This document shows positions 1 through 64,000 of a DNA stretch of 64,000 nt, in pieces. The DNA lies in the NCBI RefSeq assembly GCF_000515275.1, contig NZ_KI911560.1:682001-746000 (forward strand), read 5' to 3'. Origin of the DNA: Methylophilus sp. 5 (GTDB lineage: Bacteria > Pseudomonadota > Gammaproteobacteria > Burkholderiales > Methylophilaceae). The notes under the pieces are model-generated. The model searched no databases, was not told the DNA's origin, and worked only from the letters and a program-made list of their open reading frames with translations. Every line of letters begins with the position of its first letter. The first letter of the stretch is position 1. The position numbers and the translations under genes were made by a program.

Positions 1-595
1 ACTTGTCGCTGCCAAAATCAACTTTGGGCGCCGTTGAAATCGCTTTTTCGTTTTCAACCGTAAATGATGGTTTGGGCTGATAGCCAAACATCATGGCAGT
101 TAAATTATTAGGAAAACTACGCACAGCCACGTTGTATTGCTTCACCGACTCAATATAACGGTTGCGCGCCACCGTCACACGGTTTTCAGTACCTTCAAGC
201 TGTGCCTGCAAATCACGAAAGCTGGCGTCAGCCTTCAAGTTAGGATAGTTTTCAGACACTACCATCAAGCGTGACAACGCACTGGTCAACTGGCCTTGTG
301 CGGCCTGGAATTTAGCAAGCGCATCCGGGTCATTAAGTAGCTCAGGGGTCAACTGCATGCTACCTACTTTGGCACGGGCTTCGGTTACCTCAGTCAGCAC
401 TTTTTCTTCATGGCTGGCATAACCCTTAACGGTAGACACCAGGTTAGGCACCAAATCTGCACGGCGTTGATACTGGTTTAGCACCTCAGACCAGTTGGCC
501 TTGGCTTCTTCATCCAGGCTTTGAAACTGGTTATAGCCACAGCCAGACAGGCTCAAGGACGCTACCAGCAACAGCATATTTAATAATCGACGCAT
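1..595 (-). CDS. lemA: LemA family protein (C-terminus cut by window edge)
   Basis: The first 198 residues of a LemA-family protein are visible; the C-terminus runs off the window. The N-terminus has a short hydrophobic segment ending in a lipobox-like LSLSGC, so a lipoprotein or membrane-anchored form is likely. The LemA core follows: YNQFQSLDEEAKANWSEVLN, then QYQRRADLVPNLVSTVKGYA and the typical long helices (EVTEARAKVGS, ENYPNLKAD, RVTVARNRYIESV). The ATG at 593-595 has a GGAG Shine-Dalgarno about 8 nt upstream. LemA proteins are helical envelope proteins, often beside TPM-domain proteins; the downstream partner is outside the window. The exact function is unknown. Confidence 0.9.
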   Translation of the reverse strand, partial: MRRLLNMLLLVASLSLSGCGYNQFQSLDEEAKANWSEVLNQYQRRADLVPNLVSTVKGYASHEEKVLTEVTEARAKVGSMQLTPELLNDPDALAKFQAAQGQLTSALSRLMVVSENYPNLKADASFRDLQAQLEGTENRVTVARNRYIESVKQYNVAVRSFPNNLTAMMFGYQPKPSFTVENEKAISTAPKVDFGSDK

Positions 596-672
596 GTCAG
601 ACTCCAGTCAAAAAACATTAAATTCAAATTTCACTTTATCACTGCTACAGATGCGGGCACTCCGGGCTTTAT

Positions 673-1383
673 TCAAGTTGCCACCTCCGCATTTTTGGCC
701 AGCAATAAACATATATCCTGCCAGACTTCCCGCTTCAACAACGGGTTCTCAAGCATCGCCTGCGGGGGATGAGTCACCACCACCATCAGGTCATCATAAG
801 TATGAACTTGGCCGCGAACTGCCGCCATATCCATAAAACTTGCCCCCAAAAACTGATTAGCCTCATGCAAGCCAAACAGCACGCAAAAGCGTGTTTTTAC
901 TTGCGCCATGCGCACTGTTTGCTGATGCAATACCACATCCTCAAGTGGCAACTGCAACGCACGCACAATGTTTTGCAACAACAATTGCGTTTGCGCATCA
1001 TTGGCATGCGGGCAATATAACAGCCACGGTGTTTGTATTAGCGGCTCAACAATAGGTTGAGGCAGCTCAGGGTGAGGCAGCAACGTTTGCGGCGCGACTG
1101 CGTCAGCTAATTCAATGTTATTGAGATGAGACTCATGTGCCTGCAGAGGTGCCTCAGGCTGCACCTCCTGTAAAGCGGGGAGCATTTCAGGCTCGGCATT
1201 CACCTGCGGCGGCACTGACTCTAAACCGGGAGCGACCAGCGGCGCTGCGGTAACTTCAATAGGCACGAGGGCCTCTGACTCGACCTGTGTCGCAGACGGC
1301 ACACTGCCTGCCACAGGCACGCGCGCACGCCAAACCGGCAGCAACTCCAACTCACGCAACATGTCTTCGCGGCCTACACTCAC
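673..1383 (-). CDS. holD: Probable DNA polymerase III psi subunit (HolD-like) with a degenerate uracil-DNA-glycosylase-like domain
   Basis: The frame is open from a TTG at 1413, but the GTG at 1381-1383 has a strong GAGGAG Shine-Dalgarno 6 nt upstream, giving 236 residues. From memory of E. coli psi, the N-terminus (MLRELELLPVWRARVP, Trp at residue 18) resembles the psi peptide that docks on the clamp-loader collar (Trp17). A Pro/Glu/Ala-rich linker of about 90 residues follows. The C-terminal part (about 119-236) matches psi in IVRALQLPLEDVVL and VWQDICLLL. It also reads like the end of a family 4 uracil-DNA glycosylase (LGAS...AVRGQVHTYDDLMVVVTHPP). The glycosylase N-terminal active-site motif and Fe-S cysteines are missing, so glycosylase activity is not expected. 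The gene lies next to rimI, as holD does in E. coli. Role as holD is inference. Confidence 0.6.
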   Translation of the reverse strand: MSVGREDMLRELELLPVWRARVPVAGSVPSATQVESEALVPIEVTAAPLVAPGLESVPPQVNAEPEMLPALQEVQPEAPLQAHESHLNNIELADAVAPQTLLPHPELPQPIVEPLIQTPWLLYCPHANDAQTQLLLQNIVRALQLPLEDVVLHQQTVRMAQVKTRFCVLFGLHEANQFLGASFMDMAAVRGQVHTYDDLMVVVTHPPQAMLENPLLKREVWQDICLLLAKNAEVAT

Positions 1384-1413
1384 CAAGCGCTCCTCATCAT
1401 CAAGTGCTTCCAA

Positions 1414-1875
1414 TCATAAAGCCAAGCCCATCAACACGGCATCTTCGCGACCAGTCTGGGTTGGATAATAATTGCGGCGTACGCCCATCTCACAAAACCC
1501 CATAGACTCATATAGCATGATCGCAGTGGTATTACTCACGCGCACCTCAAGAAACATGTTGGCGGCCTGATGGCGCTGTGCAACCTCGACCATATGCGCC
1601 AGTAACGTACGCCCCAACCCCTGCCCCTGCAGTGGCTTGGCGATGCTGATATTGAGTAAATGCGCCTCGTCCAGCACCATCATCACCAGTGCATAACCCA
1701 CAATATCCGCGCCAATCTCCATCACCCAGGCACTATACCCGGCATTGAGCGAATCGTTAAAGTTGCCCAATGTCCATGGGTGGCTGTAAATCGTCGGCTC
1801 GATGCGGCTAATCGCAGCCAGATCGTCATACGTCATCGGGCGAAACGTCACGTGATGTTGGGGCAAGGCGCTCAT
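1414..1875 (-). CDS. rimI: Ribosomal protein alanine N-acetyltransferase RimI
   Basis: 153-residue GNAT acetyltransferase, full length for RimI, which acetylates the N-terminal alanine of ribosomal protein S18. The N-terminus reads FRPMTYDDLAAISRIE. The acetyl-CoA binding loop is visible as QGQGLGRTLLAHMV (about residues 82-95). The typical RimI end follows: FLEVRVSNTTAIMLYESMGF, then RRNYYP and DAVLMGL. It starts 4 nt after the tsaB stop and ends just before the HolD-like gene, so tsaB-rimI-holD is probably one transcript. Confidence 0.93.
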   Translation of the reverse strand: MSALPQHHVTFRPMTYDDLAAISRIEPTIYSHPWTLGNFNDSLNAGYSAWVMEIGADIVGYALVMMVLDEAHLLNISIAKPLQGQGLGRTLLAHMVEVAQRHQAANMFLEVRVSNTTAIMLYESMGFCEMGVRRNYYPTQTGREDAVLMGLAL

Positions 1876-1879
1876 GCAG

Positions 1880-2581
1880 CTATAACCTTTGCCCTTGCGC
1901 GCGCTCAGCCGCGGTCAATGCCACCCGATTACGCACATACAACGGAGCAGCAGCTTGTGCAGGCTGCGTATTACCCGCCGCAAACAACGGCTGGGCCAAC
2001 ATCAACATGGCACTTGCTTTAGGCATCATATCGGGGTAAACATTGCCAACCTGACCACTATATTTTTCCAATAACAGCTGCTCAAAGACACGCCAGCCCG
2101 CACCCGCGCCTATCCAGCCAGCGCCTTCTAACGCAGGCACCTCTTGTGGTTTGCACACGATGGGGGGCAACACCTCCAGCCAGCCATCAGCTTGCCGCAC
2201 CAATGCCGCGTGATACACCTCCCCCATGCGCGCATCCAGGCACACCACAACCTTTTCGGCTTGCACGGTTTGCCACGCAGTTTCGGCCACGGCCAGCACA
2301 GAGCTAATGCCCACCACCGGCAGGTTAGCCCCAAATGCCAAGCCTTGCGCCACACCAACCGCCACACGCACACCAGTAAAGGCACCGGGGCCAGTGCCGT
2401 AAACGAGACCACTCAACGCCGCCAGCCTCACATCGGCCTCAGTCAGTAAGCGCTGAATTTCAGGCAAAATGCGCTGTGAGGCAGCCGGGCCGGTGACTTC
2501 ATCAAACGTGAGTAAACCTGCCGCTGTTTGCAAGGCAAGTGACAGTGTTTCAGTGGAGGATTCGAGTGCGAGTAAATTCAT
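1880..2581 (-). CDS. tsaB: tRNA threonylcarbamoyladenosine biosynthesis protein TsaB
   Basis: TsaB is the partner of TsaD in making the t6A37 modification of ANN-decoding tRNAs. The conserved start MNLLALESSTETLSLAL argues for the ATG at 2579-2581, although the frame is open 28 codons further upstream. The ASKHA-fold signatures are present: YGTGPGAFTGVRVAVGVAQG (about residues 68-87) and LDARMGEVYHA. The end reads APLYVRNRVALTAAERA, as in the family. It is the first gene of a tightly packed set with rimI. A second ATG directly before (2582-2584) is an equal alternative start. Confidence 0.93.
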   Translation of the reverse strand: MNLLALESSTETLSLALQTAAGLLTFDEVTGPAASQRILPEIQRLLTEADVRLAALSGLVYGTGPGAFTGVRVAVGVAQGLAFGANLPVVGISSVLAVAETAWQTVQAEKVVVCLDARMGEVYHAALVRQADGWLEVLPPIVCKPQEVPALEGAGWIGAGAGWRVFEQLLLEKYSGQVGNVYPDMMPKASAMLMLAQPLFAAGNTQPAQAAAPLYVRNRVALTAAERAQGQRL

Positions 2582-2687
2582 CATAGCGAGAGCCAAGGCG
2601 TTATTTTGCCATAAGGACGCCTGCTCATGCAGCGATTCCTTAAGATAGTCACCTTGAACGAACACTCACCCGCATGTTATTATAAAC

Positions 2688-2706
2688 AATAATCAATCTC
2701 ATTATC
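2688..2706 (+). promoter_or_regulatory. Candidate Fur box upstream of the PEP-CTERM gene
   Basis: The 19-mer AATAATCAATCTCATTATC matches the classical Fur consensus GATAATGATAATCATTATC at 14 of 19 positions by eye. It sits about 40 nt before the start of the PEP-CTERM protein gene, in the divergent spacer with tsaB. Its core (ATC-ATCTCATTATC type) resembles the box at 63845-63863. This suggests iron-repressed expression, by inference. Confidence 0.5.
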
Positions 2707-2745
2707 ATGTTGATTACTATTATAATATTTTGAAGAGGACAAATT

Positions 2746-3420
2746 ATGTATCGTCATTTATTCGCCAGCCTGGCATTGATAACCACCATGGCTTTTTCCG
2801 GGCAAGCAGCGGCGTTAACAACCCCATACACAGAAACCTTCACAGACGGCATTTCCGGCTGGACAACTGGCGCCAACCCTAACCAGATTATCGCCAGTGG
2901 CGGCGCTGACGGCGGCGCCTATCTGAGCACAACCGCCAGCCCAACGGCCAGCGCATTCGGTGCTGTATCAGTACTGTTTCGTTGCGAGAGTACAGCCTGT
3001 AGCGATGGCGCTTTTCAGGGCGACTGGCGTGATGACTTGGTATTAAGCTGGTATTTCCGTCACGATGCCGATATCGCATTGCAAGCCTACGCGCGTATTG
3101 CCGCCCCGAGCAACAACCCAGGCGCGAGCGCCATCGTCTCCACCTGGGTAGAGCCTAACACCTGGACACGTATTGACCTGATCATCGACGCATCCAACCC
3201 GGCCTTTACCAGCTTTTCCGGTCAATCATTTGATGCAGTATTTGATGATGTTGGCCGTGTACAACTAGGCCTCAGCCTGCCTGCCGGTTTTAGTGGCAGC
3301 AACCTGCGTTTTGACCTGGATGCAGTGAGTATTTCTACCGTACCGGAACCAGAAAGCTATGCATTAATGGTAGCTGGTTTATTGTTGATGGGTGCTGTTA
3401 GCCGTCGTAAGCAAAAATAA
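2746..3420 (+). CDS. PEP-CTERM sorting domain-containing exported protein
   Basis: 224-residue secreted protein. The N-terminal signal peptide is MYRHLFASLALITTMAFSGQ followed by AAA. The middle (about 25-195) looks like a beta-sandwich with repeated Gly/Ser/Asp/Thr and one Cys pair (FRCESTACSDG). The C-terminus is a textbook PEP-CTERM signal: the VPEPESYA motif, a hydrophobic stretch LMVAGLLLMGAV and a basic tail SRRKQK. Such proteins are processed by an exosortase (EpsH/XrtA) and linked to exopolysaccharide export; no exosortase is encoded here. The start has an AAGAGG Shine-Dalgarno. The substrate or binding role of the middle domain is not recognisable. The upstream Fur box suggests iron control. 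Confidence 0.88.
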   Translation: MYRHLFASLALITTMAFSGQAAALTTPYTETFTDGISGWTTGANPNQIIASGGADGGAYLSTTASPTASAFGAVSVLFRCESTACSDGAFQGDWRDDLVLSWYFRHDADIALQAYARIAAPSNNPGASAIVSTWVEPNTWTRIDLIIDASNPAFTSFSGQSFDAVFDDVGRVQLGLSLPAGFSGSNLRFDLDAVSISTVPEPESYALMVAGLLLMGAVSRRKQK

Positions 3421-3441
3421 TCATTAGCGCGACTTGAAAAG

Positions 3442-3487
3442 GCGTGACCTCTCAGCATATGCACCGGAGGTCACGCTTTTTTGTTTT
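3442..3487 (+). terminator. Rho-independent terminator after the PEP-CTERM gene
   Basis: Perfect 10-bp inverted repeat GCGTGACCTC / GAGGTCACGC (3442-3451 and 3467-3476) followed by a T-rich tract, 21 nt after the stop codon. Confidence 0.85.
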
Positions 3488-3528
3488 TTAATGTGTGATA
3501 AGGTCACTCCTTGATGCGGCGCTACTGA

Positions 3529-4248
3529 GAAAGTAATTCTTTGATAAGCATTACTCGACATTCCAGCACTTATTGATTGTTATGGCGATTCGTTTCGCCT
3601 TGTTGGCGAGTCACTTTCTGGTGCTTGCCCCTCAGAAAGTAACCAAAGAAGAGGGCACCCAGCCATCACGGCCTAAAGGCTCCCTTGCGTTGCTCAACAA
3701 AATAAGCCGGTCACGAAACTCGCCCTGACAAGCCACACAAAACGTGGCTTGTTGCGGAGCTCAGACAGTCGCTCCCTCTACTCTTATTTTGTTTCCGCTA
3801 CTCAGCGTGATGGAATGGGATTCTTCTCATTTAAGTAGCAGCGAAGAAGTTTGGACGGTTCAAAACCAGATTCTTTTATTAAAGTTATCGATGGTTGCAG
3901 TCGCATGGTGTTCGGGGTCCCCATCTGCCGCGCCGAGTAGCGCAGGCAAAATAAGGACAAAGGGAGCGACTGTTCGAATCCCGCGGTGGCCTGCGGGGTG
4001 TGCAGGCCGCTAGGATGAGTTTCGTGACCGCTTATTTTGACGAGCAACGCAGGAATCAAGCGGAAGCTGGGGTGCATTTCTTTTGGTTACTTATTCTTTG
4101 GGCAAGCAAAGAAAAGTAACTCGCCAAAAAGGCGAAAAGAAACCTGCCAAACAACCACAAAATCCGGGTGGGCACCTATGCCCAGCCTACGCCGGAATGA
4201 CGAAGATAGGTTGAGCATACGAAATAGATCGATAAAAGAATGACCTTC
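3529..4248. repeat. Long palindromic dispersed repeat, copy A (cloverleaf type)
   Basis: First of four related non-coding elements. Outer ends are short inverted repeats (GAAAGTAATTCTTT at 3529; AAAGAATGACCTTC at 4248). The core is 3593-4137. Arms of about 100 bp (3593-3695 with 4042-4137, starting TTTCGCC...GGCGAAA) would pair as a closing stem. Inside lie three hairpins: left module 3698-3791 (basal stem CAAAATAAG/CTTATTTTG), apical hairpin 3796-3942 (CGCTACTC/GAGTAGCG) and right module 3947-4039 (again CAAAATAAG/CTTATTTTG). Junction spacers are only 2-4 nt. It fills the gap between the convergent PEP-CTERM and panB genes. Short reading frames inside recur as fragments in other copies and are not genes. 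Confidence 0.9.
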
Positions 4249-4278
4249 TAAAACGCCCCAACATCATGGCGCTAACAA

Positions 4279-5097
4279 CTAATAACTATGCTTAGCCTCC
4301 GGAAAACGCCCTTCCTTGACCGCTTTCACATACTCAACCACTGCCTGCTGCACACTCCCCGCCTGCTGCAAAAAGTTTTGCGCAAACCTGGGCGCTTTAT
4401 AGTCTTGCGGCGCTTTATCTGCCGGGCCGGTATAAATCCCCAGCAAATCCTGTAGCACCAGCACCTGCCCACTACAGCCCGCACCTGCACCTATGCCTAT
4501 CGTCGGCACATTAATCGCTTGGGTAATGTGCGTCGCCAGTGCCGCGGGCACCATTTCAAACAACACCATACTCACGCCTGCTTGCGCCATCGCTTGTGCA
4601 TCAGCCAGCATGGTATGTGCGCTTTCTTCTGTTTTACCTTGAATTTTATAGCCACCAAGCTTTTCAACCGATTGCGGCGTGAACCCCAGGTGTGCGCAAA
4701 CGGGCACGCCGTTTTCAACCAGAAACTGCGCCGTGGCGACCATGTTTCCACCACCTTCAATTTTCACGATATGCGCCCCGGCCGCCAGCAGCGCCTGTGC
4801 ATGACTGAGCGCTGCGGCTTGGTCATGCTCGTAACTACCGGCAGGCATATCGCTCATAATGACGGTGTTGGGTGCCCCCTTTGCCACAATACGCGTGTGG
4901 TAAAGCATGTCTTGCATGGTGACACCCAAGGTTGAGGTGGCGCCTTGCATGACCATGCCGAGTGAATCGCCCACCAACAGCACATCTACGCCCGCCAATG
5001 CCAGTAATTTGGCAAAGGTGGCGTCATAGCAAGTTAGCATGGCGATTTTTTCGCCTGATTTCGCTTTGGAAAGAAGGTTATTTAGCATGTGAGGCAA
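4279..5097 (-). CDS. panB: 3-methyl-2-oxobutanoate hydroxymethyltransferase (ketopantoate hydroxymethyltransferase)
   Basis: 272 residues, normal for PanB, which adds a hydroxymethyl group from methylene-tetrahydrofolate to alpha-ketoisovalerate in the first step of pantothenate synthesis. Motifs: MLTCYDATFAKL, the metal-binding region VLLVGDSLGMVMQG, KIEGG, VCAHLGFTPQSV, LFEMVPAALA and IGIGAGAGCSGQVLVLQDLLG. It follows a kinase gene, folK and pcnB on the same strand. The usual partner panC is not downstream; repeat copy A is there instead. Confidence 0.97.
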   Translation of the reverse strand: MPHMLNNLLSKAKSGEKIAMLTCYDATFAKLLALAGVDVLLVGDSLGMVMQGATSTLGVTMQDMLYHTRIVAKGAPNTVIMSDMPAGSYEHDQAAALSHAQALLAAGAHIVKIEGGGNMVATAQFLVENGVPVCAHLGFTPQSVEKLGGYKIQGKTEESAHTMLADAQAMAQAGVSMVLFEMVPAALATHITQAINVPTIGIGAGAGCSGQVLVLQDLLGIYTGPADKAPQDYKAPRFAQNFLQQAGSVQQAVVEYVKAVKEGRFPEAKHSY

Positions 5098-5127
5098 TCG
5101 CTTTGATCAAACAGCCAACGCCTGTTA

Positions 5128-5766
5128 TCAGAAATTAGGGTTAAAGTACTCGCGGCTGCTCTTAATTTGCCCAATCCGTTCAATCAGCAATTTAAAGGCT
5201 TCCGGGTCTTTAATAATATTGAGCTTTTCGTTGTTTACAATCAGCAAGGGCGAGGCATCGTAGCCGTGAAAAAACTCACTGTAAGCGTCGGCCAGGCGTG
5301 CAATATACTCGCGCGGCATGTCTTGTTCATAGCTGATATTACGCTCTTCAATACGGTCCATGAGCGCGTCAACCGGCGTTTGCAAATACACCACCAAATC
5401 TGGCTTGGGCGCTTTAAGTTGCAGATGATGGTAAATCTGGTGATAGAGCGAATACTCTTCATCATCCAGATTCAGGCGCGCAAACAATGGATCTTTTTCA
5501 AGAAAAAAATCTGACACCGTAGGCTGGCCAAACATATCGCGCTGGGCCATGTCTTCAATCTGGCGCGAGCGTTGAAACAGGAAAAATAACTGTGTTGGCA
5601 GTGCGTAGCGCTGGGCATCCTGATAAAAGCGGGTCAAAAACGGATTAGCCTCGGCTTTTTCAGACAGCAGTTCTACAGAAAATTGATCGGCCAGCATGCG
5701 TGCCAATGTGGTTTTACCACTGCCGATCGGACCTTCAATGACAACATAAGGAAAACGGGTAAACAT
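5128..5766 (-). CDS. Deoxynucleoside kinase family protein
   Basis: About 212 residues from the ATG at 5764-5766, chosen because it puts the P-loop at the N-terminus (FPYVVIEGPIGSGKTTLA) and avoids overlap with folK; the frame is open a further 14 codons. Family features: Walker A GPIGSGKT, QLFFLFQRSRQI, the lid region (DRIEERNISYEQDMP) and YIARLADAYSEFFHGYD. Deoxynucleoside/deoxyguanosine kinases phosphorylate deoxynucleosides for salvage. Genes of this type commonly sit between folK and panB in betaproteobacteria. Substrate preference cannot be read from the sequence. Confidence 0.85.
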   Translation of the reverse strand: MFTRFPYVVIEGPIGSGKTTLARMLADQFSVELLSEKAEANPFLTRFYQDAQRYALPTQLFFLFQRSRQIEDMAQRDMFGQPTVSDFFLEKDPLFARLNLDDEEYSLYHQIYHHLQLKAPKPDLVVYLQTPVDALMDRIEERNISYEQDMPREYIARLADAYSEFFHGYDASPLLIVNNEKLNIIKDPEAFKLLIERIGQIKSSREYFNPNF

Positions 5767-5779
5767 GGTTATTGCTCGT

Positions 5780-6265
5780 TCAGTGTTGGGCCAGTTTGCG
5801 CACGTCATTGTGCTGAAATTCTGCTGTCCATTCTACAACAGTCTTTCCTTGTGGCAGCATAAAGTCAGGCATAATTTCAGCCAAAGGTAAAATCACAAAG
5901 CCACGCTCATGCATGCGCGGATGTGGCAATTTCAACAACTCGGTATCCAGTTGCACGCCATCATAATCCAGCAAGTCAAGGTCAAGAATGCGCGGCGCGT
6001 TAGGAAACGGACGCTCGCGACCAAAGGTTTGCTCAATATCCAGCAGCAATTGCATCAACTGCGGGGCTGGTATCTCGGTTGTCACTTGCACCACGGCATT
6101 GATAAAATCAGGCTGATTATCGTAGCCAACCGGCGCGGTTGCATACAAGCTAGAAGCCTTAACTAACGTTAAGCCCCGCGTGCTGGCCAACGCGGCAATC
6201 GCGTTGCGCACCTGTGTTTCGGGCTGCTGCAAGTTACTACCCAGCGCAATCAGGGCTGTCGCCAT
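5780..6265 (-). CDS. folK: 2-amino-4-hydroxy-6-hydroxymethyldihydropteridine diphosphokinase
   Basis: 161-residue HPPK, the folate-pathway enzyme that transfers pyrophosphate from ATP to hydroxymethyldihydropterin. Visible motifs: ALIALGSNLQQPETQV at the N-terminus, SSLYATAPVGYDNQPDFINAV, ERPFPNAPRILDLDLLDYD (the conserved R-x-x-D-x-D-x-D/L metal and substrate site) and LPHPRMHERGFVILPLAEI. Its start codon overlaps the pcnB stop, so the two are probably translationally coupled. Confidence 0.97.
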   Translation of the reverse strand: MATALIALGSNLQQPETQVRNAIAALASTRGLTLVKASSLYATAPVGYDNQPDFINAVVQVTTEIPAPQLMQLLLDIEQTFGRERPFPNAPRILDLDLLDYDGVQLDTELLKLPHPRMHERGFVILPLAEIMPDFMLPQGKTVVEWTAEFQHNDVRKLAQH

Positions 6266-7611
6266 TAAGCGGATTCTCCGCCTGCAGGCTTTCTCTTACG
6301 CGGCTTACGGCGGCGTTTGCTCGGTCCACTTTCTGGCAGCAACATGGCGGTACGTTCATCTGTGCCTGCGTCGGCAAAACGCGTCCACCAGTCACCCAGC
6401 TCTTGTGGCAACTCACCAGAAGCACAGCGTAACAACAAGAAGTCGTAACCCGCACGGTATTTAGGGTTGGTGAGCAAGGCATAAGGACGCTTGCCCGAGC
6501 GTTGTTCAAAGCGCGGCTGCATCACCCAGATTTCTTTCATGGTCGCCGTATAGCGATTATGAATCGCCATTTTTTCTGCTTGCTTGTCGATGACTTCATT
6601 CATCGCCTCATGCAAAGCAGGCATCATATGCTCGCCACGCTTTTGCTTTTCTTGCCAGGCTTGCAGCACCTCGTGCCACAGCAAGGTAGCAAACAAAAAG
6701 CTGGGGTTAGAAGACTTGCCAGCCAAAATCCGTTCATCGGTATTTTTAAGCGCCAGCATGACAAATTTTTCACCCAGCGGCTGCTCCAATACTACGTCTA
6801 GCAAGGGCAGCAAGCCATGGTGCAACTGCTGCGCGCGCAAAGCATTGATGCTTTCAATGGCATGGCCTGACAAAAATAACTTTAACATCTCATCAAACAA
6901 GCGGCTGGGCGGCACGTCCTCCAGCAAATCAGCCAGTTTGCGTATTGGCGCCTCGGTCGAACGCTCCAGCTTTAAGCCTAGCTTGGCAGACAAGCGTACC
7001 GCACGCAGCATGCGCACCGGATCCTCTTGATAACGCGTCACCGGATCACCAATCATACGCAGCGTTTTGGCGCGAACATCTGCCACGCCATGATGAAAGT
7101 CGAGTACCTCCTGGCGCTTGGGGTCGTAATACAGTGCATTGGCCGTAAAGTCACGGCGCACAGAGTCTTCTTCAATGCCGCCAAATACGTTGTCACGAAT
7201 AATGCGACCACTATCGTTGGTTTCGGCATCACCCTCACTCAGGTGATGGCCGCGAAAGGTAGACACCTCAATGGTTTCATGCCCCCACAACACATGCACC
7301 AGCCGAAAACGGCGGCCAATAATGCGTGAGCGCCTAAATACCTTATGCACTTGCTCTGGCGTGGCATTGGTGGCCACATCAAAGTCTTTTGGTGGGTGGT
7401 TGAGCAGCAAGTCACGCACCGCGCCGCCAACAATATAGGCCTGAAACCCGGCCTTTTGCAGTTGGTCGCAGGTTTTCAATGCGGCCTGGCTGATGTGTTT
7501 CTGATTGATTTTATGTTTACCCGCCTGAATAATTTGCGCTGCAGGCAGTTGGGTATGGGTATTCGCGTTAGCACGACGACGGAATACTTTTTGCAGTAAT
7601 TGTTTAATCAT
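6265..7611 (-). CDS. pcnB: Polynucleotide adenylyltransferase (poly(A) polymerase I)
   Basis: 448 residues, class II nucleotidyltransferase. The catalytic core is AYIVGGAVRDLLL ... PKDFDVATNATPEQV (Gly-Gly loop plus DxD). The PcnB-specific stretch RRSRIIGRRFRLVHVLWG and VSTFRG separates it from CCA-adding enzymes. Further motifs: RRDFTANALYYDP, DPVTRYQEDPVRMLRAVRLSAKLG. The C-terminus is Arg/Lys-rich (SKRRRKPRKRKP), typical of proteobacterial PcnB and thought to bind RNA. It polyadenylates RNA 3' ends to promote decay. It is the first gene of the pcnB-folK-kinase-panB set. Confidence 0.95.
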   Translation of the reverse strand: MIKQLLQKVFRRRANANTHTQLPAAQIIQAGKHKINQKHISQAALKTCDQLQKAGFQAYIVGGAVRDLLLNHPPKDFDVATNATPEQVHKVFRRSRIIGRRFRLVHVLWGHETIEVSTFRGHHLSEGDAETNDSGRIIRDNVFGGIEEDSVRRDFTANALYYDPKRQEVLDFHHGVADVRAKTLRMIGDPVTRYQEDPVRMLRAVRLSAKLGLKLERSTEAPIRKLADLLEDVPPSRLFDEMLKLFLSGHAIESINALRAQQLHHGLLPLLDVVLEQPLGEKFVMLALKNTDERILAGKSSNPSFLFATLLWHEVLQAWQEKQKRGEHMMPALHEAMNEVIDKQAEKMAIHNRYTATMKEIWVMQPRFEQRSGKRPYALLTNPKYRAGYDFLLLRCASGELPQELGDWWTRFADAGTDERTAMLLPESGPSKRRRKPRKRKPAGGESA

Positions 7612-7646
7612 TTTTTTTTGCGTTTCGAGCGCCAGCCTGGGCCGCG

Positions 7647-8198
7647 CTACAGTTTATGTTGGTTATTCCACAAGACATCCGGCACATTTGCATGCCGGTT
7701 AAGCGTGCGACAGAGGACAAATAGTAAATCGGACAAACGGTTAAGGTACTGCAACGCCACCGGCGTCAGCGGCGATTGGGCATGCAACGCATGCAACACA
7801 CGTTCGGCACGGCGACAAACCGTGCGTGCCAAATGGCAAACAGCCGCTGCACGGCTGCCACCCGGCAAAATAAACTCTTTTAACGGGCTGAGCTCTTCGT
7901 TCCAGGCGTCCAGTGTGCGCTCAAGAAAAGTCACTCGCCCAGCCTGGATAAAATGATGCCCAGGCATGCATAACTCACCACCCAGGTCGAACAAATCATG
8001 CTGAATCGCCAGCAAACTGTCACGCACATCGTCGGCCAAACTCTCCACCAGCAACATGCCAAGCACCGCATTGAGCTCATCCACATCGCCCATGGCTGCC
8101 ACGCGCAGGTCAGATTTAGCAACACGCGAGCCATCACCCAGCCCGGTCGTGCCGCTATCGCCAGTACGCGTGTAAATCTTGCTCAGCCGATTGGCCAT
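7647..8198 (-). CDS. Cob(I)yrinic acid a,c-diamide adenosyltransferase, PduO/MMAB type
   Basis: 183 residues from the ATG giving MANRLSKIYTRTGDSGTTGL; the frame is open 16 codons further but this start fits the family. Motifs: TRTGDSGTTGLGDGSRVAKS (ATP-binding N-terminus), GDVDELNAVLGMLL, FDLGGELCMPG, FILPGGSRAAAVCHLARTVCRRAER and LNRLSDLLFVLCRTLNR. PduO-type enzymes add the 5'-deoxyadenosyl group to cob(I)alamin. No other B12 genes are nearby. It is divergent from murI with a spacer of about 60 nt that must hold both promoters. Confidence 0.93.
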   Translation of the reverse strand: MANRLSKIYTRTGDSGTTGLGDGSRVAKSDLRVAAMGDVDELNAVLGMLLVESLADDVRDSLLAIQHDLFDLGGELCMPGHHFIQAGRVTFLERTLDAWNEELSPLKEFILPGGSRAAAVCHLARTVCRRAERVLHALHAQSPLTPVALQYLNRLSDLLFVLCRTLNRHANVPDVLWNNQHKL

Positions 8199-8260
8199 TC
8201 CTTTAACCTGTATAAAATCCGATATAATCCGGTCATTATAAATCATACCGTGCCATTTCG

Positions 8261-9043
8261 ATGTGCTCAGCGATTGCAGTCAATGCCCCGGTCGGGGTGA
8301 TGGATTCCGGGGTCGGTGGCCTCAGCGTGCTCAAACACCTCACCCGCCAACTGCCACATGAGCATTTTGTCTATTTTGCCGACAGCGCACATGCACCCTA
8401 TGGCAACAAATCTGCCAGCCAAATCCAGCAACGCTGCGTTACCATTGCCGACACATTAATTGACCAAGGCGCCAAAGCCCTGGTCGTCGCCTGTAACACC
8501 GCCACCGCCGCCGCCATTGGCAGCCTGCGCCAACGCTACACCCTGCCCATTATCGGCATGGAGCCCGCCGTCAAGCCCGCGGCAGCCGCCAGCAATAACG
8601 GCATCATCGGCGTACTCGCCACCACCGGCACCCTGCAAAGCGCACAATTTGCCGCCTTGCTTGAGCACTATGGGCAAAGCGTGCAAGTCGTCACACAAGC
8701 CTGTGTTGGGCTAGTCGAATGCATAGAACAAGGCCAGCTAAATACCCCGCACACCCTCGCGTTATTGCAACAATATTGCCAACCGCTCATCGCCGCAGGC
8801 GCAGACACCATTGTGCTGGGCTGTACGCACTACCCGTTTGTGCGTAAACATATTCAACAAATAGTCGGACCGAATGTCACCTTGATCGATACTGGCGCTG
8901 CGGTGGCCAAGCGTTTGCAGCAGGTGCTGGAGCAACAGCAAATGCTGAATGCAGCCACAGAGGCTGGGGATTATGTGTTTTTGACAAGTGGAACAGAAGA
9001 GACTCAGCTAGTCATGCAGCAGTTGTGGGGGCTGACTGACTAG
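8261..9043 (+). CDS. murI: Glutamate racemase
   Basis: 260 residues. MurI supplies D-glutamate for peptidoglycan. Both catalytic Cys motifs are present: VACNTATAAAIG (about 80-91) and LGCTHYPFV (about 187-195). The N-terminal substrate site is GVMDSGVGGLSVLKHL and FVYFADSAHAPYG. The gene is alone on the plus strand, divergent from the adenosyltransferase, and is followed by repeat copy B. Confidence 0.96.
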   Translation: MCSAIAVNAPVGVMDSGVGGLSVLKHLTRQLPHEHFVYFADSAHAPYGNKSASQIQQRCVTIADTLIDQGAKALVVACNTATAAAIGSLRQRYTLPIIGMEPAVKPAAAASNNGIIGVLATTGTLQSAQFAALLEHYGQSVQVVTQACVGLVECIEQGQLNTPHTLALLQQYCQPLIAAGADTIVLGCTHYPFVRKHIQQIVGPNVTLIDTGAAVAKRLQQVLEQQQMLNAATEAGDYVFLTSGTEETQLVMQQLWGLTD

Positions 9044-9071
9044 ATCTCTTATTAAGACGATGGGGCACTTT

Positions 9072-9763
9072 AGAAATTAATTCTTTTTTGGCATTAGCAA
9101 AAAATGCTGACATCTTCGCACTAACAACTTTCCTTTTTCGCCTTGCTGGCGAGTCACTTTCTGATGCTTGCCCCTCAGAAAGTAACCAAAGAAGAGGGCA
9201 CCCAGCCATCACGGCCTGCGGCTCCCTTGCGTTGCTCAACAAAGTGGGCGTCCATCGAAACTCGCCCTAGCGGCTTGCACAGCCCGCAAGCCACCGCGGA
9301 ACTCGAACAGACGATGGCCGACTACCCCCACTTCGTCTCCGCTACTCAGCGTGATGGAATGGGATTCATCTCGCCAAACTCCCATAGTAGAAGTTTGGGC
9401 GATTTAAAAACCAGATTCTTTTTTCTTTCTTCAATTTGCCAATGGTTGCGGTCGCATGGTGTTCAGGGTCCCCATCTGCCGCGCCGAGCAACGCAGGATT
9501 GGCGGGAGTTGTCGGCAAGCAACTGTTTGAGCTCCGTAGGAGCGAGTTTTTGATTGCCGCCCGACAAACCGAGTAGCACAGGAATCAAGCGGAAGCTGGG
9601 GTGCATTTCTTTTGGTTACTTATTCTTTGGGCAAGCAAAGAAAAGTAACTCGCTGAAAAAGCGAAAAACAACCTAACAAACAACCACAAACCTCGCCCAC
9701 CCACGCCGGAATGACGAAGGTGGATTGCATATACGGAAGTAGAAGAGGAAAGAATGACTTTCC
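9072..9763. repeat. Long palindromic dispersed repeat, copy B
   Basis: Second copy; core 9137-9666 between TTTCGCC and GCGAAA. The left module (9242-9333) has basal stem AAGTGGG/CCCACTT, replacing the CAAAATAAG stem of copy A. The right module is a third version, closed by TTGTCGG/CCGACAA (9509-9515 with 9561-9567). The 12-mers flanking the right module (GAGCAACGCAGG, GAGTAGCACAGG) are in the opposite order to copies A and D. The right outer end AAAGAATGACTTTC is near 9750-9763; the left outer end near 9072 is weak. It lies between the convergent murI and zinc-finger genes. Confidence 0.88.
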
Positions 9764-9800
9764 CAAGTTATCCAAACCCACGCATCTCAAATCCACCAAC

Positions 9801-9828
9801 AAAAAACCCACGCAATGCGTGGGTTTTT
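9801..9828. terminator. Bidirectional rho-independent terminator
   Basis: Symmetric hairpin ACCCACGCAATGCGTGGGT flanked by A-tract and T-tract, directly after the stop of the minus-strand zinc-finger gene. It can act in both directions. Confidence 0.85.
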
Positions 9829-9832
9829 CTAC

Positions 9833-10021
9833 TTAATGATGATGCACCTGCGTACCGGGTTTCAACTTAAACTTCGTCCCGCAATACGGGCATAAAGCCT
9901 CGCCGGTTTTTGCCACATCCAGAAACACTCTTGGATGTGATGCCCACAATGCAACTTCTTTGGTCGGGCAATGCAATGGCAAGTCTTTGCCGTCTACTTC
10001 AAACTCTTTGACATCAGACAT
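9833..10021 (-). CDS. Small zinc-finger protein (zf-CHCC type)
   Basis: 62 residues. The sequence has a possible zinc site HCP (about 18-20), an internal His (ASHPRVFLD) and CPYCG (about 44-48), the pattern of the CHCC zinc-finger family related to the NDUFS6 subunit of complex I. The end is KPGTQVHHH. In many betaproteobacteria such a gene follows ilvE, as here (stop-to-start spacing about 48 nt), and a terminator follows immediately. The cellular role is not known to me; a metal-binding accessory role is likely. Confidence 0.8.
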   Translation of the reverse strand: MSDVKEFEVDGKDLPLHCPTKEVALWASHPRVFLDVAKTGEALCPYCGTKFKLKPGTQVHHH

Positions 10022-10069
10022 TTAAACTCTCCAGCAAACAGGCAGTTGCAATCAATTAAACGCTAGCGA

Positions 10070-11005
10070 TTAAACCAGTGTCAGCCAATGGGCGTACTTG
10101 GCATTTTTGCCTTTAACCACATCAAAGTACATAGTTTGCAATTTTTCTGTAATCGGGCCACGGACGCCTTCGCCAATCGCGCGGTTATCCAGTTCACGGA
10201 TAGGCGTCACTTCAGCCGCAGTGCCGGTGAAAAACGCTTCGTCGGCGCTGTAGACTTCATCACGGGTAATGCGTTTTTCAATCACTTCCAGGCCCAGCTC
10301 TACTTTGGCCAGGTGGATGATGGTGTCGCGGGTAATGCCTTCGAGCGCTGAGGTCAGGTCTGGTGTATATAGTTTGCCGTTACGGATGATGAAAATGTTT
10401 TCACCGGAACCTTCAGCCACGAAACCATCTACGTCCAGCAGCAATGCTTCTTGGTAGCCATCTTGTGCAGCTTCCTGGTGGGCCAGGATGCTGTTCATAT
10501 AGTTGCCATTAGCCTTGGCTTTACACATGGTGATATTGACGTGGTGACGTGCAAAAGAAGACGTTTTAACGCGAATGCCTTTGGTGATTGCTTCTTCACC
10601 CATGTAAGCACCCCAGCTCCATGCGCCAACAATCACATGTGTGGACAAGGTTTTGGCAGAAATACCCATGGCTTCTGCACCGTAAAACGCCATTGGGCGC
10701 AAATAGGCAGACTCGAGCTTGTTTTCACGCACAGCAGCTTTTTGCGCTTCTGAGATGGTCTCTTTATCAAACGGCATTTTCATACCGAGGATGTGCGCGC
10801 TACGGAACAAGCGATCGGTGTGCTCTTTGAGGCGGAAAATCGCGGTGCCTTTGTCGGTTTTGTAGGCACGCACCCCTTCAAACACGCCCATGCCGTAATG
10901 CAGGGTATGGGTTAATACATGGGTGGTGGCGTCACGCCAGTTAACCATTTTGCCGTCGTACCAGATAACGCCGTCACGGTCTGCCATCGAACTCGGTATT
11001 GCCAT
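10070..11005 (-). CDS. ilvE: Branched-chain amino acid aminotransferase
   Basis: 311 residues, class IV PLP aminotransferase. Motifs: WYDGKMVNWRDATTHVLTHT, HYGMGVFEGVRAYKT, RLKEHTDRLFRSA, the region with the PLP Lys (HVNITMCKAKANGNYMNSIL), EALLLDVDGFVAEGSGENIF and EAFFTGTAAEVTPI. It makes valine, leucine and isoleucine from their 2-keto acids. It leads a two-gene unit with the zinc-finger gene and is divergent from the SCO gene. Confidence 0.96.
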   Translation of the reverse strand: MAIPSSMADRDGVIWYDGKMVNWRDATTHVLTHTLHYGMGVFEGVRAYKTDKGTAIFRLKEHTDRLFRSAHILGMKMPFDKETISEAQKAAVRENKLESAYLRPMAFYGAEAMGISAKTLSTHVIVGAWSWGAYMGEEAITKGIRVKTSSFARHHVNITMCKAKANGNYMNSILAHQEAAQDGYQEALLLDVDGFVAEGSGENIFIIRNGKLYTPDLTSALEGITRDTIIHLAKVELGLEVIEKRITRDEVYSADEAFFTGTAAEVTPIRELDNRAIGEGVRGPITEKLQTMYFDVVKGKNAKYAHWLTLV

Positions 11006-11117
11006 TTAAACTCGCCTTTAATCCGTCAATCATCAAAAACCAGTATTGTAAACTAATCTGCACCCTTTTCGCCTATGCTAGAATCCATTTCGATGATGAT
11101 TTACAAGGATTTTTTGC

Positions 11118-11708
11118 ATGTCTATGCGTTTTAAGTGGGTTTATCTGGCACTGATGCTTTTAGCCATGCTGCAAGCAGCCTGCCAGCAAGGTGGTTCTGC
11201 CAGCTTTACTGGCACCGATTTAACCGGCACCCAGTTTGGCAAACCATTGTCACTGACCGACCACACCGGAAAACTGCGTAGCATGAGCGACTTTAAAGGC
11301 AAGGTGGTGGTGCTGTTTTTTGGCTATACACATTGCCCGGATGTCTGCCCGACCACCATGAGCGACCTCAAGCAAACCATGAAACTGCTGGGTGACAAAG
11401 CCAGTGACGTGCAGGTGCTGTTTGTGACCGTTGACCCGGAACGCGACACGCAGGAAGTACTGGCGCAGTTTGTGCCGGGCTTTGATGCACGCTTTATCGG
11501 CTTGCGCGGCACCGTGGCGGAGGTGGCCGCCAACCTCAGTGAATACAAAGTGTATGCGGCCAAAGTGAGTGAACCGGGCAAGTCTGGCTACACCATGGAT
11601 CATAGCGCAGGCATGTATGTGTTTGATAAAAATGGCGCGCCACGAATCTACCTCGGATACGGCGAAAAACCGGAAAACATTGCGCACGACTTGCAACTTT
11701 TGCTGTAA
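11118..11708 (+). CDS. SCO family protein (copper-binding lipoprotein, SCO1/SenC)
   Basis: 196 residues. The N-terminal signal ends in a lipobox (LLAMLQAAC), so it is probably an inner-membrane-attached periplasmic lipoprotein. The thioredoxin-like domain carries the copper-binding CPDVC in YTHCPDVCPTTMSDLK and the distal His in YTMDHSAGMYVFDKNG. Further motifs: FVTVDPERDTQEVL and YLGYGEKPENIAHDL. SCO proteins help metallate the CuA site of cytochrome oxidase or act in redox control. No oxidase gene is adjacent. Confidence 0.93.
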   Translation: MSMRFKWVYLALMLLAMLQAACQQGGSASFTGTDLTGTQFGKPLSLTDHTGKLRSMSDFKGKVVVLFFGYTHCPDVCPTTMSDLKQTMKLLGDKASDVQVLFVTVDPERDTQEVLAQFVPGFDARFIGLRGTVAEVAANLSEYKVYAAKVSEPGKSGYTMDHSAGMYVFDKNGAPRIYLGYGEKPENIAHDLQLLL

Positions 11709-11815
11709 CTCGGCCGCTGCACAACCGCCAACTGCGGAACGCATCAAGAACGATTTTCATTTATATTTTTATTTAAAATATTATTTAAAATCAAATAGTT
11801 ACATTAATTTTTTAA

Positions 11816-11843
11816 TTGCATCATTTCTGCTTTCCTGTATGAT
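11816..11843 (+). promoter_or_regulatory. Candidate sigma-70 promoter of the bacterioferritin operon
   Basis: TTGCAT at 11816-11821 and TATGAT at 11838-11843 with 16-bp spacing, in an AT-rich spacer, followed 22 nt later by the AGGAG Shine-Dalgarno of the first bfr gene. Read by eye; no start-site data. Confidence 0.5.
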
Positions 11844-11875
11844 GGCTGCATCAAAAATGTAAACAGGAGCCGACA

Positions 11876-12364
11876 ATGAAAGGCGATAAAAAAATCATAG
11901 ACATTTTGAATGACCTGCTGGCGGGTGAATTATCCGCCACTGACCAATACCTCATTCACGGTGAAATGTATGCGGACATGGGGCTGGGCGTAATCTCAGA
12001 GCGCATTCTGCACGAATCTCTGCACGAGCGTGAGCATGCCCGCGCGCTAATTCAACGCATCTTGTTTCTTGAAGGCAAACCCAACCTGGCCAAGCGTGAT
12101 GCACTCAATATTGGCAAAGATGTGAAGTCCATGCTCGAGTCTGACCTGGCGCTGGAATACACCGTGGTCAAACACCTGAAAAAAGCCATTGAAGCCTGCG
12201 AGCAGGCGCAAGACTTCGTCAGCCGCGAAATGCTGCTGGTGCAGTTGGACGACACTGAAATGGATCACGCTTACTGGCTAGAGAAACAACTCAGCCTGAT
12301 TAAACTGGTAGGCATGGAAAACTACTGCCAAAGCCAAATGAATAACAGCCCGGCAGCGGCATAA
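11876..12364 (+). CDS. bfr: Bacterioferritin subunit, ferroxidase type (lacks the haem-ligand Met)
   Basis: 162 residues, four-helix ferritin fold that stores iron. In E. coli Bfr numbering the ferroxidase ligands are present: Glu18 (AGELSATDQY), Glu51 and His54 (HESLHEREHA), Glu94 (LALEYT), and the E-x-x-H pair in TEMDHAYWLE (one residue later). Position 52, Met in haem-binding Bfr, is Arg. This subunit should therefore oxidise iron but not ligate haem. An AGGAG site precedes the ATG. The second subunit follows after 9 nt, pointing to a mixed shell. Confidence 0.95.
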   Translation: MKGDKKIIDILNDLLAGELSATDQYLIHGEMYADMGLGVISERILHESLHEREHARALIQRILFLEGKPNLAKRDALNIGKDVKSMLESDLALEYTVVKHLKKAIEACEQAQDFVSREMLLVQLDDTEMDHAYWLEKQLSLIKLVGMENYCQSQMNNSPAAA

Positions 12365-12373
12365 GGAGTAGCC

Positions 12374-12850
12374 ATGAAAGGCGATAAACAAATGATAGTC
12401 ACCTTGAACAAGGTGCTCAAAAACCAGCTGACCTCAATTAACCAGTATTTTTTGCATGCCCGCATGTTTAAAAAGTGGGGCCTGGAAAAACTTAACGATT
12501 ACCAGTACAAGCAATCTATCCGCGTAATGAAAGAAGCGGATGAAGTGATTGAACGCATTCTGTTTCTTGATGGCCTGCCCAATCTGCAAAACCTGGGCAA
12601 GTTATTGATTGGCGAAGAAGTGGTGGAATGCCTGCAAGGAGACCTCAGCTTTGAAAAAGAGGTGCAACACCCACAACTGGTAGAAGCGATTGCAGAAGCC
12701 GAAAAACTGCAAGACTATGTCACCCGCGATTTGCTGACTGAGCTACTCGAAGCCTGCGAAGAAGCCGTAGACTGGCTGGAAACCCAGCAGCGCCTGATCA
12801 CTGACGTGACCCTGCCCAATTACTTGCAAACACAGATTGAGTCTGAATAA
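12374..12850 (+). CDS. bfr: Bacterioferritin subunit, haem-binding type (degenerate ferroxidase site)
   Basis: 158 residues, same family and same MKGDK start as its neighbour. Here Met52 is kept ([11 protein letters not shown]), so haem can be bound between subunits. Ferroxidase residues are lost: position 18 is Gln ([10 protein letters not shown]), 51 is Val, 54 is Glu, and the C-terminal E-x-x-H is [11 protein letters not shown] without His. The pair matches the known alpha/beta heteropolymer arrangement in Magnetospirillum, Pseudomonas putida and Neisseria. A hairpin terminator follows. Confidence 0.95.
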
Positions 12851-12878
12851 GCACGCCGTTGTGCTAAACCATTGAATT

Positions 12879-12901
12879 AAGCCGCGAAAGCGGCTTTTTT
12901 T
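12879..12901 (+). terminator. Rho-independent terminator after the bfr pair
   Basis: AAGCCGC-GAAA-GCGGCTT hairpin with a GNRA-type loop followed by a run of T, 28 nt after the stop codon. Confidence 0.9.
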
Positions 12902-12943
12902 ATGGCTGTACGGAACCAATTTCGCCTTGACAAACTCTCATTA

Positions 12944-12962
12944 AATGATAATAATTATCATT
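12944..12962 (+). promoter_or_regulatory. Fur box upstream of bfd
   Basis: AATGATAATAATTATCATT is a perfect 9-1-9 palindrome and a close match to the Fur consensus. It lies 22 nt before the bfd start, so bfd should be induced by iron starvation, as in other bacteria. Confidence 0.85.
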
Positions 12963-12984
12963 AGTGATTTTAACTAGAGGCAAT

Positions 12985-13212
12985 ATGTACGTTTGCGTGT
13001 GTAATGCAGTAACTGAGCGACAGATTCACCATGCAGTGAGAAATGGCGCAAAAACCGTTAAGCATTTAAAAGAGCAATTAGGCGTTGGGGCAGAATGCGG
13101 CAAATGTGCCAGCTGCGCTAAAGCCTGCCTCAAAGAAGCGCACGCAGAACAGCACCCAGGCCTGGTTAAAAAGCTGATTCAGCTCACCCCGGTGCAACTC
13201 GGCGCCGCTTAG
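12985..13212 (+). CDS. bfd: Bacterioferritin-associated ferredoxin
   Basis: 75 residues from the ATG in MYVCVCNAVTERQI; the GAGG four nt upstream supports this over an upstream in-frame start. The [2Fe-2S] cysteines follow the BFD pattern: C-x-C at residues 4-6 (VCVC) and C-x2-C in ECGKCASCAKAC. Bfd reduces bacterioferritin so that stored iron can be released. Its Fur box and position behind the bfr pair fit this role, although a terminator separates the units. Confidence 0.95.
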   Translation: MYVCVCNAVTERQIHHAVRNGAKTVKHLKEQLGVGAECGKCASCAKACLKEAHAEQHPGLVKKLIQLTPVQLGAA

Positions 13213-13232
13213 ATCACGCCAGTTTCAGTAAT

Positions 13233-13256
13233 AAGGGGCAATGAGCCCCTTTTTTA
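13233..13256 (+). terminator. Rho-independent terminator after bfd
   Basis: AAGGGGC-AATGA-GCCCCTT hairpin plus T-run, 20 nt after the bfd stop. Confidence 0.9.
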
Positions 13257-13315
13257 TTGCCCAAAGCATGTGATTGCCCTCTACAATCAGCCTCTCCTAC
13301 TCATCAAGCGTCGTC

Positions 13316-14221
13316 ATGGCACACACTGCAGCCACTATATTACCCTGGCGACTATTGCTTTTATTGTTACTGCCGCCACTACTTTGGGCCGGTAACTTTA
13401 TCGCCGGACGCGCCATTAGCGCCGAGGTGCCGCCAGTCGCGTTATCACTGATACGCTGGAGCATTGCCGCATTATGCCTGCTGCCTTTTGCCATCCGGCC
13501 TTTTTTACGTGAACACAGCCATTACCTGGCTTACCGCTGGCACGTATTAGGCACCGCTATCACCGGCGTCGCTGCCTTTAACCTGCTGGTCTATTGGGGT
13601 TTGCATACCACCAGCGCAACCAATGGCATCATCCTTAATTCATTTATCCCTTTTTTGGTCGCAATATTCGGCTACCTGTTTTACCGGCAAACGTTATCTA
13701 TGGGGCAATTATTCGCCATGCTGGTATCACTCGCCGGCGTATTGGTCGTCGTTTCACACGGAGATCTGCACATACTGATGACACTGGCCTTTGCACCCGG
13801 CGATGTCATTATTTTTGTCGCCATGATTTTTTGGGCTCTATATACGCTATGGCTCAAAGAAATCCCCGCGCACATTAACCGCACCGGGCTCATGCTGTGC
13901 CAGGTATTGATTGCATTAGCGCTGTTAGCCCCATTAGCCCTTTGGGAGAGCGAGGCGCACCCCATACAGATTAAAAGCACGCACACTTTATGGATACTGG
14001 CTTATATCGGCATATTCCCTTCCGTGATCGCGTTGCTGGCTTACGCCAGGGCCGTCAGCCTGGTGGGCTCAGTGCGTGCCAGCGTGTTTATTCATGCCAT
14101 GCCGATTTTTGGCTCAATGTTGTCGACCTTGCTTTTGCGCGAAGTTTTTCAGGGTTATCAACTATTGGGCATGCTGACTATTTTTAGCGGCATCTGGCTG
14201 GCAAACAAAAAAATGCGCTGA
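13316..14221 (+). CDS. EamA/DMT-superfamily transporter
   Basis: 301 residues from the ATG giving MAHTAATILPW; the frame is open upstream only from a TTG. Ten predicted membrane segments in two EamA repeats: the first begins LLPPLLWAGNFIAGRAISAEVPPVALSLIRW, the second near FAPGDVIIFVAMIFWALYTLWLK. Motifs such as TSATNGIILNSFIPFLVAIFGYLFYR and LLREVFQGYQLLGMLTIFSGIWLANK are typical. Drug/metabolite exporters of this type have variable substrates and none can be assigned. It is convergent with the LysR gene; the stops are adjacent. Confidence 0.88.
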   Translation: MAHTAATILPWRLLLLLLLPPLLWAGNFIAGRAISAEVPPVALSLIRWSIAALCLLPFAIRPFLREHSHYLAYRWHVLGTAITGVAAFNLLVYWGLHTTSATNGIILNSFIPFLVAIFGYLFYRQTLSMGQLFAMLVSLAGVLVVVSHGDLHILMTLAFAPGDVIIFVAMIFWALYTLWLKEIPAHINRTGLMLCQVLIALALLAPLALWESEAHPIQIKSTHTLWILAYIGIFPSVIALLAYARAVSLVGSVRASVFIHAMPIFGSMLSTLLLREVFQGYQLLGMLTIFSGIWLANKKMR

Positions 14222-15109
14222 TCACACAGCCACGCTAAACGCCGACACCAGATAATCGACAAAACTGCTGAGTTTGGGCTGCGACTGTCGGCTGCGTGGA
14301 TACACCGCATGTATCGGCCTGGCCGGAGGCGTATATGCGTTAAGCAGCTCCACCAGCCTGCCAGCACTAATATCCTCTTTTAGCAAAGCCCTGGGCATCA
14401 AGATAATCCCCAGCCCCTTGAGTGCCGCGATGCGCAAGGCTTGACCATTATCCGCCTCAAAACGCTGTACGATTGAAGCATGCGCCAGCTCTGGGTTAAT
14501 TTGTTTCCAGCCCCCTTGGCTATGCCAATGACTAAAACCCAGGCATTGGTGCTGCAATAAATCCGCTGGCGTTTGTGGCACGCCAGCGTGTTGCAAATAG
14601 TCTGGGGATGCGCAAATAGCGACTTCAAACATCGTCAGTTTACGGGCAATCAACGATGAATCGGCCAGGTTGCCAATACGGATAGCGACGTCATAACCCT
14701 CATCGACAATATCAACAAAGCGATCCGTCAGTGACAACTGCAAATTAACGGCGGGATGCTGTTGCAAATAATCACAAGCCAGTGGTGCCAATGTCAGTGA
14801 GCCAAACCAGACCGATGCGCTGACGCGCAACATGCCTTTCGGGCTGTTGCTCATGGCCTCGACCCCGGCTTCTGCTGCGGCCAGTTGCGTCATAATCTGC
14901 TTGCATTGAGCGTAATAGGCCTGCCCTGCTTCGGTTAAATGCTGACGACGCGTGGTGCGCTGCAACAATGGTGTGCCCAGCCGTTTTTCCAACGCACTGA
15001 GATGCTTGCTGAGCATAGAAGGCGTCAGCTTGAGCAGACTGGCCGCAGCCGTCAAGCTACCCGACTCCACCGTAGATACAAAGACTTCCATGCTTAAAAA
15101 GCGGTCCAT
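14222..15109 (-). CDS. LysR-family transcriptional regulator
   Basis: 295 residues. The N-terminal winged helix-turn-helix is MDRFLSMEVFVSTVESGSLTAAA followed by SMLSKHLSALEKRLGTPLLQRTTRRQHLTEAG (about 1-60). The C-terminal half is a periplasmic-binding-like effector domain (RVSASVWFGSLTLAPLACDYLQQHP, VDIVDEGYDVAIRIGNLADSSLIARKL). It belongs to the CrgA/DsvR-like subgroup by appearance. It is divergent from the SDR gene, which is probably its target. Confidence 0.93.
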   Translation of the reverse strand: MDRFLSMEVFVSTVESGSLTAAASLLKLTPSMLSKHLSALEKRLGTPLLQRTTRRQHLTEAGQAYYAQCKQIMTQLAAAEAGVEAMSNSPKGMLRVSASVWFGSLTLAPLACDYLQQHPAVNLQLSLTDRFVDIVDEGYDVAIRIGNLADSSLIARKLTMFEVAICASPDYLQHAGVPQTPADLLQHQCLGFSHWHSQGGWKQINPELAHASIVQRFEADNGQALRIAALKGLGIILMPRALLKEDISAGRLVELLNAYTPPARPIHAVYPRSRQSQPKLSSFVDYLVSAFSVAV

Positions 15110-15214
15110 ATTAATGAGTTTAATGACAATATATTTTTAATATTACACGATTTATCCGCATTAATTAATCATGGACAATGCGTCTGTTGTTTACTTAATC
15201 TCATGGAGACTCTT

Positions 15215-15814
15215 ATGAAAGTTTTAATCATTGGCGCCAACGGCACCATAGGCAAGCTGGTTAAACAGACCCTTGCACCACGTCATGACATTATCGAAGC
15301 GGGTAAAACCAGCGGCCAGTACCAGGTCGACATCAGCAATGAAAGCAGTATCCGCCAGCTGTTTGAACAGGTTGGCAATGTAGATGCGATTGTCGTGGCG
15401 GCAGGTGATGTCCATTTTGGCGCGATGAAAGAAATGACCGAAGAACAGTTCAAGCTAGGGCTTAACAGCAAGCTGTTAGGGCAAGTCAATGTGACGCTGA
15501 TTGGCCAGCATTACCTGAATGCAGGCGGCTCAATTACACTGACCAGCGGCAGCCTGAGCCATCACCCGACCTTTGGCGGCACGAATTTTTCTACCGTGAA
15601 TGCCGCGGTAGACGGGTTTGTGCTTGGCGCAGCCCTGGAGTTAAAGCAAGACCGCCGTATTAATGTGGTTAGTCCGGCCGTGCTGGCAGAATCATGGCAT
15701 GTGTATGGTGCCGCGTTCCCCGGTGGTGAGTCAGTGCCTGGCGCTAAAGTCGCCTTGGCTTATCAGAGAAGTGTAGAAGGCTTTGAAAACGGTCAGCAAT
15801 ACCGCGTTTGGTAA
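15215..15814 (+). CDS. Short-chain dehydrogenase/reductase
   Basis: 199 residues from the ATG giving MKVLIIGANGTIGKLV; GGAG lies 6 nt upstream, which decides against an upstream in-frame ATG. The Rossmann motif is IGANGTIG (about 5-12). VVAAGDVHFG is in the NNAG position. The catalytic region is TLTSGSLSHHPTFGGTNFSTVNAAVDG. The usual Tyr-x3-Lys is not evident (SerThrValAsn replaces it), as in short NAD(P)-binding SDRs annotated only as family members. The substrate is unknown. The divergent LysR gene likely controls it. Confidence 0.88.
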   Translation: MKVLIIGANGTIGKLVKQTLAPRHDIIEAGKTSGQYQVDISNESSIRQLFEQVGNVDAIVVAAGDVHFGAMKEMTEEQFKLGLNSKLLGQVNVTLIGQHYLNAGGSITLTSGSLSHHPTFGGTNFSTVNAAVDGFVLGAALELKQDRRINVVSPAVLAESWHVYGAAFPGGESVPGAKVALAYQRSVEGFENGQQYRVW

Positions 15815-15825
15815 TTGGCCCTGAT

Positions 15826-15850
15826 AAAGCACGCCGTGCGCGTGCTTTTT
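15826..15850 (+). terminator. Rho-independent terminator after the SDR gene
   Basis: AAAGCACG / CGTGCTTTT hairpin with T-run, 12 nt after the stop; its far end touches the stop codon of the convergent YgjP-like gene, so it may serve both directions. Confidence 0.8.
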
Positions 15851-16562
15851 ATGCCATGCGATGCAAAATCGCCGACAAGGCTTTGAGTTCTTTTTCAGCC
15901 TGGAGGTGATTGGGGAATAGTTTTTCCTGCACGGCATAGAATCTGGCAGAGTGGTTCATTTCCCGCAGATGGGCCATTTCGTGGCACACCACATATTGAA
16001 TAATATGCGGCGGTGCTTGTATCAGGCGCCAATTGAGGCGAATCTGTTTGCGGCTATTGCAACTGCCCCAGCGTGACTTTGCGTTAGAGAGCCCCACAGC
16101 ACTCACCTTTTCGCCCATTTGCGCCGCGATGAGCTCTACTCTGCGCGTGAAGTCGGGCAAGGCCTGTTGTGCGTACCATTGCAACACCTTGCGCGCAACA
16201 ATCGCTGACTGATCAATCTGCGGCGACCTGACCAGTAACTGGTTACCTTGTAACACCACCGCTTTGTTAGTAGCATGCTGTTGCAGTGTTAACACAATAT
16301 CCTGCCCCATAAATAACAGCGGCTCACCATCCTGCCATTGCATGGCCGTCACCTGGTTAGCCTCACGCAAGGTGAGTTTTTGCTGTATCCAGCCAGATTT
16401 TTCTAACAGCACTTGCTGCAGCTGGGTGGCAGAAATACGCTTGGGCGCATGCACCACCAGGCCATGCGCGGTGATTTTCAGGCCTATGGTTCTGCGGGCA
16501 CGCAGGTCGAGCTGATAATCTATGCGTTGCCCGTTAGGCAGTTGCAGCTGTTGCGCGATCAC
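15849..16562 (-). CDS. YgjP-like (M48-type, DUF45) metal-dependent hydrolase
   Basis: 237 residues. The zinc metallopeptidase motif is CHEMAHLREMNHSARFY, with the HExxH and third His ligand typical of YgjP. The preceding AKSRWGSCNSRKQIRLNWRLIQAPPHIIQYVV is diagnostic for the family. The N-terminal half is a small beta domain (IDYQLDLRARRTIGLKITAHGLVVHAP). Its start overlaps the plsC stop by 4 nt. The physiological substrate is unknown. Confidence 0.93.
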   Translation of the reverse strand: MIAQQLQLPNGQRIDYQLDLRARRTIGLKITAHGLVVHAPKRISATQLQQVLLEKSGWIQQKLTLREANQVTAMQWQDGEPLLFMGQDIVLTLQQHATNKAVVLQGNQLLVRSPQIDQSAIVARKVLQWYAQQALPDFTRRVELIAAQMGEKVSAVGLSNAKSRWGSCNSRKQIRLNWRLIQAPPHIIQYVVCHEMAHLREMNHSARFYAVQEKLFPNHLQAEKELKALSAILHRMA

Positions 16563-17272
16563 AGGTGCAACATCTCCGCCTCTATCCAGTCTTCGACCAG
16601 TTTATTCACCGCATCCGGCTTTAGGCCAGCCGTTTCTATAGGCGGGCCAATCACCACTTTAATCACACCAGGGTATTTGAGAATAGAGTTTTTACGCCAG
16701 AAACGCCCGGCATTGTGTGCGACAGGCGCTACCGTCGTGCCAGTATGCGCTGCCAGCCAGGCACCACCAATGTGGTATTTGCCGCGCGCACCAGGTGCGA
16801 TGCGGGTGCCTTCTGGAAAAATCACCACGCTCAAGCCGCGCGTGAGCCGCTCTTTGCCATTATTCACCAGTTTTTTTAAGGCTTCACGGCCCGCACTGCG
16901 GTCAATCGGAATCGCATCCAAGGCCCAAAATGCCCAACCCAAAAAAGGAATCATCAACAGCTCTTTTTTCATGACCCAGATTTGCGGCGGAAAAATACAC
17001 TGCAAGCCGATGGTCTCCCATGCGGATTGATGTTTGGACAAAATAATATGCGCATGCGCAGGAATATGCTCGCGCCCGCTAACCTCATAACGCAGATTGC
17101 AAGTCACCTTGAGCCACCACAGCACGCTATAGGCCCAACCACTGACCCAGCGCGAACGTGTGACAGCAGGTAAGGGAATCAACACAATCGCCAGTAGCGA
17201 AAACGGGATAGTCAGTGCAAACAGGCCCACATAAAACAACAAGGCACGCACATACAACACGGCTGTTTGCAT
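16559..17272 (-). CDS. plsC: 1-acyl-sn-glycerol-3-phosphate acyltransferase
   Basis: 237 residues. An N-terminal membrane segment is followed by the acyltransferase motifs: the H-x4-D site appears as KHQSAWETIGLQ (Glu in the acidic position), then IPIDRSAGREALKKL, VIFPEGTRIAPG and GTTVAPVAHNAG. It makes phosphatidic acid for phospholipid synthesis. It is tightly packed behind gmhB and before the YgjP-like gene. Confidence 0.93.
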   Translation of the reverse strand: MQTAVLYVRALLFYVGLFALTIPFSLLAIVLIPLPAVTRSRWVSGWAYSVLWWLKVTCNLRYEVSGREHIPAHAHIILSKHQSAWETIGLQCIFPPQIWVMKKELLMIPFLGWAFWALDAIPIDRSAGREALKKLVNNGKERLTRGLSVVIFPEGTRIAPGARGKYHIGGAWLAAHTGTTVAPVAHNAGRFWRKNSILKYPGVIKVVIGPPIETAGLKPDAVNKLVEDWIEAEMLHL

Positions 17273-17814
17273 TATCGGTCACCCGCAATAATATCTTGCA
17301 CTGCCGCAGCCAGGTCAGCCACCACAATGGTCGTTTGAGGCATATCAGACAAATTGTAAGTTTCTTCGCCTTTGCCCGTGCGCACCAGGTAAGGTTGGCA
17401 ACCGGCTTTTTCAAACGCCTGCAAATCACGCAAGGCATCGCCCACACCGGGTACTTTGGTTAGCTCGACATTAAAGCGTTTGCCAATTTCTTCAATCATG
17501 CCGGTATTGGGCTTGCGGCAAGCACAATGTGCATCGGCCGCATGCGGGCAATAAAATACCGCATCAATACGGCCACCAACCTGCGCCAGCGCTTTATGCA
17601 TTTTGTCGTGTATCGCATTCAGCGTCGCCATATCAAAATAGCCGCGCGCAATGCCAGACTGATTGGTAGCCACAGCTACGCGATAGCCGTGCTGATTTAA
17701 CAGCGCAATCGCTTCCAGGCTACCGGGAATCGGAATCCACTCATTGGGATTTTTGATAAAGGTCGCGCTGTCGCGGTTAATCACGCCGTCACGGTCGAGA
17801 ATGACTAGCTTCAT
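17272..17814 (-). CDS. gmhB: D-glycero-beta-D-manno-heptose 1,7-bisphosphate 7-phosphatase
   Basis: 180 residues, HAD-superfamily phosphatase of ADP-heptose synthesis for the LPS inner core. HAD motif I is VILDRDGVIN, motif II VAVATNQSGIARGYF. The zinc-binding loop is YCPHAADAHCACRKPNTGM with three Cys and one His. The later region reads VPGVGDALRDLQAFEKAGCQPYLVRTGKG; the usual VGDS is VGDA here. It lies between glyS and plsC in the order common in betaproteobacteria. Confidence 0.96.
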   Translation of the reverse strand: MKLVILDRDGVINRDSATFIKNPNEWIPIPGSLEAIALLNQHGYRVAVATNQSGIARGYFDMATLNAIHDKMHKALAQVGGRIDAVFYCPHAADAHCACRKPNTGMIEEIGKRFNVELTKVPGVGDALRDLQAFEKAGCQPYLVRTGKGEETYNLSDMPQTTIVVADLAAAVQDIIAGDR

Positions 17815-17839
17815 ACATACACTCCTGACGGCAATTCGA

Positions 17840-20023
17840 TTAACTGGCCAGTTTAGATAAGTCGGCTACGCGGTTCATGGCCTGATGCAAGGTTGCCAGC
17901 AAGCCCAGGCGATTCGCCTTGAGCGCCGGGTCATCGGCATTGACCATCACTGAGTCAAAGAACGTGTCTACCGGCGCTTTTAATACCGCCAGCGCTTGCA
18001 ACGAGGCGGTGTAATCTCCTGTTTCAAACAACTGGTCGGCTGTTGGCTTGGTTTCTGCCAGCGCCTGATGCAGGGCTTTTTCGGCAGACTCTTGCAGCAA
18101 CTCGGCGTTCACTTCAGCTTTTACTTCGCCTTCCACTTTCTTGAGAATATTAGAAACACGCTTGTTAGCAGCTGCCAAGGCTGGGGCTTCCGGCAAATTG
18201 GCAAACGCTTGCACCGCACTCAGGCGACGCGGAATCTCAACTAAACAATCACTCTTCAACGCAATAACGGACTCAACCTCTTGCGTAGAATATCCCTGCT
18301 CTTTTAAATTGACAGTTAGTCTGTCATTAATAAAGTCATACAGTGCATCCTTGTCCAAAGACCTATTTGTTCTTTGTGATTGAGTCGATGAATTACTATT
18401 AACTTTATTATCTAACTCATGGTCTTTTGCTGTGTACCATAGCTCATCGTCATTGTGCGCATGAGATGCAATGTCAAACAATTGCCCCAGTCCAATATTA
18501 ATCTCTGTCTCAATGATTAATCTAATCACACCTATAGCTTGCCTTCTTAATCCAAACGGATCTTTATCGCCAGTTGGCTTTTCACCAATACTAAATAGCC
18601 CGACCAGCGTTTCCAGTTTGTCTGCCAACGCTACCACCACACCGACCTGGCTACGCGGCAATTCATCTCCGGCAAAGCGCGGACGGTAATGGTCTTCAAT
18701 GGCATAGGCCACATCATCGGCCAGGCCTTCGTGCTGGGCGTAGTAACGCCCCATAATGCCTTGCAGCTCGGGGAACTCACCCACCATATCGGTCAGCAAG
18801 TCAATTTTAGATAAGCGCGCGGCTTGCGCCACTTTAGCCACAAAGCCGTCGCCACCAATCTGCTGGGCAATCGCACTGGCAATGGCCACCACACGCTCGT
18901 TACGCTCGCCTTGTGAGCCTAATTTGTTGTGGTACACCACTTTCGCCAAACCTGGCAAACGGCTTTCCAGCGTCTTTTTACGGTCCTGGTCAAAAAAGAA
19001 CTTGGCATCAGCCAGGCGTGGACGCACTACACGTTCGTTGCCGCCAATCACCTTGCTGGCATCAGCCGGGTTGATATTGGAAACAATTAAAAACTTATTC
19101 GTCAGCTTGCCGCTTGCATCCAGCAAGGGGAAGTATTTCTGGTTGGCCTTCATGGTCAAAATCAGGCACTCTTGCGGCACCGCTAAAAACTCTTGTTCAA
19201 ACTGGCCCAGCAACACATTCGGACGTTCCACCAGCGCAGTCACTTCGTCCAGCAAGGCATCGTCTTCAATCGGTTTCAGGCCTTGTTTATCCGCGGCGGC
19301 CTGCAATTGCTGCACAATCTCGGCACGGCGCGCATCAAACCCGGCAATCACGGCACCTTCTTCTATCAATTGTTGCGCATAGGTATCAGCAGAGGTGATG
19401 GTAACCACTGGATTTTTCGCCTCAAAACGGTGACCTTGCGTGGTGTTACCGGCTGCAAGACCCAGCACAGAAACAGGCACGACTTCATTACCATGCAGGG
19501 CGACCAATCCATGGGCTGGGCGCACAAAGTTAACGCTCTCCCAGCCATCATTAATTTGGTAAGTCATCACTTTGGGGATAGGCAGCTTTGCCAGCGTGTC
19601 ATCAATTGCTTTTTGCAAGCCTTCAGTCAAGGTAGCGCCGGGCTGAGTCGCATCCAAAAACAGAATATCGGCTTTGCCATCATGCTCTTTGCGTAATTTG
19701 GCAACCGCGCTTTCACTTTCGCCCAATGCCTGCAATTTTTTCAGCAGAGCTGGAGTTGCATTGCCGTTGGCATCCAGGCCAACGGTCGCTGGCATCAACT
19801 TTTGCGCCACTTGTTTGTCGGCCGCTTTTTCAGCAACCTGCGTGATATGCGCAGCCAGACGTCGTGGAGATGCAAAGGTAGTCACCTCACTGTCATCCGC
19901 CAGCAAGCCGGAAGCTTTCAAACTCTCGGCCAGCACACCACTAAAAGACTCACCCAGTTTGTTCAATACTTTAGGCGGCAACTCTTCTACAAATAATTCA
20001 ACTAACAGATTGCGGGTACTCAT
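17840..20023 (-). CDS. glyS: Glycine--tRNA ligase beta subunit
   Basis: 727 residues, slightly long for the about 690-residue family. The N-terminus is [15 protein letters not shown]; core motifs are [88 protein letters not shown] and the C-terminal [21 protein letters not shown]. Between about residues 480 and 600 the coding DNA turns clearly AT-rich and carries an extra Asn/Ser/Thr-rich stretch ([20 protein letters not shown]). The start overlaps the glyQ stop (ATGA type). Confidence 0.96.
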
Positions 20024-20964
20024 GCGGCGGCTTTCTTGTTTTGTTCTGCTTGTTCGCTGTCCAGTTTTGCCAACACTTCGTCGGCCCAGGCTTTAGGCGC
20101 CATCGGGAAACCCAGTCTGGCGCGGCTATCGAGGTAGCTGGCGGCCACGGCGCGGGCCAGGTTACGGATACGGCCGATATACGCCGCACGCTCGGTGACA
20201 GAAATCGCCCCACGCGCATCGAGCAGGTTAAAGGTATGCGCGGCTTTGAGCACTTGCTCGTAGCCTGGCAAAGCCAGTTTGTTTTCCATCAGGTGCTTGG
20301 CTTGTTTTTCGTGCGCATTAAACGCGGTAAACAAAAAGTCGACATCCGAATGCTCAAAGTTATAGGTCGATTGCTCCACCTCATTTTGGTGGAACACATC
20401 ACCATATTTCACGCCAGGCGAATATTCGAGGTCATACACGTTTTCGACGCCTTGCAAATACATGGCCAAACGCTCTAAACCATAAGTAATTTCACCGGTA
20501 ATCGGCTTACAGTTAATGCCGCCGACTTGCTGAAAGTAAGTGAACTGCGTCACTTCCATGCCATTGAGCCAGACTTCCCAGCCCAGGCCCCAGGCACCCA
20601 GCGTTGGGTTTTCCCAGTCATCCTCCACAAAGCGGATGTCATTTTCCTGCAAGTTAAAGCCGAGTGCCTCTAATGAGCCCAGGTAGAGCTCCAGAATATT
20701 GGCCGGGGCGGGTTTGAGCACCACCTGATATTGGTAGTAGTGTTGCAAACGGTTGGGGTTTTCGCCATAGCGGCCATCTTTGGGGCGGCGGCTAGGCTGC
20801 ACATAGGCGGCTTTCCACGGCTCTGGCCCTAATGCGCGTAAAAAAGTCGCGGTGTGGCTGGTGCCTGCGCCGACTTCCATATCGTAAGGTTGCAACAGTG
20901 TGCAGCCTTGTTTGTCCCAGTATTCCTGCAGCTTTAAAATGATTTGTTGAAAGGTCAGCACCAT
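20020..20964 (-). CDS. glyQ: Glycine--tRNA ligase alpha subunit
   Basis: 314 residues. GlyQ carries the catalytic class II core of the alpha2beta2 enzyme. Motifs: [88 protein letters not shown] and [20 protein letters not shown]. The C-terminal tail is Lys/Ala-rich. It is the promoter-proximal gene of glyQ-glyS-gmhB-plsC-ygjP, and faces away from the metal-efflux operon. Confidence 0.97.
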
Positions 20965-21037
20965 GACGCCTGATCTACTTAATTGTAAAACGAATATTTT
21001 ACCTGATTCAGACTGGGTTAAGAAATCGCATTGCAGC

Positions 21038-21054
21038 TCGACTCTCAGAGTTGA
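21038..21054. promoter_or_regulatory. Possible operator in the glyQ / metal-efflux divergent spacer
   Basis: Near-perfect 8-1-8 palindrome TCGACTCT-C-AGAGTTGA (one mismatched pair) about 60 nt before the His-rich gene. It could bind a metal regulator. No regulator gene is adjacent, so this is weak. Confidence 0.3.
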
Positions 21055-21114
21055 ATGGTTTTTTCACAGTTTTTTGCGATTGTGGCATCACAGAAAATTT
21101 GATAAATTAGACGC

Positions 21115-21549
21115 ATGAAATCTTATCGCACATGGGTATTGTTGCTGACGTTGTGGTTTGCCTTGCTGCAAACCATCGCGCCACTGCTGCACGCCCATGC
21201 GGCAGGTGACACCGCGGCCGACGACGGCCCGCATATGCATATGGTTGATATTCCAGCCTTGCATACCGAAGCGGCAGAGTCACAACATCCGTTTCACTGG
21301 CATATGCACTCTGACAAGTCGCACGGCCAAATCATCAGCCTGGGTCAGGCCATCACAGAAAACAATACACTGCTGACGCTAATAGATAGCTACGCCGATC
21401 TGGGCTTTGTTGCCATTTTGCCGGTGCTATTGCTGCTGTCAGCATGCTTACTGGCACCACGTCGTCAGCTGCAACAACAGCAACACGACAAAGCCCGACA
21501 TTCATCCCCGCTCAACCGCCACAGCCCTCGCGGCCCGCCTCACGCCTGA
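21115..21549 (+). CDS. Small His-rich exported/membrane protein preceding the metal efflux genes
   Basis: 144 residues. An N-terminal hydrophobic signal (TWVLLLTLWFALLQTIAPLLHAHA) is followed by a His/Asp/Met-rich periplasmic stretch with HMHM, HPFHWHMH and SDKSHGQ, then one transmembrane helix (LGFVAILPVLLLLSACLLA) and a basic, polar tail. Small proteins like this (CzcI-like) often begin czc/cus-type operons and bind the metal in the periplasm. The next gene starts about 60 nt downstream on the same strand. The metal identity is not known. Confidence 0.75.
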   Translation: MKSYRTWVLLLTLWFALLQTIAPLLHAHAAGDTAADDGPHMHMVDIPALHTEAAESQHPFHWHMHSDKSHGQIISLGQAITENNTLLTLIDSYADLGFVAILPVLLLLSACLLAPRRQLQQQQHDKARHSSPLNRHSPRGPPHA

Positions 21550-21612
21550 ACATCACATTGTTGCATCGGTTGGCATTAGCCATCCGCTTGCCTGTTTTGT
21601 TCAGGAGAATCT

Positions 21613-22893
21613 ATGTTTCAACTACTCAAAGGAGTCTGTCGCTCCCTCTTAATCGCATGCTGCGCATGGCTTGCGGTGGGCTATGCAGCGGTCGCCTCGG
21701 CCGAAAGCATGGCGAGCCAGGCCAGCGACCATGAAGACACCGTTTTAACTAACCCTCAATTAAGCTTGCACGAGGTATTGCTGCAGGTGGTGGCTATCCA
21801 TCCGCAACAATCATTGCTAGCTGCGCACCAGCAGATGGTGCAGGCACGCCGGACCATGGCCAACAGCTGGCTGCCGCAAGCACCATCGGTCGGCTTTTCA
21901 CATCAAAACGATGCCTTAATGAGCAATCGTGATGAACGTGAATGGCAAGCGCAGCTACAAATCCCGATCTGGTTACCAGGGCAACGCCAGGCGCGTAGCC
22001 AGGTAGCAAGCCTGACGGACGATAGCCTGTCACAAGACCGCGCGGGCTTGCAGCAACTGGCCGCCGACCTGTTACGCAACGCGGTATGGGAGATTGCCAT
22101 GCGCCGCAATGATGTCAACGTGGTTGAAAACCGCCGCATCACCATGCACAGCCTGACTCAAGATGTACAAAAGCGCTTTAAGGCAGGAGAGGTAGCGAGG
22201 CTAGAGGTCATGCAGGTAGAGCAAGAGACGCTGCAAGCCGAGCGCCAACGCGTGACAGCCCATGCCGAACTCATGCACGCGCAGTTTCGCTACCAGCAAC
22301 TCACGGGCTTAAGCGACATGCCAGCCAGGCTGGAAGAGTCGCTATCTACCCGTGAAGACTACGCAGACTCACCCTATTGGCAAGCCGCACAAGCCAGGCT
22401 CAAACTGGCCGAAGGCCAGCGCGACTTAACCATGATAGAGCAGCGGCAAAACCCGCAACTTACCCTGAGCACGCGCACCATTCAGGGCGGCTTTGACTAC
22501 GCCTACAACTCCAGCATGGGCGTGGCCATTAATATTCCGCTGCAAAGTGAAGTCCATCGCGCGCCTTTGCTGGCCAATGCCGAGCAGACCATAGGCGATG
22601 CACGCAACCAACTGGAAACGTTACGACGCCAACTGGAAAACAACCTGCACGAAGCTGAACATAACCTGCACGTTAGCCGCCAGGAGCTCGCGCTAATTCA
22701 ACAGCAGCAAGCCATCGCCAGTGAAAACGCTACGCTGGCACGCAAAGCTTACCGCTTAGGCGAACTTGATCTCAACCAATTATTACGCCTGCAACTGCTG
22801 GCGTTTGAAGCTGAACGCAGTTTGAGCAGCCAGCAGCTACAAGTGCAATGGAACATTGCCAAATACAATCAGGCCGTAGGAGTCCTCCCATGA
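21613..22893 (+). CDS. TolC-family outer membrane factor of a heavy-metal RND efflux system (CzcC-like)
   Basis: 426 residues. A signal peptide (CCAWLAVGYAAVASA) is followed by two TolC-type repeats rich in long Gln/Ala/Leu coiled coils. Recognisable pieces are LSLHEVLLQVVAIHPQQSLL, the first-repeat RNAVWEIAMRRNDVNVVEN and ENATLARKAYRLGELDLNQLLRLQLLAFEAE near the end, the usual CzcC finish. It would form the outer-membrane channel. The stop overlaps the adaptor start (ATGA). Confidence 0.9.
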   Translation: MFQLLKGVCRSLLIACCAWLAVGYAAVASAESMASQASDHEDTVLTNPQLSLHEVLLQVVAIHPQQSLLAAHQQMVQARRTMANSWLPQAPSVGFSHQNDALMSNRDEREWQAQLQIPIWLPGQRQARSQVASLTDDSLSQDRAGLQQLAADLLRNAVWEIAMRRNDVNVVENRRITMHSLTQDVQKRFKAGEVARLEVMQVEQETLQAERQRVTAHAELMHAQFRYQQLTGLSDMPARLEESLSTREDYADSPYWQAAQARLKLAEGQRDLTMIEQRQNPQLTLSTRTIQGGFDYAYNSSMGVAINIPLQSEVHRAPLLANAEQTIGDARNQLETLRRQLENNLHEAEHNLHVSRQELALIQQQQAIASENATLARKAYRLGELDLNQLLRLQLLAFEAERSLSSQQLQVQWNIAKYNQAVGVLP

Positions 22894-23978
22894 AAAGAAT
22901 TCTTTTTTTAATCATGTTTGCTGGTGTGTCATGCAACGCATTAGCAGCCACCGTCTTGCCACTCTCTGCGGCGCAATTACAACAAATGCAAGTGCAATGG
23001 GGCCCGCTGCAAGCACAAAACAAGGGCTTATCTGCCAGTTATCCGGCAGAAGTGGTGCTACCGCCCACACAAACCCGCGTGGTCACCGCAGCACAAGGCG
23101 GGCTCATTACCCAACTCAGCGCAAGCGTTGGCGACATGGTCAAACAGGGGCAAGTGATTGGCCAGCTGAGCAGCCCGGATTTGGTGGCATTACAAAGCGG
23201 CTATTTACAAAGCGACACGCAGGCCAGACTGCAGGCGCAGGCACTCAAACGCGACCAGGCGTTATTTCAGGATGGCATTATTGCCCAGCGACGCCTGCAA
23301 GAAACTCAAAGTGCTTATGAAACCAGCCAGGCGCTGATGCATGAACACAAACAAACCTTGCAACTGGCAGGCATGAGCGAACGCCAGATTCAGCAGCTGG
23401 CACAAAAACGTACCATGCAAAACGGCATGGCGATTATCGCGCCAATCAACGGCCAAATTATAGAGCAGCAGCAAGCCGTAGGCGCACGGGTGGATATGGC
23501 AACGCCGATTTACACCATTAGTAACCCCAAACCTTTATGGCTGATGATACAAGTGCCGCTGGCGCAAGCACAACGGCTCAAGCCAGGCAACATGGTGCGC
23601 TTACCCAAGCAACATCTGAGCGCCAACATTGACACCGTATTGCGGCAATTGAATAAAAATAATCAAACCACACAAGTGCGAGCGTCGATTAGCCAAGGCG
23701 CCGAGCAACTCTCGGTCGGCCAAATCGTTGAGGTGGCATTGGTTGAGAACACGGCTCAAGCCAGCTTTACGGTACCGAGAAGCGCGGTGGCCAGGCAAGG
23801 CGAACAAGCAGTGATCTTTGTGCAGCAGGCCAAAGGCATTGCAGTCACGCCGGTGAAAATCGTCCTCGAGCAAGACCAGCAATTAATAGTGCAAGCTGCT
23901 TTGCATGGCAATGAACGCATCGCCGTGCAAGGCGTAGCGGCGTTAAAAGGCCATTGGCTAGGCCTGGGTGGGGAGTAA
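22890..23978 (+). CDS. RND efflux periplasmic adaptor (CzcB/CusB-like)
   Basis: 362 residues from the ATG giving MKRILFLIMFAG; a GGAG 7 nt upstream and the ATGA overlap decide the start. A signal peptide ends at NALAA. The membrane-fusion architecture is clear: a lipoyl/barrel-sandwich half (GGLITQLSASVGDMVKQGQVIGQLSSPDLVALQSGYLQ), an alpha-hairpin of about 100 residues, the second lipoyl half (IIAPINGQIIEQQQAVGARVDMATPIYTI) and a beta-barrel (AVARQGEQAVIFVQQ). No extra Met/His-rich metal extension is seen. Confidence 0.9.
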   Translation: MKRILFLIMFAGVSCNALAATVLPLSAAQLQQMQVQWGPLQAQNKGLSASYPAEVVLPPTQTRVVTAAQGGLITQLSASVGDMVKQGQVIGQLSSPDLVALQSGYLQSDTQARLQAQALKRDQALFQDGIIAQRRLQETQSAYETSQALMHEHKQTLQLAGMSERQIQQLAQKRTMQNGMAIIAPINGQIIEQQQAVGARVDMATPIYTISNPKPLWLMIQVPLAQAQRLKPGNMVRLPKQHLSANIDTVLRQLNKNNQTTQVRASISQGAEQLSVGQIVEVALVENTAQASFTVPRSAVARQGEQAVIFVQQAKGIAVTPVKIVLEQDQQLIVQAALHGNERIAVQGVAALKGHWLGLGGE

Positions 23979-23981
23979 ACC

Positions 23982-26900
23982 ATGTTAAATTGGCTAATAG
24001 AAACCTCACTTAAACAGCGCTTGCTGGTCTGCGTGTTTGCCATTGGTTTGCTGTTTGCAGGCTGGGCTGCGTATCAAAGCATTCCGATTGATGCCTTCCC
24101 GGATGTGTCTTCTACCCAGGTCAAAATCATCATCAAATCACCGGGCATGACACCGGAAGAAGTCGAAGCCAGGATTACAGCGCCGATTGAAGTCGAAATG
24201 CTGGGCATCCCCAAACAGACCAGTTTACGGGCCGTAGCCAAATATGCGCTGACCGACATCACTATTGATTTTGAAGATGGCACGGATATTTATTGGGCGC
24301 GCCAGCAAGTCACCGAGCGGCTCAATAATGCCTGGCCAAACCTGCCCACCGACATCTCCGGCGGCATTGCGCCCATGACCACACCGTTGGGCGAGATGTT
24401 TATGTTCACCATTGAGTCTGACACACTGAGCCTGCAAGAAAAACGCTCGTTGCTTGATTGGGTGATACGCCCACGCCTGCGCACCGTGCCCGGCGTGGCC
24501 GATGTAAATGCCCTTGGCGGGCTAGTGCGCAGCTTTGAAATTGTGCCCGATAACGCCAAACTGCAAGCGCGTGGCATCGCGCTGAGTGAATTGCAGCAAG
24601 CCATTAGCGACAACAACCGCAACGATGGCGCAGGCCGCCTCAAAGATGGTGAAGAGTCACTATTGGTGCGCGCAGAAGGTGCCTTTAAAACGCTGGATGA
24701 CGTCAGCAACACGGTGATTAAAGGCCACATTGGCAGCCCGGTACGCATTGCCGATGTAGCTGAAGTGCGTATAGGTGAACTGACACGCTATGGCGCCGTC
24801 TCCCGCAATGGCAAAGGCGAGGCTGTCGAAGGCCTGGTGCTTGGCTTGCGCGGTGCAAATGCGCGGCAAGTGGTCGAAGGCGTCCGCGCCAAGCTGGCTG
24901 AAATTGCGCCCAGCTTGCCAAAAGACGTTACTATCCAGGTGTTTTACGATAGAGGCGACCTGGTTGCGCGTGCCGTACACACGGTGAACAAAGCGCTTGT
25001 GGAGGCCGTGGCCCTGGTGCTTATTTTACTGGTGTTGTTTTTGGGCAATCTGCGCGCCGCACTCACCGTGGCCTGCGCATTGCCAATGGCGATGCTGGCC
25101 ACCTTTTGGCTCATGCAGTATTACGGCATGTCAGCCAACCTGATGTCTTTAGGCGGGCTGGCGATTGCCATCGGCATGCTGGTCGACTCTGCCGTGGTGG
25201 TGGTAGAAAACATCGTCGACCACCTGGCACATGCACCAGAAAAACAAGCCCAAACTAAGCTCAGCATCATTGTCACCGCCATGCGTGAAGTCAGTGTGCC
25301 AGTCAGCGCAGGCATCGTGATTATTATTACGGTGTTTTTACCGTTGCTGACCTTGCAAGGCCTGGAAGGTAAACTGTTTGCCCCGGTCGCGCTCAGCATT
25401 ATGTTTGCGCTAGGCTCGTCGCTGCTGCTGTCACTGACCATTATCCCGGTGCTGGCATCGTTCCTGATTCAAAACCATGCCGCTGAAGACCCATGGCTAA
25501 TCCGCCACCTCAATCGCTGGTATGCTCGCGCATTGTCTACAGCCATGCAATACAAACGCGCGGTGTTAGCCACCGCCGGCCTATTACTGCTACTCACAGT
25601 GCTGGTGTATCCGCTCATCGGCAAAACCTTTATGCCCACCATGGACGAAGGCGACGTCATTATCGGCACCGAGAAGCTGCCATCCATCGCCTTATCGCAA
25701 AGCATTGCCACCGATACGCATCTGCAACAAACCTTGTTGCAGCAAGTCACTGAAATTAAGGGCGTCTACTCCAGGGTGGGATCCGACGAACTGGGGCTGG
25801 ATCCGATGGGCATTAACCAGAGTGATAATTTCCTTATACTCAAACCGCGTGAGCAATGGCAAGTGCCGGACAAAGCGGCCCTGATCAATAAACTACGCCA
25901 GGTCATGCAGGGCATCCCCGGCCTGGATTACAACTTTTCGCAACCGATTGAATTGCGCGTCAATGAAATGATCTTAGGCGTACGCGGTGACTTAGCGCTA
26001 AAGATCTTTGGCACCGACCTCAACGTACTTAATCAAACCGCCCAGCAAATCATCAAAGTGCTGGAAGCCGTACCCGGTAATCAGGATGTTTACACGCCAC
26101 AAAACAGTGGCGTGCAGTACCTGCAGATTAAAATCGACCGCGTGGCCGCAGGCAGGCTGGGCTTAAGCATCGCCGACATCAACACCCTCTTGCAAAGCCA
26201 GCTAGAAGGCAAACTACTGGGCATCGTACTTGAGGGCAACCGCCGCACGCCTATTTTGCTGCGCGGCAGCCAGGTCGTGCGTGAATCGTCATCAGACTTC
26301 AGTCAGCTTATGCTTGCCTTACCACAAGGCGACACGGTGCCTCTCACCAGTGTTGCCAGCATTGTGCGTGAAGAAGGCCCGGTCAAAATCGACCGTGAGC
26401 GCGGCAACCGCATGGTGGTGGTCACCGCCAACGTCAAAGGCCGCGATTTGGTGAGCTTTGTCGAAGAAGCAAAGCAAAAGGTCGCCCAGCAAGTCAAACT
26501 ACCAGAAGGCTACTGGTTAAAATGGGGCGGCCAGTTCGAGAACCAGCAACGCGCCGCTGCACGTCTGAGCATCGTCATCCCAATGGCCATTGCGCTCATC
26601 GCCCTGCTGCTATTTATGACCTTTGGCTCGCTGCCCAAAGCGCTGCTGATACTCGCCAACATCCCGTTTGCCATGATAGGCGGCGTCTTTGCACTGTGGC
26701 TGTCAGGCGAGTATTTGTCCGTGCCCGCCTCGGTTGGTTTTATTGCCTTGCTAGGCATCGCCGTACTCAATGGCGTAGTGATGGTCAGTCATTTTCAGCA
26801 GTTAGCGGCGCAAGGCATGGCGGCGAGCAAGATTGCTTATGAAGGCGCCAAACGACGCCTGCGGCCGGTGCTGATGACGGCCAGCATTACCGCATTTGGC

Positions 26901-27056
26901 TTGATTCCGTTATTGTTTGCAACAGGGCCAGGAGCGGAGATTCAACGGCCATTGGCGATTGTGGTGATTGGCGGGTTGATCACGGCAACATTCTTGACGT
27001 TGTTTGTATTGCCGATCTTGTATCAGCATTTTTTTGGTAAAGAGAAAGTGGATTGA
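23982..27056 (+). CDS. Heavy-metal efflux RND pump (CzcA/CusA family, HME)
   Basis: 1024 residues, the inner-membrane proton-driven pump. The N-terminus MLNWLIETSLKQRLLVCV and IPIDAFPDVSSTQVKI are classic. Twelve transmembrane segments flank two large periplasmic loops. In TM4 the motif is GGLAIAIGMLVDSAVVVVENIV: the Asp/Glu relay is there, but the DFG start of Zn/Co/Cd-type CzcA is absent, so the metal is better left open (CusA-like or another HME class). Final motifs: GFIALLGIAVLNGVVMVSHFQQL and LRPVLMTASITAFGLIPLL. Repeat copy C begins 4 nt after the stop. Confidence 0.93.
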   Translation: MLNWLIETSLKQRLLVCVFAIGLLFAGWAAYQSIPIDAFPDVSSTQVKIIIKSPGMTPEEVEARITAPIEVEMLGIPKQTSLRAVAKYALTDITIDFEDGTDIYWARQQVTERLNNAWPNLPTDISGGIAPMTTPLGEMFMFTIESDTLSLQEKRSLLDWVIRPRLRTVPGVADVNALGGLVRSFEIVPDNAKLQARGIALSELQQAISDNNRNDGAGRLKDGEESLLVRAEGAFKTLDDVSNTVIKGHIGSPVRIADVAEVRIGELTRYGAVSRNGKGEAVEGLVLGLRGANARQVVEGVRAKLAEIAPSLPKDVTIQVFYDRGDLVARAVHTVNKALVEAVALVLILLVLFLGNLRAALTVACALPMAMLATFWLMQYYGMSANLMSLGGLAIAIGMLVDSAVVVVENIVDHLAHAPEKQAQTKLSIIVTAMREVSVPVSAGIVIIITVFLPLLTLQGLEGKLFAPVALSIMFALGSSLLLSLTIIPVLASFLIQNHAAEDPWLIRHLNRWYARALSTAMQYKRAVLATAGLLLLLTVLVYPLIGKTFMPTMDEGDVIIGTEKLPSIALSQSIATDTHLQQTLLQQVTEIKGVYSRVGSDELGLDPMGINQSDNFLILKPREQWQVPDKAALINKLRQVMQGIPGLDYNFSQPIELRVNEMILGVRGDLALKIFGTDLNVLNQTAQQIIKVLEAVPGNQDVYTPQNSGVQYLQIKIDRVAAGRLGLSIADINTLLQSQLEGKLLGIVLEGNRRTPILLRGSQVVRESSSDFSQLMLALPQGDTVPLTSVASIVREEGPVKIDRERGNRMVVVTANVKGRDLVSFVEEAKQKVAQQVKLPEGYWLKWGGQFENQQRAAARLSIVIPMAIALIALLLFMTFGSLPKALLILANIPFAMIGGVFALWLSGEYLSVPASVGFIALLGIAVLNGVVMVSHFQQLAAQGMAASKIAYEGAKRRLRPVLMTASITAFGLIPLLFATGPGAEIQRPLAIVVIGGLITATFLTLFVLPILYQHFFGKEKVD

Positions 27057-27060
27057 CTAG

Positions 27061-27714
27061 GAAAGTAATTCTTAAGAAACTGGAGATTGGCGGATTAATG
27101 TAATGATTTTTTCGCCTTGTTGGCGAGTTACTTTTTTTGCTTGCCCCAAAAAAGTAACCAAAAAGAGGGCACCCAGCCATCACGGCCTACGGCTCCCTTG
27201 CGTTGCTCAAATTAGGACTTTCGTCCGATGCTTTGCTGGACTTAGGCATAAGCCGGTCACGAAACTCGCCCTGACAAGCCACACACTTCGTGGCTTGTTG
27301 CGGAACTCGGACAGTCGCTCCCTCTTCTCTTATTTTGTCTCCGCTACTCAGCGTGATGGAATGGGATTTATCTCGCCAAACTAGCATCTCAAAGGTTTGG
27401 ACCGTACAAAAAAGAAATTCTTTTATTCAATTCACTAACGGTTGCAGTCGCATGGTGTTCGGGGTCCCCATCTGACGCGCCGAGCAACGCAGGGTTGACG
27501 GGAGTTGTCGGCCATCGGCTGTCCGAATCCCGCAGCAGCTCACGATTTGTGTGAGCTGCCAGGTTGAGTTTCGATGGCCGCCCGACAAGCCGAGTAGCAC
27601 AGGAATCAAGCGGAAGCTGGGGTGCATTTCTTTTGGTTACTTGTTCTTTGGGCAAGCAAAGAAAAGTAACTCGCTGAAAAAGCGAAAAGAAACGCCACCT
27701 AAAGAATCACCTTC
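27061..27714. repeat. Long palindromic dispersed repeat, copy C
   Basis: Third copy; core 27110-27687. The left module is the CAAAATAAG type with about 34 extra bases containing its own small hairpin (GGACTTTCGTCC). The right module is the TTGTCGG type, as in copy B, with the flanking 12-mers in the same swapped order. The outer ends are GAAAGTAATTCTT (27061) and AAAGAATCACCTTCT (to 27714). The right end overlaps the last codons and stop of lnt, and the left end is 4 nt after the RND stop, so the element completely fills this convergent gap. Confidence 0.88.
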
Positions 27715-29185
27715 TCCGCCAAATCAACAACAACCCACCAACACTCAACACCAGAAACGCCCAGTTCCCCCACCAAACAAAAGGCGTCTGCCCACTATAA
27801 CTTTGCGCATCCCCGGTCAATATCACCGCTTGGTCATGCGCTACATGCTGCAACACCTGGCCATGCGTATCGATGATCGCCGTCGCGCCAGTATTAGTAC
27901 TACGCAACACCATACGCCCGGTTTCTATCGCACGCACCTGGCTAAACTGCATATGCTGATCCGCGGCAAACGACTGCCCGTACCAGGCGTCGTTACTGAT
28001 ATTCACCAACAACTCGGCTTGTGGCAGCTGTTGTGCGATTTCGTCACCAAATACGTCTTCGTAGCAAATATTCACGCCCACTTTTTGCCCGGCGATTAAC
28101 AATGGTTTTTTAGAGGTGCCGCGCGATAAATCGCTGAGCGGCATATGCAGCCAGTCGCGGTAAATCCAGCCAAACACGCTTTTAAGCGGAATATATTCGC
28201 CAAACGGCACCAAATGGCTTTTGGAGTAGGATTGTGTCGGTGATGCGCCAAGGCTGATGGCGCTATTAAAATACTCGCCCTGTTTGCTCTCGACCACCCC
28301 GATCAGCAAGTCAGCCTGCTGGCTTTGTGCGTGTTGTTTGAGCGCATCCAGATAAGCAGGGGCTAACTGCTCGAGCAACACGGGTAAGGCGGTTTCTGGC
28401 AAGACAATCAATTGTGCGTTTGCTTGCTGCACCATGTCGAAATATTGGCGCAAGGTCTGCTCTGCATGTTCGGGCGACCATTTAATAGTCTGGCTGATAT
28501 TGCCTTGCAACAAGGCGACACTGACAGGCTTGCCAACAGCTTGAGTCCACGGCAGCTGGGTGAGCAGGCTACCGCCGATAAGCAAAACAGCCACCCCGCC
28601 CGCTGCGCGCAAACGTGGGCCTGACGTAGCCACGATGAGCAAGCAGGTAGCGAACAGCATCACCAGCGCTGACACGCCATACACACCGATGACAGGAAAA
28701 AAGCCAGCCAGCGGGCTATCCGGGGCCTGACTGTAGCCCAGTGTGAGCCAGGGGAAGCCAGTAAAAATCCAGCTGCGCACCCAATCTGACAAGGCCCACA
28801 AAAGTGGTGCCGCAAACAATAAATGACCGAGCCGCTTCGCCAGGTAACCCGCAAGCGCTGGAAACAGCGCCATAAATGCACACAGGCAAAAAGTGCAAAA
28901 TCCGGCAAACCACCACGGCATGCCACCAAAAGTATGCAGGCTGATATAAATCCAGTAAATGCCTAGCCCATACAGCCCGAGGCCAAAAGCCAGCCCTAGT
29001 TTAAATACCTGCGCGGGTGTTGCGGCCTGTTGCCACAACCAGAGTAGCCCGACTGAGGTGAGCCAAGGTAACCAAAATAATCCATAGGGGGCAAAGCCAA
29101 GCACCGTGAATACGCCGAGCAACAGCGCTAACACCGCACGTTGCCAAAGTGGGGCATGGCTTGCCCATGTTTGCAGCAAACTCAA
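27707..29185 (-). CDS. lnt: Apolipoprotein N-acyltransferase
   Basis: 492 residues. About six N-terminal membrane helices precede a nitrilase-type periplasmic domain. The catalytic triad is visible: Glu in VLPETALPVLL, Lys in SKSHLVPFGEYIP and Cys in GVNICYEDVFGD; VNISNDAWYG and QVRAIETGRMVLRSTNTG are also conserved. Lnt adds the third acyl chain to lipoproteins. The start overlaps the ChbG-like gene stop by 4 nt, so it is the last gene of an envelope operon. Its stop codon (27707-27709) lies inside the terminal repeat of copy C. Confidence 0.95.
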   Translation of the reverse strand: MSLLQTWASHAPLWQRAVLALLLGVFTVLGFAPYGLFWLPWLTSVGLLWLWQQAATPAQVFKLGLAFGLGLYGLGIYWIYISLHTFGGMPWWFAGFCTFCLCAFMALFPALAGYLAKRLGHLLFAAPLLWALSDWVRSWIFTGFPWLTLGYSQAPDSPLAGFFPVIGVYGVSALVMLFATCLLIVATSGPRLRAAGGVAVLLIGGSLLTQLPWTQAVGKPVSVALLQGNISQTIKWSPEHAEQTLRQYFDMVQQANAQLIVLPETALPVLLEQLAPAYLDALKQHAQSQQADLLIGVVESKQGEYFNSAISLGASPTQSYSKSHLVPFGEYIPLKSVFGWIYRDWLHMPLSDLSRGTSKKPLLIAGQKVGVNICYEDVFGDEIAQQLPQAELLVNISNDAWYGQSFAADQHMQFSQVRAIETGRMVLRSTNTGATAIIDTHGQVLQHVAHDQAVILTGDAQSYSGQTPFVWWGNWAFLVLSVGGLLLIWRRR

Positions 29186-30027
29186 TGCGCACCTTTCATC
29201 AACCCTTTTACCGGCTGTACATCCGCCATGGCTAGCCAGGCAGAAAAATCAGCCGATTGCATCACTTGCCACTCGATCATTCTGGCAATCGCAATCGGAT
29301 CATGCGGGTCGATGACGCGTGTTGGCCGCGCCGGGTGGCACATCAGCACTGGCGGCAGGCTGTGGTCAGACGCGGGCAGCAGTTGCTTGAGCTGTCTGGC
29401 CCACATCAGCCAATGCGCCTGATACGCGGCGGCATCGCCCTGAAAGTCATACACGCCCAACAAGACGGGCGACACGCGGAACCCAGCCGCAGCGGCCAAT
29501 TGCTTGAATGTTTGTGCGCCTAACCAATGAATCATTCTTGCCTTGAGGCCACTACCTACTGGAGGGCTGGAGATCCTCAGCCATGGCCGCTCGGCCGGGG
29601 CCAAGTGGCTGTATCGATGTTGCAAAATGGTGAGTAGTGCCTCGCGGATGATTGGCAGCTGATGGACGTGTAAATGGCCATCAATGTAATCTGGCGGCAT
29701 ATGTAACGCATCTTCAAAAGCATCCAGCTGTTGCTTGATATTGGCCATCACCTTTTGTGTGCTGAGCAAGCCAAGCAAACTACGCACGACCAGCACTGGG
29801 TGCGGCGCGCGTATGGTTTGCGAAAACTGGGTGAAGTCGAGGTGTAGTCCGAGGTCGGCTTTCGTGCGCAACTGTGGGCTGAGTTGTCTGGCGCTGGCAG
29901 GCCAGCGCGGACTCAGGGTCATACAAGACGTCGCCGTCAAAATGCCCCGCTCAATCAGGGTCAAAATAGCGGCATCGATCTCTGCCGACTGCGCATAGTC
30001 ATCTGCACAAATAATGACCTTAGCCAT
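29182..30027 (-). CDS. ChbG/HpnK (YdjC) family carbohydrate deacetylase
   Basis: 281 residues. The YdjC-fold metal site is seen: ADDYAQSAEIDAAI near the N-terminus (Asp-Asp), HLDFTQF and YIDGHLHVHQLPII with the paired His, plus MCHPARP near the end. The family removes acetyl groups from N-acetylated sugars; HpnK members sit with hopanoid genes. Here it lies between GtrA and Lnt in a glycosyltransferase operon, so a lipid-linked or envelope sugar is the probable substrate. Confidence 0.87.
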   Translation of the reverse strand: MAKVIICADDYAQSAEIDAAILTLIERGILTATSCMTLSPRWPASARQLSPQLRTKADLGLHLDFTQFSQTIRAPHPVLVVRSLLGLLSTQKVMANIKQQLDAFEDALHMPPDYIDGHLHVHQLPIIREALLTILQHRYSHLAPAERPWLRISSPPVGSGLKARMIHWLGAQTFKQLAAAAGFRVSPVLLGVYDFQGDAAAYQAHWLMWARQLKQLLPASDHSLPPVLMCHPARPTRVIDPHDPIAIARMIEWQVMQSADFSAWLAMADVQPVKGLMKGAH

Positions 30028-30035
30028 AAACCCTC

Positions 30036-30422
30036 TTAATCATGCTTAAAGGCCCAAAAGCGACTCAGCAGCCAGGTGCTCACCGCAATCAACACCATCA
30101 CGACACCAAGCACAAACCAGAAAGGCAATGCGGTGTAAGTTAAGGCCAGCCACAACAAGGCCTGATTACCCACAAAACCGAGCAAAGCCACCGCCAGAAA
30201 CTTGAGGAATGCACTCATATGACTGGCTTGCGTGCCACGAAATGACCAGCGACGATGGCCAAGATAACTGACCGGAAACGCACATAAGAACCCTAACCAG
30301 TTAGCGCCCGCAGGCTGCCAGCCCCAGGCGTGCGCCAGCAATGCCACGATATAATGCACGGCCGCCGCCAAAGCGCCAACACTGACAAACCCTAACACAG
30401 AGGCGCGCATATCAACACTCAA
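30036..30422 (-). CDS. GtrA family membrane protein
   Basis: 128 residues with four transmembrane helices (for example VLGFVSVGALAAAVHYIVALL and FLGVVMVLIAVSTWLL-like segments). The GtrA motif is LGFLCAFPVSYLGHRRWSF, and the end FWAFKHD is typical. GtrA proteins are proposed flippases of polyprenyl-phosphate-linked sugars. It overlaps the upstream GT2 gene by 4 nt, the usual GtrB-GtrA pairing. Met5 is an alternative start. Confidence 0.9.
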   Translation of the reverse strand: MSVDMRASVLGFVSVGALAAAVHYIVALLAHAWGWQPAGANWLGFLCAFPVSYLGHRRWSFRGTQASHMSAFLKFLAVALLGFVGNQALLWLALTYTALPFWFVLGVVMVLIAVSTWLLSRFWAFKHD

Positions 30423-31396
30423 GGCTGGCGACTGGACGAAGCGGGTGCAACGACTTCGGCCACAATATAAGGCGGGCGGCCTTTGACTTCGTCATACACG
30501 CGCGCCAGGTATTCGCCCAGCACGCCAATAAATAACAGCTGCACACCAGCAAAAAACATCATACTGGCCACCACGGTTGGCCAACCAGGCACAGACTCAT
30601 GGAAAAACAAGGCATCAATCACCACCACTGCGCCATAGGCAAAAGCCAATAAGGCCAGTGTCGCGCCGGTTAAGCTGGCCAGGCGTAAAGGTAAAACAGA
30701 AAAACTGGTGATGCCCGTCCACGCCAAGGCAATCAACTTGAGTTTTGAATAGGCACTTTCGCCGTGCAATCGCGGCAAAGGCGTGTAAGGGATACCTATG
30801 GATTTATAACCGACCCAGGCATAAATACCCTTCATAAAGCGGTTACGCTCTGGCAGTGCGCACAGCGCATCAACTACCTGGCGATTCATCAGGCGGAAAT
30901 CCCCGGCATCACGTGGAATCTCTACATGCGTGCTGGCACTCATCATGCGGTAAAACAGACGCGAGCCCCACAATTTAAACGAAGACTCCTGTTCACGGTC
31001 CTGACGCACGGCGTACACCATGTCGTAGCCTTCACGCCACTTTTCCAGCATGGTAAACATGAGTTCAGAAGCATGCTGACCATCTGCATCCATGCAGATC
31101 ACTACGTCGCCTTTGGCGTAGCTGAGGCCTGCACTAATCGCATTTTCTTTACCAAAATTACGCGAAAACCTGACCAGGGTGACATGGCAATCTTCTACCA
31201 GCGACTGCACAACCTGTGAGGTCTGGTCACGGCTGCCATCATCAACCACCACCATGTCCCAGTGGGGTGACATTTGTTGCAATACACTACGGATATTTTG
31301 CAGCGTGTGCGCAATATTTTTTTCTTCATTGTAAGCGGGCACCATCACCGTAATATGCGGCTGGGTGGCAGAGCGATGAGAGTCAACAGTTGTCAT
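30419..31396 (-). CDS. GT2 polyprenyl-phosphate glycosyltransferase (GtrB/ArnC/DPM1-like)
   Basis: 325 residues from the ATG at 31394-31396. The GT2 catalytic domain has MVPAYNEEKNIAHTLQNI, VVVDDGSRDQTSQVV, FGKENAISAGLSYAKGDVVICMDADGQH (DxD) and RDAGDFRLMNRQVVDAL. The C-terminus has two membrane helices and LGEYLARVYDEVKGRPPYIV, which are diagnostic for the ArnC/GtrB group. It would load a sugar onto undecaprenyl phosphate, feeding the GT-C enzyme encoded just upstream. Confidence 0.92.
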   Translation of the reverse strand: MTTVDSHRSATQPHITVMVPAYNEEKNIAHTLQNIRSVLQQMSPHWDMVVVDDGSRDQTSQVVQSLVEDCHVTLVRFSRNFGKENAISAGLSYAKGDVVICMDADGQHASELMFTMLEKWREGYDMVYAVRQDREQESSFKLWGSRLFYRMMSASTHVEIPRDAGDFRLMNRQVVDALCALPERNRFMKGIYAWVGYKSIGIPYTPLPRLHGESAYSKLKLIALAWTGITSFSVLPLRLASLTGATLALLAFAYGAVVVIDALFFHESVPGWPTVVASMMFFAGVQLLFIGVLGEYLARVYDEVKGRPPYIVAEVVAPASSSRQP

Positions 31397-31443
31397 GGCA
31401 ATCACATTAGCAGGTTCACTGCGCTTATTGTAGCGAATCGCTA

Positions 31444-33066
31444 CTAGTTTTTGGCCGGGCTGGCCAGACGGTCAGCCCCTTGCAAGTGGCGCCGGTCTTT
31501 AATCACCGCCAGCCACATGCCCTGCCGCTGTACGCCGCCGATCAGCTTGCCCTTCATGACGTCATGGCAATGCATATTGGTGGTGGAGAGGAAAAAATCG
31601 GCTTCATCCCAGCGGCGCGTCACACTAAAACGGCCATCCAGGTAGGGTTCGATTTGTGGCGTATCGACACAAGCGGCCACCCAGTAAGGTTTGTCGCGTG
31701 CGGGCAACTTCATCTCGGTGAGTTGGTCGGTAGCGACACGCAGCGCGCTTGACCAATAATCGCCCTCCCACTTGAACTGCGCATGCTCCCCCGCCAGCCG
31801 GTTGAGCCTGACATATTGGTATGGATGCAGTTGGACAATATCCACCAGGGTGACCAGCATTAAACCGCTGATGACACCCGCCCAGAGTGCCTGGTAAGCG
31901 GCACGCGCATGCAAACGACTCTGCGCCAATGCCTGCCAAACCGCCACGATTGCCCAGGCCGAAAAAATCGCTAGCAAAGGCAACAAAAAGGTAAAGTGGC
32001 GCACGCCGTTATACAACGCTGGCCGGTCATCCATCACGAACACCAGCGGGAACAAAATACCGACCAATAAAGTGAGCATGGTCATGCGTGTTGGCTGATC
32101 GGCTAGACACACAGCATGTCTGCCTGCGAGCCACAGTAATGGAATGCTCAATATACCGAGCAAGGCAGCTTCTGGCAGTTTGACCGCCAGATATTGAAAC
32201 AGGTAGCTACGTGGGACCTCGCTGATATTGTAGACCACGCCATTGGCAATGGTCTGCATGTTAAAGTCAAAGTGGGAGAATGACTTGGCCGCCTCCAGCA
32301 AGTTATCAGGCTCAATCACACTCCACGGCCAGCACATGGCCATGAAAACAAACGCCAGCACGGCCGCCGGCAGCAAGACCACCACCATACGCAGTAGCCG
32401 TGACCAGATGGGCGTACGTGCCTGTTTATAATCCAGCAAGACACGCAATATCACCAGCAGCACCAGGTAAATCACGGCAAAGGCACCGCCAACGCGCAAG
32501 CCCAGCGCCCCGCCAACCGCAAACCCAAGCAAGACAATGGCTTTGCCACTGACATTTTCCATGTCACGCACCACCAGTGCCGTGGCATACAACGCCCATA
32601 ACATGCAGGTGGCAAACGGCACATCTTTGGTATGGGTAAACATGGTGCCAGACCACGACACAGTGAGAAACAACAGGCTCATGGCCAACAGCGCCAAGCG
32701 CTCGCCACCCAGCAAATGGGCGAATCTTGAAACACCGTAAAAACCGAGCAAGCCAAATAGTGCAGACAGCAAGTGGCGAATATCCCAGATCATAATGGGG
32801 ATGTAGGGATCCAGCGCCGCGGCGATGATGTCGAACAGGCCACCGTACAGATAAAGATTGCGGTAGTGAAAAGCGTCCTGGTCTTTAAAGCCGGACTGAT
32901 ACCAGTCAAGCAGCATCTGGCCGTAAGTATGCTGCACATACTCGTCGTTGCTGATGCCGTGCTGGCGGAAAGTGAGTGCTACCCACATGATCAACGCCAG
33001 CCAAAAAAAACGTATCAACCAGCGATACGTGGCAGCGGTGCAACCGTGGGCAAAGAGGTGTTTCAT
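31444..33066 (-). CDS. GT-C family integral membrane glycosyltransferase (GT39/ArnT-like)
   Basis: 540 residues with about 10-12 membrane helices. The first periplasmic loop has the acidic motif ISNDEYVQHTYGQ, typical of GT-C enzymes using lipid-phosphate sugars. MFTHTKDVPFATCMLWALY and FVMDDRPALYNGVRHFTFLLPLLAI are further conserved parts. A soluble C-terminal tail of about 120 residues ends the protein. It is the first gene of the GT39-GT2-GtrA-ChbG-Lnt operon. The acceptor (lipid A, glycan or protein) is unknown. Confidence 0.85.
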   Translation of the reverse strand: MKHLFAHGCTAATYRWLIRFFWLALIMWVALTFRQHGISNDEYVQHTYGQMLLDWYQSGFKDQDAFHYRNLYLYGGLFDIIAAALDPYIPIMIWDIRHLLSALFGLLGFYGVSRFAHLLGGERLALLAMSLLFLTVSWSGTMFTHTKDVPFATCMLWALYATALVVRDMENVSGKAIVLLGFAVGGALGLRVGGAFAVIYLVLLVILRVLLDYKQARTPIWSRLLRMVVVLLPAAVLAFVFMAMCWPWSVIEPDNLLEAAKSFSHFDFNMQTIANGVVYNISEVPRSYLFQYLAVKLPEAALLGILSIPLLWLAGRHAVCLADQPTRMTMLTLLVGILFPLVFVMDDRPALYNGVRHFTFLLPLLAIFSAWAIVAVWQALAQSRLHARAAYQALWAGVISGLMLVTLVDIVQLHPYQYVRLNRLAGEHAQFKWEGDYWSSALRVATDQLTEMKLPARDKPYWVAACVDTPQIEPYLDGRFSVTRRWDEADFFLSTTNMHCHDVMKGKLIGGVQRQGMWLAVIKDRRHLQGADRLASPAKN

Positions 33067-33185
33067 GGGCTATTTAATCGTGAAAAATCAACACGCGCAA
33101 GCGTATCACGACACCCAGCCCGAGGATAGAGCGTCAGCCCTGCCACGCTCAAAAAAATATTGATCAGACTAGGTACGCTGCCTGA

Positions 33186-33890
33186 TTAGTGCCCAGGGTC
33201 AGTATGCACCGAGAAACGATAGCCGGAACCACGCACCGTTTGAATCATTTCTTCATGTTTGGACGCGACCAGTGCATTACGCAAGCGACGAATATGCACG
33301 TCCACCGTGCGGTCTTCAACAAACACGCGGTCACCCCAGACTTTGTCCAGCAATTGCGTGCGGCTGTGCACGCGCTCAGGGTTAGTCATAAAAAAGTGTA
33401 ATAATTTAAACTCAGTCGGGCCCAGTGGAATATGCACATTATGACCCGTCACGCGATGCGTGGTGGGGTCCAGATGCAAGCCGGCAATTTCAATCGGATC
33501 ATCGGTCATTTGCGGTGCACGTCTGCGCAACACGGCTTTGATACGCGCATTCAGCTCACGCGGGCTAAATGGCTTGGTGACATAATCATCGGCGCCGACT
33601 TCAAGTCCACGCACTTTATCAAACTCGTCGCCACGTGCGGTCAGCATGATAATCGGCACTTCTTTGGTCAGGCTGTCTGATTTTAAGCGACGTGCAAACT
33701 CAATGCCACTCATGCCTGGCAACATCCAGTCCAGCAAAATCAGGTCTGGCATCGTTTCGCGCAACAACATTTGTGCATGTTCAACGCTGGTGGCACGGAT
33801 AGCGTGATGTCCCGCCTGTTTGATATTTAACGCCAGCAATTCCTGAATCGCCGGTTCGTCCTCTACCACCAAAATATTCGCTGCTGCCAT
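33186..33890 (-). CDS. phoB: Phosphate regulon response regulator PhoB
   Basis: 234 residues from the ATG giving [19 protein letters not shown] about 6 nt upstream supports this over a start 10 codons earlier. The receiver domain (5-120) has acidic EDE, the phospho-acceptor in [14 protein letters not shown] in LTARGD and K in [10 protein letters not shown]. The OmpR-type winged helix follows ([47 protein letters not shown]). The partner kinase gene phoR is not in the window. A Pho box lies upstream. Confidence 0.93.
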
Positions 33891-33957
33891 GACATTCCCT
33901 TTAAGCAATATTGAGATCAAAGTATTGATTGAATGCTCGCCAGTTTATGAATGAATT

Positions 33958-33975
33958 ATGACATTTTAATGACAA
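33958..33975 (-). promoter_or_regulatory. Pho box upstream of phoB
   Basis: On the minus strand TTGTCATTAAAATGTCAT is two 7-mers (TTGTCAT, ATGTCAT) 4 nt apart, the 11-bp period of the PhoB box (CTGTCAT-4-CTGTCAT). It is 67 nt before the phoB start, suggesting autoregulation. It lies in the divergent spacer with the MFS gene and could affect both. Confidence 0.75.
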
Positions 33976-34060
33976 CATCACATAAATTTAATTTTGCTGT
34001 TATTGCCTTTTGAGGCAAATTGTAACAAGATGTAACGGATGTAAATAAAGGGTTTTAATC

Positions 34061-35719
34061 TTGCTCAATCTCTCCAAAGAACATATCACGGCCGGCAACC
34101 ACTACAATCGCTGGCTAGTCCCACCAGCGGCATTGGCGGTACACCTCTCAATCGGCATGGCTTATGGCTTTAGCGTGTTTTGGAAACCACTGGGCAACGC
34201 GCTCACTGGGCCAGATGGCAAACCAGTTGCTGCCTGCGCCGCTGGCGCCAGCACATTTGCCGACAAATTGGCTGGCACAGCCAAAGCGCTCACCGCCACC
34301 GACTGTAACTGGACCCAGTTTGACTTAGGCTGGATGTATACCCTGTTTTTTGTGCTGCTCGGCTGCTCGGCTGCTCTTTGGGGCGGCTGGCTGGAACGTG
34401 CAGGCCCGCGCAAAGCAGGCCTGGTTGCCATGCTTTGCTGGTGCGGTGGCTTGCTTATTTCTGCCCTCGGTGTGTATCAACACCAGTTGTGGATGATGTG
34501 GCTAGGCAGTGGCGTCATTGGCGGCATCGGCCTGGGGCTGGGTTATATTTCACCGGTCTCGACCCTGATTAAATGGTTTCCTGATCGCCGCGGCATGGCG
34601 ACTGGCCTGGCGATTATGGGCTTTGGCGGCGGCGCCATGATAGGCTCGCCACTGGCCACCAAGCTCATGAGCTTTTTTGCCACGCCAACTGCCCCTGGAG
34701 TGTGGCAAACCTTTGTCGTACTGGCCTTGATTTATGCGGTATTTATGACCTGCGGTTCACTGGGTTATCGCGTGCCCGCCGCCAACTGGAAACCGGCTGG
34801 CTGGACGCCGCCAGACACACAACACAACCGTTTAGTCGCCACACGGCACGTGCACTTAAAAAACGCACACAAAACGCCGCAGTTTTGGCTGCTTTGGCTC
34901 ATTTTATGCATGAATGTATCGGCCGCGATTGGCATTATTGGTGCCGCCGCGCCTATGTTGCAGGAAACGTTTGGCGGCGTGCTGATTGGCCAACCAACGC
35001 TTGGTTTTGCCGACATCAAGGCAGATGAAGCGCTCACAGCTGCCGCAGCAGCAGTAGGCGCCGGATTTGTCGGGCTGATTTCACTGTTTAATATTTTTGG
35101 CCGTATCGGCTGGGCCACCTCCTCAGACAAGCTGGGCCGTAAAACAACCTACTTCATCTTTTTTGTCCTCGGCATCATGATGTATATCTGCGGCACGTAC
35201 GCGGCCAACCACCATCAACTGGCCTTGTTCCTGCTGGTGTTTTGCATCATTGCCTCGATGTATGGCGGTGGTTTTGCAACAATCCCAGCCTATCTGGCTG
35301 ACTTGTTTGGTACCCAGTTTGTCGGCGCCATTCATGGTCGCCTGCTTACTGCCTGGTCCACTGCGGGCATTCTTGGCCCGGTGATTGTCAACTACCTGCA
35401 CGACGTGCGACTGGAAGCCAACGTCGCTTATGCGGATATTTATGCGCCTATCTTCATGACGCTGGCGGCACTCCTTGGGATTGGCTTTGTTGCCAACTTG
35501 CTGGTGCGGCCAGTCGCTGACAAATATTTCATGTCAGACAGCGAGCTAGCAGCAGAACAAAGTAGTGGCAAAACAACCGCTAACGAGACAGTGAGTGTTG
35601 GCCAAAATGACCAGAAAACGCCTGGCATCCTGGTCAAGCTGGCCTGGCTGGCGGTCCTGATTCCAATCAGCTACGGCATCTGGATGACGGTTCAAAAAGC
35701 CTGGTCATTATTCGCATAA
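34061..35719 (+). CDS. OFA-family MFS transporter (oxalate/formate antiporter-like)
   Basis: 552 residues, twelve membrane helices. The start is a TTG with AAGGG 8 nt upstream; no ATG gives the conserved first helix (RWLVPPAALAVHLSIGMAYGFSVFWKPL). MFS signatures: LGWMYTLFFVLLGCSAALWGGWLERAGPRKA, GLGLGYISPVSTLIKWFPDRRGMATGLAIMGFGGGA and GRIGWATSSDKLGRK. Typical for OFA proteins are long loops and a C-terminal extra helix (VKLAWLAVLIPISYGIWMTVQKAW). Substrates are small organic anions; the exact one is open. Confidence 0.88.
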   Translation: MLNLSKEHITAGNHYNRWLVPPAALAVHLSIGMAYGFSVFWKPLGNALTGPDGKPVAACAAGASTFADKLAGTAKALTATDCNWTQFDLGWMYTLFFVLLGCSAALWGGWLERAGPRKAGLVAMLCWCGGLLISALGVYQHQLWMMWLGSGVIGGIGLGLGYISPVSTLIKWFPDRRGMATGLAIMGFGGGAMIGSPLATKLMSFFATPTAPGVWQTFVVLALIYAVFMTCGSLGYRVPAANWKPAGWTPPDTQHNRLVATRHVHLKNAHKTPQFWLLWLILCMNVSAAIGIIGAAAPMLQETFGGVLIGQPTLGFADIKADEALTAAAAAVGAGFVGLISLFNIFGRIGWATSSDKLGRKTTYFIFFVLGIMMYICGTYAANHHQLALFLLVFCIIASMYGGGFATIPAYLADLFGTQFVGAIHGRLLTAWSTAGILGPVIVNYLHDVRLEANVAYADIYAPIFMTLAALLGIGFVANLLVRPVADKYFMSDSELAAEQSSGKTTANETVSVGQNDQKTPGILVKLAWLAVLIPISYGIWMTVQKAWSLFA

Positions 35720-35779
35720 TCCGCAAGCTGGCGGTTTGGGTTAAAATAGCGCTTTATGTTTTAACCCACGGATGCACAA

Positions 35780-36229
35780 GTGAACAAAATTGCCCAAAAT
35801 CTGGACGGTGCCGGTAAAAAAATCGGTATCGTTCTCTCTCGCTTTAATGAAAATATTGGCGCAGGTTTGCTGCAAGCCTGCGAACAAGAACTGCTCAAAC
35901 TGGGCGTAAAAGCGGAAGATATCACCCTGGCGACCGTGCCTGGCGCGCTAGAAACACCCTTGATTTTGCAACATATGGCGTTAACAGAAGAGTTTGATGC
36001 GCTGATTGCCATTGGCGCGATTATTCGCGGTGAAACCTACCACTTTGAAGTGGTCTCTAACGAGTCTGCCCGCGGTATTTCAGAAGTGCAACGCGACACC
36101 GGCGTGCCGGTTGCCAACGCTATTTTGACCACAGAAAACGACGAACAAGCAGAAGTGCGCGTTGCCATTAAAGGCGCTGAGGCAGCACAAGCCGCCATTG
36201 AAATGGCAAATTTAGTGAGCGCACTATGA
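35780..36229 (+). CDS. ribH: 6,7-dimethyl-8-ribityllumazine synthase
   Basis: 149 residues, starting at a GTG because the nearby ATG is out of frame and closes quickly. RibH condenses the ribityl-pyrimidine and dihydroxybutanone phosphate before riboflavin. Motifs: IGIVLSRFNENIGAGLL, ATVPGALETPLILQHM, ALIAIGAIIRGETYHFEVVSNESARG (active-site His) and PVANAILTTENDEQAEVR. The nusB gene overlaps its stop by 4 nt, the common ribH-nusB pairing. Confidence 0.97.
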   Translation: MNKIAQNLDGAGKKIGIVLSRFNENIGAGLLQACEQELLKLGVKAEDITLATVPGALETPLILQHMALTEEFDALIAIGAIIRGETYHFEVVSNESARGISEVQRDTGVPVANAILTTENDEQAEVRVAIKGAEAAQAAIEMANLVSAL

Positions 36230-36705
36230 GTGAAGATAAAGCAGCGCTAAATCAGGGCCAGGCTGCACCGGCCAAAAGCAAAGGCAGCAAAAATCGTCGT
36301 AAATCGCGCGAGCTGGCACTCAAAGCACTCTATCGCAATCGCATGAACGCTGGTGATGTGAAACAACTGCGCCTGGATAGCCTGGACGACCCTGATTACT
36401 TTAAAGCGGACGAGACTTACTTCAAACTGCTACTGACTGGCGTACTCGATCACACCACCGACATTGATGCCATGATCAGCCAGTTTATTGACCGCCAGCT
36501 AGAAGAGCTGAGCCCGATTGAACATGCTATTTTGCGCATTTCCGGTTACGAACTCATGTTTGATGTGAGCATTCCTTACCGCGTTGCCATTAACGAAGGC
36601 GTTGAGCTGGCCAAAGCCTATGGTGGCATTGATGGCCACAAATACATTAACGGCGTGCTGGATAAAATTGCGGCCCAGGTCAGACCACACGAGTTCAAGC
36701 GCTAA
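36226..36705 (+). CDS. nusB: Transcription antitermination protein NusB
   Basis: 159 residues. NusB binds boxA RNA with NusE/S10 for rRNA antitermination. A Lys/Ser-rich N-terminal extension (KSKGSKNRRKSRELALKALY) precedes the all-helical core. Motifs: FKLLLTGVLDHTTDIDAMI, LSPIEHAILRISGYELMF, SIPYRVAINEGVELAKAYGG and HKYINGVLDKIA. It is translationally coupled to ribH and followed by a terminator. Confidence 0.97.
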   Translation: MSEDKAALNQGQAAPAKSKGSKNRRKSRELALKALYRNRMNAGDVKQLRLDSLDDPDYFKADETYFKLLLTGVLDHTTDIDAMISQFIDRQLEELSPIEHAILRISGYELMFDVSIPYRVAINEGVELAKAYGGIDGHKYINGVLDKIAAQVRPHEFKR

Positions 36706-36723
36706 TCGCTGACGCATGAATAT

Positions 36724-36752
36724 AAAAAAGCCCTGAACACAGGGCTTTTTTA
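36724..36752. terminator. Bidirectional rho-independent terminator between nusB and the GGDEF gene
   Basis: AAAAAAGCCCTG-AACA-CAGGGCTTTTTT hairpin with A-tract and T-tract, 19 nt after the nusB stop and 22 nt before the convergent gene's stop. Confidence 0.9.
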
Positions 36753-36773
36753 TTGGGTGCATGATGCATGTGC

Positions 36774-39623
36774 TCACACTAAATCAATGTGATAGCGATT
36801 TCTGCCAGCGCCTTTGGCTTCATACATCGCCTGATCTGCCTTTTTCATCCACTCTACCACCGCCACCTGCACGCCTTCGGCACACACGGCAACACCAACG
36901 CTGGCACCAATCTGAATGGTATGGGCGTTGACGTGAACGGGCTGCACAAAACTTTGCATGACTTTTTGAGCCACACGCTCAGCATCTTCGGGCTGCTTTA
37001 AGGCAGGTAACAGAATCACAAATTCGTCGCCCCCCAGCCTGGAGACGGTATCGCCCTGGCGCAAGCAGCTTTGCAAGCGCACCGCCACTTCTTTCAACAG
37101 GCCATCGCCTACATCATGCCCCAGCGTATCGTTGATATGCTTAAAGTGGTCAATATCCAGAAACAGCAGCGCCGCAACCTGACGAACATGTTGTCGCTGG
37201 GCATACACTTCATGCAACCTGGTGAGCAACATTCTGCGATTAGGCAAGCCGGTCAATGCATCAAAATAAGCCTCTTGGGTAACTTCGTCATATTGATGCT
37301 TACGTGCAGTAATATCTTCGATCTGGGCAATAAAATACTGTGGTGCATGCTCTTCATCACGAAAAATAGACACCGACAATTGCACCCACACCAGTGTTTT
37401 ATCCTGACGAATATAGCGCTTTTCCATTTGATAGGCGTTGATGTCACCTGCCAGCAGTTGCTGTACATACTGTAAATCTTTGGCTAAATCGTCAGCATGC
37501 GTAATCTCCTGAAAGGTGGTCGCCAGCAGCACCTCATTACGATAACCGACAATATTACACAAAGCCTGATTCACCTTGGTAAAGCGTCCTTCGAGCGAAA
37601 CGATTGCCATGCCAATGGGTGCAAACTCCATAATCTCGCGAAAGCTTTTTTCACTGGCACGCAACGCAGACTCGGTTTTTTTGCGCGAACTGATGTCATC
37701 AAACACCACCACCGCACCACTGACCTGGCCATCGCGCACAATCGGCACCGAGGTCACATCAATATGAATGGGCTGGCCATCCTGTCGCCATAACACTTCA
37801 TCTGATGTTTTAACCACCTGGCCACTGTTCATGACATTGCACAATAAGCACGCATGTTCGGCATAGTGCGAATGATCCGCTTTTTTATAATGGAACAAGA
37901 CATGGGCATTTTTACCTAGCAATGTGTCTTGATCTCTGCCTAGCAAACGCTGCGCTTCAGGGTTGATAAATGTAATCGCACCAGAAAGATCAGTGACATA
38001 AATACCCTCACCCAACGTGTCGGTAATCTCCTGAAATCTGGCGGCGCTCTCCTTGAGTGCCAGTGTCTTTTCATTCACCAGCGCGACCACCCTGGCGGTA
38101 TAGCCGGTGCCCATCAGCAAAATCGCCCCCACCAGCCCGGTACAAAAAATCCCCACTGCCAGCATGCTCCAGCTTTGCCAGCCCCGATGCCGGGCGTAAT
38201 AGTGATTAGAAGGCGAGATATCAAGCCGGTAATGCCTGGTGCCAAATTTAAAGTCACGACTAAATACCACATCAGACTGCTCATCGGTGACTGCGGCATA
38301 CACAACGGCCTGGCTTTCAGCCTCGACCAGGCGCACATTCAACAATGCCTGCGTAGGTGCAAACAAAGCCCCAAAAAAATCCTTTGAGACCAACACGGTC
38401 TGCACCACACCCTCATAGCGGTGCCCGCGTACCGGATACATCAACAATAGGCCGGTTTCATGGCCAGAATGCAGGTAAAGCTGGATAGGCTCGGTAACGG
38501 CAGTGGTGTTTTGCTTGAAGGCCTGCAAAATAGTGACCTTACGATTATCCAGCGAGGCCAAATCAAAACCGACCACACGTTGTGACTGGGCCGTGTTTGG
38601 CTCGATATAGGTCAACGGAAAATAATAAGGCCGTGTTTTTGCGCTACGCCATTCGTTATCCGGGCCTGGTTCTCTGATATCAAACCCAGGCAATTCTGAC
38701 TGCATCTGCGCCACAAAATTGGCGCGCTCAGCCCGGCTGACTTTAGGCACCCACTCAATGGCGTAAATCATGGGGTACTTATCCAGCGTGACTTTCACAA
38801 AGCTGCGAAAATCGCTTTGGCTAATGTCGGCCTTAGGATAAGTAAACAAAGCGCTGATTTGCGCCAGCACGGCCTCTTGCGACTCTAGGCGCACCCGCAG
38901 TTGCTCCGACAATTGGCTGGCAAGGCCATCAAACTCGGTCAACGACTCTTTTCGCTCCCACCTGCTGGCCGTGATAAAAGCCACCACCAGCAAGGCAAAC
39001 AATATCAGCATGGGCACCGCGACCGTTTGCAGGCGTTTTCGCCATAATGGCCGTGGCTGGCCAAGCACCACCAGCGTGAATGGCAGCATCACCATCAGCC
39101 CCAAAAAGTCGCCAACCCACCATGATAGCCAGCTGGTGAATAAATGATGCTGATCCACCTGGCCTAGCATAAACAAACCAGCGACTGACAAGCTGGCACT
39201 GACCAGACAAACCAGCGGCGCATAAAGCAAAAAAGAGATGACCTCTCTGGGCGAATCTAATGTGGTGGGATAAGCGATGTTGCGGCGTAGCCAAAGGCCA
39301 CCGCATAAGGCCTGTATCGTTGAAGCAGCCGCGATCAATAGCGCTACGGCGAGCCCGATGCCGCTGAAAGAATGATGGGTAGCATAACCGACCCAAAGAT
39401 TGAGTATGAATGATCCGCAAAAAATAGCGGGCAGTGCGCGCTGACCAACAATATAGGCCACTGCAATAGCGATACCGGCAGGTGGAAAAATAGCGGAAGC
39501 ATAGCCAGGTGGCACGGCCAGCATCAAGCCTAGCTTGCCCGTGATGATGTAAATCAACACCAGCGCCAAGCTAAAAAGAATGCGTCTACGGTGAGTGGAG
39601 AGTCCTGGCGACATTAACAACAA
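36774..39623 (-). CDS. Diguanylate cyclase with MASE1, CHASE and two PAS domains
   Basis: 949 residues. Domain order: an N-terminal MASE1 membrane sensor (about 15-215, GKLGLMLAVPPGYASAIFPPAGIAIA), a periplasmic CHASE domain (about 230-470, FPLTYIEPNTAQSQRVVGFDLAS), another membrane helix (about 490), PAS1 (about 520-640, with a CxxC-like HACLLCNVM in its middle), PAS2/PAC (about 650-775) and GGDEF (about 780-945). The active-site motif RLGGDEFVILLP is intact, and the inhibitory RxxD site (RQGD, five residues before GGDEF) is kept. No EAL domain. It should make cyclic di-GMP in response to an extracytoplasmic ligand. Confidence 0.93.
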   Translation of the reverse strand: MLLMSPGLSTHRRRILFSLALVLIYIITGKLGLMLAVPPGYASAIFPPAGIAIAVAYIVGQRALPAIFCGSFILNLWVGYATHHSFSGIGLAVALLIAAASTIQALCGGLWLRRNIAYPTTLDSPREVISFLLYAPLVCLVSASLSVAGLFMLGQVDQHHLFTSWLSWWVGDFLGLMVMLPFTLVVLGQPRPLWRKRLQTVAVPMLILFALLVVAFITASRWERKESLTEFDGLASQLSEQLRVRLESQEAVLAQISALFTYPKADISQSDFRSFVKVTLDKYPMIYAIEWVPKVSRAERANFVAQMQSELPGFDIREPGPDNEWRSAKTRPYYFPLTYIEPNTAQSQRVVGFDLASLDNRKVTILQAFKQNTTAVTEPIQLYLHSGHETGLLLMYPVRGHRYEGVVQTVLVSKDFFGALFAPTQALLNVRLVEAESQAVVYAAVTDEQSDVVFSRDFKFGTRHYRLDISPSNHYYARHRGWQSWSMLAVGIFCTGLVGAILLMGTGYTARVVALVNEKTLALKESAARFQEITDTLGEGIYVTDLSGAITFINPEAQRLLGRDQDTLLGKNAHVLFHYKKADHSHYAEHACLLCNVMNSGQVVKTSDEVLWRQDGQPIHIDVTSVPIVRDGQVSGAVVVFDDISSRKKTESALRASEKSFREIMEFAPIGMAIVSLEGRFTKVNQALCNIVGYRNEVLLATTFQEITHADDLAKDLQYVQQLLAGDINAYQMEKRYIRQDKTLVWVQLSVSIFRDEEHAPQYFIAQIEDITARKHQYDEVTQEAYFDALTGLPNRRMLLTRLHEVYAQRQHVRQVAALLFLDIDHFKHINDTLGHDVGDGLLKEVAVRLQSCLRQGDTVSRLGGDEFVILLPALKQPEDAERVAQKVMQSFVQPVHVNAHTIQIGASVGVAVCAEGVQVAVVEWMKKADQAMYEAKGAGRNRYHIDLV

Positions 39624-39775
39624 TATTCAATCATGGTGCAAAGTAAATCGGTGAATAAAAAGATGCGTCTATTCAACGACAAGCGTAACACGCGAGTCTG
39701 ACCAATCATGGCAGGAATTAAATCCCTAATTGGTGTTATTTCTGCCTTATCGCAACAGGCAAGGCATGCGTAAGG

Positions 39776-40522
39776 CTAGGTCAGCAATGACAGCGTATAT
39801 GGCTGCAATCCATGCTGATCGTGGCGTGCACATACTGCCTGGTCATGCCAGTCACCCAGCACCATGCGCTCACAGACATGGCCGTCAATTTCCAGTCTAT
39901 GGCTGCCTGGCCTGTGTGTATGCCCGTGCAACAACACATCTGGATAGTGATATTCGCGCAGCAAGGCGGTCACCGCGGTGGCGTTCACATCCATGATGTC
40001 CATGCTATAGCTGGCTTTGTTTTGTGTGCTTTGCTGACGCGCATGCTCAGCAAAGGCCAAGCGCGCCGTGAGTGGCTGCGCCAAAAAAGCCTGCTGCCAC
40101 TGCGTGCTACGCACTTGTGTACGAAACTGCTGATAAGCCACATCGTCAGTGCACAGCGCATCACCATGGCTCAAAAGAACACGTGTGTCTCCCCATATCA
40201 GCAACGTGGGATCGGGCAACAACTGCAACCCGCAAGCAAGTGCAAAGTGTTGCCCAATTAAAAAATCGCGATTGCCGTGCATAAAGTAGAGCTTAACGCC
40301 ACGGTCCGCGAGCGCACGCAACGTTTGCACAATCGGCACAAACTCAGCGCCATGCTGCGGGTGGTCGAGGATATCATCACCCACCCAGACCTCAACAAAG
40401 TCACCGAGGATATACAGCGCCTCGGCCTTTACCACCTCGGTGCGCAACCAATGCAAAAAAGCCTGCGTTACCGCAGGCCTTTGCGCACATAAGTGCAGAT
40501 CAGAAATGATCCAGGTGGTCAT
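39776..40522 (-). CDS. lpxH: UDP-2,3-diacylglucosamine diphosphatase
   Basis: 248 residues, calcineurin-like phosphoesterase of lipid A synthesis. Metal-binding motifs: WIISDLHLCAQRP (DxH), LYILGDFVEVWVGDD (GD; the family usually has GDLFE), FMHGNRDFLIG (GNRD), LLSHGDALCTDD and VLLHGHTHRPGSHRL (GHTH). It hydrolyses UDP-diacylglucosamine to lipid X. It lies just downstream of ppiB, the arrangement found in E. coli and many betaproteobacteria. Confidence 0.95.
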   Translation of the reverse strand: MTTWIISDLHLCAQRPAVTQAFLHWLRTEVVKAEALYILGDFVEVWVGDDILDHPQHGAEFVPIVQTLRALADRGVKLYFMHGNRDFLIGQHFALACGLQLLPDPTLLIWGDTRVLLSHGDALCTDDVAYQQFRTQVRSTQWQQAFLAQPLTARLAFAEHARQQSTQNKASYSMDIMDVNATAVTALLREYHYPDVLLHGHTHRPGSHRLEIDGHVCERMVLGDWHDQAVCARHDQHGLQPYTLSLLT

Positions 40523-40525
40523 GCC

Positions 40526-41020
40526 TTAGGCAACCACAACGGCTTTTTCGATGATCACTGGATCCACTGGCACGTCTTGGTGACCTGCGCGATTAGTGGT
40601 TGGCACTGCTTTGATTTTATCAACAATGTCCATCCCTTCAACCACTTTACCGAACACACAGTATCCCCAGCCCTGGCTGGTGGGTGCAGTGAAGTTGAGG
40701 AAGTCGTTATCTTTTACGTTGATAAAAAACTGTGCAGAAGCTGAATCCGGCACCATGGTGCGGGCCATGGCCAAGGTGTATTTGTCGTTAGACAAACCGT
40801 TATCAGCCTCATTTTTGATGGTGGCATCAGTCGCTTTTTGCTTCATGTTGGTGTCAAAACCGCCACCTTGAATCATGAAGTCGTTAATCACGCGATGAAA
40901 CACCACGCCATCATAAAAGCCTTTTTCCACGTAGCTCAAAAAGTTAGCCACGGTAATCGGGGCTTTTTCTGCGTTGAGTTCGATCGTAATATCGCCGAAA
41001 TTGGTAGTCAGTTTGACCAA
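40526..41020 (-). CDS. ppiB: Cytoplasmic peptidyl-prolyl cis-trans isomerase B (cyclophilin)
   Basis: 164 residues, no signal peptide. Cyclophilin motifs: [48 protein letters not shown] (catalytic Arg), [28 protein letters not shown] and [22 protein letters not shown]. It follows the exported cyclophilin gene by 46 nt and precedes lpxH by 3 nt. Confidence 0.96.
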
Positions 41021-41066
41021 AATATTCTCCGTTTATTGAGGGTGATGCTAGTTATTTTGATGATAG

Positions 41067-41636
41067 TTACTTGGTAGTCACTATCGTTGCACGTTTAATG
41101 ATGACCGAGCGAATCGGCACATCCGAAAAACCGCGCTGATTGCCAGTTGGCAAATTGCTGATTTTAAAAACCACATCCATACCAGACACCACTTTGCCAA
41201 ACACGCAATAACCGATGCGGTCTGGCTCGGGGCTGCTGTAATCCAGAAATTGGTTGTCGGCCACGTTAACAAAAAACTGCGCAGTCGCAGAGTTAGGATC
41301 TTGCGTGCGGGCCATGGCAATGGTGCCAGTCTGGTTCACCAAACCATTACCGGCTTCATTCACCACTGGCGCACGCGTTGGCTTCTCAGTAAGCTCACGA
41401 TCAAAGCCACCGCCCTGAATCATGAAGCGGCCAATCACACGGTGAAAAATGGTATTGGTATAAAAACCATCTTTCACATACTGTAAAAAGTTTTCGACCG
41501 TTTTAGGCGCTTTGTCAGCGTAAACCTCCACTGCAAAGTTACCCTGATTGGTTTCAAACATCACTTGCGTTGCCGCATTAGCCACACCCACGGCAGCCAG
41601 CAGGCAACACCCTAACATCCAAGACAACATACGCAT
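41067..41636 (-). CDS. ppiA: Exported peptidyl-prolyl cis-trans isomerase A (cyclophilin)
   Basis: 189 residues from the ATG at 41634-41636, which overlaps the L,D-transpeptidase stop (ATGA) and has GAAGGA 8-9 nt upstream; the frame is open 10 codons further. A signal peptide MRMLSWMLGCCLLAAVGVANA targets it to the periplasm. Cyclophilin motifs: [68 protein letters not shown] and [14 protein letters not shown]. Confidence 0.95.
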   Translation of the reverse strand: MRMLSWMLGCCLLAAVGVANAATQVMFETNQGNFAVEVYADKAPKTVENFLQYVKDGFYTNTIFHRVIGRFMIQGGGFDRELTEKPTRAPVVNEAGNGLVNQTGTIAMARTQDPNSATAQFFVNVADNQFLDYSSPEPDRIGYCVFGKVVSGMDVVFKISNLPTGNQRGFSDVPIRSVIIKRATIVTTK

Positions 41637-42868
41637 CAGGCTGATCCTTCGTACAAAATTTTCCATTCACCATTCTCCTGCACCCAGTACTGTCGTTTTT
41701 TCATGACATTACGTAAGGCAGCACTCACATATTCCTGCTCAAAATCTACGACCACCATATTGCGCTTGGAGTTCGGATAAGTGAACATGCTGACCTCAGT
41801 CAGGTTGACACTCACTTTAGGTTTGGCGGCCTGAATCTGGCGCTTATAGCTAGCCCAGCGCGACAAATCACCCTCAGAATAGAAGAAGTCGCTGGTGTAA
41901 TGCGACAGGTAAGCCTCGGTATTTTGCGCCGCCCAATCTTTGCGCCAGTGCTCAATGGCTGATTTCAAGTCAGTCTTAGCACGATCTTGCTGACGCAAGG
42001 CATCAGGATTCACCCACTGAAAATTGACACCAATCACCACCGGCGTATTGCCGACCTGCAACACCTCTTGCAAGGCCTTCATGTCCGGGTTAGACAACAC
42101 CACACAACCATCACTGGCACGTGGCGGGCGGCTGTAAGTATCCCTGGGCGTACCGTGAATCCATATTCCAGAGCCAGTTTTACGCTCGTAGCTATCGATT
42201 TCATTAGGATAATTCAGTGGATAGGCAGCATCGCCATACAAGTCCGGCAACGGGCGATTGAGTTTGCGCGAGGCAAAGTAAACACCGATCGGCGTGCGTT
42301 TATCGCCCTGGTCTTTTTTACCGATGCCGTTTTTACCAATGGTGACATAGTAGTCGGCGAGATAGCGCAACACATCGCCCTCGCCTTTTTCATACACATA
42401 CAAGCGTGAACGCGCCGTATCGACAAACAAAACGTGGCTTTGTTTTTCTGACAACTCGACCAGCATATTGGGCTGCGTCAAGCCACGATTGCGGTCAAAA
42501 TAGTTGCGGATACGGATTTCCGCTTCTTCTTTGAAATCCTGAATTCTGGTGACATCGGCCACATTGGCATCACCAAAATTGTTTAATATGCGGGCTTTGG
42601 CAGAGAGCAAATCGCCATGAATTAAATGCGCAAGGGCAAAATTGGGGGAGATCGTCAACAACTGATCAACGTAATCCAGCGCTTGTTGCAAGCGGCCTTC
42701 TTTAATCGATTGCAGAGCTTGCACCAGCATGCGTTCAACCGCATTGGTGTTCTTATTTTGGACAAACAAACGCGCAGTTAACGCCTCATGGTTAACCGCG
42801 GTTGCATTCCAAGGCAATAGCGCAGCACTGACAAACGCAATATAGCAGTACTTTCTTAAACTCCTCAT
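41636..42868 (-). CDS. L,D-transpeptidase (YkuD) with TPR-like N-terminus and Cds6-type C-terminal domain
   Basis: 410 residues from the ATG at 42866-42868. A signal peptide (RKYCYIAFVSAALLPWNATA) and a short TPR-like helical region (about 45-125) precede the YkuD domain (about 150-300). The catalytic motif is WIHGTPRDTYSRPPRASDGCVVLSN with the His and Cys of L,D-transpeptidases. The last about 110 residues are an NTF2/SnoaL-like domain (HWRKDWAAQNTEAYLSHYTSDF) shared with the TPR gene upstream. A TATAAT at 42876-42881 lies 7 nt before the ATG and no Shine-Dalgarno is seen, so a leaderless message is possible. It should form or attach 3-3 cross-links or lipoproteins in peptidoglycan. Confidence 0.9.
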   Translation of the reverse strand: MRSLRKYCYIAFVSAALLPWNATAVNHEALTARLFVQNKNTNAVERMLVQALQSIKEGRLQQALDYVDQLLTISPNFALAHLIHGDLLSAKARILNNFGDANVADVTRIQDFKEEAEIRIRNYFDRNRGLTQPNMLVELSEKQSHVLFVDTARSRLYVYEKGEGDVLRYLADYYVTIGKNGIGKKDQGDKRTPIGVYFASRKLNRPLPDLYGDAAYPLNYPNEIDSYERKTGSGIWIHGTPRDTYSRPPRASDGCVVLSNPDMKALQEVLQVGNTPVVIGVNFQWVNPDALRQQDRAKTDLKSAIEHWRKDWAAQNTEAYLSHYTSDFFYSEGDLSRWASYKRQIQAAKPKVSVNLTEVSMFTYPNSKRNMVVVDFEQEYVSAALRNVMKKRQYWVQENGEWKILYEGSA

Positions 42869-42981
42869 ACCGATATTATACATTTTTTTAATTAAATTCT
42901 TGTGCGCTTAACCAGCCAAATTCGCCCCTTATTTAGCGTTTTTACAGGTGTTTCACCTATCGCGGCACGCCTAGAATTAAC

Positions 42982-44076
42982 TTAGAACTTACCGACGCGC
43001 TCCTGCTGAATCACCCAGCGACTTCCTTCTTTCACCAGATTGAGCGTTTTATTCGAGTTTGCGTCCAGGCCAGTTGCTTTGTACACCTGACGGAATGTCA
43101 CCTTGGCTGCAGCATCACTCTCGATTTTCACAGCCAGATTGCTCAGTTTGACCGAAATTTTGCTTGGACGGCTGATACGATCACGGCGGGTAGATTCCCA
43201 CTGCTTGCGTGATTCACCCGCAGGCGTTTTAAAGTCTTTGGCGTAGCTATCCAGGTATTTATCTACATTCTGCGCCGTCCAGGCATCTGCCCAGCTGTTA
43301 ACCGCATCCAGTACCGCACGCTCCTGATGATCATTGGCTGGCTTGGCTTCGACTGGTTTAGATTCAACCACAGCAGGCTTTTTGGTCTCAGCTACGACTG
43401 GCGGCGCCACTGCAACCGGAGGTGTTGGCGTTACTGACGACGGCGTGGCTGGCGGGTTAGCTGGTACAGCATTCACAGGTGGTGTCACACCAGGCGTGGC
43501 AGCTAGCGCAGGCGGCACGGTGTTGGTCGTACGCGCAACGGCACGTTTGCCACCGAACAAATCGGTAATCATCGCCAGCTTGCCTTGTGCACGACTATTT
43601 GAGGTGTCGAGTTTGAGCGCTTTATCATAAGCCTCAGACGCCAGCCGTGCATAGATATCGCCCAGATTTTCATGCGCAGTAGCATAGCTTGGATGCGTTT
43701 TAATGGCCGACTCCAGCGCTTTTCTAGCCTTGTCATACTGACCCTGGTCTGCGTATAACACCGCCAGATTATTATAAGGCTCGGGCAAATTAGGGTACTT
43801 TTCTGTCAACTCAGTAAACGACTTGATGGCATCATCGCGCTTGCCTAACTCCACCAGAATGACGCCACGCATAAACATGGCTTCAGCATTTTTGGGGTTG
43901 GCAGACAAGTAACTATTCACACGCTCCAGCGCGGCCGCCTGATTGCCCTGCTCTGACAGCTGGTTAATTTCACGCAGCTCTACATTGGTTTGACCCGCCA
44001 AAGTATAATGAGACAAGGTGACCTGGCTTAAAAGGACGCCCAACACCAGCAAAGTTTTTTTTAATGTTGCGTTCAT
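42982..44076 (-). CDS. TPR-repeat exported protein with Cds6-type C-terminal domain
   Basis: 364 residues. A signal peptide (KTLLVLGVLLSQVTLSHYTLA) precedes about three to four TPRs (residues 30-160, such as AEAMFMRGVILVELGKRDDAIKSF and LPEPYNNLAVLYADQGQYDKARKAL). A Pro/Val/Ala/Thr-rich linker follows (about 185-250). The C-terminal domain of about 105 residues (VNSWADAWTAQNVDKYLDSYAKDFKTPAG...RQVYKATGL) is homologous to the end of the L,D-transpeptidase encoded next. This suggests a shared partner in peptidoglycan remodelling; the function is not established. Confidence 0.85.
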   Translation of the reverse strand: MNATLKKTLLVLGVLLSQVTLSHYTLAGQTNVELREINQLSEQGNQAAALERVNSYLSANPKNAEAMFMRGVILVELGKRDDAIKSFTELTEKYPNLPEPYNNLAVLYADQGQYDKARKALESAIKTHPSYATAHENLGDIYARLASEAYDKALKLDTSNSRAQGKLAMITDLFGGKRAVARTTNTVPPALAATPGVTPPVNAVPANPPATPSSVTPTPPVAVAPPVVAETKKPAVVESKPVEAKPANDHQERAVLDAVNSWADAWTAQNVDKYLDSYAKDFKTPAGESRKQWESTRRDRISRPSKISVKLSNLAVKIESDAAAKVTFRQVYKATGLDANSNKTLNLVKEGSRWVIQQERVGKF

Positions 44077-44115
44077 GAGTTTATTACCTGAGCAATCGTT
44101 GATTTTTAGCAGTAT

Positions 44116-44337
44116 GTTATACTTGAATTGTACAAGAGACAGTGCGCGTTTAGGTGATTATTACGCGATGCTTCAACACCAATTTGTGTCCTGCGTGGTT
44201 TACCTGACAACAAACGAGCAAGCTGTGGCGCGCCTCGCCGACACAAAATAACAAGCACCACACGTTTAACATAAATTAAACACTACAATACTTCTGCTAA
44301 TTTTATCACGCCTTCATCCTTTTTACATTTCGTTAGC
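44116..44337 (+). promoter_or_regulatory. Divergent spacer and long leader before cysS
   Basis: An extended -10 element TGTTATACT is at 44115-44123. If used, cysS has a leader of about 210 nt that contains a possible 27-codon frame (44168-44251). No T-box, riboswitch or strong hairpin was recognised. Confidence 0.3.
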
Positions 44338-45699
44338 ATGTTAAAACTACACAACACCCTTTCCCGCAGCAAGCAAGTTTTCGAGCCCATTACAGAAAAA
44401 AAAGTCAGCATGTATGTCTGCGGCATGACGGTGTATGACTTTTGTCATCTGGGCCATGCGCGCGTGATGGTGGTGTTTGACATGGTGGCACGCTGGTTCC
44501 GCACCAGCGGTTACGAGGTCACTTATGTACGTAACATCACCGATATTGATGACAAAATCATCAAACGTGCTAACGAAAACAACGAAAGCATCCAAAGCCT
44601 GACCCAACGCTTTATTACCGCCATGGACGAAGATTCGGCCAAACTCGGCATTATCCGCCCGGACATTGAACCGCGTGCCACCGAGCATGTACAGGGCATG
44701 CTGGAGATGATCAGCCAGCTCATAGACAAAGGCTTTGCTTACCAGGCCAGCAACGGCGACGTATTTTACAAAGTGCGTAGCTTTAACGACTACGGCAAAC
44801 TGTCTGGCAAATCACTGGAAGACCTGCGCGCCGGTGAACGCGTCGATGTCGATAACCACAAACAAGACCCGCTGGACTTTGTGCTGTGGAAGTCAGTCAA
44901 ACCCGGTGAACCTTATTGGGAGTCACCCTGGGGTAATGGCCGCCCAGGCTGGCATATTGAATGTTCAGTCATGAGTGCGGCGCATTTAGGCCAACACTTT
45001 GACATCCATGGCGGCGGCCAGGACTTGCAGTTTCCACACCACGAAAACGAAATTGCACAATCCGAAGCCACCCATGGCTGCACCATGGCTAACTACTGGA
45101 TGCACAACGGCTTTATCCGCGTTGATGATGAAAAAATGTCCAAGTCCCTTGGCAATTTTTTTACTATTCGTGAAGTGCTGGAGCAATACGACCCAGAAGT
45201 CGTGCGCTTCTTTATTTTGCGCGCACACTACCGCAGCCCGCTCAACTACTCAGACAAACATCTGGATGATGCCAAAGCGTCTTTAACGCGCTTATACACT
45301 GCATTGCGTGGCATTGAAACCACAGACAGCGCAATTGACTGGGCCTTGCCACAAACCGCCAAATTCAAATCAGCCATGGACGACGACTTCAACACACCCG
45401 AAGCCATCGCCGTGTTGTTTGAACTCGCCAACGATTTAAACAAAGATAAATCTGCCGCCACTGCCGCATTATTGAAACAATTGGCTGCGATTATCGGCCT
45501 GCTGCAACGCGACCCGGAAAGCTTTATGCAAGGCGAAACCAGCAATAACACACTGGATATCGAAGCGCTGATCAGCGCGCGCATCGCCGCTAAAACCGCC
45601 AAAAACTATGCCGAAGCAGACCGCATCCGCAAAGAGTTAGCAGAAGCAGGCATCGTATTAGAAGATACTGCGCAAGGCACCACCTGGCGCCGCGCCTGA
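44338..45699 (+). CDS. cysS: Cysteine--tRNA ligase
   Basis: 453 residues. Class I signatures: zinc ligand Cys in [23 protein letters not shown] with HLGH as the HIGH motif, [48 protein letters not shown] (zinc ligands Cys, His, Glu) and the KMSKSLGN loop. The DALR-type C-terminal helical domain ends with [19 protein letters not shown]. It is divergent from the TPR gene and followed by argJ after about 40 nt. Confidence 0.98.
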
Positions 45700-45742
45700 T
45701 TTATAAAAAACACCATTCTTTTGAAAAACTGAAGGAAAACGG

Positions 45743-46969
45743 ATGCCCGTCAAATTATCTGCTCCCACCGCTGAAGCTTTACTGCCTGTTCAAGGCGTAC
45801 AACTGGGCTTTGCCCAGGCGCATATCCGCAAACCCAACCGCAAAGACGTGCTGGTAATCACACTAGCGGAAGGCAGCAGCGTTTCTGGCGTGTTTACGCT
45901 TAACCGCTTTTGCGCAGCACCCGTCACCGTCTGTAAAGAGCATTTGCAACTGAACAAAGGCATCCGCGCACTGCTGGTGAATACCGGCTGCGCTAACGCA
46001 GGCACGGGCCAGCAAGGCCTGGACGATGCACGCGCGAGCTGTATTGGCGTGGCTCAAACGCTTAGCATCAGCCCCGAGCAAGTGTTGCCGTTTTCTACCG
46101 GCGTGATTCTGGAAACACTGCCGATGGAGAGACTGCTGGCGGGCATCGCCCCGGCTGTCGACAACTTGCAAGAAGACAACTGGCTAAATGCGGCAGAAGC
46201 CATCATGACCACAGACATTGTCGCCAAAGGCACTTCACGCACGCTGACTATCGACGGCAAACAAGTCACCATCACCGGCATCAGCAAAGGCTCCGGCATG
46301 ATTCACCCTAACATGGCGACCATGCTGGGTTATATAGCCACCGATGCCGCCATCAGCCAGGCCGCGCTAGACAGCATCATCCAGCACGCCGTGAATAAAT
46401 CGTTTAACTGCATTACGGTCGACGGCGACACCAGCACTAACGACAGCCTAATCCTGATGGCCACCGGCCAGGCAGGCAATGCAGCCATTAACGAACAAAG
46501 TGCAGACTTTGTGACCTTGCGCGACGCCTTAACTGATGTCGCCACCGAACTGGCACAAGCCATCGTAAGAGACGGCGAAGGCGCCACCAAATTTATGACC
46601 ATTCAAGTTGAAGCGGGTAAAGATGTAGAGGAATGCCGCAAAATCGCCTATGCCATCGCCCACTCCCCGCTGATTAAAACCGCCTTCTTCGCCTCCGACC
46701 CTAACCTGGGCCGCATTTTGGCCGCGATTGGTTATGCCGGCATTGATGACCTCGACGTCAACACCATGCAATTGTATTTAGGCGATGTACTAGTCGCCGA
46801 AAAAGGTGGCCGGGCCGCGAGTTACGTTGAAGAGCAAGGCGCAGCCGTGATGAAAGAAAGTGACATTCTGGTGCGCGTGGTGCTGAATCGCGGTAATGCG
46901 GATGCCACGGTATGGACCTGCGATTTTTCTTATGATTATGTGAAGATTAATGCGGATTACAGATCGTAA
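45743..46969 (+). CDS. argJ: Bifunctional glutamate N-acetyltransferase / amino-acid N-acetyltransferase
   Basis: 408 residues. ArgJ recycles the acetyl group from N-acetylornithine to glutamate in arginine synthesis. Motifs: [62 protein letters not shown], the autocleavage site [21 protein letters not shown] (nucleophilic Thr in MAT), [13 protein letters not shown] and [29 protein letters not shown]. Two hairpins follow the stop before repeat copy D. Confidence 0.97.
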
Positions 46970-47010
46970 TACACAGAAATGAACTCGCGCTGAGTTCCTT
47001 CATGACACTA

Positions 47011-47052
47011 GAAAGCCACCTTAACTCTTAGGCAGTTTGGGTGGCTTTTTTA
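47011..47052 (+). terminator. Terminator-like hairpin after argJ
   Basis: AAAGCCACC and GGTGGCTTT pair across a loop of about 19 nt, followed by TTTTTA. A smaller hairpin GAACTC/GAGTTC lies just before (46981-46997). The T-tract runs directly into repeat copy D. Confidence 0.7.
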
Positions 47053-47770
47053 TTTCGCCTCTCGGCGAGTCACTTTCTGATGCTTGCCCCTCAGAAAGTA
47101 ACCAAAGAAGAGGGCACCCAGCCATCACGGCCTTCGGCTTCCTTGCGTTGCTCAACAAAGTGGGCGGCCATCGAAACTCGCCCTAGCAGCTTGCAAAAAA
47201 CGCAAGCCACCGCGGAACTCGAACAGCCGATGGCCGACTACCCCCACTTCGTCTCCGCTACTCAGCGTAATGGAATGGGATTCTTCTCATTTAAGTAGCA
47301 GCACCCCAGTTTGGACGGTTCAAAAACCAGATTCTTTTTATTCAGTTCGCTTTCGGTGGCAGTCGCATGGTGTTCGGGGCCCCCATCTGCCGCGCCGAGT
47401 AGCGTAGGCAAAGTGGGAGGTTTCGGCCATCGGCTGTCCGAGCTCCGCAACAAGCCACGTTGTGTGTGGCTTGTCAGGGCGAGTTTCGATGGACGCCCAC
47501 TTTGACGAGCAACGCAGGAATCAAGCGGAAGCTGGGGTGCATTTCTTTTGGTTACTTATTCTTTGGGCAAGCAAAGAAAAGTAACTCGCTGTAAAAGCGA
47601 AAAGAAACCTCACAAACAACCATAAACGCGTGGGCATCAATGCCCACTACGACTACGCTGACCAATCTGAACAATCTTTTATTGCTATCTCGCCCTACCA
47701 GGACTCCGGCCTACGCCGGAATAACGAAGGTTAACGCTCAATGAGCGCCAAGCAATCAAAGAATGACTTT
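47053..47770. repeat. Long palindromic dispersed repeat, copy D (cloverleaf type)
   Basis: Fourth copy; core 47053-47602. Both side modules are closed by AAGTGGG/CCCACTT (left 47158-47164 with 47243-47249; right 47411-47417 with 47497-47503), so both arms changed together relative to copy A. The inner 12-mers are in the copy A order. The right tail (to AAAGAATGACTTT at about 47758-47770) includes CCTACGCCGGAATAACGA as in A and B, plus a GTGGGCATCAATGCCCAC hairpin. No left outer repeat is seen; the argJ terminator stands there. The right end is 1 nt from the arfB stop. Confidence 0.9.
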
Positions 47771-47771
47771 A

Positions 47772-48173
47772 TCAATCATCCCCCATTACTCTGCCCCGCC
47801 CCTGCTTAACCACCCCTCGCTGCATCTTCCCCGTTACCCGCCGTTTTTTAGACGCCAGCGTCGGCCTGGTCGCATAACGCACTGCATGCACATGGCTGGC
47901 GGTATCAACAATGGCATGCAAACGCGCAATCGCATCGCGCTTATTAGCTTCTTGTGTGCGATATTGCTGCGCTTTAATCACCAGCACGCCTTCAGCTGTA
48001 ATACGCTGATCGTTGCTATGCAACAACCGGGCTTTAATCACATCACTCAGGCTAGAGCTATGAATATCAAAACGCAGATGAATGGCGGAAGAGACTTTAT
48101 TGACGTTTTGCCCACCCGCCCCTTGCGCACGTATGGCGGTGAGCGTGTATTCGTGGGCGGCGATGGTGATCAT
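47772..48173 (-). CDS. arfB: Alternative ribosome-rescue factor (peptidyl-tRNA hydrolase ArfB)
   Basis: 133 residues. The GGQ domain is IRAQGAGGQNVNKVSSAIHL, the motif that hydrolyses peptidyl-tRNA on stalled ribosomes. It lacks the codon-recognition domains of RF1/RF2. The C-terminal tail is basic (RPTLASKKRRVTGKMQRG), as needed to enter the empty mRNA channel. The start overlaps the helicase stop by 4 nt. Confidence 0.95.
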   Translation of the reverse strand: MITIAAHEYTLTAIRAQGAGGQNVNKVSSAIHLRFDIHSSSLSDVIKARLLHSNDQRITAEGVLVIKAQQYRTQEANKRDAIARLHAIVDTASHVHAVRYATRPTLASKKRRVTGKMQRGVVKQGRGRVMGDD

Positions 48174-50122
48174 GGTTGCAGGGCGTTATTGATGTAAGTA
48201 AAAAAATCATCCACCTCTTGCTGCACGCGGGTGCGCCGAAAGGGTGGCAGGCTTTGCCAGATACGTCGGCCGTAAGGCTTATCCACCAGGCGCGGATCAC
48301 AAATCATCAGCACGCCAAAATCCTGCTCGTCGCGGATTAAGCGGCCTGCGCCTTGCTTGAGCGTGATCACCGCATAAGGCAGTTGATACTCCATAAAGGC
48401 ATTTTTGCCTTCGGTATTCATTTTTTCAATCCGCGCAGAAAGCACGGGGTCATCTGGCGGCGCAAATGGCAATTTGTCGATAATCACGCATGACAAGGCT
48501 TCACCACGCACATCGACGCCTTCCCAGAAGCTTTGCGAGCCAACCAGCACGGCATTGCCATGGGCGCGAAACCGATCCAGCAGCTCGGTACGGTTACTCT
48601 CGCCTTGCATGAGCAGCGGATATTCCAGCCCATGCTCTTCAAACGCTTGCTTAAGCAGTGCATGCACTTCACGCATGGCTTTGAGTGAGGTGCATAACAC
48701 AAAGGCGCGACCACGGCTGGCTTGCAGCACCGGCAAACTCATGGCCGCTACCGCCGCCGTATAGGCACTACTGTTAGGCTCAGGCATACCGGATGGCACG
48801 TAGAGCAAGGCCTGTTGGCCATAATCAAACGGACTTTGCCAATGTTTGGTCTGTGCCGCCAGCAAGCCCATTTGGCCTTGATAATGGCTAAAGTCACTTT
48901 TCACTGCCAGCGTGGCAGAGGTAAAAATCCAGGCGCGCGGCTGGGCATTGAGTTGCTTGCCAAAGCCATCGGCCACACTGAGCGGCGTGGCGTGCAACTG
49001 CACGCTTTGGCTGAATACCTCTACCCAGCGCACCAGGTTGGCCTGGTTACCTTTTAACCAGGCCTCAAGCAAAGCCAGCAAGGCCTCGCCGCGTTGCCAG
49101 CATTTTTCAAGCAAGGGGTCACGGCCAGCCTGGGTTTCGAGCACAGCAGTCAGCGTGCCCAAGGTCTCCAGCAGGCGCTGATAGGCAGTGTCAAAGTTTT
49201 TTAATGCCTGTGCTTTTTGCACCGGCATACGTGCACCTTCAAACTGGAACACTAACCTGAAATCACGACAGGCTTTTTCCAGTGGCGGCACGGCCTCACT
49301 CAGTGGCACGCAATCTTTGGCCAAGGTCAGGTAAGCCATCTGGCTATCACGCGCCAGATCCATTAATTGCGAGGTGGAAATATCCTCGCCAAAAAACAAG
49401 CCAGCGACTTCCGGCAATTGATGCGCTTCATCAAACACCACGGTGTTGGCGCTAGGCAGCAACTCGGCCACGCCCTCGTCACGCAACATGACATCAGCAA
49501 AAAACAAGTGATGGTTGACCACGACCACATCGGCGGCCAGTGCCTGCTTGCGCGCTTCCATCACAAAGCATTGCTTGTAAAACTGGCAATCCTGCCCCAC
49601 GCAGTTATCACGCGTTGAGGTCACTTGCTGCCAGACTGTGGCCTGCTCAGGCACCTCGACCAGTTCGGCTTTATCGCCGCTTTGGCTGTTCTCGGCAAAG
49701 CTTTGCAAAATGGGGATATATTGCGCATCTTCGCGCGACTGGAAGCGGCCTTCTTGGCTGGCGCGTTGCAAATGGTAGTGGCAAATGTAGTTGGAGCGGC
49801 CTTTGAGCATGGCCACAGAAACTGGCACTTTAAGCGCTTCGCGCACAGCGGGCAGGTCACGCTGATAGAGTTGGTCTTGCAGGGTTTTGGTACCGGTAGA
49901 GATAATCACCTTGCCGCCAGACAACAAGGCGGGCACCAGATAAGCATAAGTTTTACCGGTACCAGTGCCTGCTTCAGCTACTAATTGCTGCTGTTGTTCG
50001 ATGGCTTCGGCAATCGCCTGCGCCATTTCCTGCTGTTGCGGACGGCTACGGAAATCAGGCATGGCTTGCGCCAAACACCCGTTCTCTAAAAAGGCGGAAC
50101 TGACTTGCTGCTGAAAAGACAT
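48170..50122 (-). CDS. DinG/YoaA-family ATP-dependent DNA helicase
   Basis: 650 residues from the ATG giving MSFQQQVSSAFLENGCLAQ; an upstream in-frame start would add 31 unlikely residues. XPD-like superfamily 2 helicase: Q-region FRSRPQQQEMAQAIAEAIE, Walker A VAEAGTGTGKTYAYLVPAL, motif Ia ISTGTKTLQDQL, DEAH box VFDEAHQLPEVAG, motif V/VI GSQSFWEGVDVRG and QGAGRLIRDEQDFGVLMI. Fe-S cluster cysteines are in NYICHYHLQ and DNCVGQDCQFYKQCF. The length fits YoaA, which in E. coli works with HolC. Confidence 0.93.
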   Translation of the reverse strand: MSFQQQVSSAFLENGCLAQAMPDFRSRPQQQEMAQAIAEAIEQQQQLVAEAGTGTGKTYAYLVPALLSGGKVIISTGTKTLQDQLYQRDLPAVREALKVPVSVAMLKGRSNYICHYHLQRASQEGRFQSREDAQYIPILQSFAENSQSGDKAELVEVPEQATVWQQVTSTRDNCVGQDCQFYKQCFVMEARKQALAADVVVVNHHLFFADVMLRDEGVAELLPSANTVVFDEAHQLPEVAGLFFGEDISTSQLMDLARDSQMAYLTLAKDCVPLSEAVPPLEKACRDFRLVFQFEGARMPVQKAQALKNFDTAYQRLLETLGTLTAVLETQAGRDPLLEKCWQRGEALLALLEAWLKGNQANLVRWVEVFSQSVQLHATPLSVADGFGKQLNAQPRAWIFTSATLAVKSDFSHYQGQMGLLAAQTKHWQSPFDYGQQALLYVPSGMPEPNSSAYTAAVAAMSLPVLQASRGRAFVLCTSLKAMREVHALLKQAFEEHGLEYPLLMQGESNRTELLDRFRAHGNAVLVGSQSFWEGVDVRGEALSCVIIDKLPFAPPDDPVLSARIEKMNTEGKNAFMEYQLPYAVITLKQGAGRLIRDEQDFGVLMICDPRLVDKPYGRRIWQSLPPFRRTRVQQEVDDFFTYINNALQP

Positions 50123-50307
50123 ACGCCAATTATCCCACGAGCCACAATAAATCAGACAGGCTTTTTCAATAAATGCATGCGCGAACAATGGCGACAAACG
50201 CTGCAAAAAGGCCAAAATACTTGCACATGCCGCTAAAGTATGGCAAGGTTTAGGCCGTTGTCACTTCTATCTAACCACCAAACCCTTTCTCCAAGCCCTT
50301 GATTGTG

Positions 50308-50862
50308 ATGAATAAATCGTTTATTCGGCTGGCTGCTTTACTGGTCAGCGTGCTGTTATGCCAATGCAAAAGTGTCGCCGCGCCAGGCGATGATACGCGC
50401 TGGAAAAACGCCTATAGCTACTCACAAGAGCAAGTGATGGAGAGCCAGTCCGGCATTGCGGGCGCCTGGTCAGAAAAGGTAGAAGAAATCATGATTCGCG
50501 CCTTGAGCCTGACTGGCGTCGACTATAAATACGGCGGCCGCAGCCCCGAAACCGGCTTTGATTGCAGTGGTTTCGTTCAATACGTGTTCAAACATGCCGC
50601 ACAGATTTCTTTACCGCCATCTGCCCGCACCATCAGTGAAATGGGCGACGCGGTCAAGCGCGAAGAGTTGCAGCCTGGTGACCTGGTGTTTTTTAATACG
50701 TTGAAATCAGCGTTTTCACATGTGGGCATTTACGTTGGCAACAACCAGTTTATCCATGCGCCTAGAGCCGGCGCCAAAGTACGCGTCGAAAACATGGACG
50801 AACGCTACTGGAGCACGCGCTACAACGGCGCCAAACGGCTGGAAGTAGAAGCCTCAAAATAA
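50308..50862 (+). CDS. NlpC/P60 family cell-wall peptidase
   Basis: 184 residues from the ATG giving MNKSFIRL. A signal peptide with a possible lipobox (SVLLCQC) precedes the C40 domain. Catalytic Cys is in ETGFDCSGFVQYVFKHA, followed by LQPGDLVFFNTLKSAFSHVGIYVGNNQFIHAP with the His. Such enzymes cut gamma-D-Glu/meso-DAP links in peptidoglycan stem peptides (Spr/NlpC-like). The gene is monocistronic and convergent with the next one. Confidence 0.92.
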   Translation: MNKSFIRLAALLVSVLLCQCKSVAAPGDDTRWKNAYSYSQEQVMESQSGIAGAWSEKVEEIMIRALSLTGVDYKYGGRSPETGFDCSGFVQYVFKHAAQISLPPSARTISEMGDAVKREELQPGDLVFFNTLKSAFSHVGIYVGNNQFIHAPRAGAKVRVENMDERYWSTRYNGAKRLEVEASK

Positions 50863-50884
50863 CGGCTTCAACGCCAAAGCGCAG

Positions 50885-51181
50885 TTACTCGCCTGCGCCC
50901 AACACTGGCGTATCGCTGTGGCCCAGAGAGCGCTCTGGATCAATCAGGTCACGAATCAACTGCTTTAGCTCTTTAGACTCAGGAAAACGCCCTGCTTCTT
51001 TGCGTGAAAAAATCACGGCACCATCGCAACGCACCTCAAGAATACCGCCGGTGCCCGGCACCAGATTCACCGATCTTAAATCAGTATCAAACGTTGTCAA
51101 TAACTCCTGCGCCAGCCAGGCGGCGCGTAACAACCAACGGCACTGTGTACAAAATTCAATTTCTACGATAGGCTTTTGCAT
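50885..51181 (-). CDS. SelT/SelW/SelH family thioredoxin-like protein
   Basis: 98 residues. The N-terminal redox motif is IEFCTQCRWLLRAAWLAQELL (CxxC in place of CxxU) and the later VNLVPGTGGILEVRCDGAVIFSRKEAGRFPESKELKQLIRD is diagnostic for the Rdx family. The role is thought to be redox-related but is not defined. It is convergent with the NlpC/P60 gene. Confidence 0.9.
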   Translation of the reverse strand: MQKPIVEIEFCTQCRWLLRAAWLAQELLTTFDTDLRSVNLVPGTGGILEVRCDGAVIFSRKEAGRFPESKELKQLIRDLIDPERSLGHSDTPVLGAGE

Positions 51182-51354
51182 ATTTCACTCTAAACATTTA
51201 TTTGCGTGAAGAGTATAGTCAATTTTATTGAAATAGCGGAAAATGAACTTAACAGCGTTCTGTCTACTCTCTGCAAACAGGCTGTCATCAACAGATGCAA
51301 CTTGACTCTTATTAAAGTAATATTCTTCGCTTAATTGATCACACAAGGCATGGT

Positions 51355-52782
51355 ATGCGTTCCAAATTAGAAAAATTCAGCTTGCTGGGTGCAGGCGTGT
51401 TTGTAGGTATCCTGGTCAGTATCAACATTTCCGCCTGGGCAGACAGAACATCCGTGTCGCAACTGCCTATTGATGAGTTGCGTGTATTTGCCGAAGTGTT
51501 CGCCAAAGTAAAATCTGACTACGTTGAACCGGTAGAAGACAAAAAGCTCATTAATGAAGCCCTGTCTGGCATGCTGCAAGGCCTGGATCCGCACTCGACC
51601 TTTATGGATGCAGATGCCTACAAAGAGCTGCAAGCAGGCACGCAAGGCGAGTTTGGTGGTTTAGGCATTGAAGTCGCCATGGAAGACGGCCTGGTAAAAG
51701 TAGTGACGCCGATTGAAGACAGCCCGGCCTACAAAGCAGGCTTGAAGTCTGGCGACCTGATCATGAAACTGGACGACACCCAGGTGCGTGGCTTGACCTT
51801 GAACGATGCGGTGAAACGCATGCGTGGCACGCCAGATACCAAAATCGTGTTGACGGTGATTCGCAAAGGCGAGGACAAACCTCTTAGCTTTACTCTCACC
51901 CGCGCCATCATTAAATCGCAAAGCGTGAAGAACAAATGGATTGAACAAGGGTATGGCTATGTTCGCATCACCCAGTTCCAGGAACGTACTGGAGAAGATC
52001 TGGCCAAAGCGCTGAAAAGCTTGCAAACTGAAAACAAAACGCCTCTGAAAGGCTTGGTACTCGACCTGCGTAACAACCCAGGTGGTTTGCTGGATGCAGC
52101 AGTCGGTGTATCTGCCGCATTTTTACCTAAAGATGACCTGGTGGTGTACACCGAAGGCCGTGTGGTTGACTCGAAAATGCGCTTGAACGCGACCCCGATG
52201 GATTACGCACGTCGCGGTAAATCAGACTACCTGAAAGATTTGCCAGAGGAGTTTAAGTCTGTGCCTATCGTGGTGTTAATCAACGCCGGCTCGGCCTCGG
52301 CCTCTGAGATTGTGGCGGGCGCACTGCAAGACCACAAACGTGCCACCATCATGGGCATCCAAAGTTTTGGTAAAGGTTCGGTACAAACCATCTTGCCAAT
52401 GAACAATGGCAGCGCAATCAAACTGACCACCGCGCGTTACTTTACGCCAAATGGCCGTTCGATCCAGGCCAAGGGTATCGTGCCGGACGTGATCGTAGAT
52501 GACGGCTCTGACCCAAGTTTAAGCTTGCACGAAGCCGATTTGAAACGCCATTTGTCCAACCCGACTGACGGCAAGGGCAATGCTGACAGTAAGTCTGCTG
52601 ATGAAGCAAAAGCGCGTGCTGCGGCTGAAAAACTCAAAGAAGAGAAACATGCTGAAACACGTGGCCCGATTGAGCCTGCCAGCAAAGATGATTTCCAGTT
52701 TACCCAGGCCATGAACTTGCTCAAAGGCTTGCCAGTTCAAAAGGCACAAGAACCGGCTAAAGTAAGCACCGCTAAACCATGA
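51355..52782 (+). CDS. ctpA: Carboxy-terminal processing protease (S41 family)
   Basis: 475 residues. An N-terminal signal/anchor (FSLLGAGVFVGILVSINISAWA) is followed by MLQGLDPHSTFMDADAY, a PDZ domain (about 85-165, GGLGIEVAMEDGLVKVVTPIEDSPAYKAGLKSGD) and the S41 catalytic core. The Ser is in VLINAGSASASEIVAGALQDHKRA and the Lys in GIQSFGKGSVQTIL. A Lys/Ala/Glu-rich tail of about 75 residues ends the protein. CtpA cleaves periplasmic proteins from their C-termini. Confidence 0.95.
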   Translation: MRSKLEKFSLLGAGVFVGILVSINISAWADRTSVSQLPIDELRVFAEVFAKVKSDYVEPVEDKKLINEALSGMLQGLDPHSTFMDADAYKELQAGTQGEFGGLGIEVAMEDGLVKVVTPIEDSPAYKAGLKSGDLIMKLDDTQVRGLTLNDAVKRMRGTPDTKIVLTVIRKGEDKPLSFTLTRAIIKSQSVKNKWIEQGYGYVRITQFQERTGEDLAKALKSLQTENKTPLKGLVLDLRNNPGGLLDAAVGVSAAFLPKDDLVVYTEGRVVDSKMRLNATPMDYARRGKSDYLKDLPEEFKSVPIVVLINAGSASASEIVAGALQDHKRATIMGIQSFGKGSVQTILPMNNGSAIKLTTARYFTPNGRSIQAKGIVPDVIVDDGSDPSLSLHEADLKRHLSNPTDGKGNADSKSADEAKARAAAEKLKEEKHAETRGPIEPASKDDFQFTQAMNLLKGLPVQKAQEPAKVSTAKP

Positions 52783-52844
52783 TGTTTCGCCTGTTTGCAA
52801 AGCAAGTGCATTTGTAAACAGGCGCCACGCACAGAAAGCGAATC

Positions 52845-53489
52845 ATGTTAAACCTACCGACACTGAGCATAGATAAAGCCATTAACGTGCTGGATATGGG
52901 TCTGCGCACAGTGTTCAGTACGGCCATCGCCAGTCGGCCGTACCCTGCGGCAGACATCGACAATGAAGCAACGCTCAGCGAGCGCGAGCGCAAGCATGCC
53001 GCCGCACTGATGCGCATTAATCATGTTGGCGAAGTCTGTGCGCAAGCGCTATATAGCGGCCAGGCACTGGTGTCGCGTGACCCGGCCAATGTCGAAGCTT
53101 TAAAGCAGGCCTCTCGCGATGAAGTGGATCATTTAGCTTGGTGTGAACAGCGCATGAATGAACTTGGTGGTCGCAAAAGCCTATTGAATCCGCTGTGGTT
53201 TGGCGCCAGCTTGGGGCTGGGCGTGACAGCAGGATTGTTGGGTGACAAATGGAATCTTGGCTTTTTGGCAGAAACAGAACATCAGGTCTCATCCCATTTG
53301 CAGAGCCATTTGCAGCAACTGCCTGCGCATGACAACGCCTCACGTGCGATTGTGTCGCAGATGAAAATAGACGAGGAACATCACGCAGAGACGGCCGAGC
53401 AACTGGGTGGCGCGGCATTGCCTGCTCCGGTAAAACTGGCGATGCGACTGGCCTCCAAAGTGATGACGCGGACAGCGTACCACTTGTAA
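52845..53489 (+). CDS. coq7: 3-demethoxyubiquinol 3-hydroxylase (Coq7)
   Basis: 214 residues, di-iron carboxylate monooxygenase of ubiquinone synthesis. The metal ligands are in [18 protein letters not shown] (Glu), [20 protein letters not shown] (E-x-x-H) , [10 protein letters not shown] and [16 protein letters not shown] (E-x-x-H). [26 protein letters not shown] is the conserved membrane-facing helix pair. It shows aerobic ubiquinone synthesis in this organism. Confidence 0.96.
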
Positions 53490-53515
53490 GATTTGTAGTA
53501 ACCTAGAAGTCAACC

Positions 53516-53833
53516 ATGCAAAAATTTAGTGACAACCTTCTCACACTGGACAGTGCCGATCATGTGAAACGCATTGAACTGTATGATGAAAATAATCAGC
53601 CTGTTGGTGTGCTTGAAAATAAGCCAGGCACCCAGGGTTCTATCAAGGTATATCATCACCTGTTTAAAGTATTTGGTGAAATTAATACCGATGCCGCAGT
53701 AGAAGGCCTGGCCCTGTATGCGGAGCATACCGAAGATGCCGAAGATCATCCTGGCAAACACCCGAATATTGACCGTTTGCTTACTGTGCTAGATAAAGAA
53801 CAAACACTTTCAATCAAGCTGATTACAGATTAA
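53516..53833 (+). CDS. DUF2322 family protein
   Basis: 105 residues. It reads as a DUF2322 member: DNLLTLDSADHVKRIELYDENN, VLENKPGTQGSIKVYHHLF, GLALYAEHTEDAEDHPGKHPNIDRLL. It is acidic and soluble with no signal peptide. Function is unknown. It follows coq7 by 26 nt on the same strand and ends at a terminator. Confidence 0.85.
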   Translation: MQKFSDNLLTLDSADHVKRIELYDENNQPVGVLENKPGTQGSIKVYHHLFKVFGEINTDAAVEGLALYAEHTEDAEDHPGKHPNIDRLLTVLDKEQTLSIKLITD

Positions 53834-53849
53834 GCAATCATAGTGATCA

Positions 53850-53888
53850 TAAAAAAGCCTCCAGAGACTGGAGGCTTTTTTGTTTTTT
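53850..53888. terminator. Bidirectional rho-independent terminator
   Basis: AAAAAAGCCTCCAG-AGA-CTGGAGGCTTTTTT hairpin with flanking A and T tracts between the convergent DUF2322 and VOC genes. Confidence 0.92.
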
Positions 53889-53902
53889 GCGCTTCAAACA
53901 CA

Positions 53903-54307
53903 TCACTCACCTTGCAGGTGGCGTGTAATTGGCGGGTGATAAATAAACTCCAGCAAATGGCCCACACTGTCCAGGCAATAAAACCCACGTGATCCATCGC
54001 GGTGGCTTTTGGGCGCCTCGGTAATCCGCACGCCATTCGCCACCATATGCGCATACCAGTCATCCACGACTTTTTCATCGCTCAGCACGAAACCGATATG
54101 GTCCAGGCGCTGCAAGGGGTCTGCCTTGTAATCCACGCGATGCAATGCAAACACATCACCATGATTACTTAAATAGATATTATCCGGGTCAGGCTGCCAT
54201 TCAATATGCATGCCGACAATTCGCGTATAAAAATCAACCGCAGACTCAAGCTCTTTGATAAATAACGCCACATGGCGAATGCCTATCATGCCATTAGGAA
54301 TGCTCAT
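53903..54307 (-). CDS. VOC (glyoxalase/dioxygenase fold) family protein
   Basis: 134 residues from the ATG giving MSIPNGMIGIRHVALFI; GGAGG five nt upstream decides this start over one 9 codons earlier. Paired beta-alpha-beta-beta-beta modules are visible: IRHVALFIKELESAVDFYTRIVGMHIEW and LDHIGFVLSDEKVVDDWYAHMVANGV. Metal ligand positions are His in HVALF, His in DHIGF and Glu in HLLEFIYH. It may be a glyoxalase-like enzyme; the substrate is unknown. It lies 26 nt behind the OsmC gene. Confidence 0.88.
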   Translation of the reverse strand: MSIPNGMIGIRHVALFIKELESAVDFYTRIVGMHIEWQPDPDNIYLSNHGDVFALHRVDYKADPLQRLDHIGFVLSDEKVVDDWYAHMVANGVRITEAPKSHRDGSRGFYCLDSVGHLLEFIYHPPITRHLQGE

Positions 54308-54333
54308 GACATCCTCCGCTTGCCCATGCGCCA

Positions 54334-54759
54334 TTAATCAAAGCTAGGCGCTTTGATTTCATAGCCGTGCGTAATTTCACATGCTTTTTGCAGCATGATG
54401 CTGGCAGAACAATATTTTTCGGCAGACAATTTAACTGCACGCTCAACCTGAGACTCATTCAAGCCTTCACCGGTCACCACAAAATGCACATGTATTTTGG
54501 TGAACACTTTGGGCACGCTATCTGCACGCTCGGCACTGATTTCTGCCACACAATCAACAATCGGCTGGCGGGACTTTTTAAGGATAGTGACCACGTCAAA
54601 CGAAGTACACGCGCCCATGCCTATCAGCAACATCTCCATCGGGCGCATACCAATATTGCGGCCGCCATTTTCAGGCGCGCCATCCAATACCACCGCGTGC
54701 CCGGTTTCAGACTCACCGACAAAACTGACGCCATCTATCCATTTCACTTGGACTTGCAT
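54334..54759 (-). CDS. OsmC family protein (YhfA-like)
   Basis: 141 residues. OsmC-fold motifs: GAPENGGRNIGMRPMEMLLIGMGACTSFDVVTILKKSRQ with the conserved Cys, VFTKIHVHFVVTGEGLNESQVERAVKLSAEKYCSASIML with the second Cys. OsmC/Ohr proteins reduce organic peroxides through these two Cys; YhfA members are less studied. It is co-oriented with the VOC gene. Confidence 0.92.
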   Translation of the reverse strand: MQVQVKWIDGVSFVGESETGHAVVLDGAPENGGRNIGMRPMEMLLIGMGACTSFDVVTILKKSRQPIVDCVAEISAERADSVPKVFTKIHVHFVVTGEGLNESQVERAVKLSAEKYCSASIMLQKACEITHGYEIKAPSFD

Positions 54760-54804
54760 TTAGTCTCTCATTTCACAAGTATAAAAACGTACCCGCCAAC
54801 GACG

Positions 54805-54930
54805 GGAAAAATTTTCAGTTTCTAAGCCAAACTAGGCGCAAGTTCAAAAAAGATCGCGCGGCATACATTAAATATGTAAGCGATATTTTTTGAATCTTGT
54901 CACAACGTATGGCGACGAAACCGGAGGTTT
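54805..54930. repeat. Imperfect palindrome between the OsmC and FKBP genes
   Basis: CAAGTTCAAAAAAGATCGC (54839-54857) pairs with GCGATATTTTTTGAATCTTG (54880-54899) around an inner GCATACATTAAATATGTAAG, so most of the 61 bp folds back on itself. Weaker symmetry extends outward (GTTTCTAAGCC / GGCGACGAAAC). There is no T-run directly after it. Only one copy is in this window. Confidence 0.6.
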
Positions 54931-55392
54931 TTATTTCACGCCCAGCAGTTCAACATCAAACACTAAGGCCGCATTTGGCGGAATCGCGCCACCTGCACCA
55001 CGTGCGCCATAGCCCATCTCTGACGGAATAATCAGCGTGCGTTTGCCGCCTACTTTCATGCCTTGCACACCGACGTCCCAGCCTTCAATCACTTGGCTGC
55101 CGCCCAAAAAGAAATTAAACGGCGAGTTACGATCCAGGCTGCTGTCAAACTTTTGGCCTTTGTGGTCCTCTTTGTTGGCGTCATATAACCAGCCGGTGTA
55201 ATGCACAGTGACGTTAAAGCCGACTTCTGCTTCGCGGCCAGCACCCACCACTGCATCAATTTTTTGTAACTCAGTCACATTGGCAGACATTTGCGTACTT
55301 TCTTTGTTATTGGACGAATTGGATTGCGCTTGGCAACCTGTCATGGCCAGTAGCAAGGCACTCAGGCCGATTAATTTAATTGCAGATTTCAC
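54931..55392 (-). CDS. FKBP-type peptidyl-prolyl cis-trans isomerase lipoprotein
   Basis: 153 residues. A signal peptide ends in the lipobox LLAMTGC. The single FKBP domain (about 45-153) has [62 protein letters not shown] and [16 protein letters not shown], with the aromatic pocket residues intact. It probably assists folding in the periplasm. Confidence 0.94.
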
Positions 55393-55456
55393 TTGTTTAC
55401 TCCCAGAAAACGATCATTATTTTACGCGCTTTTAACCACAAATGATTAAGCGCTCG

Positions 55457-56866
55457 CTAGCGCCCTTCAATCAACTGTTTTAATAAGGCATCTTGTACCG
55501 CACGCACGGCAGAGGCGCGAGCATGATTGGCGATCACCACCAGCACATAACGCTTGCCTGACGTATCCTGCACATAGCCTGCAATACTGCTCACCCCCTC
55601 CAGCGAGCCGGTCTTGAGATAAGCCATGCCTTTACTGTTACCCTCTGCCAAGCGTTTTTTGGTGGTGCCATCCATGCCTAAAATCGGCAAAGATGCCATC
55701 AATACCGGCATCACCGGGCGCTGGTAAGCTGTGACGAGCAACTGTGCCAAATGTTCCGCACTGACCCGCTCATTGCGCGACAAACCGGAACCATTCTCCA
55801 ACACCAGCTCAGGCCACTGCAATCCACGCTGACGTAGCGTTTGCTTGAGCGCCAGCGCAGCCCCCGCCTCATCAGCCGGCGTAAACCCGGCCTCCAGTGC
55901 AATCGTGAGCAGCAACTGTCGCGCCATCACATTATTGCTCCACTTATTAATATCGCGCACCACGCTATCCAGCGGCGGCGATAACCAGGTTGTCACCAGC
56001 GTAGCATTATCAATCACAGGCGCCAGTAAAAGCTGCCCGTTAAACTGCCCACCCAATTGCGCCCACAGTTTTTTAAAACTAAACAACAGGTATTGTGTGT
56101 CGCCGAGCACGCTTAGCTCCAGGTAGCGCTCATCACACTGCGCGGGCAAGGTGCCGCTAAAAGCCACCGTCACGCCATCGGTTTGTGGCGTCACGCTATA
56201 GTGCAAATCACTACGCCAATCGTTGCAGGCGCCTTTGCGCAATTGCATGGTATTGATCACACGGATTTGCGGCAACTCGAATTCTTGTGAGATTTGCACT
56301 GCAGGTTTATTGCCCACATTTGCCACGGCAAAACGGAAACTGGTATTGCGGCCATTGAGCAACAAGGCACTTGGGTTAGCGTTATAAGCGCGCCACGGCT
56401 CGTCGTCCAGCACGGGTCGCTGGCTGACTTCTGGCGCATACACGGACAAGTCCAGAATGAGATTGCCTTTGATCTGACGAATACCCTGCTGTTGCACCAA
56501 CTGTAGCAAACGCCAGAAATCCGCCACATTGAGGGCCGGATCACCATAGCCCTTGATGATTAAATCACCGTCTAGCACACCTTGACTCAGCGTACCATTA
56601 CGATAAACCTCTGTTTTCCAGCGATAAGCGGGCGTGAGTGCTTCAAGTGCTGCGTAGGTGGTCACCAGCTTCATCACGCTGGCCGGATTCATGGCTTTGG
56701 TGGCATTGTGACTGATGATGGGTACGCCGCCATCTACAGGCTGCACGACAATTGCCACGCTCTCGGCAGGCAATTGTGCTTTGGCTAATGCTTCTGGCAC
56801 ATTCAATGGCAGCGCGGCTTGCGCCAACGTCAGCCAACAACTGCATAATACAAGCAGCCAACGCAT
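55457..56866 (-). CDS. dacB: D-alanyl-D-alanine carboxypeptidase/endopeptidase (PBP4 type)
   Basis: 469 residues, S13 family. A signal peptide (LLVLCSCWLTLAQA) is followed by SxxK in NPASVMKLVTTYAALEAL (about residue 66), SxN in INKWSNNVMARQLLLTIA, and KTG in YLKTGSLEGVSSIAGYV. A large domain between the first two motifs (about 90-300) is typical for PBP4. It cleaves terminal D-Ala and cross-links in the periplasm. Its start overlaps the bioA stop by 1 nt. Confidence 0.95.
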   Translation of the reverse strand: MRWLLVLCSCWLTLAQAALPLNVPEALAKAQLPAESVAIVVQPVDGGVPIISHNATKAMNPASVMKLVTTYAALEALTPAYRWKTEVYRNGTLSQGVLDGDLIIKGYGDPALNVADFWRLLQLVQQQGIRQIKGNLILDLSVYAPEVSQRPVLDDEPWRAYNANPSALLLNGRNTSFRFAVANVGNKPAVQISQEFELPQIRVINTMQLRKGACNDWRSDLHYSVTPQTDGVTVAFSGTLPAQCDERYLELSVLGDTQYLLFSFKKLWAQLGGQFNGQLLLAPVIDNATLVTTWLSPPLDSVVRDINKWSNNVMARQLLLTIALEAGFTPADEAGAALALKQTLRQRGLQWPELVLENGSGLSRNERVSAEHLAQLLVTAYQRPVMPVLMASLPILGMDGTTKKRLAEGNSKGMAYLKTGSLEGVSSIAGYVQDTSGKRYVLVVIANHARASAVRAVQDALLKQLIEGR

Positions 56867-58179
56867 TAAAGGCTCTCCACCACAGCGGCACGCGTTGCTT
56901 GCACCAGGTGTTCAATATCTGCTACTGTCAGGCAATAGGGCGGCATCCAGTACACGGTGTTGCCTATCGGCCGCAACAGCAAGCCATGCTTCAAGGCGGC
57001 GGCATAGCAGTCACGTGCAAATTGAGGGTTTGGGGTATCGACTTCAAATGCGGTAATCATGCCGCGCTGGCGCACAGGACCAAACGGCAAATCATATTGC
57101 GCGGCCGCAGCCCATAACTGCCGTGCAGTGTGCTGGTTATCACCAAGCACATCGCTCGCCTCAAACAGTTTCAAGGTTGCCAATGCAGCAGCACACGCCA
57201 AGGGGTTGCCCGTGTAACTATGGCTATGCAAAAAGCCTTTTACGGTCTGATCATGATAAAAAGCCTGGTAAATAGCGTCAGTCGTCAACACCACCGACAG
57301 GGGCAAATAACCGCCAGTAATGCCTTTAGACAAGCAAATAAAATCGGCAATATCACTGACTTTTCCGCCAGCCTGCTCACACGCAAACATAGTGCCGGTG
57401 CGACCAAAACCCACTGCGATTTCGTCAGCGATTAAATGCACTTGATAACGACTGCAAATCTCTCGCGCGCGCTTTAAATAAACGGCGTGATAAATCGCCA
57501 TGCCTGCCGCGCCCTGCACCAAAGGCTCGATGATAAAAGCAGCCAACTCAGCGTGATGTTGAGCCACATAGTGCTCAAGGGCTTCTGCACAACGTAACGC
57601 ATAAGCCTCTTCCGACTCACCATCCTCAGCCAAACGACTATCCGGGCTAGGCATTTGCGCAGATTGCAGAATCAACGGCGCATAAGTGTCTTTAAAAATC
57701 GCCACATCGGTGACACTGAGCGCGCCCAGCGTTTCGCCGTGATAACTGTTTTGCAAACTGATAAATTTGGTTTTTTGCGGTTGCCCAATATTGCGCCAAT
57801 AATGAAAGCTCATTTTGAGCGCGATCTCGGTAGCACTGGCGCCGTCTGACGCGTAAAACGCATGCCCCAAGCCAGTCAACGCAGAAAGCTTTTCTGACAA
57901 CTCCACCACAGGCGCATGGGTAAACCCGGCCAGCATCACGTGCTCTAGTTGGTCTAGCTGCGCTTTAATCGCCTCTTTAATGGTGGGCTGATTATGCCCA
58001 AACAGATTGACCCACCAGCTACTCACCGCATCCAGATAGCCTTTGCCTTCAGTATCAAACAGCCACGCACCTTCGCCGCGCGCAATAGGCACCAGCGGAT
58101 AGCGCTCGTGATGTTTCATTTGCGTGCATGGGTGCCAGACGGCCTGCAGCGAGCGTTGTAGTAAGTGATGATTATTCAA
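56866..58179 (-). CDS. bioA: Adenosylmethionine--8-amino-7-oxononanoate transaminase
   Basis: 437 residues, class III PLP aminotransferase of biotin synthesis. Motifs: VWHPCTQMKHHE, YLDAVSSWWVNLFGH, YASDGASATEIALKM, SLQNSYHGETLGALSVTD, LIADEIAVGFGRTGTMFACEQ and the Lys loop FICLSKGITGGYLPLSVVL, then HSHSYTGNPLACAAALATL. Other bio genes are not in the window. It overlaps the toxin gene stop by 4 nt, an odd coupling. Confidence 0.96.
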   Translation of the reverse strand: MNNHHLLQRSLQAVWHPCTQMKHHERYPLVPIARGEGAWLFDTEGKGYLDAVSSWWVNLFGHNQPTIKEAIKAQLDQLEHVMLAGFTHAPVVELSEKLSALTGLGHAFYASDGASATEIALKMSFHYWRNIGQPQKTKFISLQNSYHGETLGALSVTDVAIFKDTYAPLILQSAQMPSPDSRLAEDGESEEAYALRCAEALEHYVAQHHAELAAFIIEPLVQGAAGMAIYHAVYLKRAREICSRYQVHLIADEIAVGFGRTGTMFACEQAGGKVSDIADFICLSKGITGGYLPLSVVLTTDAIYQAFYHDQTVKGFLHSHSYTGNPLACAAALATLKLFEASDVLGDNQHTARQLWAAAAQYDLPFGPVRQRGMITAFEVDTPNPQFARDCYAAALKHGLLLRPIGNTVYWMPPYCLTVADIEHLVQATRAAVVESL

Positions 58180-58469
58180 TGATAGTCAACTTCACGTTGG
58201 TGGCGAATCGCCAAAATAGTGACAATGTCGCGAAACACTTCGTATTTGTATAATGCAATATAGCCTGATTTACCTTGAGAAATAATCAGCTCTCTTGCGT
58301 CTTCTTGGCGTAAAAATCTCCCGATGTGGGGATGATGTTGCAAAACCAGTATGCCGTTTTCAATCACATCGGTCACGTGTTCGGCATAGGCTGGTTCAGT
58401 TTCTAAAACGAATAACACCAAACGCAATATATCGTCTATTGCCTTGGGCGTATATTGTATCGCGGTCAT
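58176..58469 (-). CDS. ParE/RelE-superfamily toxin of a type II toxin-antitoxin pair
   Basis: 97 residues. The ParE pattern is visible: IQYTPKAIDDILRLVLFVLE at the N-terminus, VLQHHPHIGRFLRQEDARELII in the middle and GYIALYKYEVFRDIVTILAIRHQREVDYH at the end, with the conserved Arg/His of the last strand. ParE toxins act on gyrase, RelE on ribosome-bound mRNA; which applies is unclear. It overlaps the antitoxin gene by 4 nt and the bioA start by 4 nt. Confidence 0.88.
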   Translation of the reverse strand: MTAIQYTPKAIDDILRLVLFVLETEPAYAEHVTDVIENGILVLQHHPHIGRFLRQEDARELIISQGKSGYIALYKYEVFRDIVTILAIRHQREVDYH

Positions 58470-58750
58470 CGATCACGCTTTACTGGCACCAACTCTGGCA
58501 ATGTATCCCCTCGTAATTTGGCGCGTACGTAAGCATGCACATCCTCAGCGGCATAGGCAATGCCTGTTTTTTGATACTCCTGCCACGAAGCCTCTGCCTC
58601 TGCCAAAAACGCCTGATATTTTTCACCACGACTAGCTTCCTGTTCAATCGCCTCAACCATATAAGCATGCGGCGTTTTACCAGCAGCTTCGGCTAGTTTT
58701 GCAATACGCTCCTTTAGACTATCGGGTAATTTTAAGCTCGTGGTAGCCAT
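58466..58750 (-). CDS. Ribbon-helix-helix antitoxin (CopG-like)
   Basis: 94 residues from the ATG giving MATTSLKLPDSLKERIAKLA; this N-terminus is the typical RHH strand and helix. The frame is open 20 codons further up, but those codons would overlap the operator. HAYMVEAIEQEASR finishes the DNA-binding part, and the C-terminal half (KYQAFLAEAEASWQEYQKTGIAYAAEDV) would wrap the toxin. The antitoxin-first order and 4-nt overlap are standard. Confidence 0.87.
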   Translation of the reverse strand: MATTSLKLPDSLKERIAKLAEAAGKTPHAYMVEAIEQEASRGEKYQAFLAEAEASWQEYQKTGIAYAAEDVHAYVRAKLRGDTLPELVPVKRDR

Positions 58751-58773
58751 CACGTATCCCATCGATTCAAAAA

Positions 58774-58810
58774 GTGTTACCAAGGTAACACCTAATACCT
58801 GAACAGTCAA
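58774..58810 (-). promoter_or_regulatory. Promoter and palindromic operator of the toxin-antitoxin operon
   Basis: A perfect 18-bp palindrome, GTGTTACCAAGGTAACAC on the plus strand, lies at 58774-58791, 23 nt before the antitoxin start. On the minus strand TTGACT (58805-58810) and TACCTT (58782-58787), spaced 17 bp, form a promoter whose -10 is inside the palindrome, so the antitoxin would block it when bound. Confidence 0.7.
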
Positions 58811-58823
58811 ACCGGGTTTGTGT

Positions 58824-58829
58824 TATAGT
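58824..58829 (+). promoter_or_regulatory. Extended -10 element of the rlhA promoter
   Basis: TGTTATAGT reads as an extended -10 (TGnTATAGT), 30 nt before the rlhA start. No good -35 is present. It lies back-to-back with the toxin-antitoxin promoter. Confidence 0.4.
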
Positions 58830-58859
58830 GCGCATCTTATTGATTTATATGCATAATCC

Positions 58860-60794
58860 ATGCAAAAAACCCGCAAACATCTCGAACTGCTCGCCCCGGC
58901 CAAAAATGCAGATTACGGCATTGAAGCCATCAATCACGGTGCCGATGCTGTGTATATTGGCGGCCCGGCGTTTGGCGCGCGCGCCAAAGCCCCGAATACC
59001 GTGCAGGATATTGCGCGACTGGTGCAGCATGCGCACCGCTTTCATGCCGAGGTGTTTGTCGCACTCAATACCATTTTTCACGATAACGAGCTTGAGGGTG
59101 TGCGCCAGTTGGTGCATCAATTGTATGACAGCGGTGTCGATGCCTTGATTGTGCAGGACATGGGCTTGCTGGAACTGGATTTACCGCCTATCCAGCTACA
59201 CGCCAGTACACAAACCGACATTCGCACCGTTGAAAAAGCGCAGTTTTTAGACCAGGTGGGCTTTAGCCAGATTGTGCTGGCGCGCGAACTGGATATTGCC
59301 ACGGTGAAAAAAATTGCCGATGCCACCACCGCTAACCTGGAATATTTTATTCACGGTGCCTTGTGTGTGGCCTTTAGCGGCCAGTGCTTTATCAGCCATG
59401 CGCATACCGGCCGTAGCGCTAACCGTGGCGAATGCTCGCAAGAGTGCCGATTGCCTTATACGCTAGAGGACCAGAAAGGTCGCATTATCGGCAAAGACAA
59501 ACATTATTTGTCGATGAAAGATAACGACCAGAGCGCTAACCTGCGCGCATTAATTGCTGCGGGCGTGAGCAGCTTTAAAATTGAAGGCCGCTACAAAGAC
59601 CTGCCTTATGTGAAAAATGCCACGGCGCATTACCGCCAGTTGCTGGACGAGATTCTTGAAGACATGCCGCAATACGCTAAGTCTTCTGCCGGACATGCCA
59701 GCTACACCTTTACGCCACAACCGGAAAAAACGTTTAATCGCAGTGCCACTGATTACTTTGCCAATGGGCGCCAGGCGGATATTGGCGCGTTTGATACGCC
59801 CAAGTTTTCAGGCGAAGCATTGGGCACCGTGCGCAAGGTCGGCAAAGACTTTATTGATGTTGCCACCGACATTGCGCTACATAATGGTGACGGCGTCTGT
59901 TACTTTGATGTGCACAAAGAGTTGGTGGGCTTGCGGGTGAACACGGTGCAAACGTTGGATATCCATACGCAACGCCTGTTCCCGAATGAAATGCCTGCCG
60001 ATATCCGCAATAATACGCAGCTATATCGCAACCGTGACCATGCTTTTATGCGCTTGCTGGAGAAAGACTCTGCCACCCGCAAAATCGCACTGGACGCCGT
60101 GCTCTATGAAACCGAGGATGGCTTTGCGCTGACACTCACCGATGAACAAGGCTTTATCGCCACCGCCCAATGCGAAGCTGAAAAACAGGCTGCTAACGAT
60201 GCCTCCAAAGCCGAATATTCGCTTAGGGAAAATCTGGCAAAACTGGGTAATACTGATTTTGTAGCAAAAGAAATCAGCCTGGAGCTCACCCAATGCTGGT
60301 TTTTGCCAGCGTCAGTGGTCAATCAATTACGCCGCGATGCGGTAGAACAACTGATTGCGATCAGAACACTTGCCTACGAGCGCCCAACATTGCGCGCCGC
60401 CGCCGAGCCACCGGCCATTTATCCGCAAGACTCCTTAAGTTATCTGGCCAACGTTTATAACCAGAAAGCACGCGACTTTTATCACAAGCACGGCGTCAAA
60501 CTGATCGCCAGCGCCTATGAAGCCAATGAAACACTGGATGAAGTGCCAGTGATGATCACCAAGCATTGCCTGCGCTTTAGCCACGGCTTGTGCCCGAAAG
60601 AGGCCAAAGGCGTGATTGGTGTACAAGGTACGGTGACAGCAGAACCAATGACTTTGATTAGCGGCAATGACAGATATACGCTCAAATTTGACTGTAAGCC
60701 GTGCGAAATGCACGTCATGGGCAAAGTACGCAAACATATCTTGCAGATTGCACCGCCGCAACCGATTACGTTTTTCGACAAACGCCCAGCCTAA
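58860..60794 (+). CDS. rlhA: U32 family protein, 23S rRNA 5-hydroxycytidine C2501 synthase
   Basis: 644 residues, the long U32 form (E. coli RlhA/YdcP is about 650; TrhP is about 450). Motifs: LELLAPAKNADYGIEAINHGADAVYIGGPAFGAR, the U32 signature FIHGALCVAFSGQCFISHAHTGRSANRGECSQECR with clustered Cys for an Fe-S centre, FKIEGRYKDLPYV, and a C-terminal extension with ITKHCLRFSHGLCPKE and FDCKPCEMHVMGK, another Cys set. RlhA hydroxylates C2501 of 23S rRNA. Confidence 0.88.
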   Translation: MQKTRKHLELLAPAKNADYGIEAINHGADAVYIGGPAFGARAKAPNTVQDIARLVQHAHRFHAEVFVALNTIFHDNELEGVRQLVHQLYDSGVDALIVQDMGLLELDLPPIQLHASTQTDIRTVEKAQFLDQVGFSQIVLARELDIATVKKIADATTANLEYFIHGALCVAFSGQCFISHAHTGRSANRGECSQECRLPYTLEDQKGRIIGKDKHYLSMKDNDQSANLRALIAAGVSSFKIEGRYKDLPYVKNATAHYRQLLDEILEDMPQYAKSSAGHASYTFTPQPEKTFNRSATDYFANGRQADIGAFDTPKFSGEALGTVRKVGKDFIDVATDIALHNGDGVCYFDVHKELVGLRVNTVQTLDIHTQRLFPNEMPADIRNNTQLYRNRDHAFMRLLEKDSATRKIALDAVLYETEDGFALTLTDEQGFIATAQCEAEKQAANDASKAEYSLRENLAKLGNTDFVAKEISLELTQCWFLPASVVNQLRRDAVEQLIAIRTLAYERPTLRAAAEPPAIYPQDSLSYLANVYNQKARDFYHKHGVKLIASAYEANETLDEVPVMITKHCLRFSHGLCPKEAKGVIGVQGTVTAEPMTLISGNDRYTLKFDCKPCEMHVMGKVRKHILQIAPPQPITFFDKRPA

Positions 60795-60868
60795 ATTAAC
60801 GGCTTCGGTCATTTGCCAAGGTTATTTTTTTCAGGCAAGCTGCAAGCACGTTAACGTTCCTATCGGCC

Positions 60869-61510
60869 ATGACTGAATACGCTTATCTGCTCAAAGTGGC
60901 GATCGCCTTAATCGCCATCGTCAACCCCATCGGTTGCCTGCCTATTTTTATCAGCGCCACCAGCGGCTGGAGCAAATCAGAACGCGCCAAAACTGCACGT
61001 ACAGTCGCCATGACGGTGATGATTGTACTGTGTGTCTCAGCCTTTATCGGCGACCTGATTCTCGACTTTTTTGGCATTACCATTCCGTCATTCCAGGTCG
61101 GCGGTGGCATTCTGCTGCTGCTAATTTCGATCTCCATGATGCATGGCAAGCAAGGCGGCACGCGCCAAACCGCCGAAGAGGCGCAGGATATGGCCGAGCG
61201 CGAAGTGATTGCGATTGTGCCGCTCAGCATCCCCTTACTGGCTGGGCCAGGTGCGATTTCCAGCATGATACTCACTGCGCAGCAACACCCGGGATTCTGG
61301 GGCCATTTAAGTCTGATTATCCCGGTGGCAATGATTGCGTTATTTATTTGGGGCTTGTTACAACTCGCCGACGGCATTACGCACTATCTAGGAAAAATCG
61401 GCATCAATATCGTCACACGGCTGATGGGCCTGATTTTAGCTGCCATGTCGGTCGAGTTTATTGCGCATGGGTTGGTCGGACTATTTCCACAGCTTGCTGG
61501 CGCCTCATAG
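60869..61510 (+). CDS. MarC family integral membrane protein
   Basis: 213 residues with six membrane helices. Conserved pieces: IALIAIVNPIGCLPIFISAT, FGITIPSFQVGGGILLLLISISMM, IVPLSIPLLAGPGAISSMIL and IVTRLMGLILAAMSVEFIAHGL. Despite the name, members such as YhgN are not shown to confer antibiotic resistance. Function is unknown. It lies about 75 nt after rlhA. Confidence 0.92.
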   Translation: MTEYAYLLKVAIALIAIVNPIGCLPIFISATSGWSKSERAKTARTVAMTVMIVLCVSAFIGDLILDFFGITIPSFQVGGGILLLLISISMMHGKQGGTRQTAEEAQDMAEREVIAIVPLSIPLLAGPGAISSMILTAQQHPGFWGHLSLIIPVAMIALFIWGLLQLADGITHYLGKIGINIVTRLMGLILAAMSVEFIAHGLVGLFPQLAGAS

Positions 61511-61604
61511 CGTAGCACTTGCGTACAAGCAAGACCGTTAAATTAACCCTCCCCCAATCAACCACTTAGCGGTAAAATAGCGCTTTTAACGAAACCTGCG
61601 CATC

Positions 61605-62096
61605 TTGAATTCCTCCGTTTCAAATCCATCTAAATCCTCCCAGCAGTGGAAGCCCAACGTCACTGTGGCGGCTATCATTGAGCAGGATGGCAAGTTTTTG
61701 CTGGTTGAAGAAACCACAGACCGCGGCAACCGCTTTAACCAGCCTGCCGGGCATCTGGAAGAAAATGAGACGATTATTGCAGCCGCGATTCGCGAAACAC
61801 TGGAAGAAACCGCTTACGATTTCACGCCAGAGGCGCTGGTGGGCATTTATCACTGGCAGCATCCATTAAACGGTATCACCTATTTGCGCTTTGCTTTTAC
61901 CGGCAAGCTGGGCACGCATTACCCAGAGCAGGCATTGGATGATGGCATCATTCGTACGCTATGGAAAACCGAAGCCGAGATTGCTGCAGAGGGTGAGCTG
62001 ATGCGCAGCCCGCAAGTATTGTTGTGTGTGCAGGACTACCTCGCAGGCAAGCGTTATTCTTTAGACATTTTGAAGCATTTAGGCCAAGCACTATGA
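61605..62096 (+). CDS. nudJ: Nudix hydrolase (NudJ-like)
   Basis: 163 residues with a TTG start; no in-frame ATG exists before the conserved strand [22 protein letters not shown]. The Nudix box is [25 protein letters not shown], with Ala in place of the last Gly. FNQPAGHLE and [17 protein letters not shown] fit NudJ, which acts on nucleoside phosphates and thiamine/HMP pyrophosphate. It overlaps mnmA by 4 nt, the same gene pairing (nudJ-mnmA) as in E. coli. Confidence 0.9.
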
Positions 62097-63187
62097 GTAA
62101 GCCACATGTGATCGTCGGGTTGTCCGGCGGTGTTGATTCTTCTGTTACTGCCTTGCTGTTAAAGCAACAAGGGTATCAGGTCACCGGTTTGTTTATGAAA
62201 AACTGGGAAGACGATGATAATGATGAATACTGTTCTTCGCGCCAGGACTTAATCGACGCCGTTTCTGCTGCCGATAGAATTGGCATCGACATCGAAACCG
62301 TGAATTTTAGCGCTGAGTATAAAGAGCGAGTGTTCGCTAACTTCTTGCAGGAGTATCAGGCTGGCCGCACGCCTAACCCGGATATTTTGTGCAATGCCGA
62401 GATCAAGTTTAAAGCGTTTTTGGACCATGCCATGGGCATGGGTGCAGACTTAATCGCCACCGGCCATTATGCGCAAGTACGTGAAAACCCGATTCAACCT
62501 GGCAACTTTCAACTGCTCAAAGCCGATGACGGCAGCAAAGACCAGAGCTACTTTTTGTCACGCCTGAACCAGGCACAATTGTCAAAAACATTGTTTCCGC
62601 TGGGCAAGCATTTAAAGCGTGAAGTGCGTGAAATTGCACGTGAGCATGGCCTTGCCAATGCTGAGAAAAAGGATTCCACCGGCATTTGCTTTATCGGCGA
62701 GCGCCCGTTCCAGGAGTTTTTGCAACGCTATCTGCCACGTCACCCTGGCGTGATGCGCACGCCGGAAGGCAAAGTGGTGGGTGAACACGAAGGCCTGATG
62801 TATTACACCATTGGTCAGCGCCAAGGGCTTAAAATTGGTGGCAGCCGCGAGAGTAATGGCGAGCCTTGGTTTGTTGCGGCCAAGCATATGGCTGATAACG
62901 AGCTAATTGTGGTGCAAGGGCACGACCACCCGTTACTGCAAAGCGATGGTTTAACAGCGGGCCAACTACACTGGATTAGCGGTGAAGAGCCTCAAACCAA
63001 CTGGGTCTATGCCGCCAAAACCCGTTATCGCCAACCAGACGCGCCGTGTGAAGTCGATGCCGTGAATGCCGAAGAAGCAACCATACGCTTTGGGCAACAT
63101 CAGTGGGCAATCACACCCGGGCAAAGCGTGGTGGTGTATGAAAGCAATGTCTGCCTGGGCGGCGGCATTATTACCGGTGCCATTTAA
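62093..63187 (+). CDS. mnmA: tRNA-uridine 2-sulfurtransferase MnmA
   Basis: 364 residues from the ATG giving [23 protein letters not shown], overlapping the Nudix stop (ATGA). It makes s2U34 in Glu, Gln and Lys tRNAs. Motifs: PP-loop [36 protein letters not shown] with catalytic Cys, [39 protein letters not shown] with the second Cys and [14 protein letters not shown]. Confidence 0.97.
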
Positions 63188-63267
63188 TCCACTTGCAAGG
63201 CATGGTTATTGCTTCTGCTTGCATAATATAATCATAATCAACACCAAGTGACGAGGAATGACACCTG

Positions 63268-63597
63268 ATGGCCTACGTATTAAAAAATCAAGAAGGTGCA
63301 ATTATTGCAACAAGCCCAGACACGCAAGTGGCCGCGGACTGGGTTGAAATTGATAATGCAGATACTGAATACCTGTGTTTTCTGGATGATGAACTGAAAA
63401 AGCACCACACCTTTCGTGAAAGCGATATTCAGCTGGCACGCGTGCTGGAGGACTTAATCAGTATTTTGATCGATCGCAGCCTGATCAGTTTTACCGACTT
63501 TCCTAGCCCGGCACAAAAACGCTTGAACGAACGCCAAACCTTGCGTCATAAAAACAACCTTCAGCTGCTGGCTGATGATGACATGCCGCCACTATAA
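63268..63597 (+). CDS. Conserved small protein of unknown function
   Basis: 109 residues, acidic, no signal peptide or membrane helix. The middle SDIQLARVLEDLISILIDRSLISFTDFPSPAQKRLNER resembles small proteobacterial proteins that databases sometimes label 'tryptophan synthase subunit beta-like', a label without known function. A GAGGA site precedes the start. It stands alone about 80 nt after mnmA. Confidence 0.8.
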   Translation: MAYVLKNQEGAIIATSPDTQVAADWVEIDNADTEYLCFLDDELKKHHTFRESDIQLARVLEDLISILIDRSLISFTDFPSPAQKRLNERQTLRHKNNLQLLADDDMPPL

Positions 63598-63604
63598 TAC
63601 AGTG

Positions 63605-63640
63605 CGCAGAAATCTCCGCTTAAGGTAAATGATTTCTGCG
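63605..63640 (+). terminator. Hairpin after the small conserved gene
   Basis: Perfect 10-bp inverted repeat CGCAGAAATC / GATTTCTGCG with a 16-nt loop, 8 nt after the stop. There is no clear T-run, so termination is uncertain. The rest of the gene-free stretch up to the Fur box at 63845 shows nothing I can identify. Confidence 0.5.
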
Positions 63641-63844
63641 TGTCACACGCTTTACCCTCTGCCCCACTCCCACCACCTTTAGCTTCACCTCACTAATATG
63701 TGCTGGCTAGCCCTAGCCACAAGCAAAAGTGCTCACTCACTTAGCTTGCTGCTTTAACCATCAAGCCCAGTTTTACACGTAATGGCGTTGGCCATGAAGA
63801 CAACGACAACCCTAATGCTTGAAGCTTCAACTTAAGATGAAATT

Positions 63845-63863
63845 GACAATCATTCTCATTATC
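63845..63863 (+). promoter_or_regulatory. Candidate Fur box
   Basis: GACAATCATTCTCATTATC matches the Fur consensus at 15 of 19 positions by eye, about 50 nt before a strongly initiated short frame. It marks the start of an iron-regulated locus that continues beyond the window. Confidence 0.65.
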
Positions 63864-63912
63864 AATTAGCATATAAACTCCCAAACAATTAATAAAAAGA
63901 GGAGAGGTTCAT

Positions 63913-63987
63913 ATGACATGCGCAAGCAGCGTCTTAATCACACGGGCATACAGATTGACTACCCAGCAAACCGAGGTGGCGCCATGA
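63913..63987 (+). CDS. Possible 24-residue leader peptide of an iron-regulated operon
   Basis: A short frame with a strong Shine-Dalgarno (AGAGGAGAGG about 6 nt upstream) encodes MTCASSVLITRAYRLTTQQT followed by EVAP. Its TGA overlaps an ATG at 63984 that opens the next frame. It does not match HemP or another family I know. The signal, spacing and coupling suggest it is translated. Confidence 0.45.
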   Translation: MTCASSVLITRAYRLTTQQTEVAP

Positions 63988-64000
63988 CACCTTTGTTTAA
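63984..64000 (+). CDS. Start of a gene cut by the window edge
   Basis: Only MTPLF is visible. The ATG overlaps the stop of the short upstream frame (ATGA). It is placed under the Fur box, so an iron-uptake gene is plausible, but nothing can be identified from five residues. Confidence 0.4.

Follow-up and report, generated by a model that had tools for sequence, protein, structure and literature searches.

The window, the whole stretch of 64,000 nucleotides of Methylophilus sp. 5 analysed here, covers bases 682001-746000 of its own genome (G000), a single contig of 3.03 Mb, and holds four copies, A to D, of a large repeat, all on the plus strand. The core of copy A (3593..4139) runs from TTTCGCC to GGCGAAAAG, is homologous to B, C, and D, and was delimited by comparing ends across the copies of the own genome. 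Copies B (9136..9667) and C (27110..27693) are defined by sequence match to the family, while copy D (47053..47608) starts directly behind the T-run of a terminator-like hairpin at a site that is empty in eight of 21 related genomes. An earlier note, made from the sequence alone, had placed four copies at these positions, and they are confirmed, with pairwise identities of 74-81% across 588-671 aligned columns. Its count of four is correct for the window and understates the genome as a whole: copy A matches the own genome in 97 pieces, grouped into 31 places, of which 29 were taken as loci (L001-L029) and the remaining two are fragmentary. Six open reading frames lie within A-D; none has a Pfam family above cut-off, so they were rejected as genes, and the statement that no coding capacity is kept between copies stands.

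The outer limits originally given for copy A (3529 and 4248) correspond to a degenerate motif that is present beside only some copies. This motif, GAAAGTAATTCTTTG (3529-3543) and AAAGAATGACCTTC (4229-4248), brackets these copies outside the core, and its form GAARGTMATTCTTTG, considered as the true border, was rejected with three matches in the whole genome. A second repeat, GGCCTACGCCGGAAT(A/G)ACG (47700-47730), is present to the right of several copies and resembles dRS3-type repeats.

The 27 near-complete copies in the own genome have TTTCGCC as their first letters, and their last letters are GGCGAAA or a variant, for example AGCGAAA. The interior comprises two mirrored arms of about 230 bp each and an asymmetric centre of about 145 bp; in copy A this centre (3795..3940, plus strand) was used for reading copy orientation, and in relatives gene cargo sits between the arms. 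The inverted-repeat make-up of copy A is seen in the match of 3574-3807 to 4157-3931 (69% identity), and terminal inverted repeats, the mark of both MITEs and mobile insertion cassettes, are thus present. Arms in the own genome are never more than about 750 bp apart among the matches listed. The right tail of copy A also has a GTAG-tagged, REP-like hairpin (4166..4190, minus strand), which was found in 17 rows, corresponding to 16 places in the own genome, all of them in right tails of elements. The core of copy A has a minimum free energy of -271.5, compared to -171.6 (sd 7.4) in 60 dinucleotide shuffles (z -13.5). A strand difference in whole-copy free energy was considered and rejected: the minus strand is lower in 19 of 27 copies, which is opposite to the shuffle trend of copy A, and the pair count does not bear it out.

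Copy A had been drawn as a single four-way cloverleaf around a closing stem of about 100 bp, and the presence of compensatory changes was proposed as its test. Such changes are present in the arm hairpins and absent from the closing stem. The apical hairpin of the left arm (3722..3755, plus strand) and its mirrored counterpart in the right arm (3983..4016, minus strand) belong to a set of 50 hairpins extracted from 27 copies, 34 of them distinct and all of equal length. Eight of the ten stem pairs have changed on both sides; 77 cells have changed on both sides against a shuffled mean of 30.7, and covariation is 0.595 against 0.329, with neither value reached in any of 500 shuffles. Two counts are not above the shuffles: the pairs with changes on both sides (8) and the further pair types (9), reached by 260 and 500 of 500, respectively. 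The hairpin stems change in blocks and have no strand preference in their pairs (G-T 11, A-C 13 among 1,762 cells). When the halves of the left hairpin are swapped between copies, the energy rises from -28.8 to -23.3 and none of 200 swaps equals the native pairing (25 of 27 copies usable), whereas the ends that form the closing stem pair equally well natively and swapped (-85.8 in both cases, with 97 of 200 swaps at least as good). Among the copies of the own genome, left-arm types combine freely with right-arm types. Since the hairpin halves are specific to their own copy and the ends are freely exchangeable, the local hairpins are the maintained structures and the closing stem looks like a by-product of two mirrored ends. 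Because compensatory changes are absent from that stem, the single four-way cloverleaf is not supported, and the outer part of the drawn stem makes better sense as two pseudoknots, one per end.

The left-end pseudoknot of copy A (3609..3659, plus strand) has a stem 1 formed by ACTTTCTG and CAGAAAGT, and its loop, TTGCCC, pairs with GGGCACC. At the other end, the hairpin GGGTGCATTTCTTTTGGTTACTTATTCTTTGGGCAAGCAAAGAAAAGTAACTC (4070..4121, plus strand) is matched at 686064-686120 of the own genome by R1, a covariance model of the end built from 53 rows; as in the right ends of the own genome generally, stem 1 is kept and the second stem is only short. Among the 27 left ends, 17 have TTGCCC with GGGCACC, nine have TTGTCC with GGACGAC, and one has TTGCCC with no partner found. 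Loop and partner therefore agree in 26 of 27, the same covariation that is seen across genera.

A scan of a genome collection with an end-hairpin pattern gave at least 120 stretches, of which 80 (L097-L176) were studied, and so bore out the earlier expectation that relatives with a GGTTACTT...GCAAGCAAAG motif exist elsewhere. The pattern fixed only one C among the loop and the letters behind the A-rich strand, so these positions, with that one exception, are a fair test of the second stem. The contiguous helix between loop and downstream strand is at least four pairs long in 70 of 82 sequences, three in six, and two in six, and the mean of 3.91 compares with a maximum of 3.05 in 2000 reshufflings. 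Among 70 distinct relatives, the two top column pairs by corrected mutual information are both stem-2 pairs, and one of them is Watson-Crick in 70 of 70 (GC 37, CG 29, TA 4). Covariation of the end structure (53 of the 70 distinct rows) is 0.162, against 0.036 when shuffled and at most 0.025 when slid, and no shuffle of 500 reaches it; the pair count and the pair-type count are not above the shuffles (reached by 462 and 51 of 500, respectively). The outer ends thus show what defines an H-type pseudoknot, a hairpin loop that pairs with a downstream strand, with covariation between the two. The stem-1 columns are invariant by construction with one exception, and this variable pair (CA 25, TA 18, AC 12, GC 11, GA 4) is standard or wobble in 66 of 70 sequences on the outward strand but only in 29 of 70 on the inward strand. 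The outward strand is thus apparently the folding one, and it seems to fold either as RNA or as single-stranded DNA. Its order is stem-2 strand, U-rich strand, stem 1, and loop. Pseudoknots with a U-A-U triple helix, such as that of telomerase RNA, have this order, and the end pseudoknot may be of that kind.

The element is widely distributed and frequent throughout the genus. Copy A has matches in 29 of 61 genomes (the own genome and 60 relatives), and within the genus the number of matches per genome ranges from none (G006, G018) to 41. In an even sample of the phylum, 299 genomes with the own genome among them, model R1 matches 46 genomes and 31 of 181 genera; its copy numbers per genome are lower bounds because at most 19 candidates were scored in each. 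Relatives found by the pattern scan include Aeromonas, Lysobacter, Luteimonas, Dyella, Methylomonas, Halopseudomonas, Burkholderia, Silvimonas, Actinobacillus, Aggregatibacter, Psychromonas, and Desulfobacterales, among others, and 14 records of a plasmid collection, with 9-12% of the query covered, add Ilyobacter and Pasteurella. The 54-nt end has no match in E. coli genomes. Carriage by phages was considered and rejected, as copy A has no phage match and the exact end motif has no match in viral contigs. A literature search of open-licence PMC text found no description of the element in the titles and abstracts listed.

Sites A-D are occupied in all five species compared (G000, G002, G009, G013, and G020). 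A contig end truncates copy D of G020, and copy A of that genome has a non-homologous left flank; the flanks are otherwise 79-91% identical. The sequence of the element does not follow the site: mean likeness is 0.802 for the same site in different species (36 pairs), 0.812 for different sites in one species (27 pairs), and 0.790 for different sites in different species (108 pairs), with copy D of G020 left out. Two same-site values stand apart, A in G000 and G002 (0.898) and D in G009 and G013 (0.945). Left-end types and left-arm types combine in all four possible ways in the own genome (8, 8, 7, and 4 copies). Such a relation of site and sequence would be expected from gene conversion among dispersed copies or from repeated replacement. 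Site D was also compared in 21 relatives, of which 14 could be judged. It is filled in four (G002, G009, G013, G020) and empty in eight (G003, G004, G005, G008, G010, G012, G014, G021), and in G007 an element lies about 100 bp beyond it. The left border of the site is clear and the right one is not, and no target-site duplication was seen there. In G017 the site (L079) has a 75-bp solo hairpin, TTTTCGCCTCTC...GAGAGGCGAAA, in place of the full element.

Orientation relative to replication was counted for full central-region matches, with dnaA as the origin and dif as the terminus. Copies are directed against fork movement in 26 of 27 cases in the own genome (p 4e-7), 22 of 24 in G013, and nine of 11 in G005 (p 0.065), while G021 (five of nine) and G008 (none of two) have no bias. 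Short fragments, several of them contrary, were dropped before the count (two of 29 rows in G000, 11 of 35 in G013, and five of 16 in G005), and G000 and G013 are not independent because they share sites. By heuristic gene calls, the neighbouring genes are convergent at 13 of 26 copies in the own genome, codirectional at 13, and divergent at none (copy D was assigned manually, and one further copy has no call). The fork rule is followed by 12 of the 13 copies between convergent genes, so gene direction alone does not explain the bias. In this lineage, the bias suggests, without proving it, a link between insertion or survival and the passing replication fork.

Copies A-D have no gene cargo, and none was seen in the window's genus, but some relatives do enclose genes. 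An end-profile scan of 85 loci (L092-L176) found facing pairs of ends in 26; four pairs in three Methylomonas loci are 1.8-2.1 kb apart and the others 97-675 bp, a range that leaves out a 5.6-kb pair in L130 spanning two elements. In L122, a single self-pairing hairpin may have been taken for a pair, and at loci without a facing pair the partner may have diverged or lie outside the stretch. Comparison of the arms adds Pseudomonas abyssi (L152), with arms 2.0 kb apart, and, more weakly, Aeromonas dhakensis (L163), with arms 3.3 kb apart. Two further loci, L272 and L273, were picked from the phylum search for wide pair spacing. Passenger genes were found between the ends in L102, L118, L152, L163, L175, L272, and L273. 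The cargo of L152 is the PD-T7-4 defence system (PADLOC E 5.5e-75; DUF4145), and that of L163 and L175 consists of unknown proteins. In L272 (G326:C1:1169800-1175000), inverted arms that are 97.5% identical over 282 bp enclose a PAAR protein, a Tae4 amidase effector of type VI secretion, and two small neighbours, while the arms of L273 (87.5% over 256 bp) enclose a HEPN protein and two unknowns; PADLOC gave only a weak match (E 0.0095) for the cargo of these two loci. L102 and L118 each carry a RAYT gene and an unknown protein, as determined by a Pfam run on the L102 copy, to which the L118 copy is 90% identical. These two loci have the same gene context in two Methylomonas genomes. Their flanks are 78-83% identical, their arms 79-85%, and the RAYT block 90%, yet the stretches of about 640 and 710 bp from left arm to RAYT are unrelated, a difference that can be read from the sequences as cassette exchange at one site. 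Part of the cargo could be ordinary genes caught between two elements.

Copies A-D belong to a bacterial family of DNA elements that is widespread and apparently has no name. With a little better than even confidence, they are taken to be cargo-less copies of a family of chromosomal cassettes that are bounded by inverted repeats and have no transposase. This reading is supported by the covariation of ends and arms, the versions that carry genes, the different genes between homologous arms at one site, the exchange of sequence, the empty and filled states of site D, and the orientation of copies in G000 and G013; the earlier note did not include the end pseudoknots, the gene-carrying relatives, the exchange between fixed sites, or the link to TwoAYGGAY discussed below. 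The ends, acting as a folded single strand, would be recognised by an enzyme supplied in trans, which would have made the original insertions in a manner coupled to replication. Recombination between the many similar arms would then homogenise the copies and swap the content between them. Against the cassette interpretation, no mobilising enzyme was found in a search for Y1 transposases and no target duplication was seen. The absence of the exact end motif from viral contigs and of copy A from phages is unusual for a mobile element, the window's genus has shown no gene cargo, and the orientation bias is weaker in G005 and absent in G021 and G008, with sites shared between G000 and G013. The main rival, which has a real but clearly lesser chance of being correct, is that the element functions as RNA: the outward strand, in transcripts reading outward, would fold into a triple-helix pseudoknot and protect or end the mRNA of the neighbouring or enclosed gene. 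The variable stem-1 pair, which obeys G-U rules outward and not inward, the absence of copies between divergent genes, and the filing of TwoAYGGAY and Bp1_684 as RNAs in Rfam are all consistent with such a role. However, the arm pairs are without strand preference, stem 2 changes almost without G-U steps, and the exchange of content at sites and the carriage of genes also speak against it.

It is improbable that the copies are ordinary MITEs or REP-type elements moved by a RAYT (Y1) transposase. The GTAG-tagged hairpin in the right tail at 16 places and the RAYT genes within two Methylomonas elements point in that direction. Elements of the IS200/IS605 type transpose as single strands on the lagging strand, which the orientation bias, uneven across the five genomes counted, would also fit. 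Nevertheless, the own genome has about 31 copies and no match to the Y1 transposase family PF01797 at E 0.001; none of 25 Y1 loci in related genomes has an element match, though at five of them, in sister genomes, the REP lies beside the RAYT gene; and G013 has copies of the element and no match to the REP pattern. RAYT was accordingly rejected as the mover. Nor was a transposase-bearing copy, the refuting case named in the earlier note, seen in the own genome: the listed arms lie close together, and PF01797, the family searched for, has no match. Least probable, and doubtful, is a host-serving element of chromosome structure, polarised by replichore and selected at fixed intergenic sites. The polarity in G000 and G013, the occupation of sites A-D in five of five species, and the absence of the exact motif from viral contigs would be expected of such an element, but matches within one genus vary from none to 41, polarity is not general, and relatives carry genes. 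A more specific form of the cassette interpretation is offered tentatively, as a possibility that may well be wrong: the cassettes would have triple-helix pseudoknot ends, a trans-acting factor would recognise these at the fork in the form of folded single strands, and the many empty copies would be docking sites that exchange genes for defence and inter-bacterial competition by recombination. If the ends are recognition sites, the family would offer defence and type VI effector genes a way to relocate on chromosomes without a transposase of their own. The covarying pseudoknot makes the mechanism testable.

The family shares features with several known systems. REPs and REPINs are likewise dispersed intergenic palindromes, and a GTAG-tagged hairpin is found in the tail of the element; however, REPs are described as 20-40 bp in length (PMC3733652, in the part available) and REPINs go with a RAYT in the genome, while the core here is about 550 bp and the own genome has no PF01797 match. 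The original description of a large structured repeat unlike REP, ERIC, or short MITEs is apt. Mobile insertion cassettes (MICs) consist of inverted repeats around passenger genes without a transposase, as do the cargo-bearing members of this family. In MICs the ends correspond to those of a partner insertion sequence; the search for Y1 transposases turned up no such partner in the present case, where the ends are pseudoknots.

The PIT or BoxC repeats (TMECO) are also intergenic, present in many genomes, and formed of pyrimidine-purine-purine hairpins (PMC4666352, in the part available), and the present family resembles them in all three respects. According to the same text, BoxC is G/C-rich, is 37 nt long, shows no strand bias, and has no tie to mobile elements, whereas the motif described here forms the end of a 550-bp element. 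A purine third strand that mirrors the stem over at least seven positions characterises PIT and BoxC; the sampled arms of the own genome, where the mirror is imperfect, reach five, and the mirror of eight in 82 of 106 arms equals the number of pattern-selected arms, in which it is eight by construction.

An Rfam family as the explanation of the window copies was rejected, since neither the whole window nor copy A had a match, and the covariance model of TwoAYGGAY (RF01731) does not match copy A even at E 1. Fifty of the 85 loci L092-L176 were also run against Rfam. Bp1_684, a Burkholderia sRNA (RF02421) that differs in not being found in the window, covers the flank outside the end hairpins in the Burkholderia loci L094, L124, and L132, and lies on both sides in L124 and L132. 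The remaining matches in these loci are riboswitches, leaders, and sRNAs of neighbouring genes. A partial TwoAYGGAY match in L097 lies 3.5 kb from the motif. TwoAYGGAY has been described only as an RNA motif without an assigned function, and its descriptions, in the parts available (PMC2864571, PMC4333381), include no mirrored pair, end pseudoknots, or cargo. In Psychromonas L126, both arms (45-208 and 571-736) are full-length matches to its model (1-168), directly inside the end hairpins, and partial matches lie in or beside the arms in Pseudoalteromonas L095 and Aeromonas L163. An orphan Rfam RNA and a Burkholderia sRNA candidate thereby become parts of a single element whose ends and arms are defined and which, in relatives, carries cargo.
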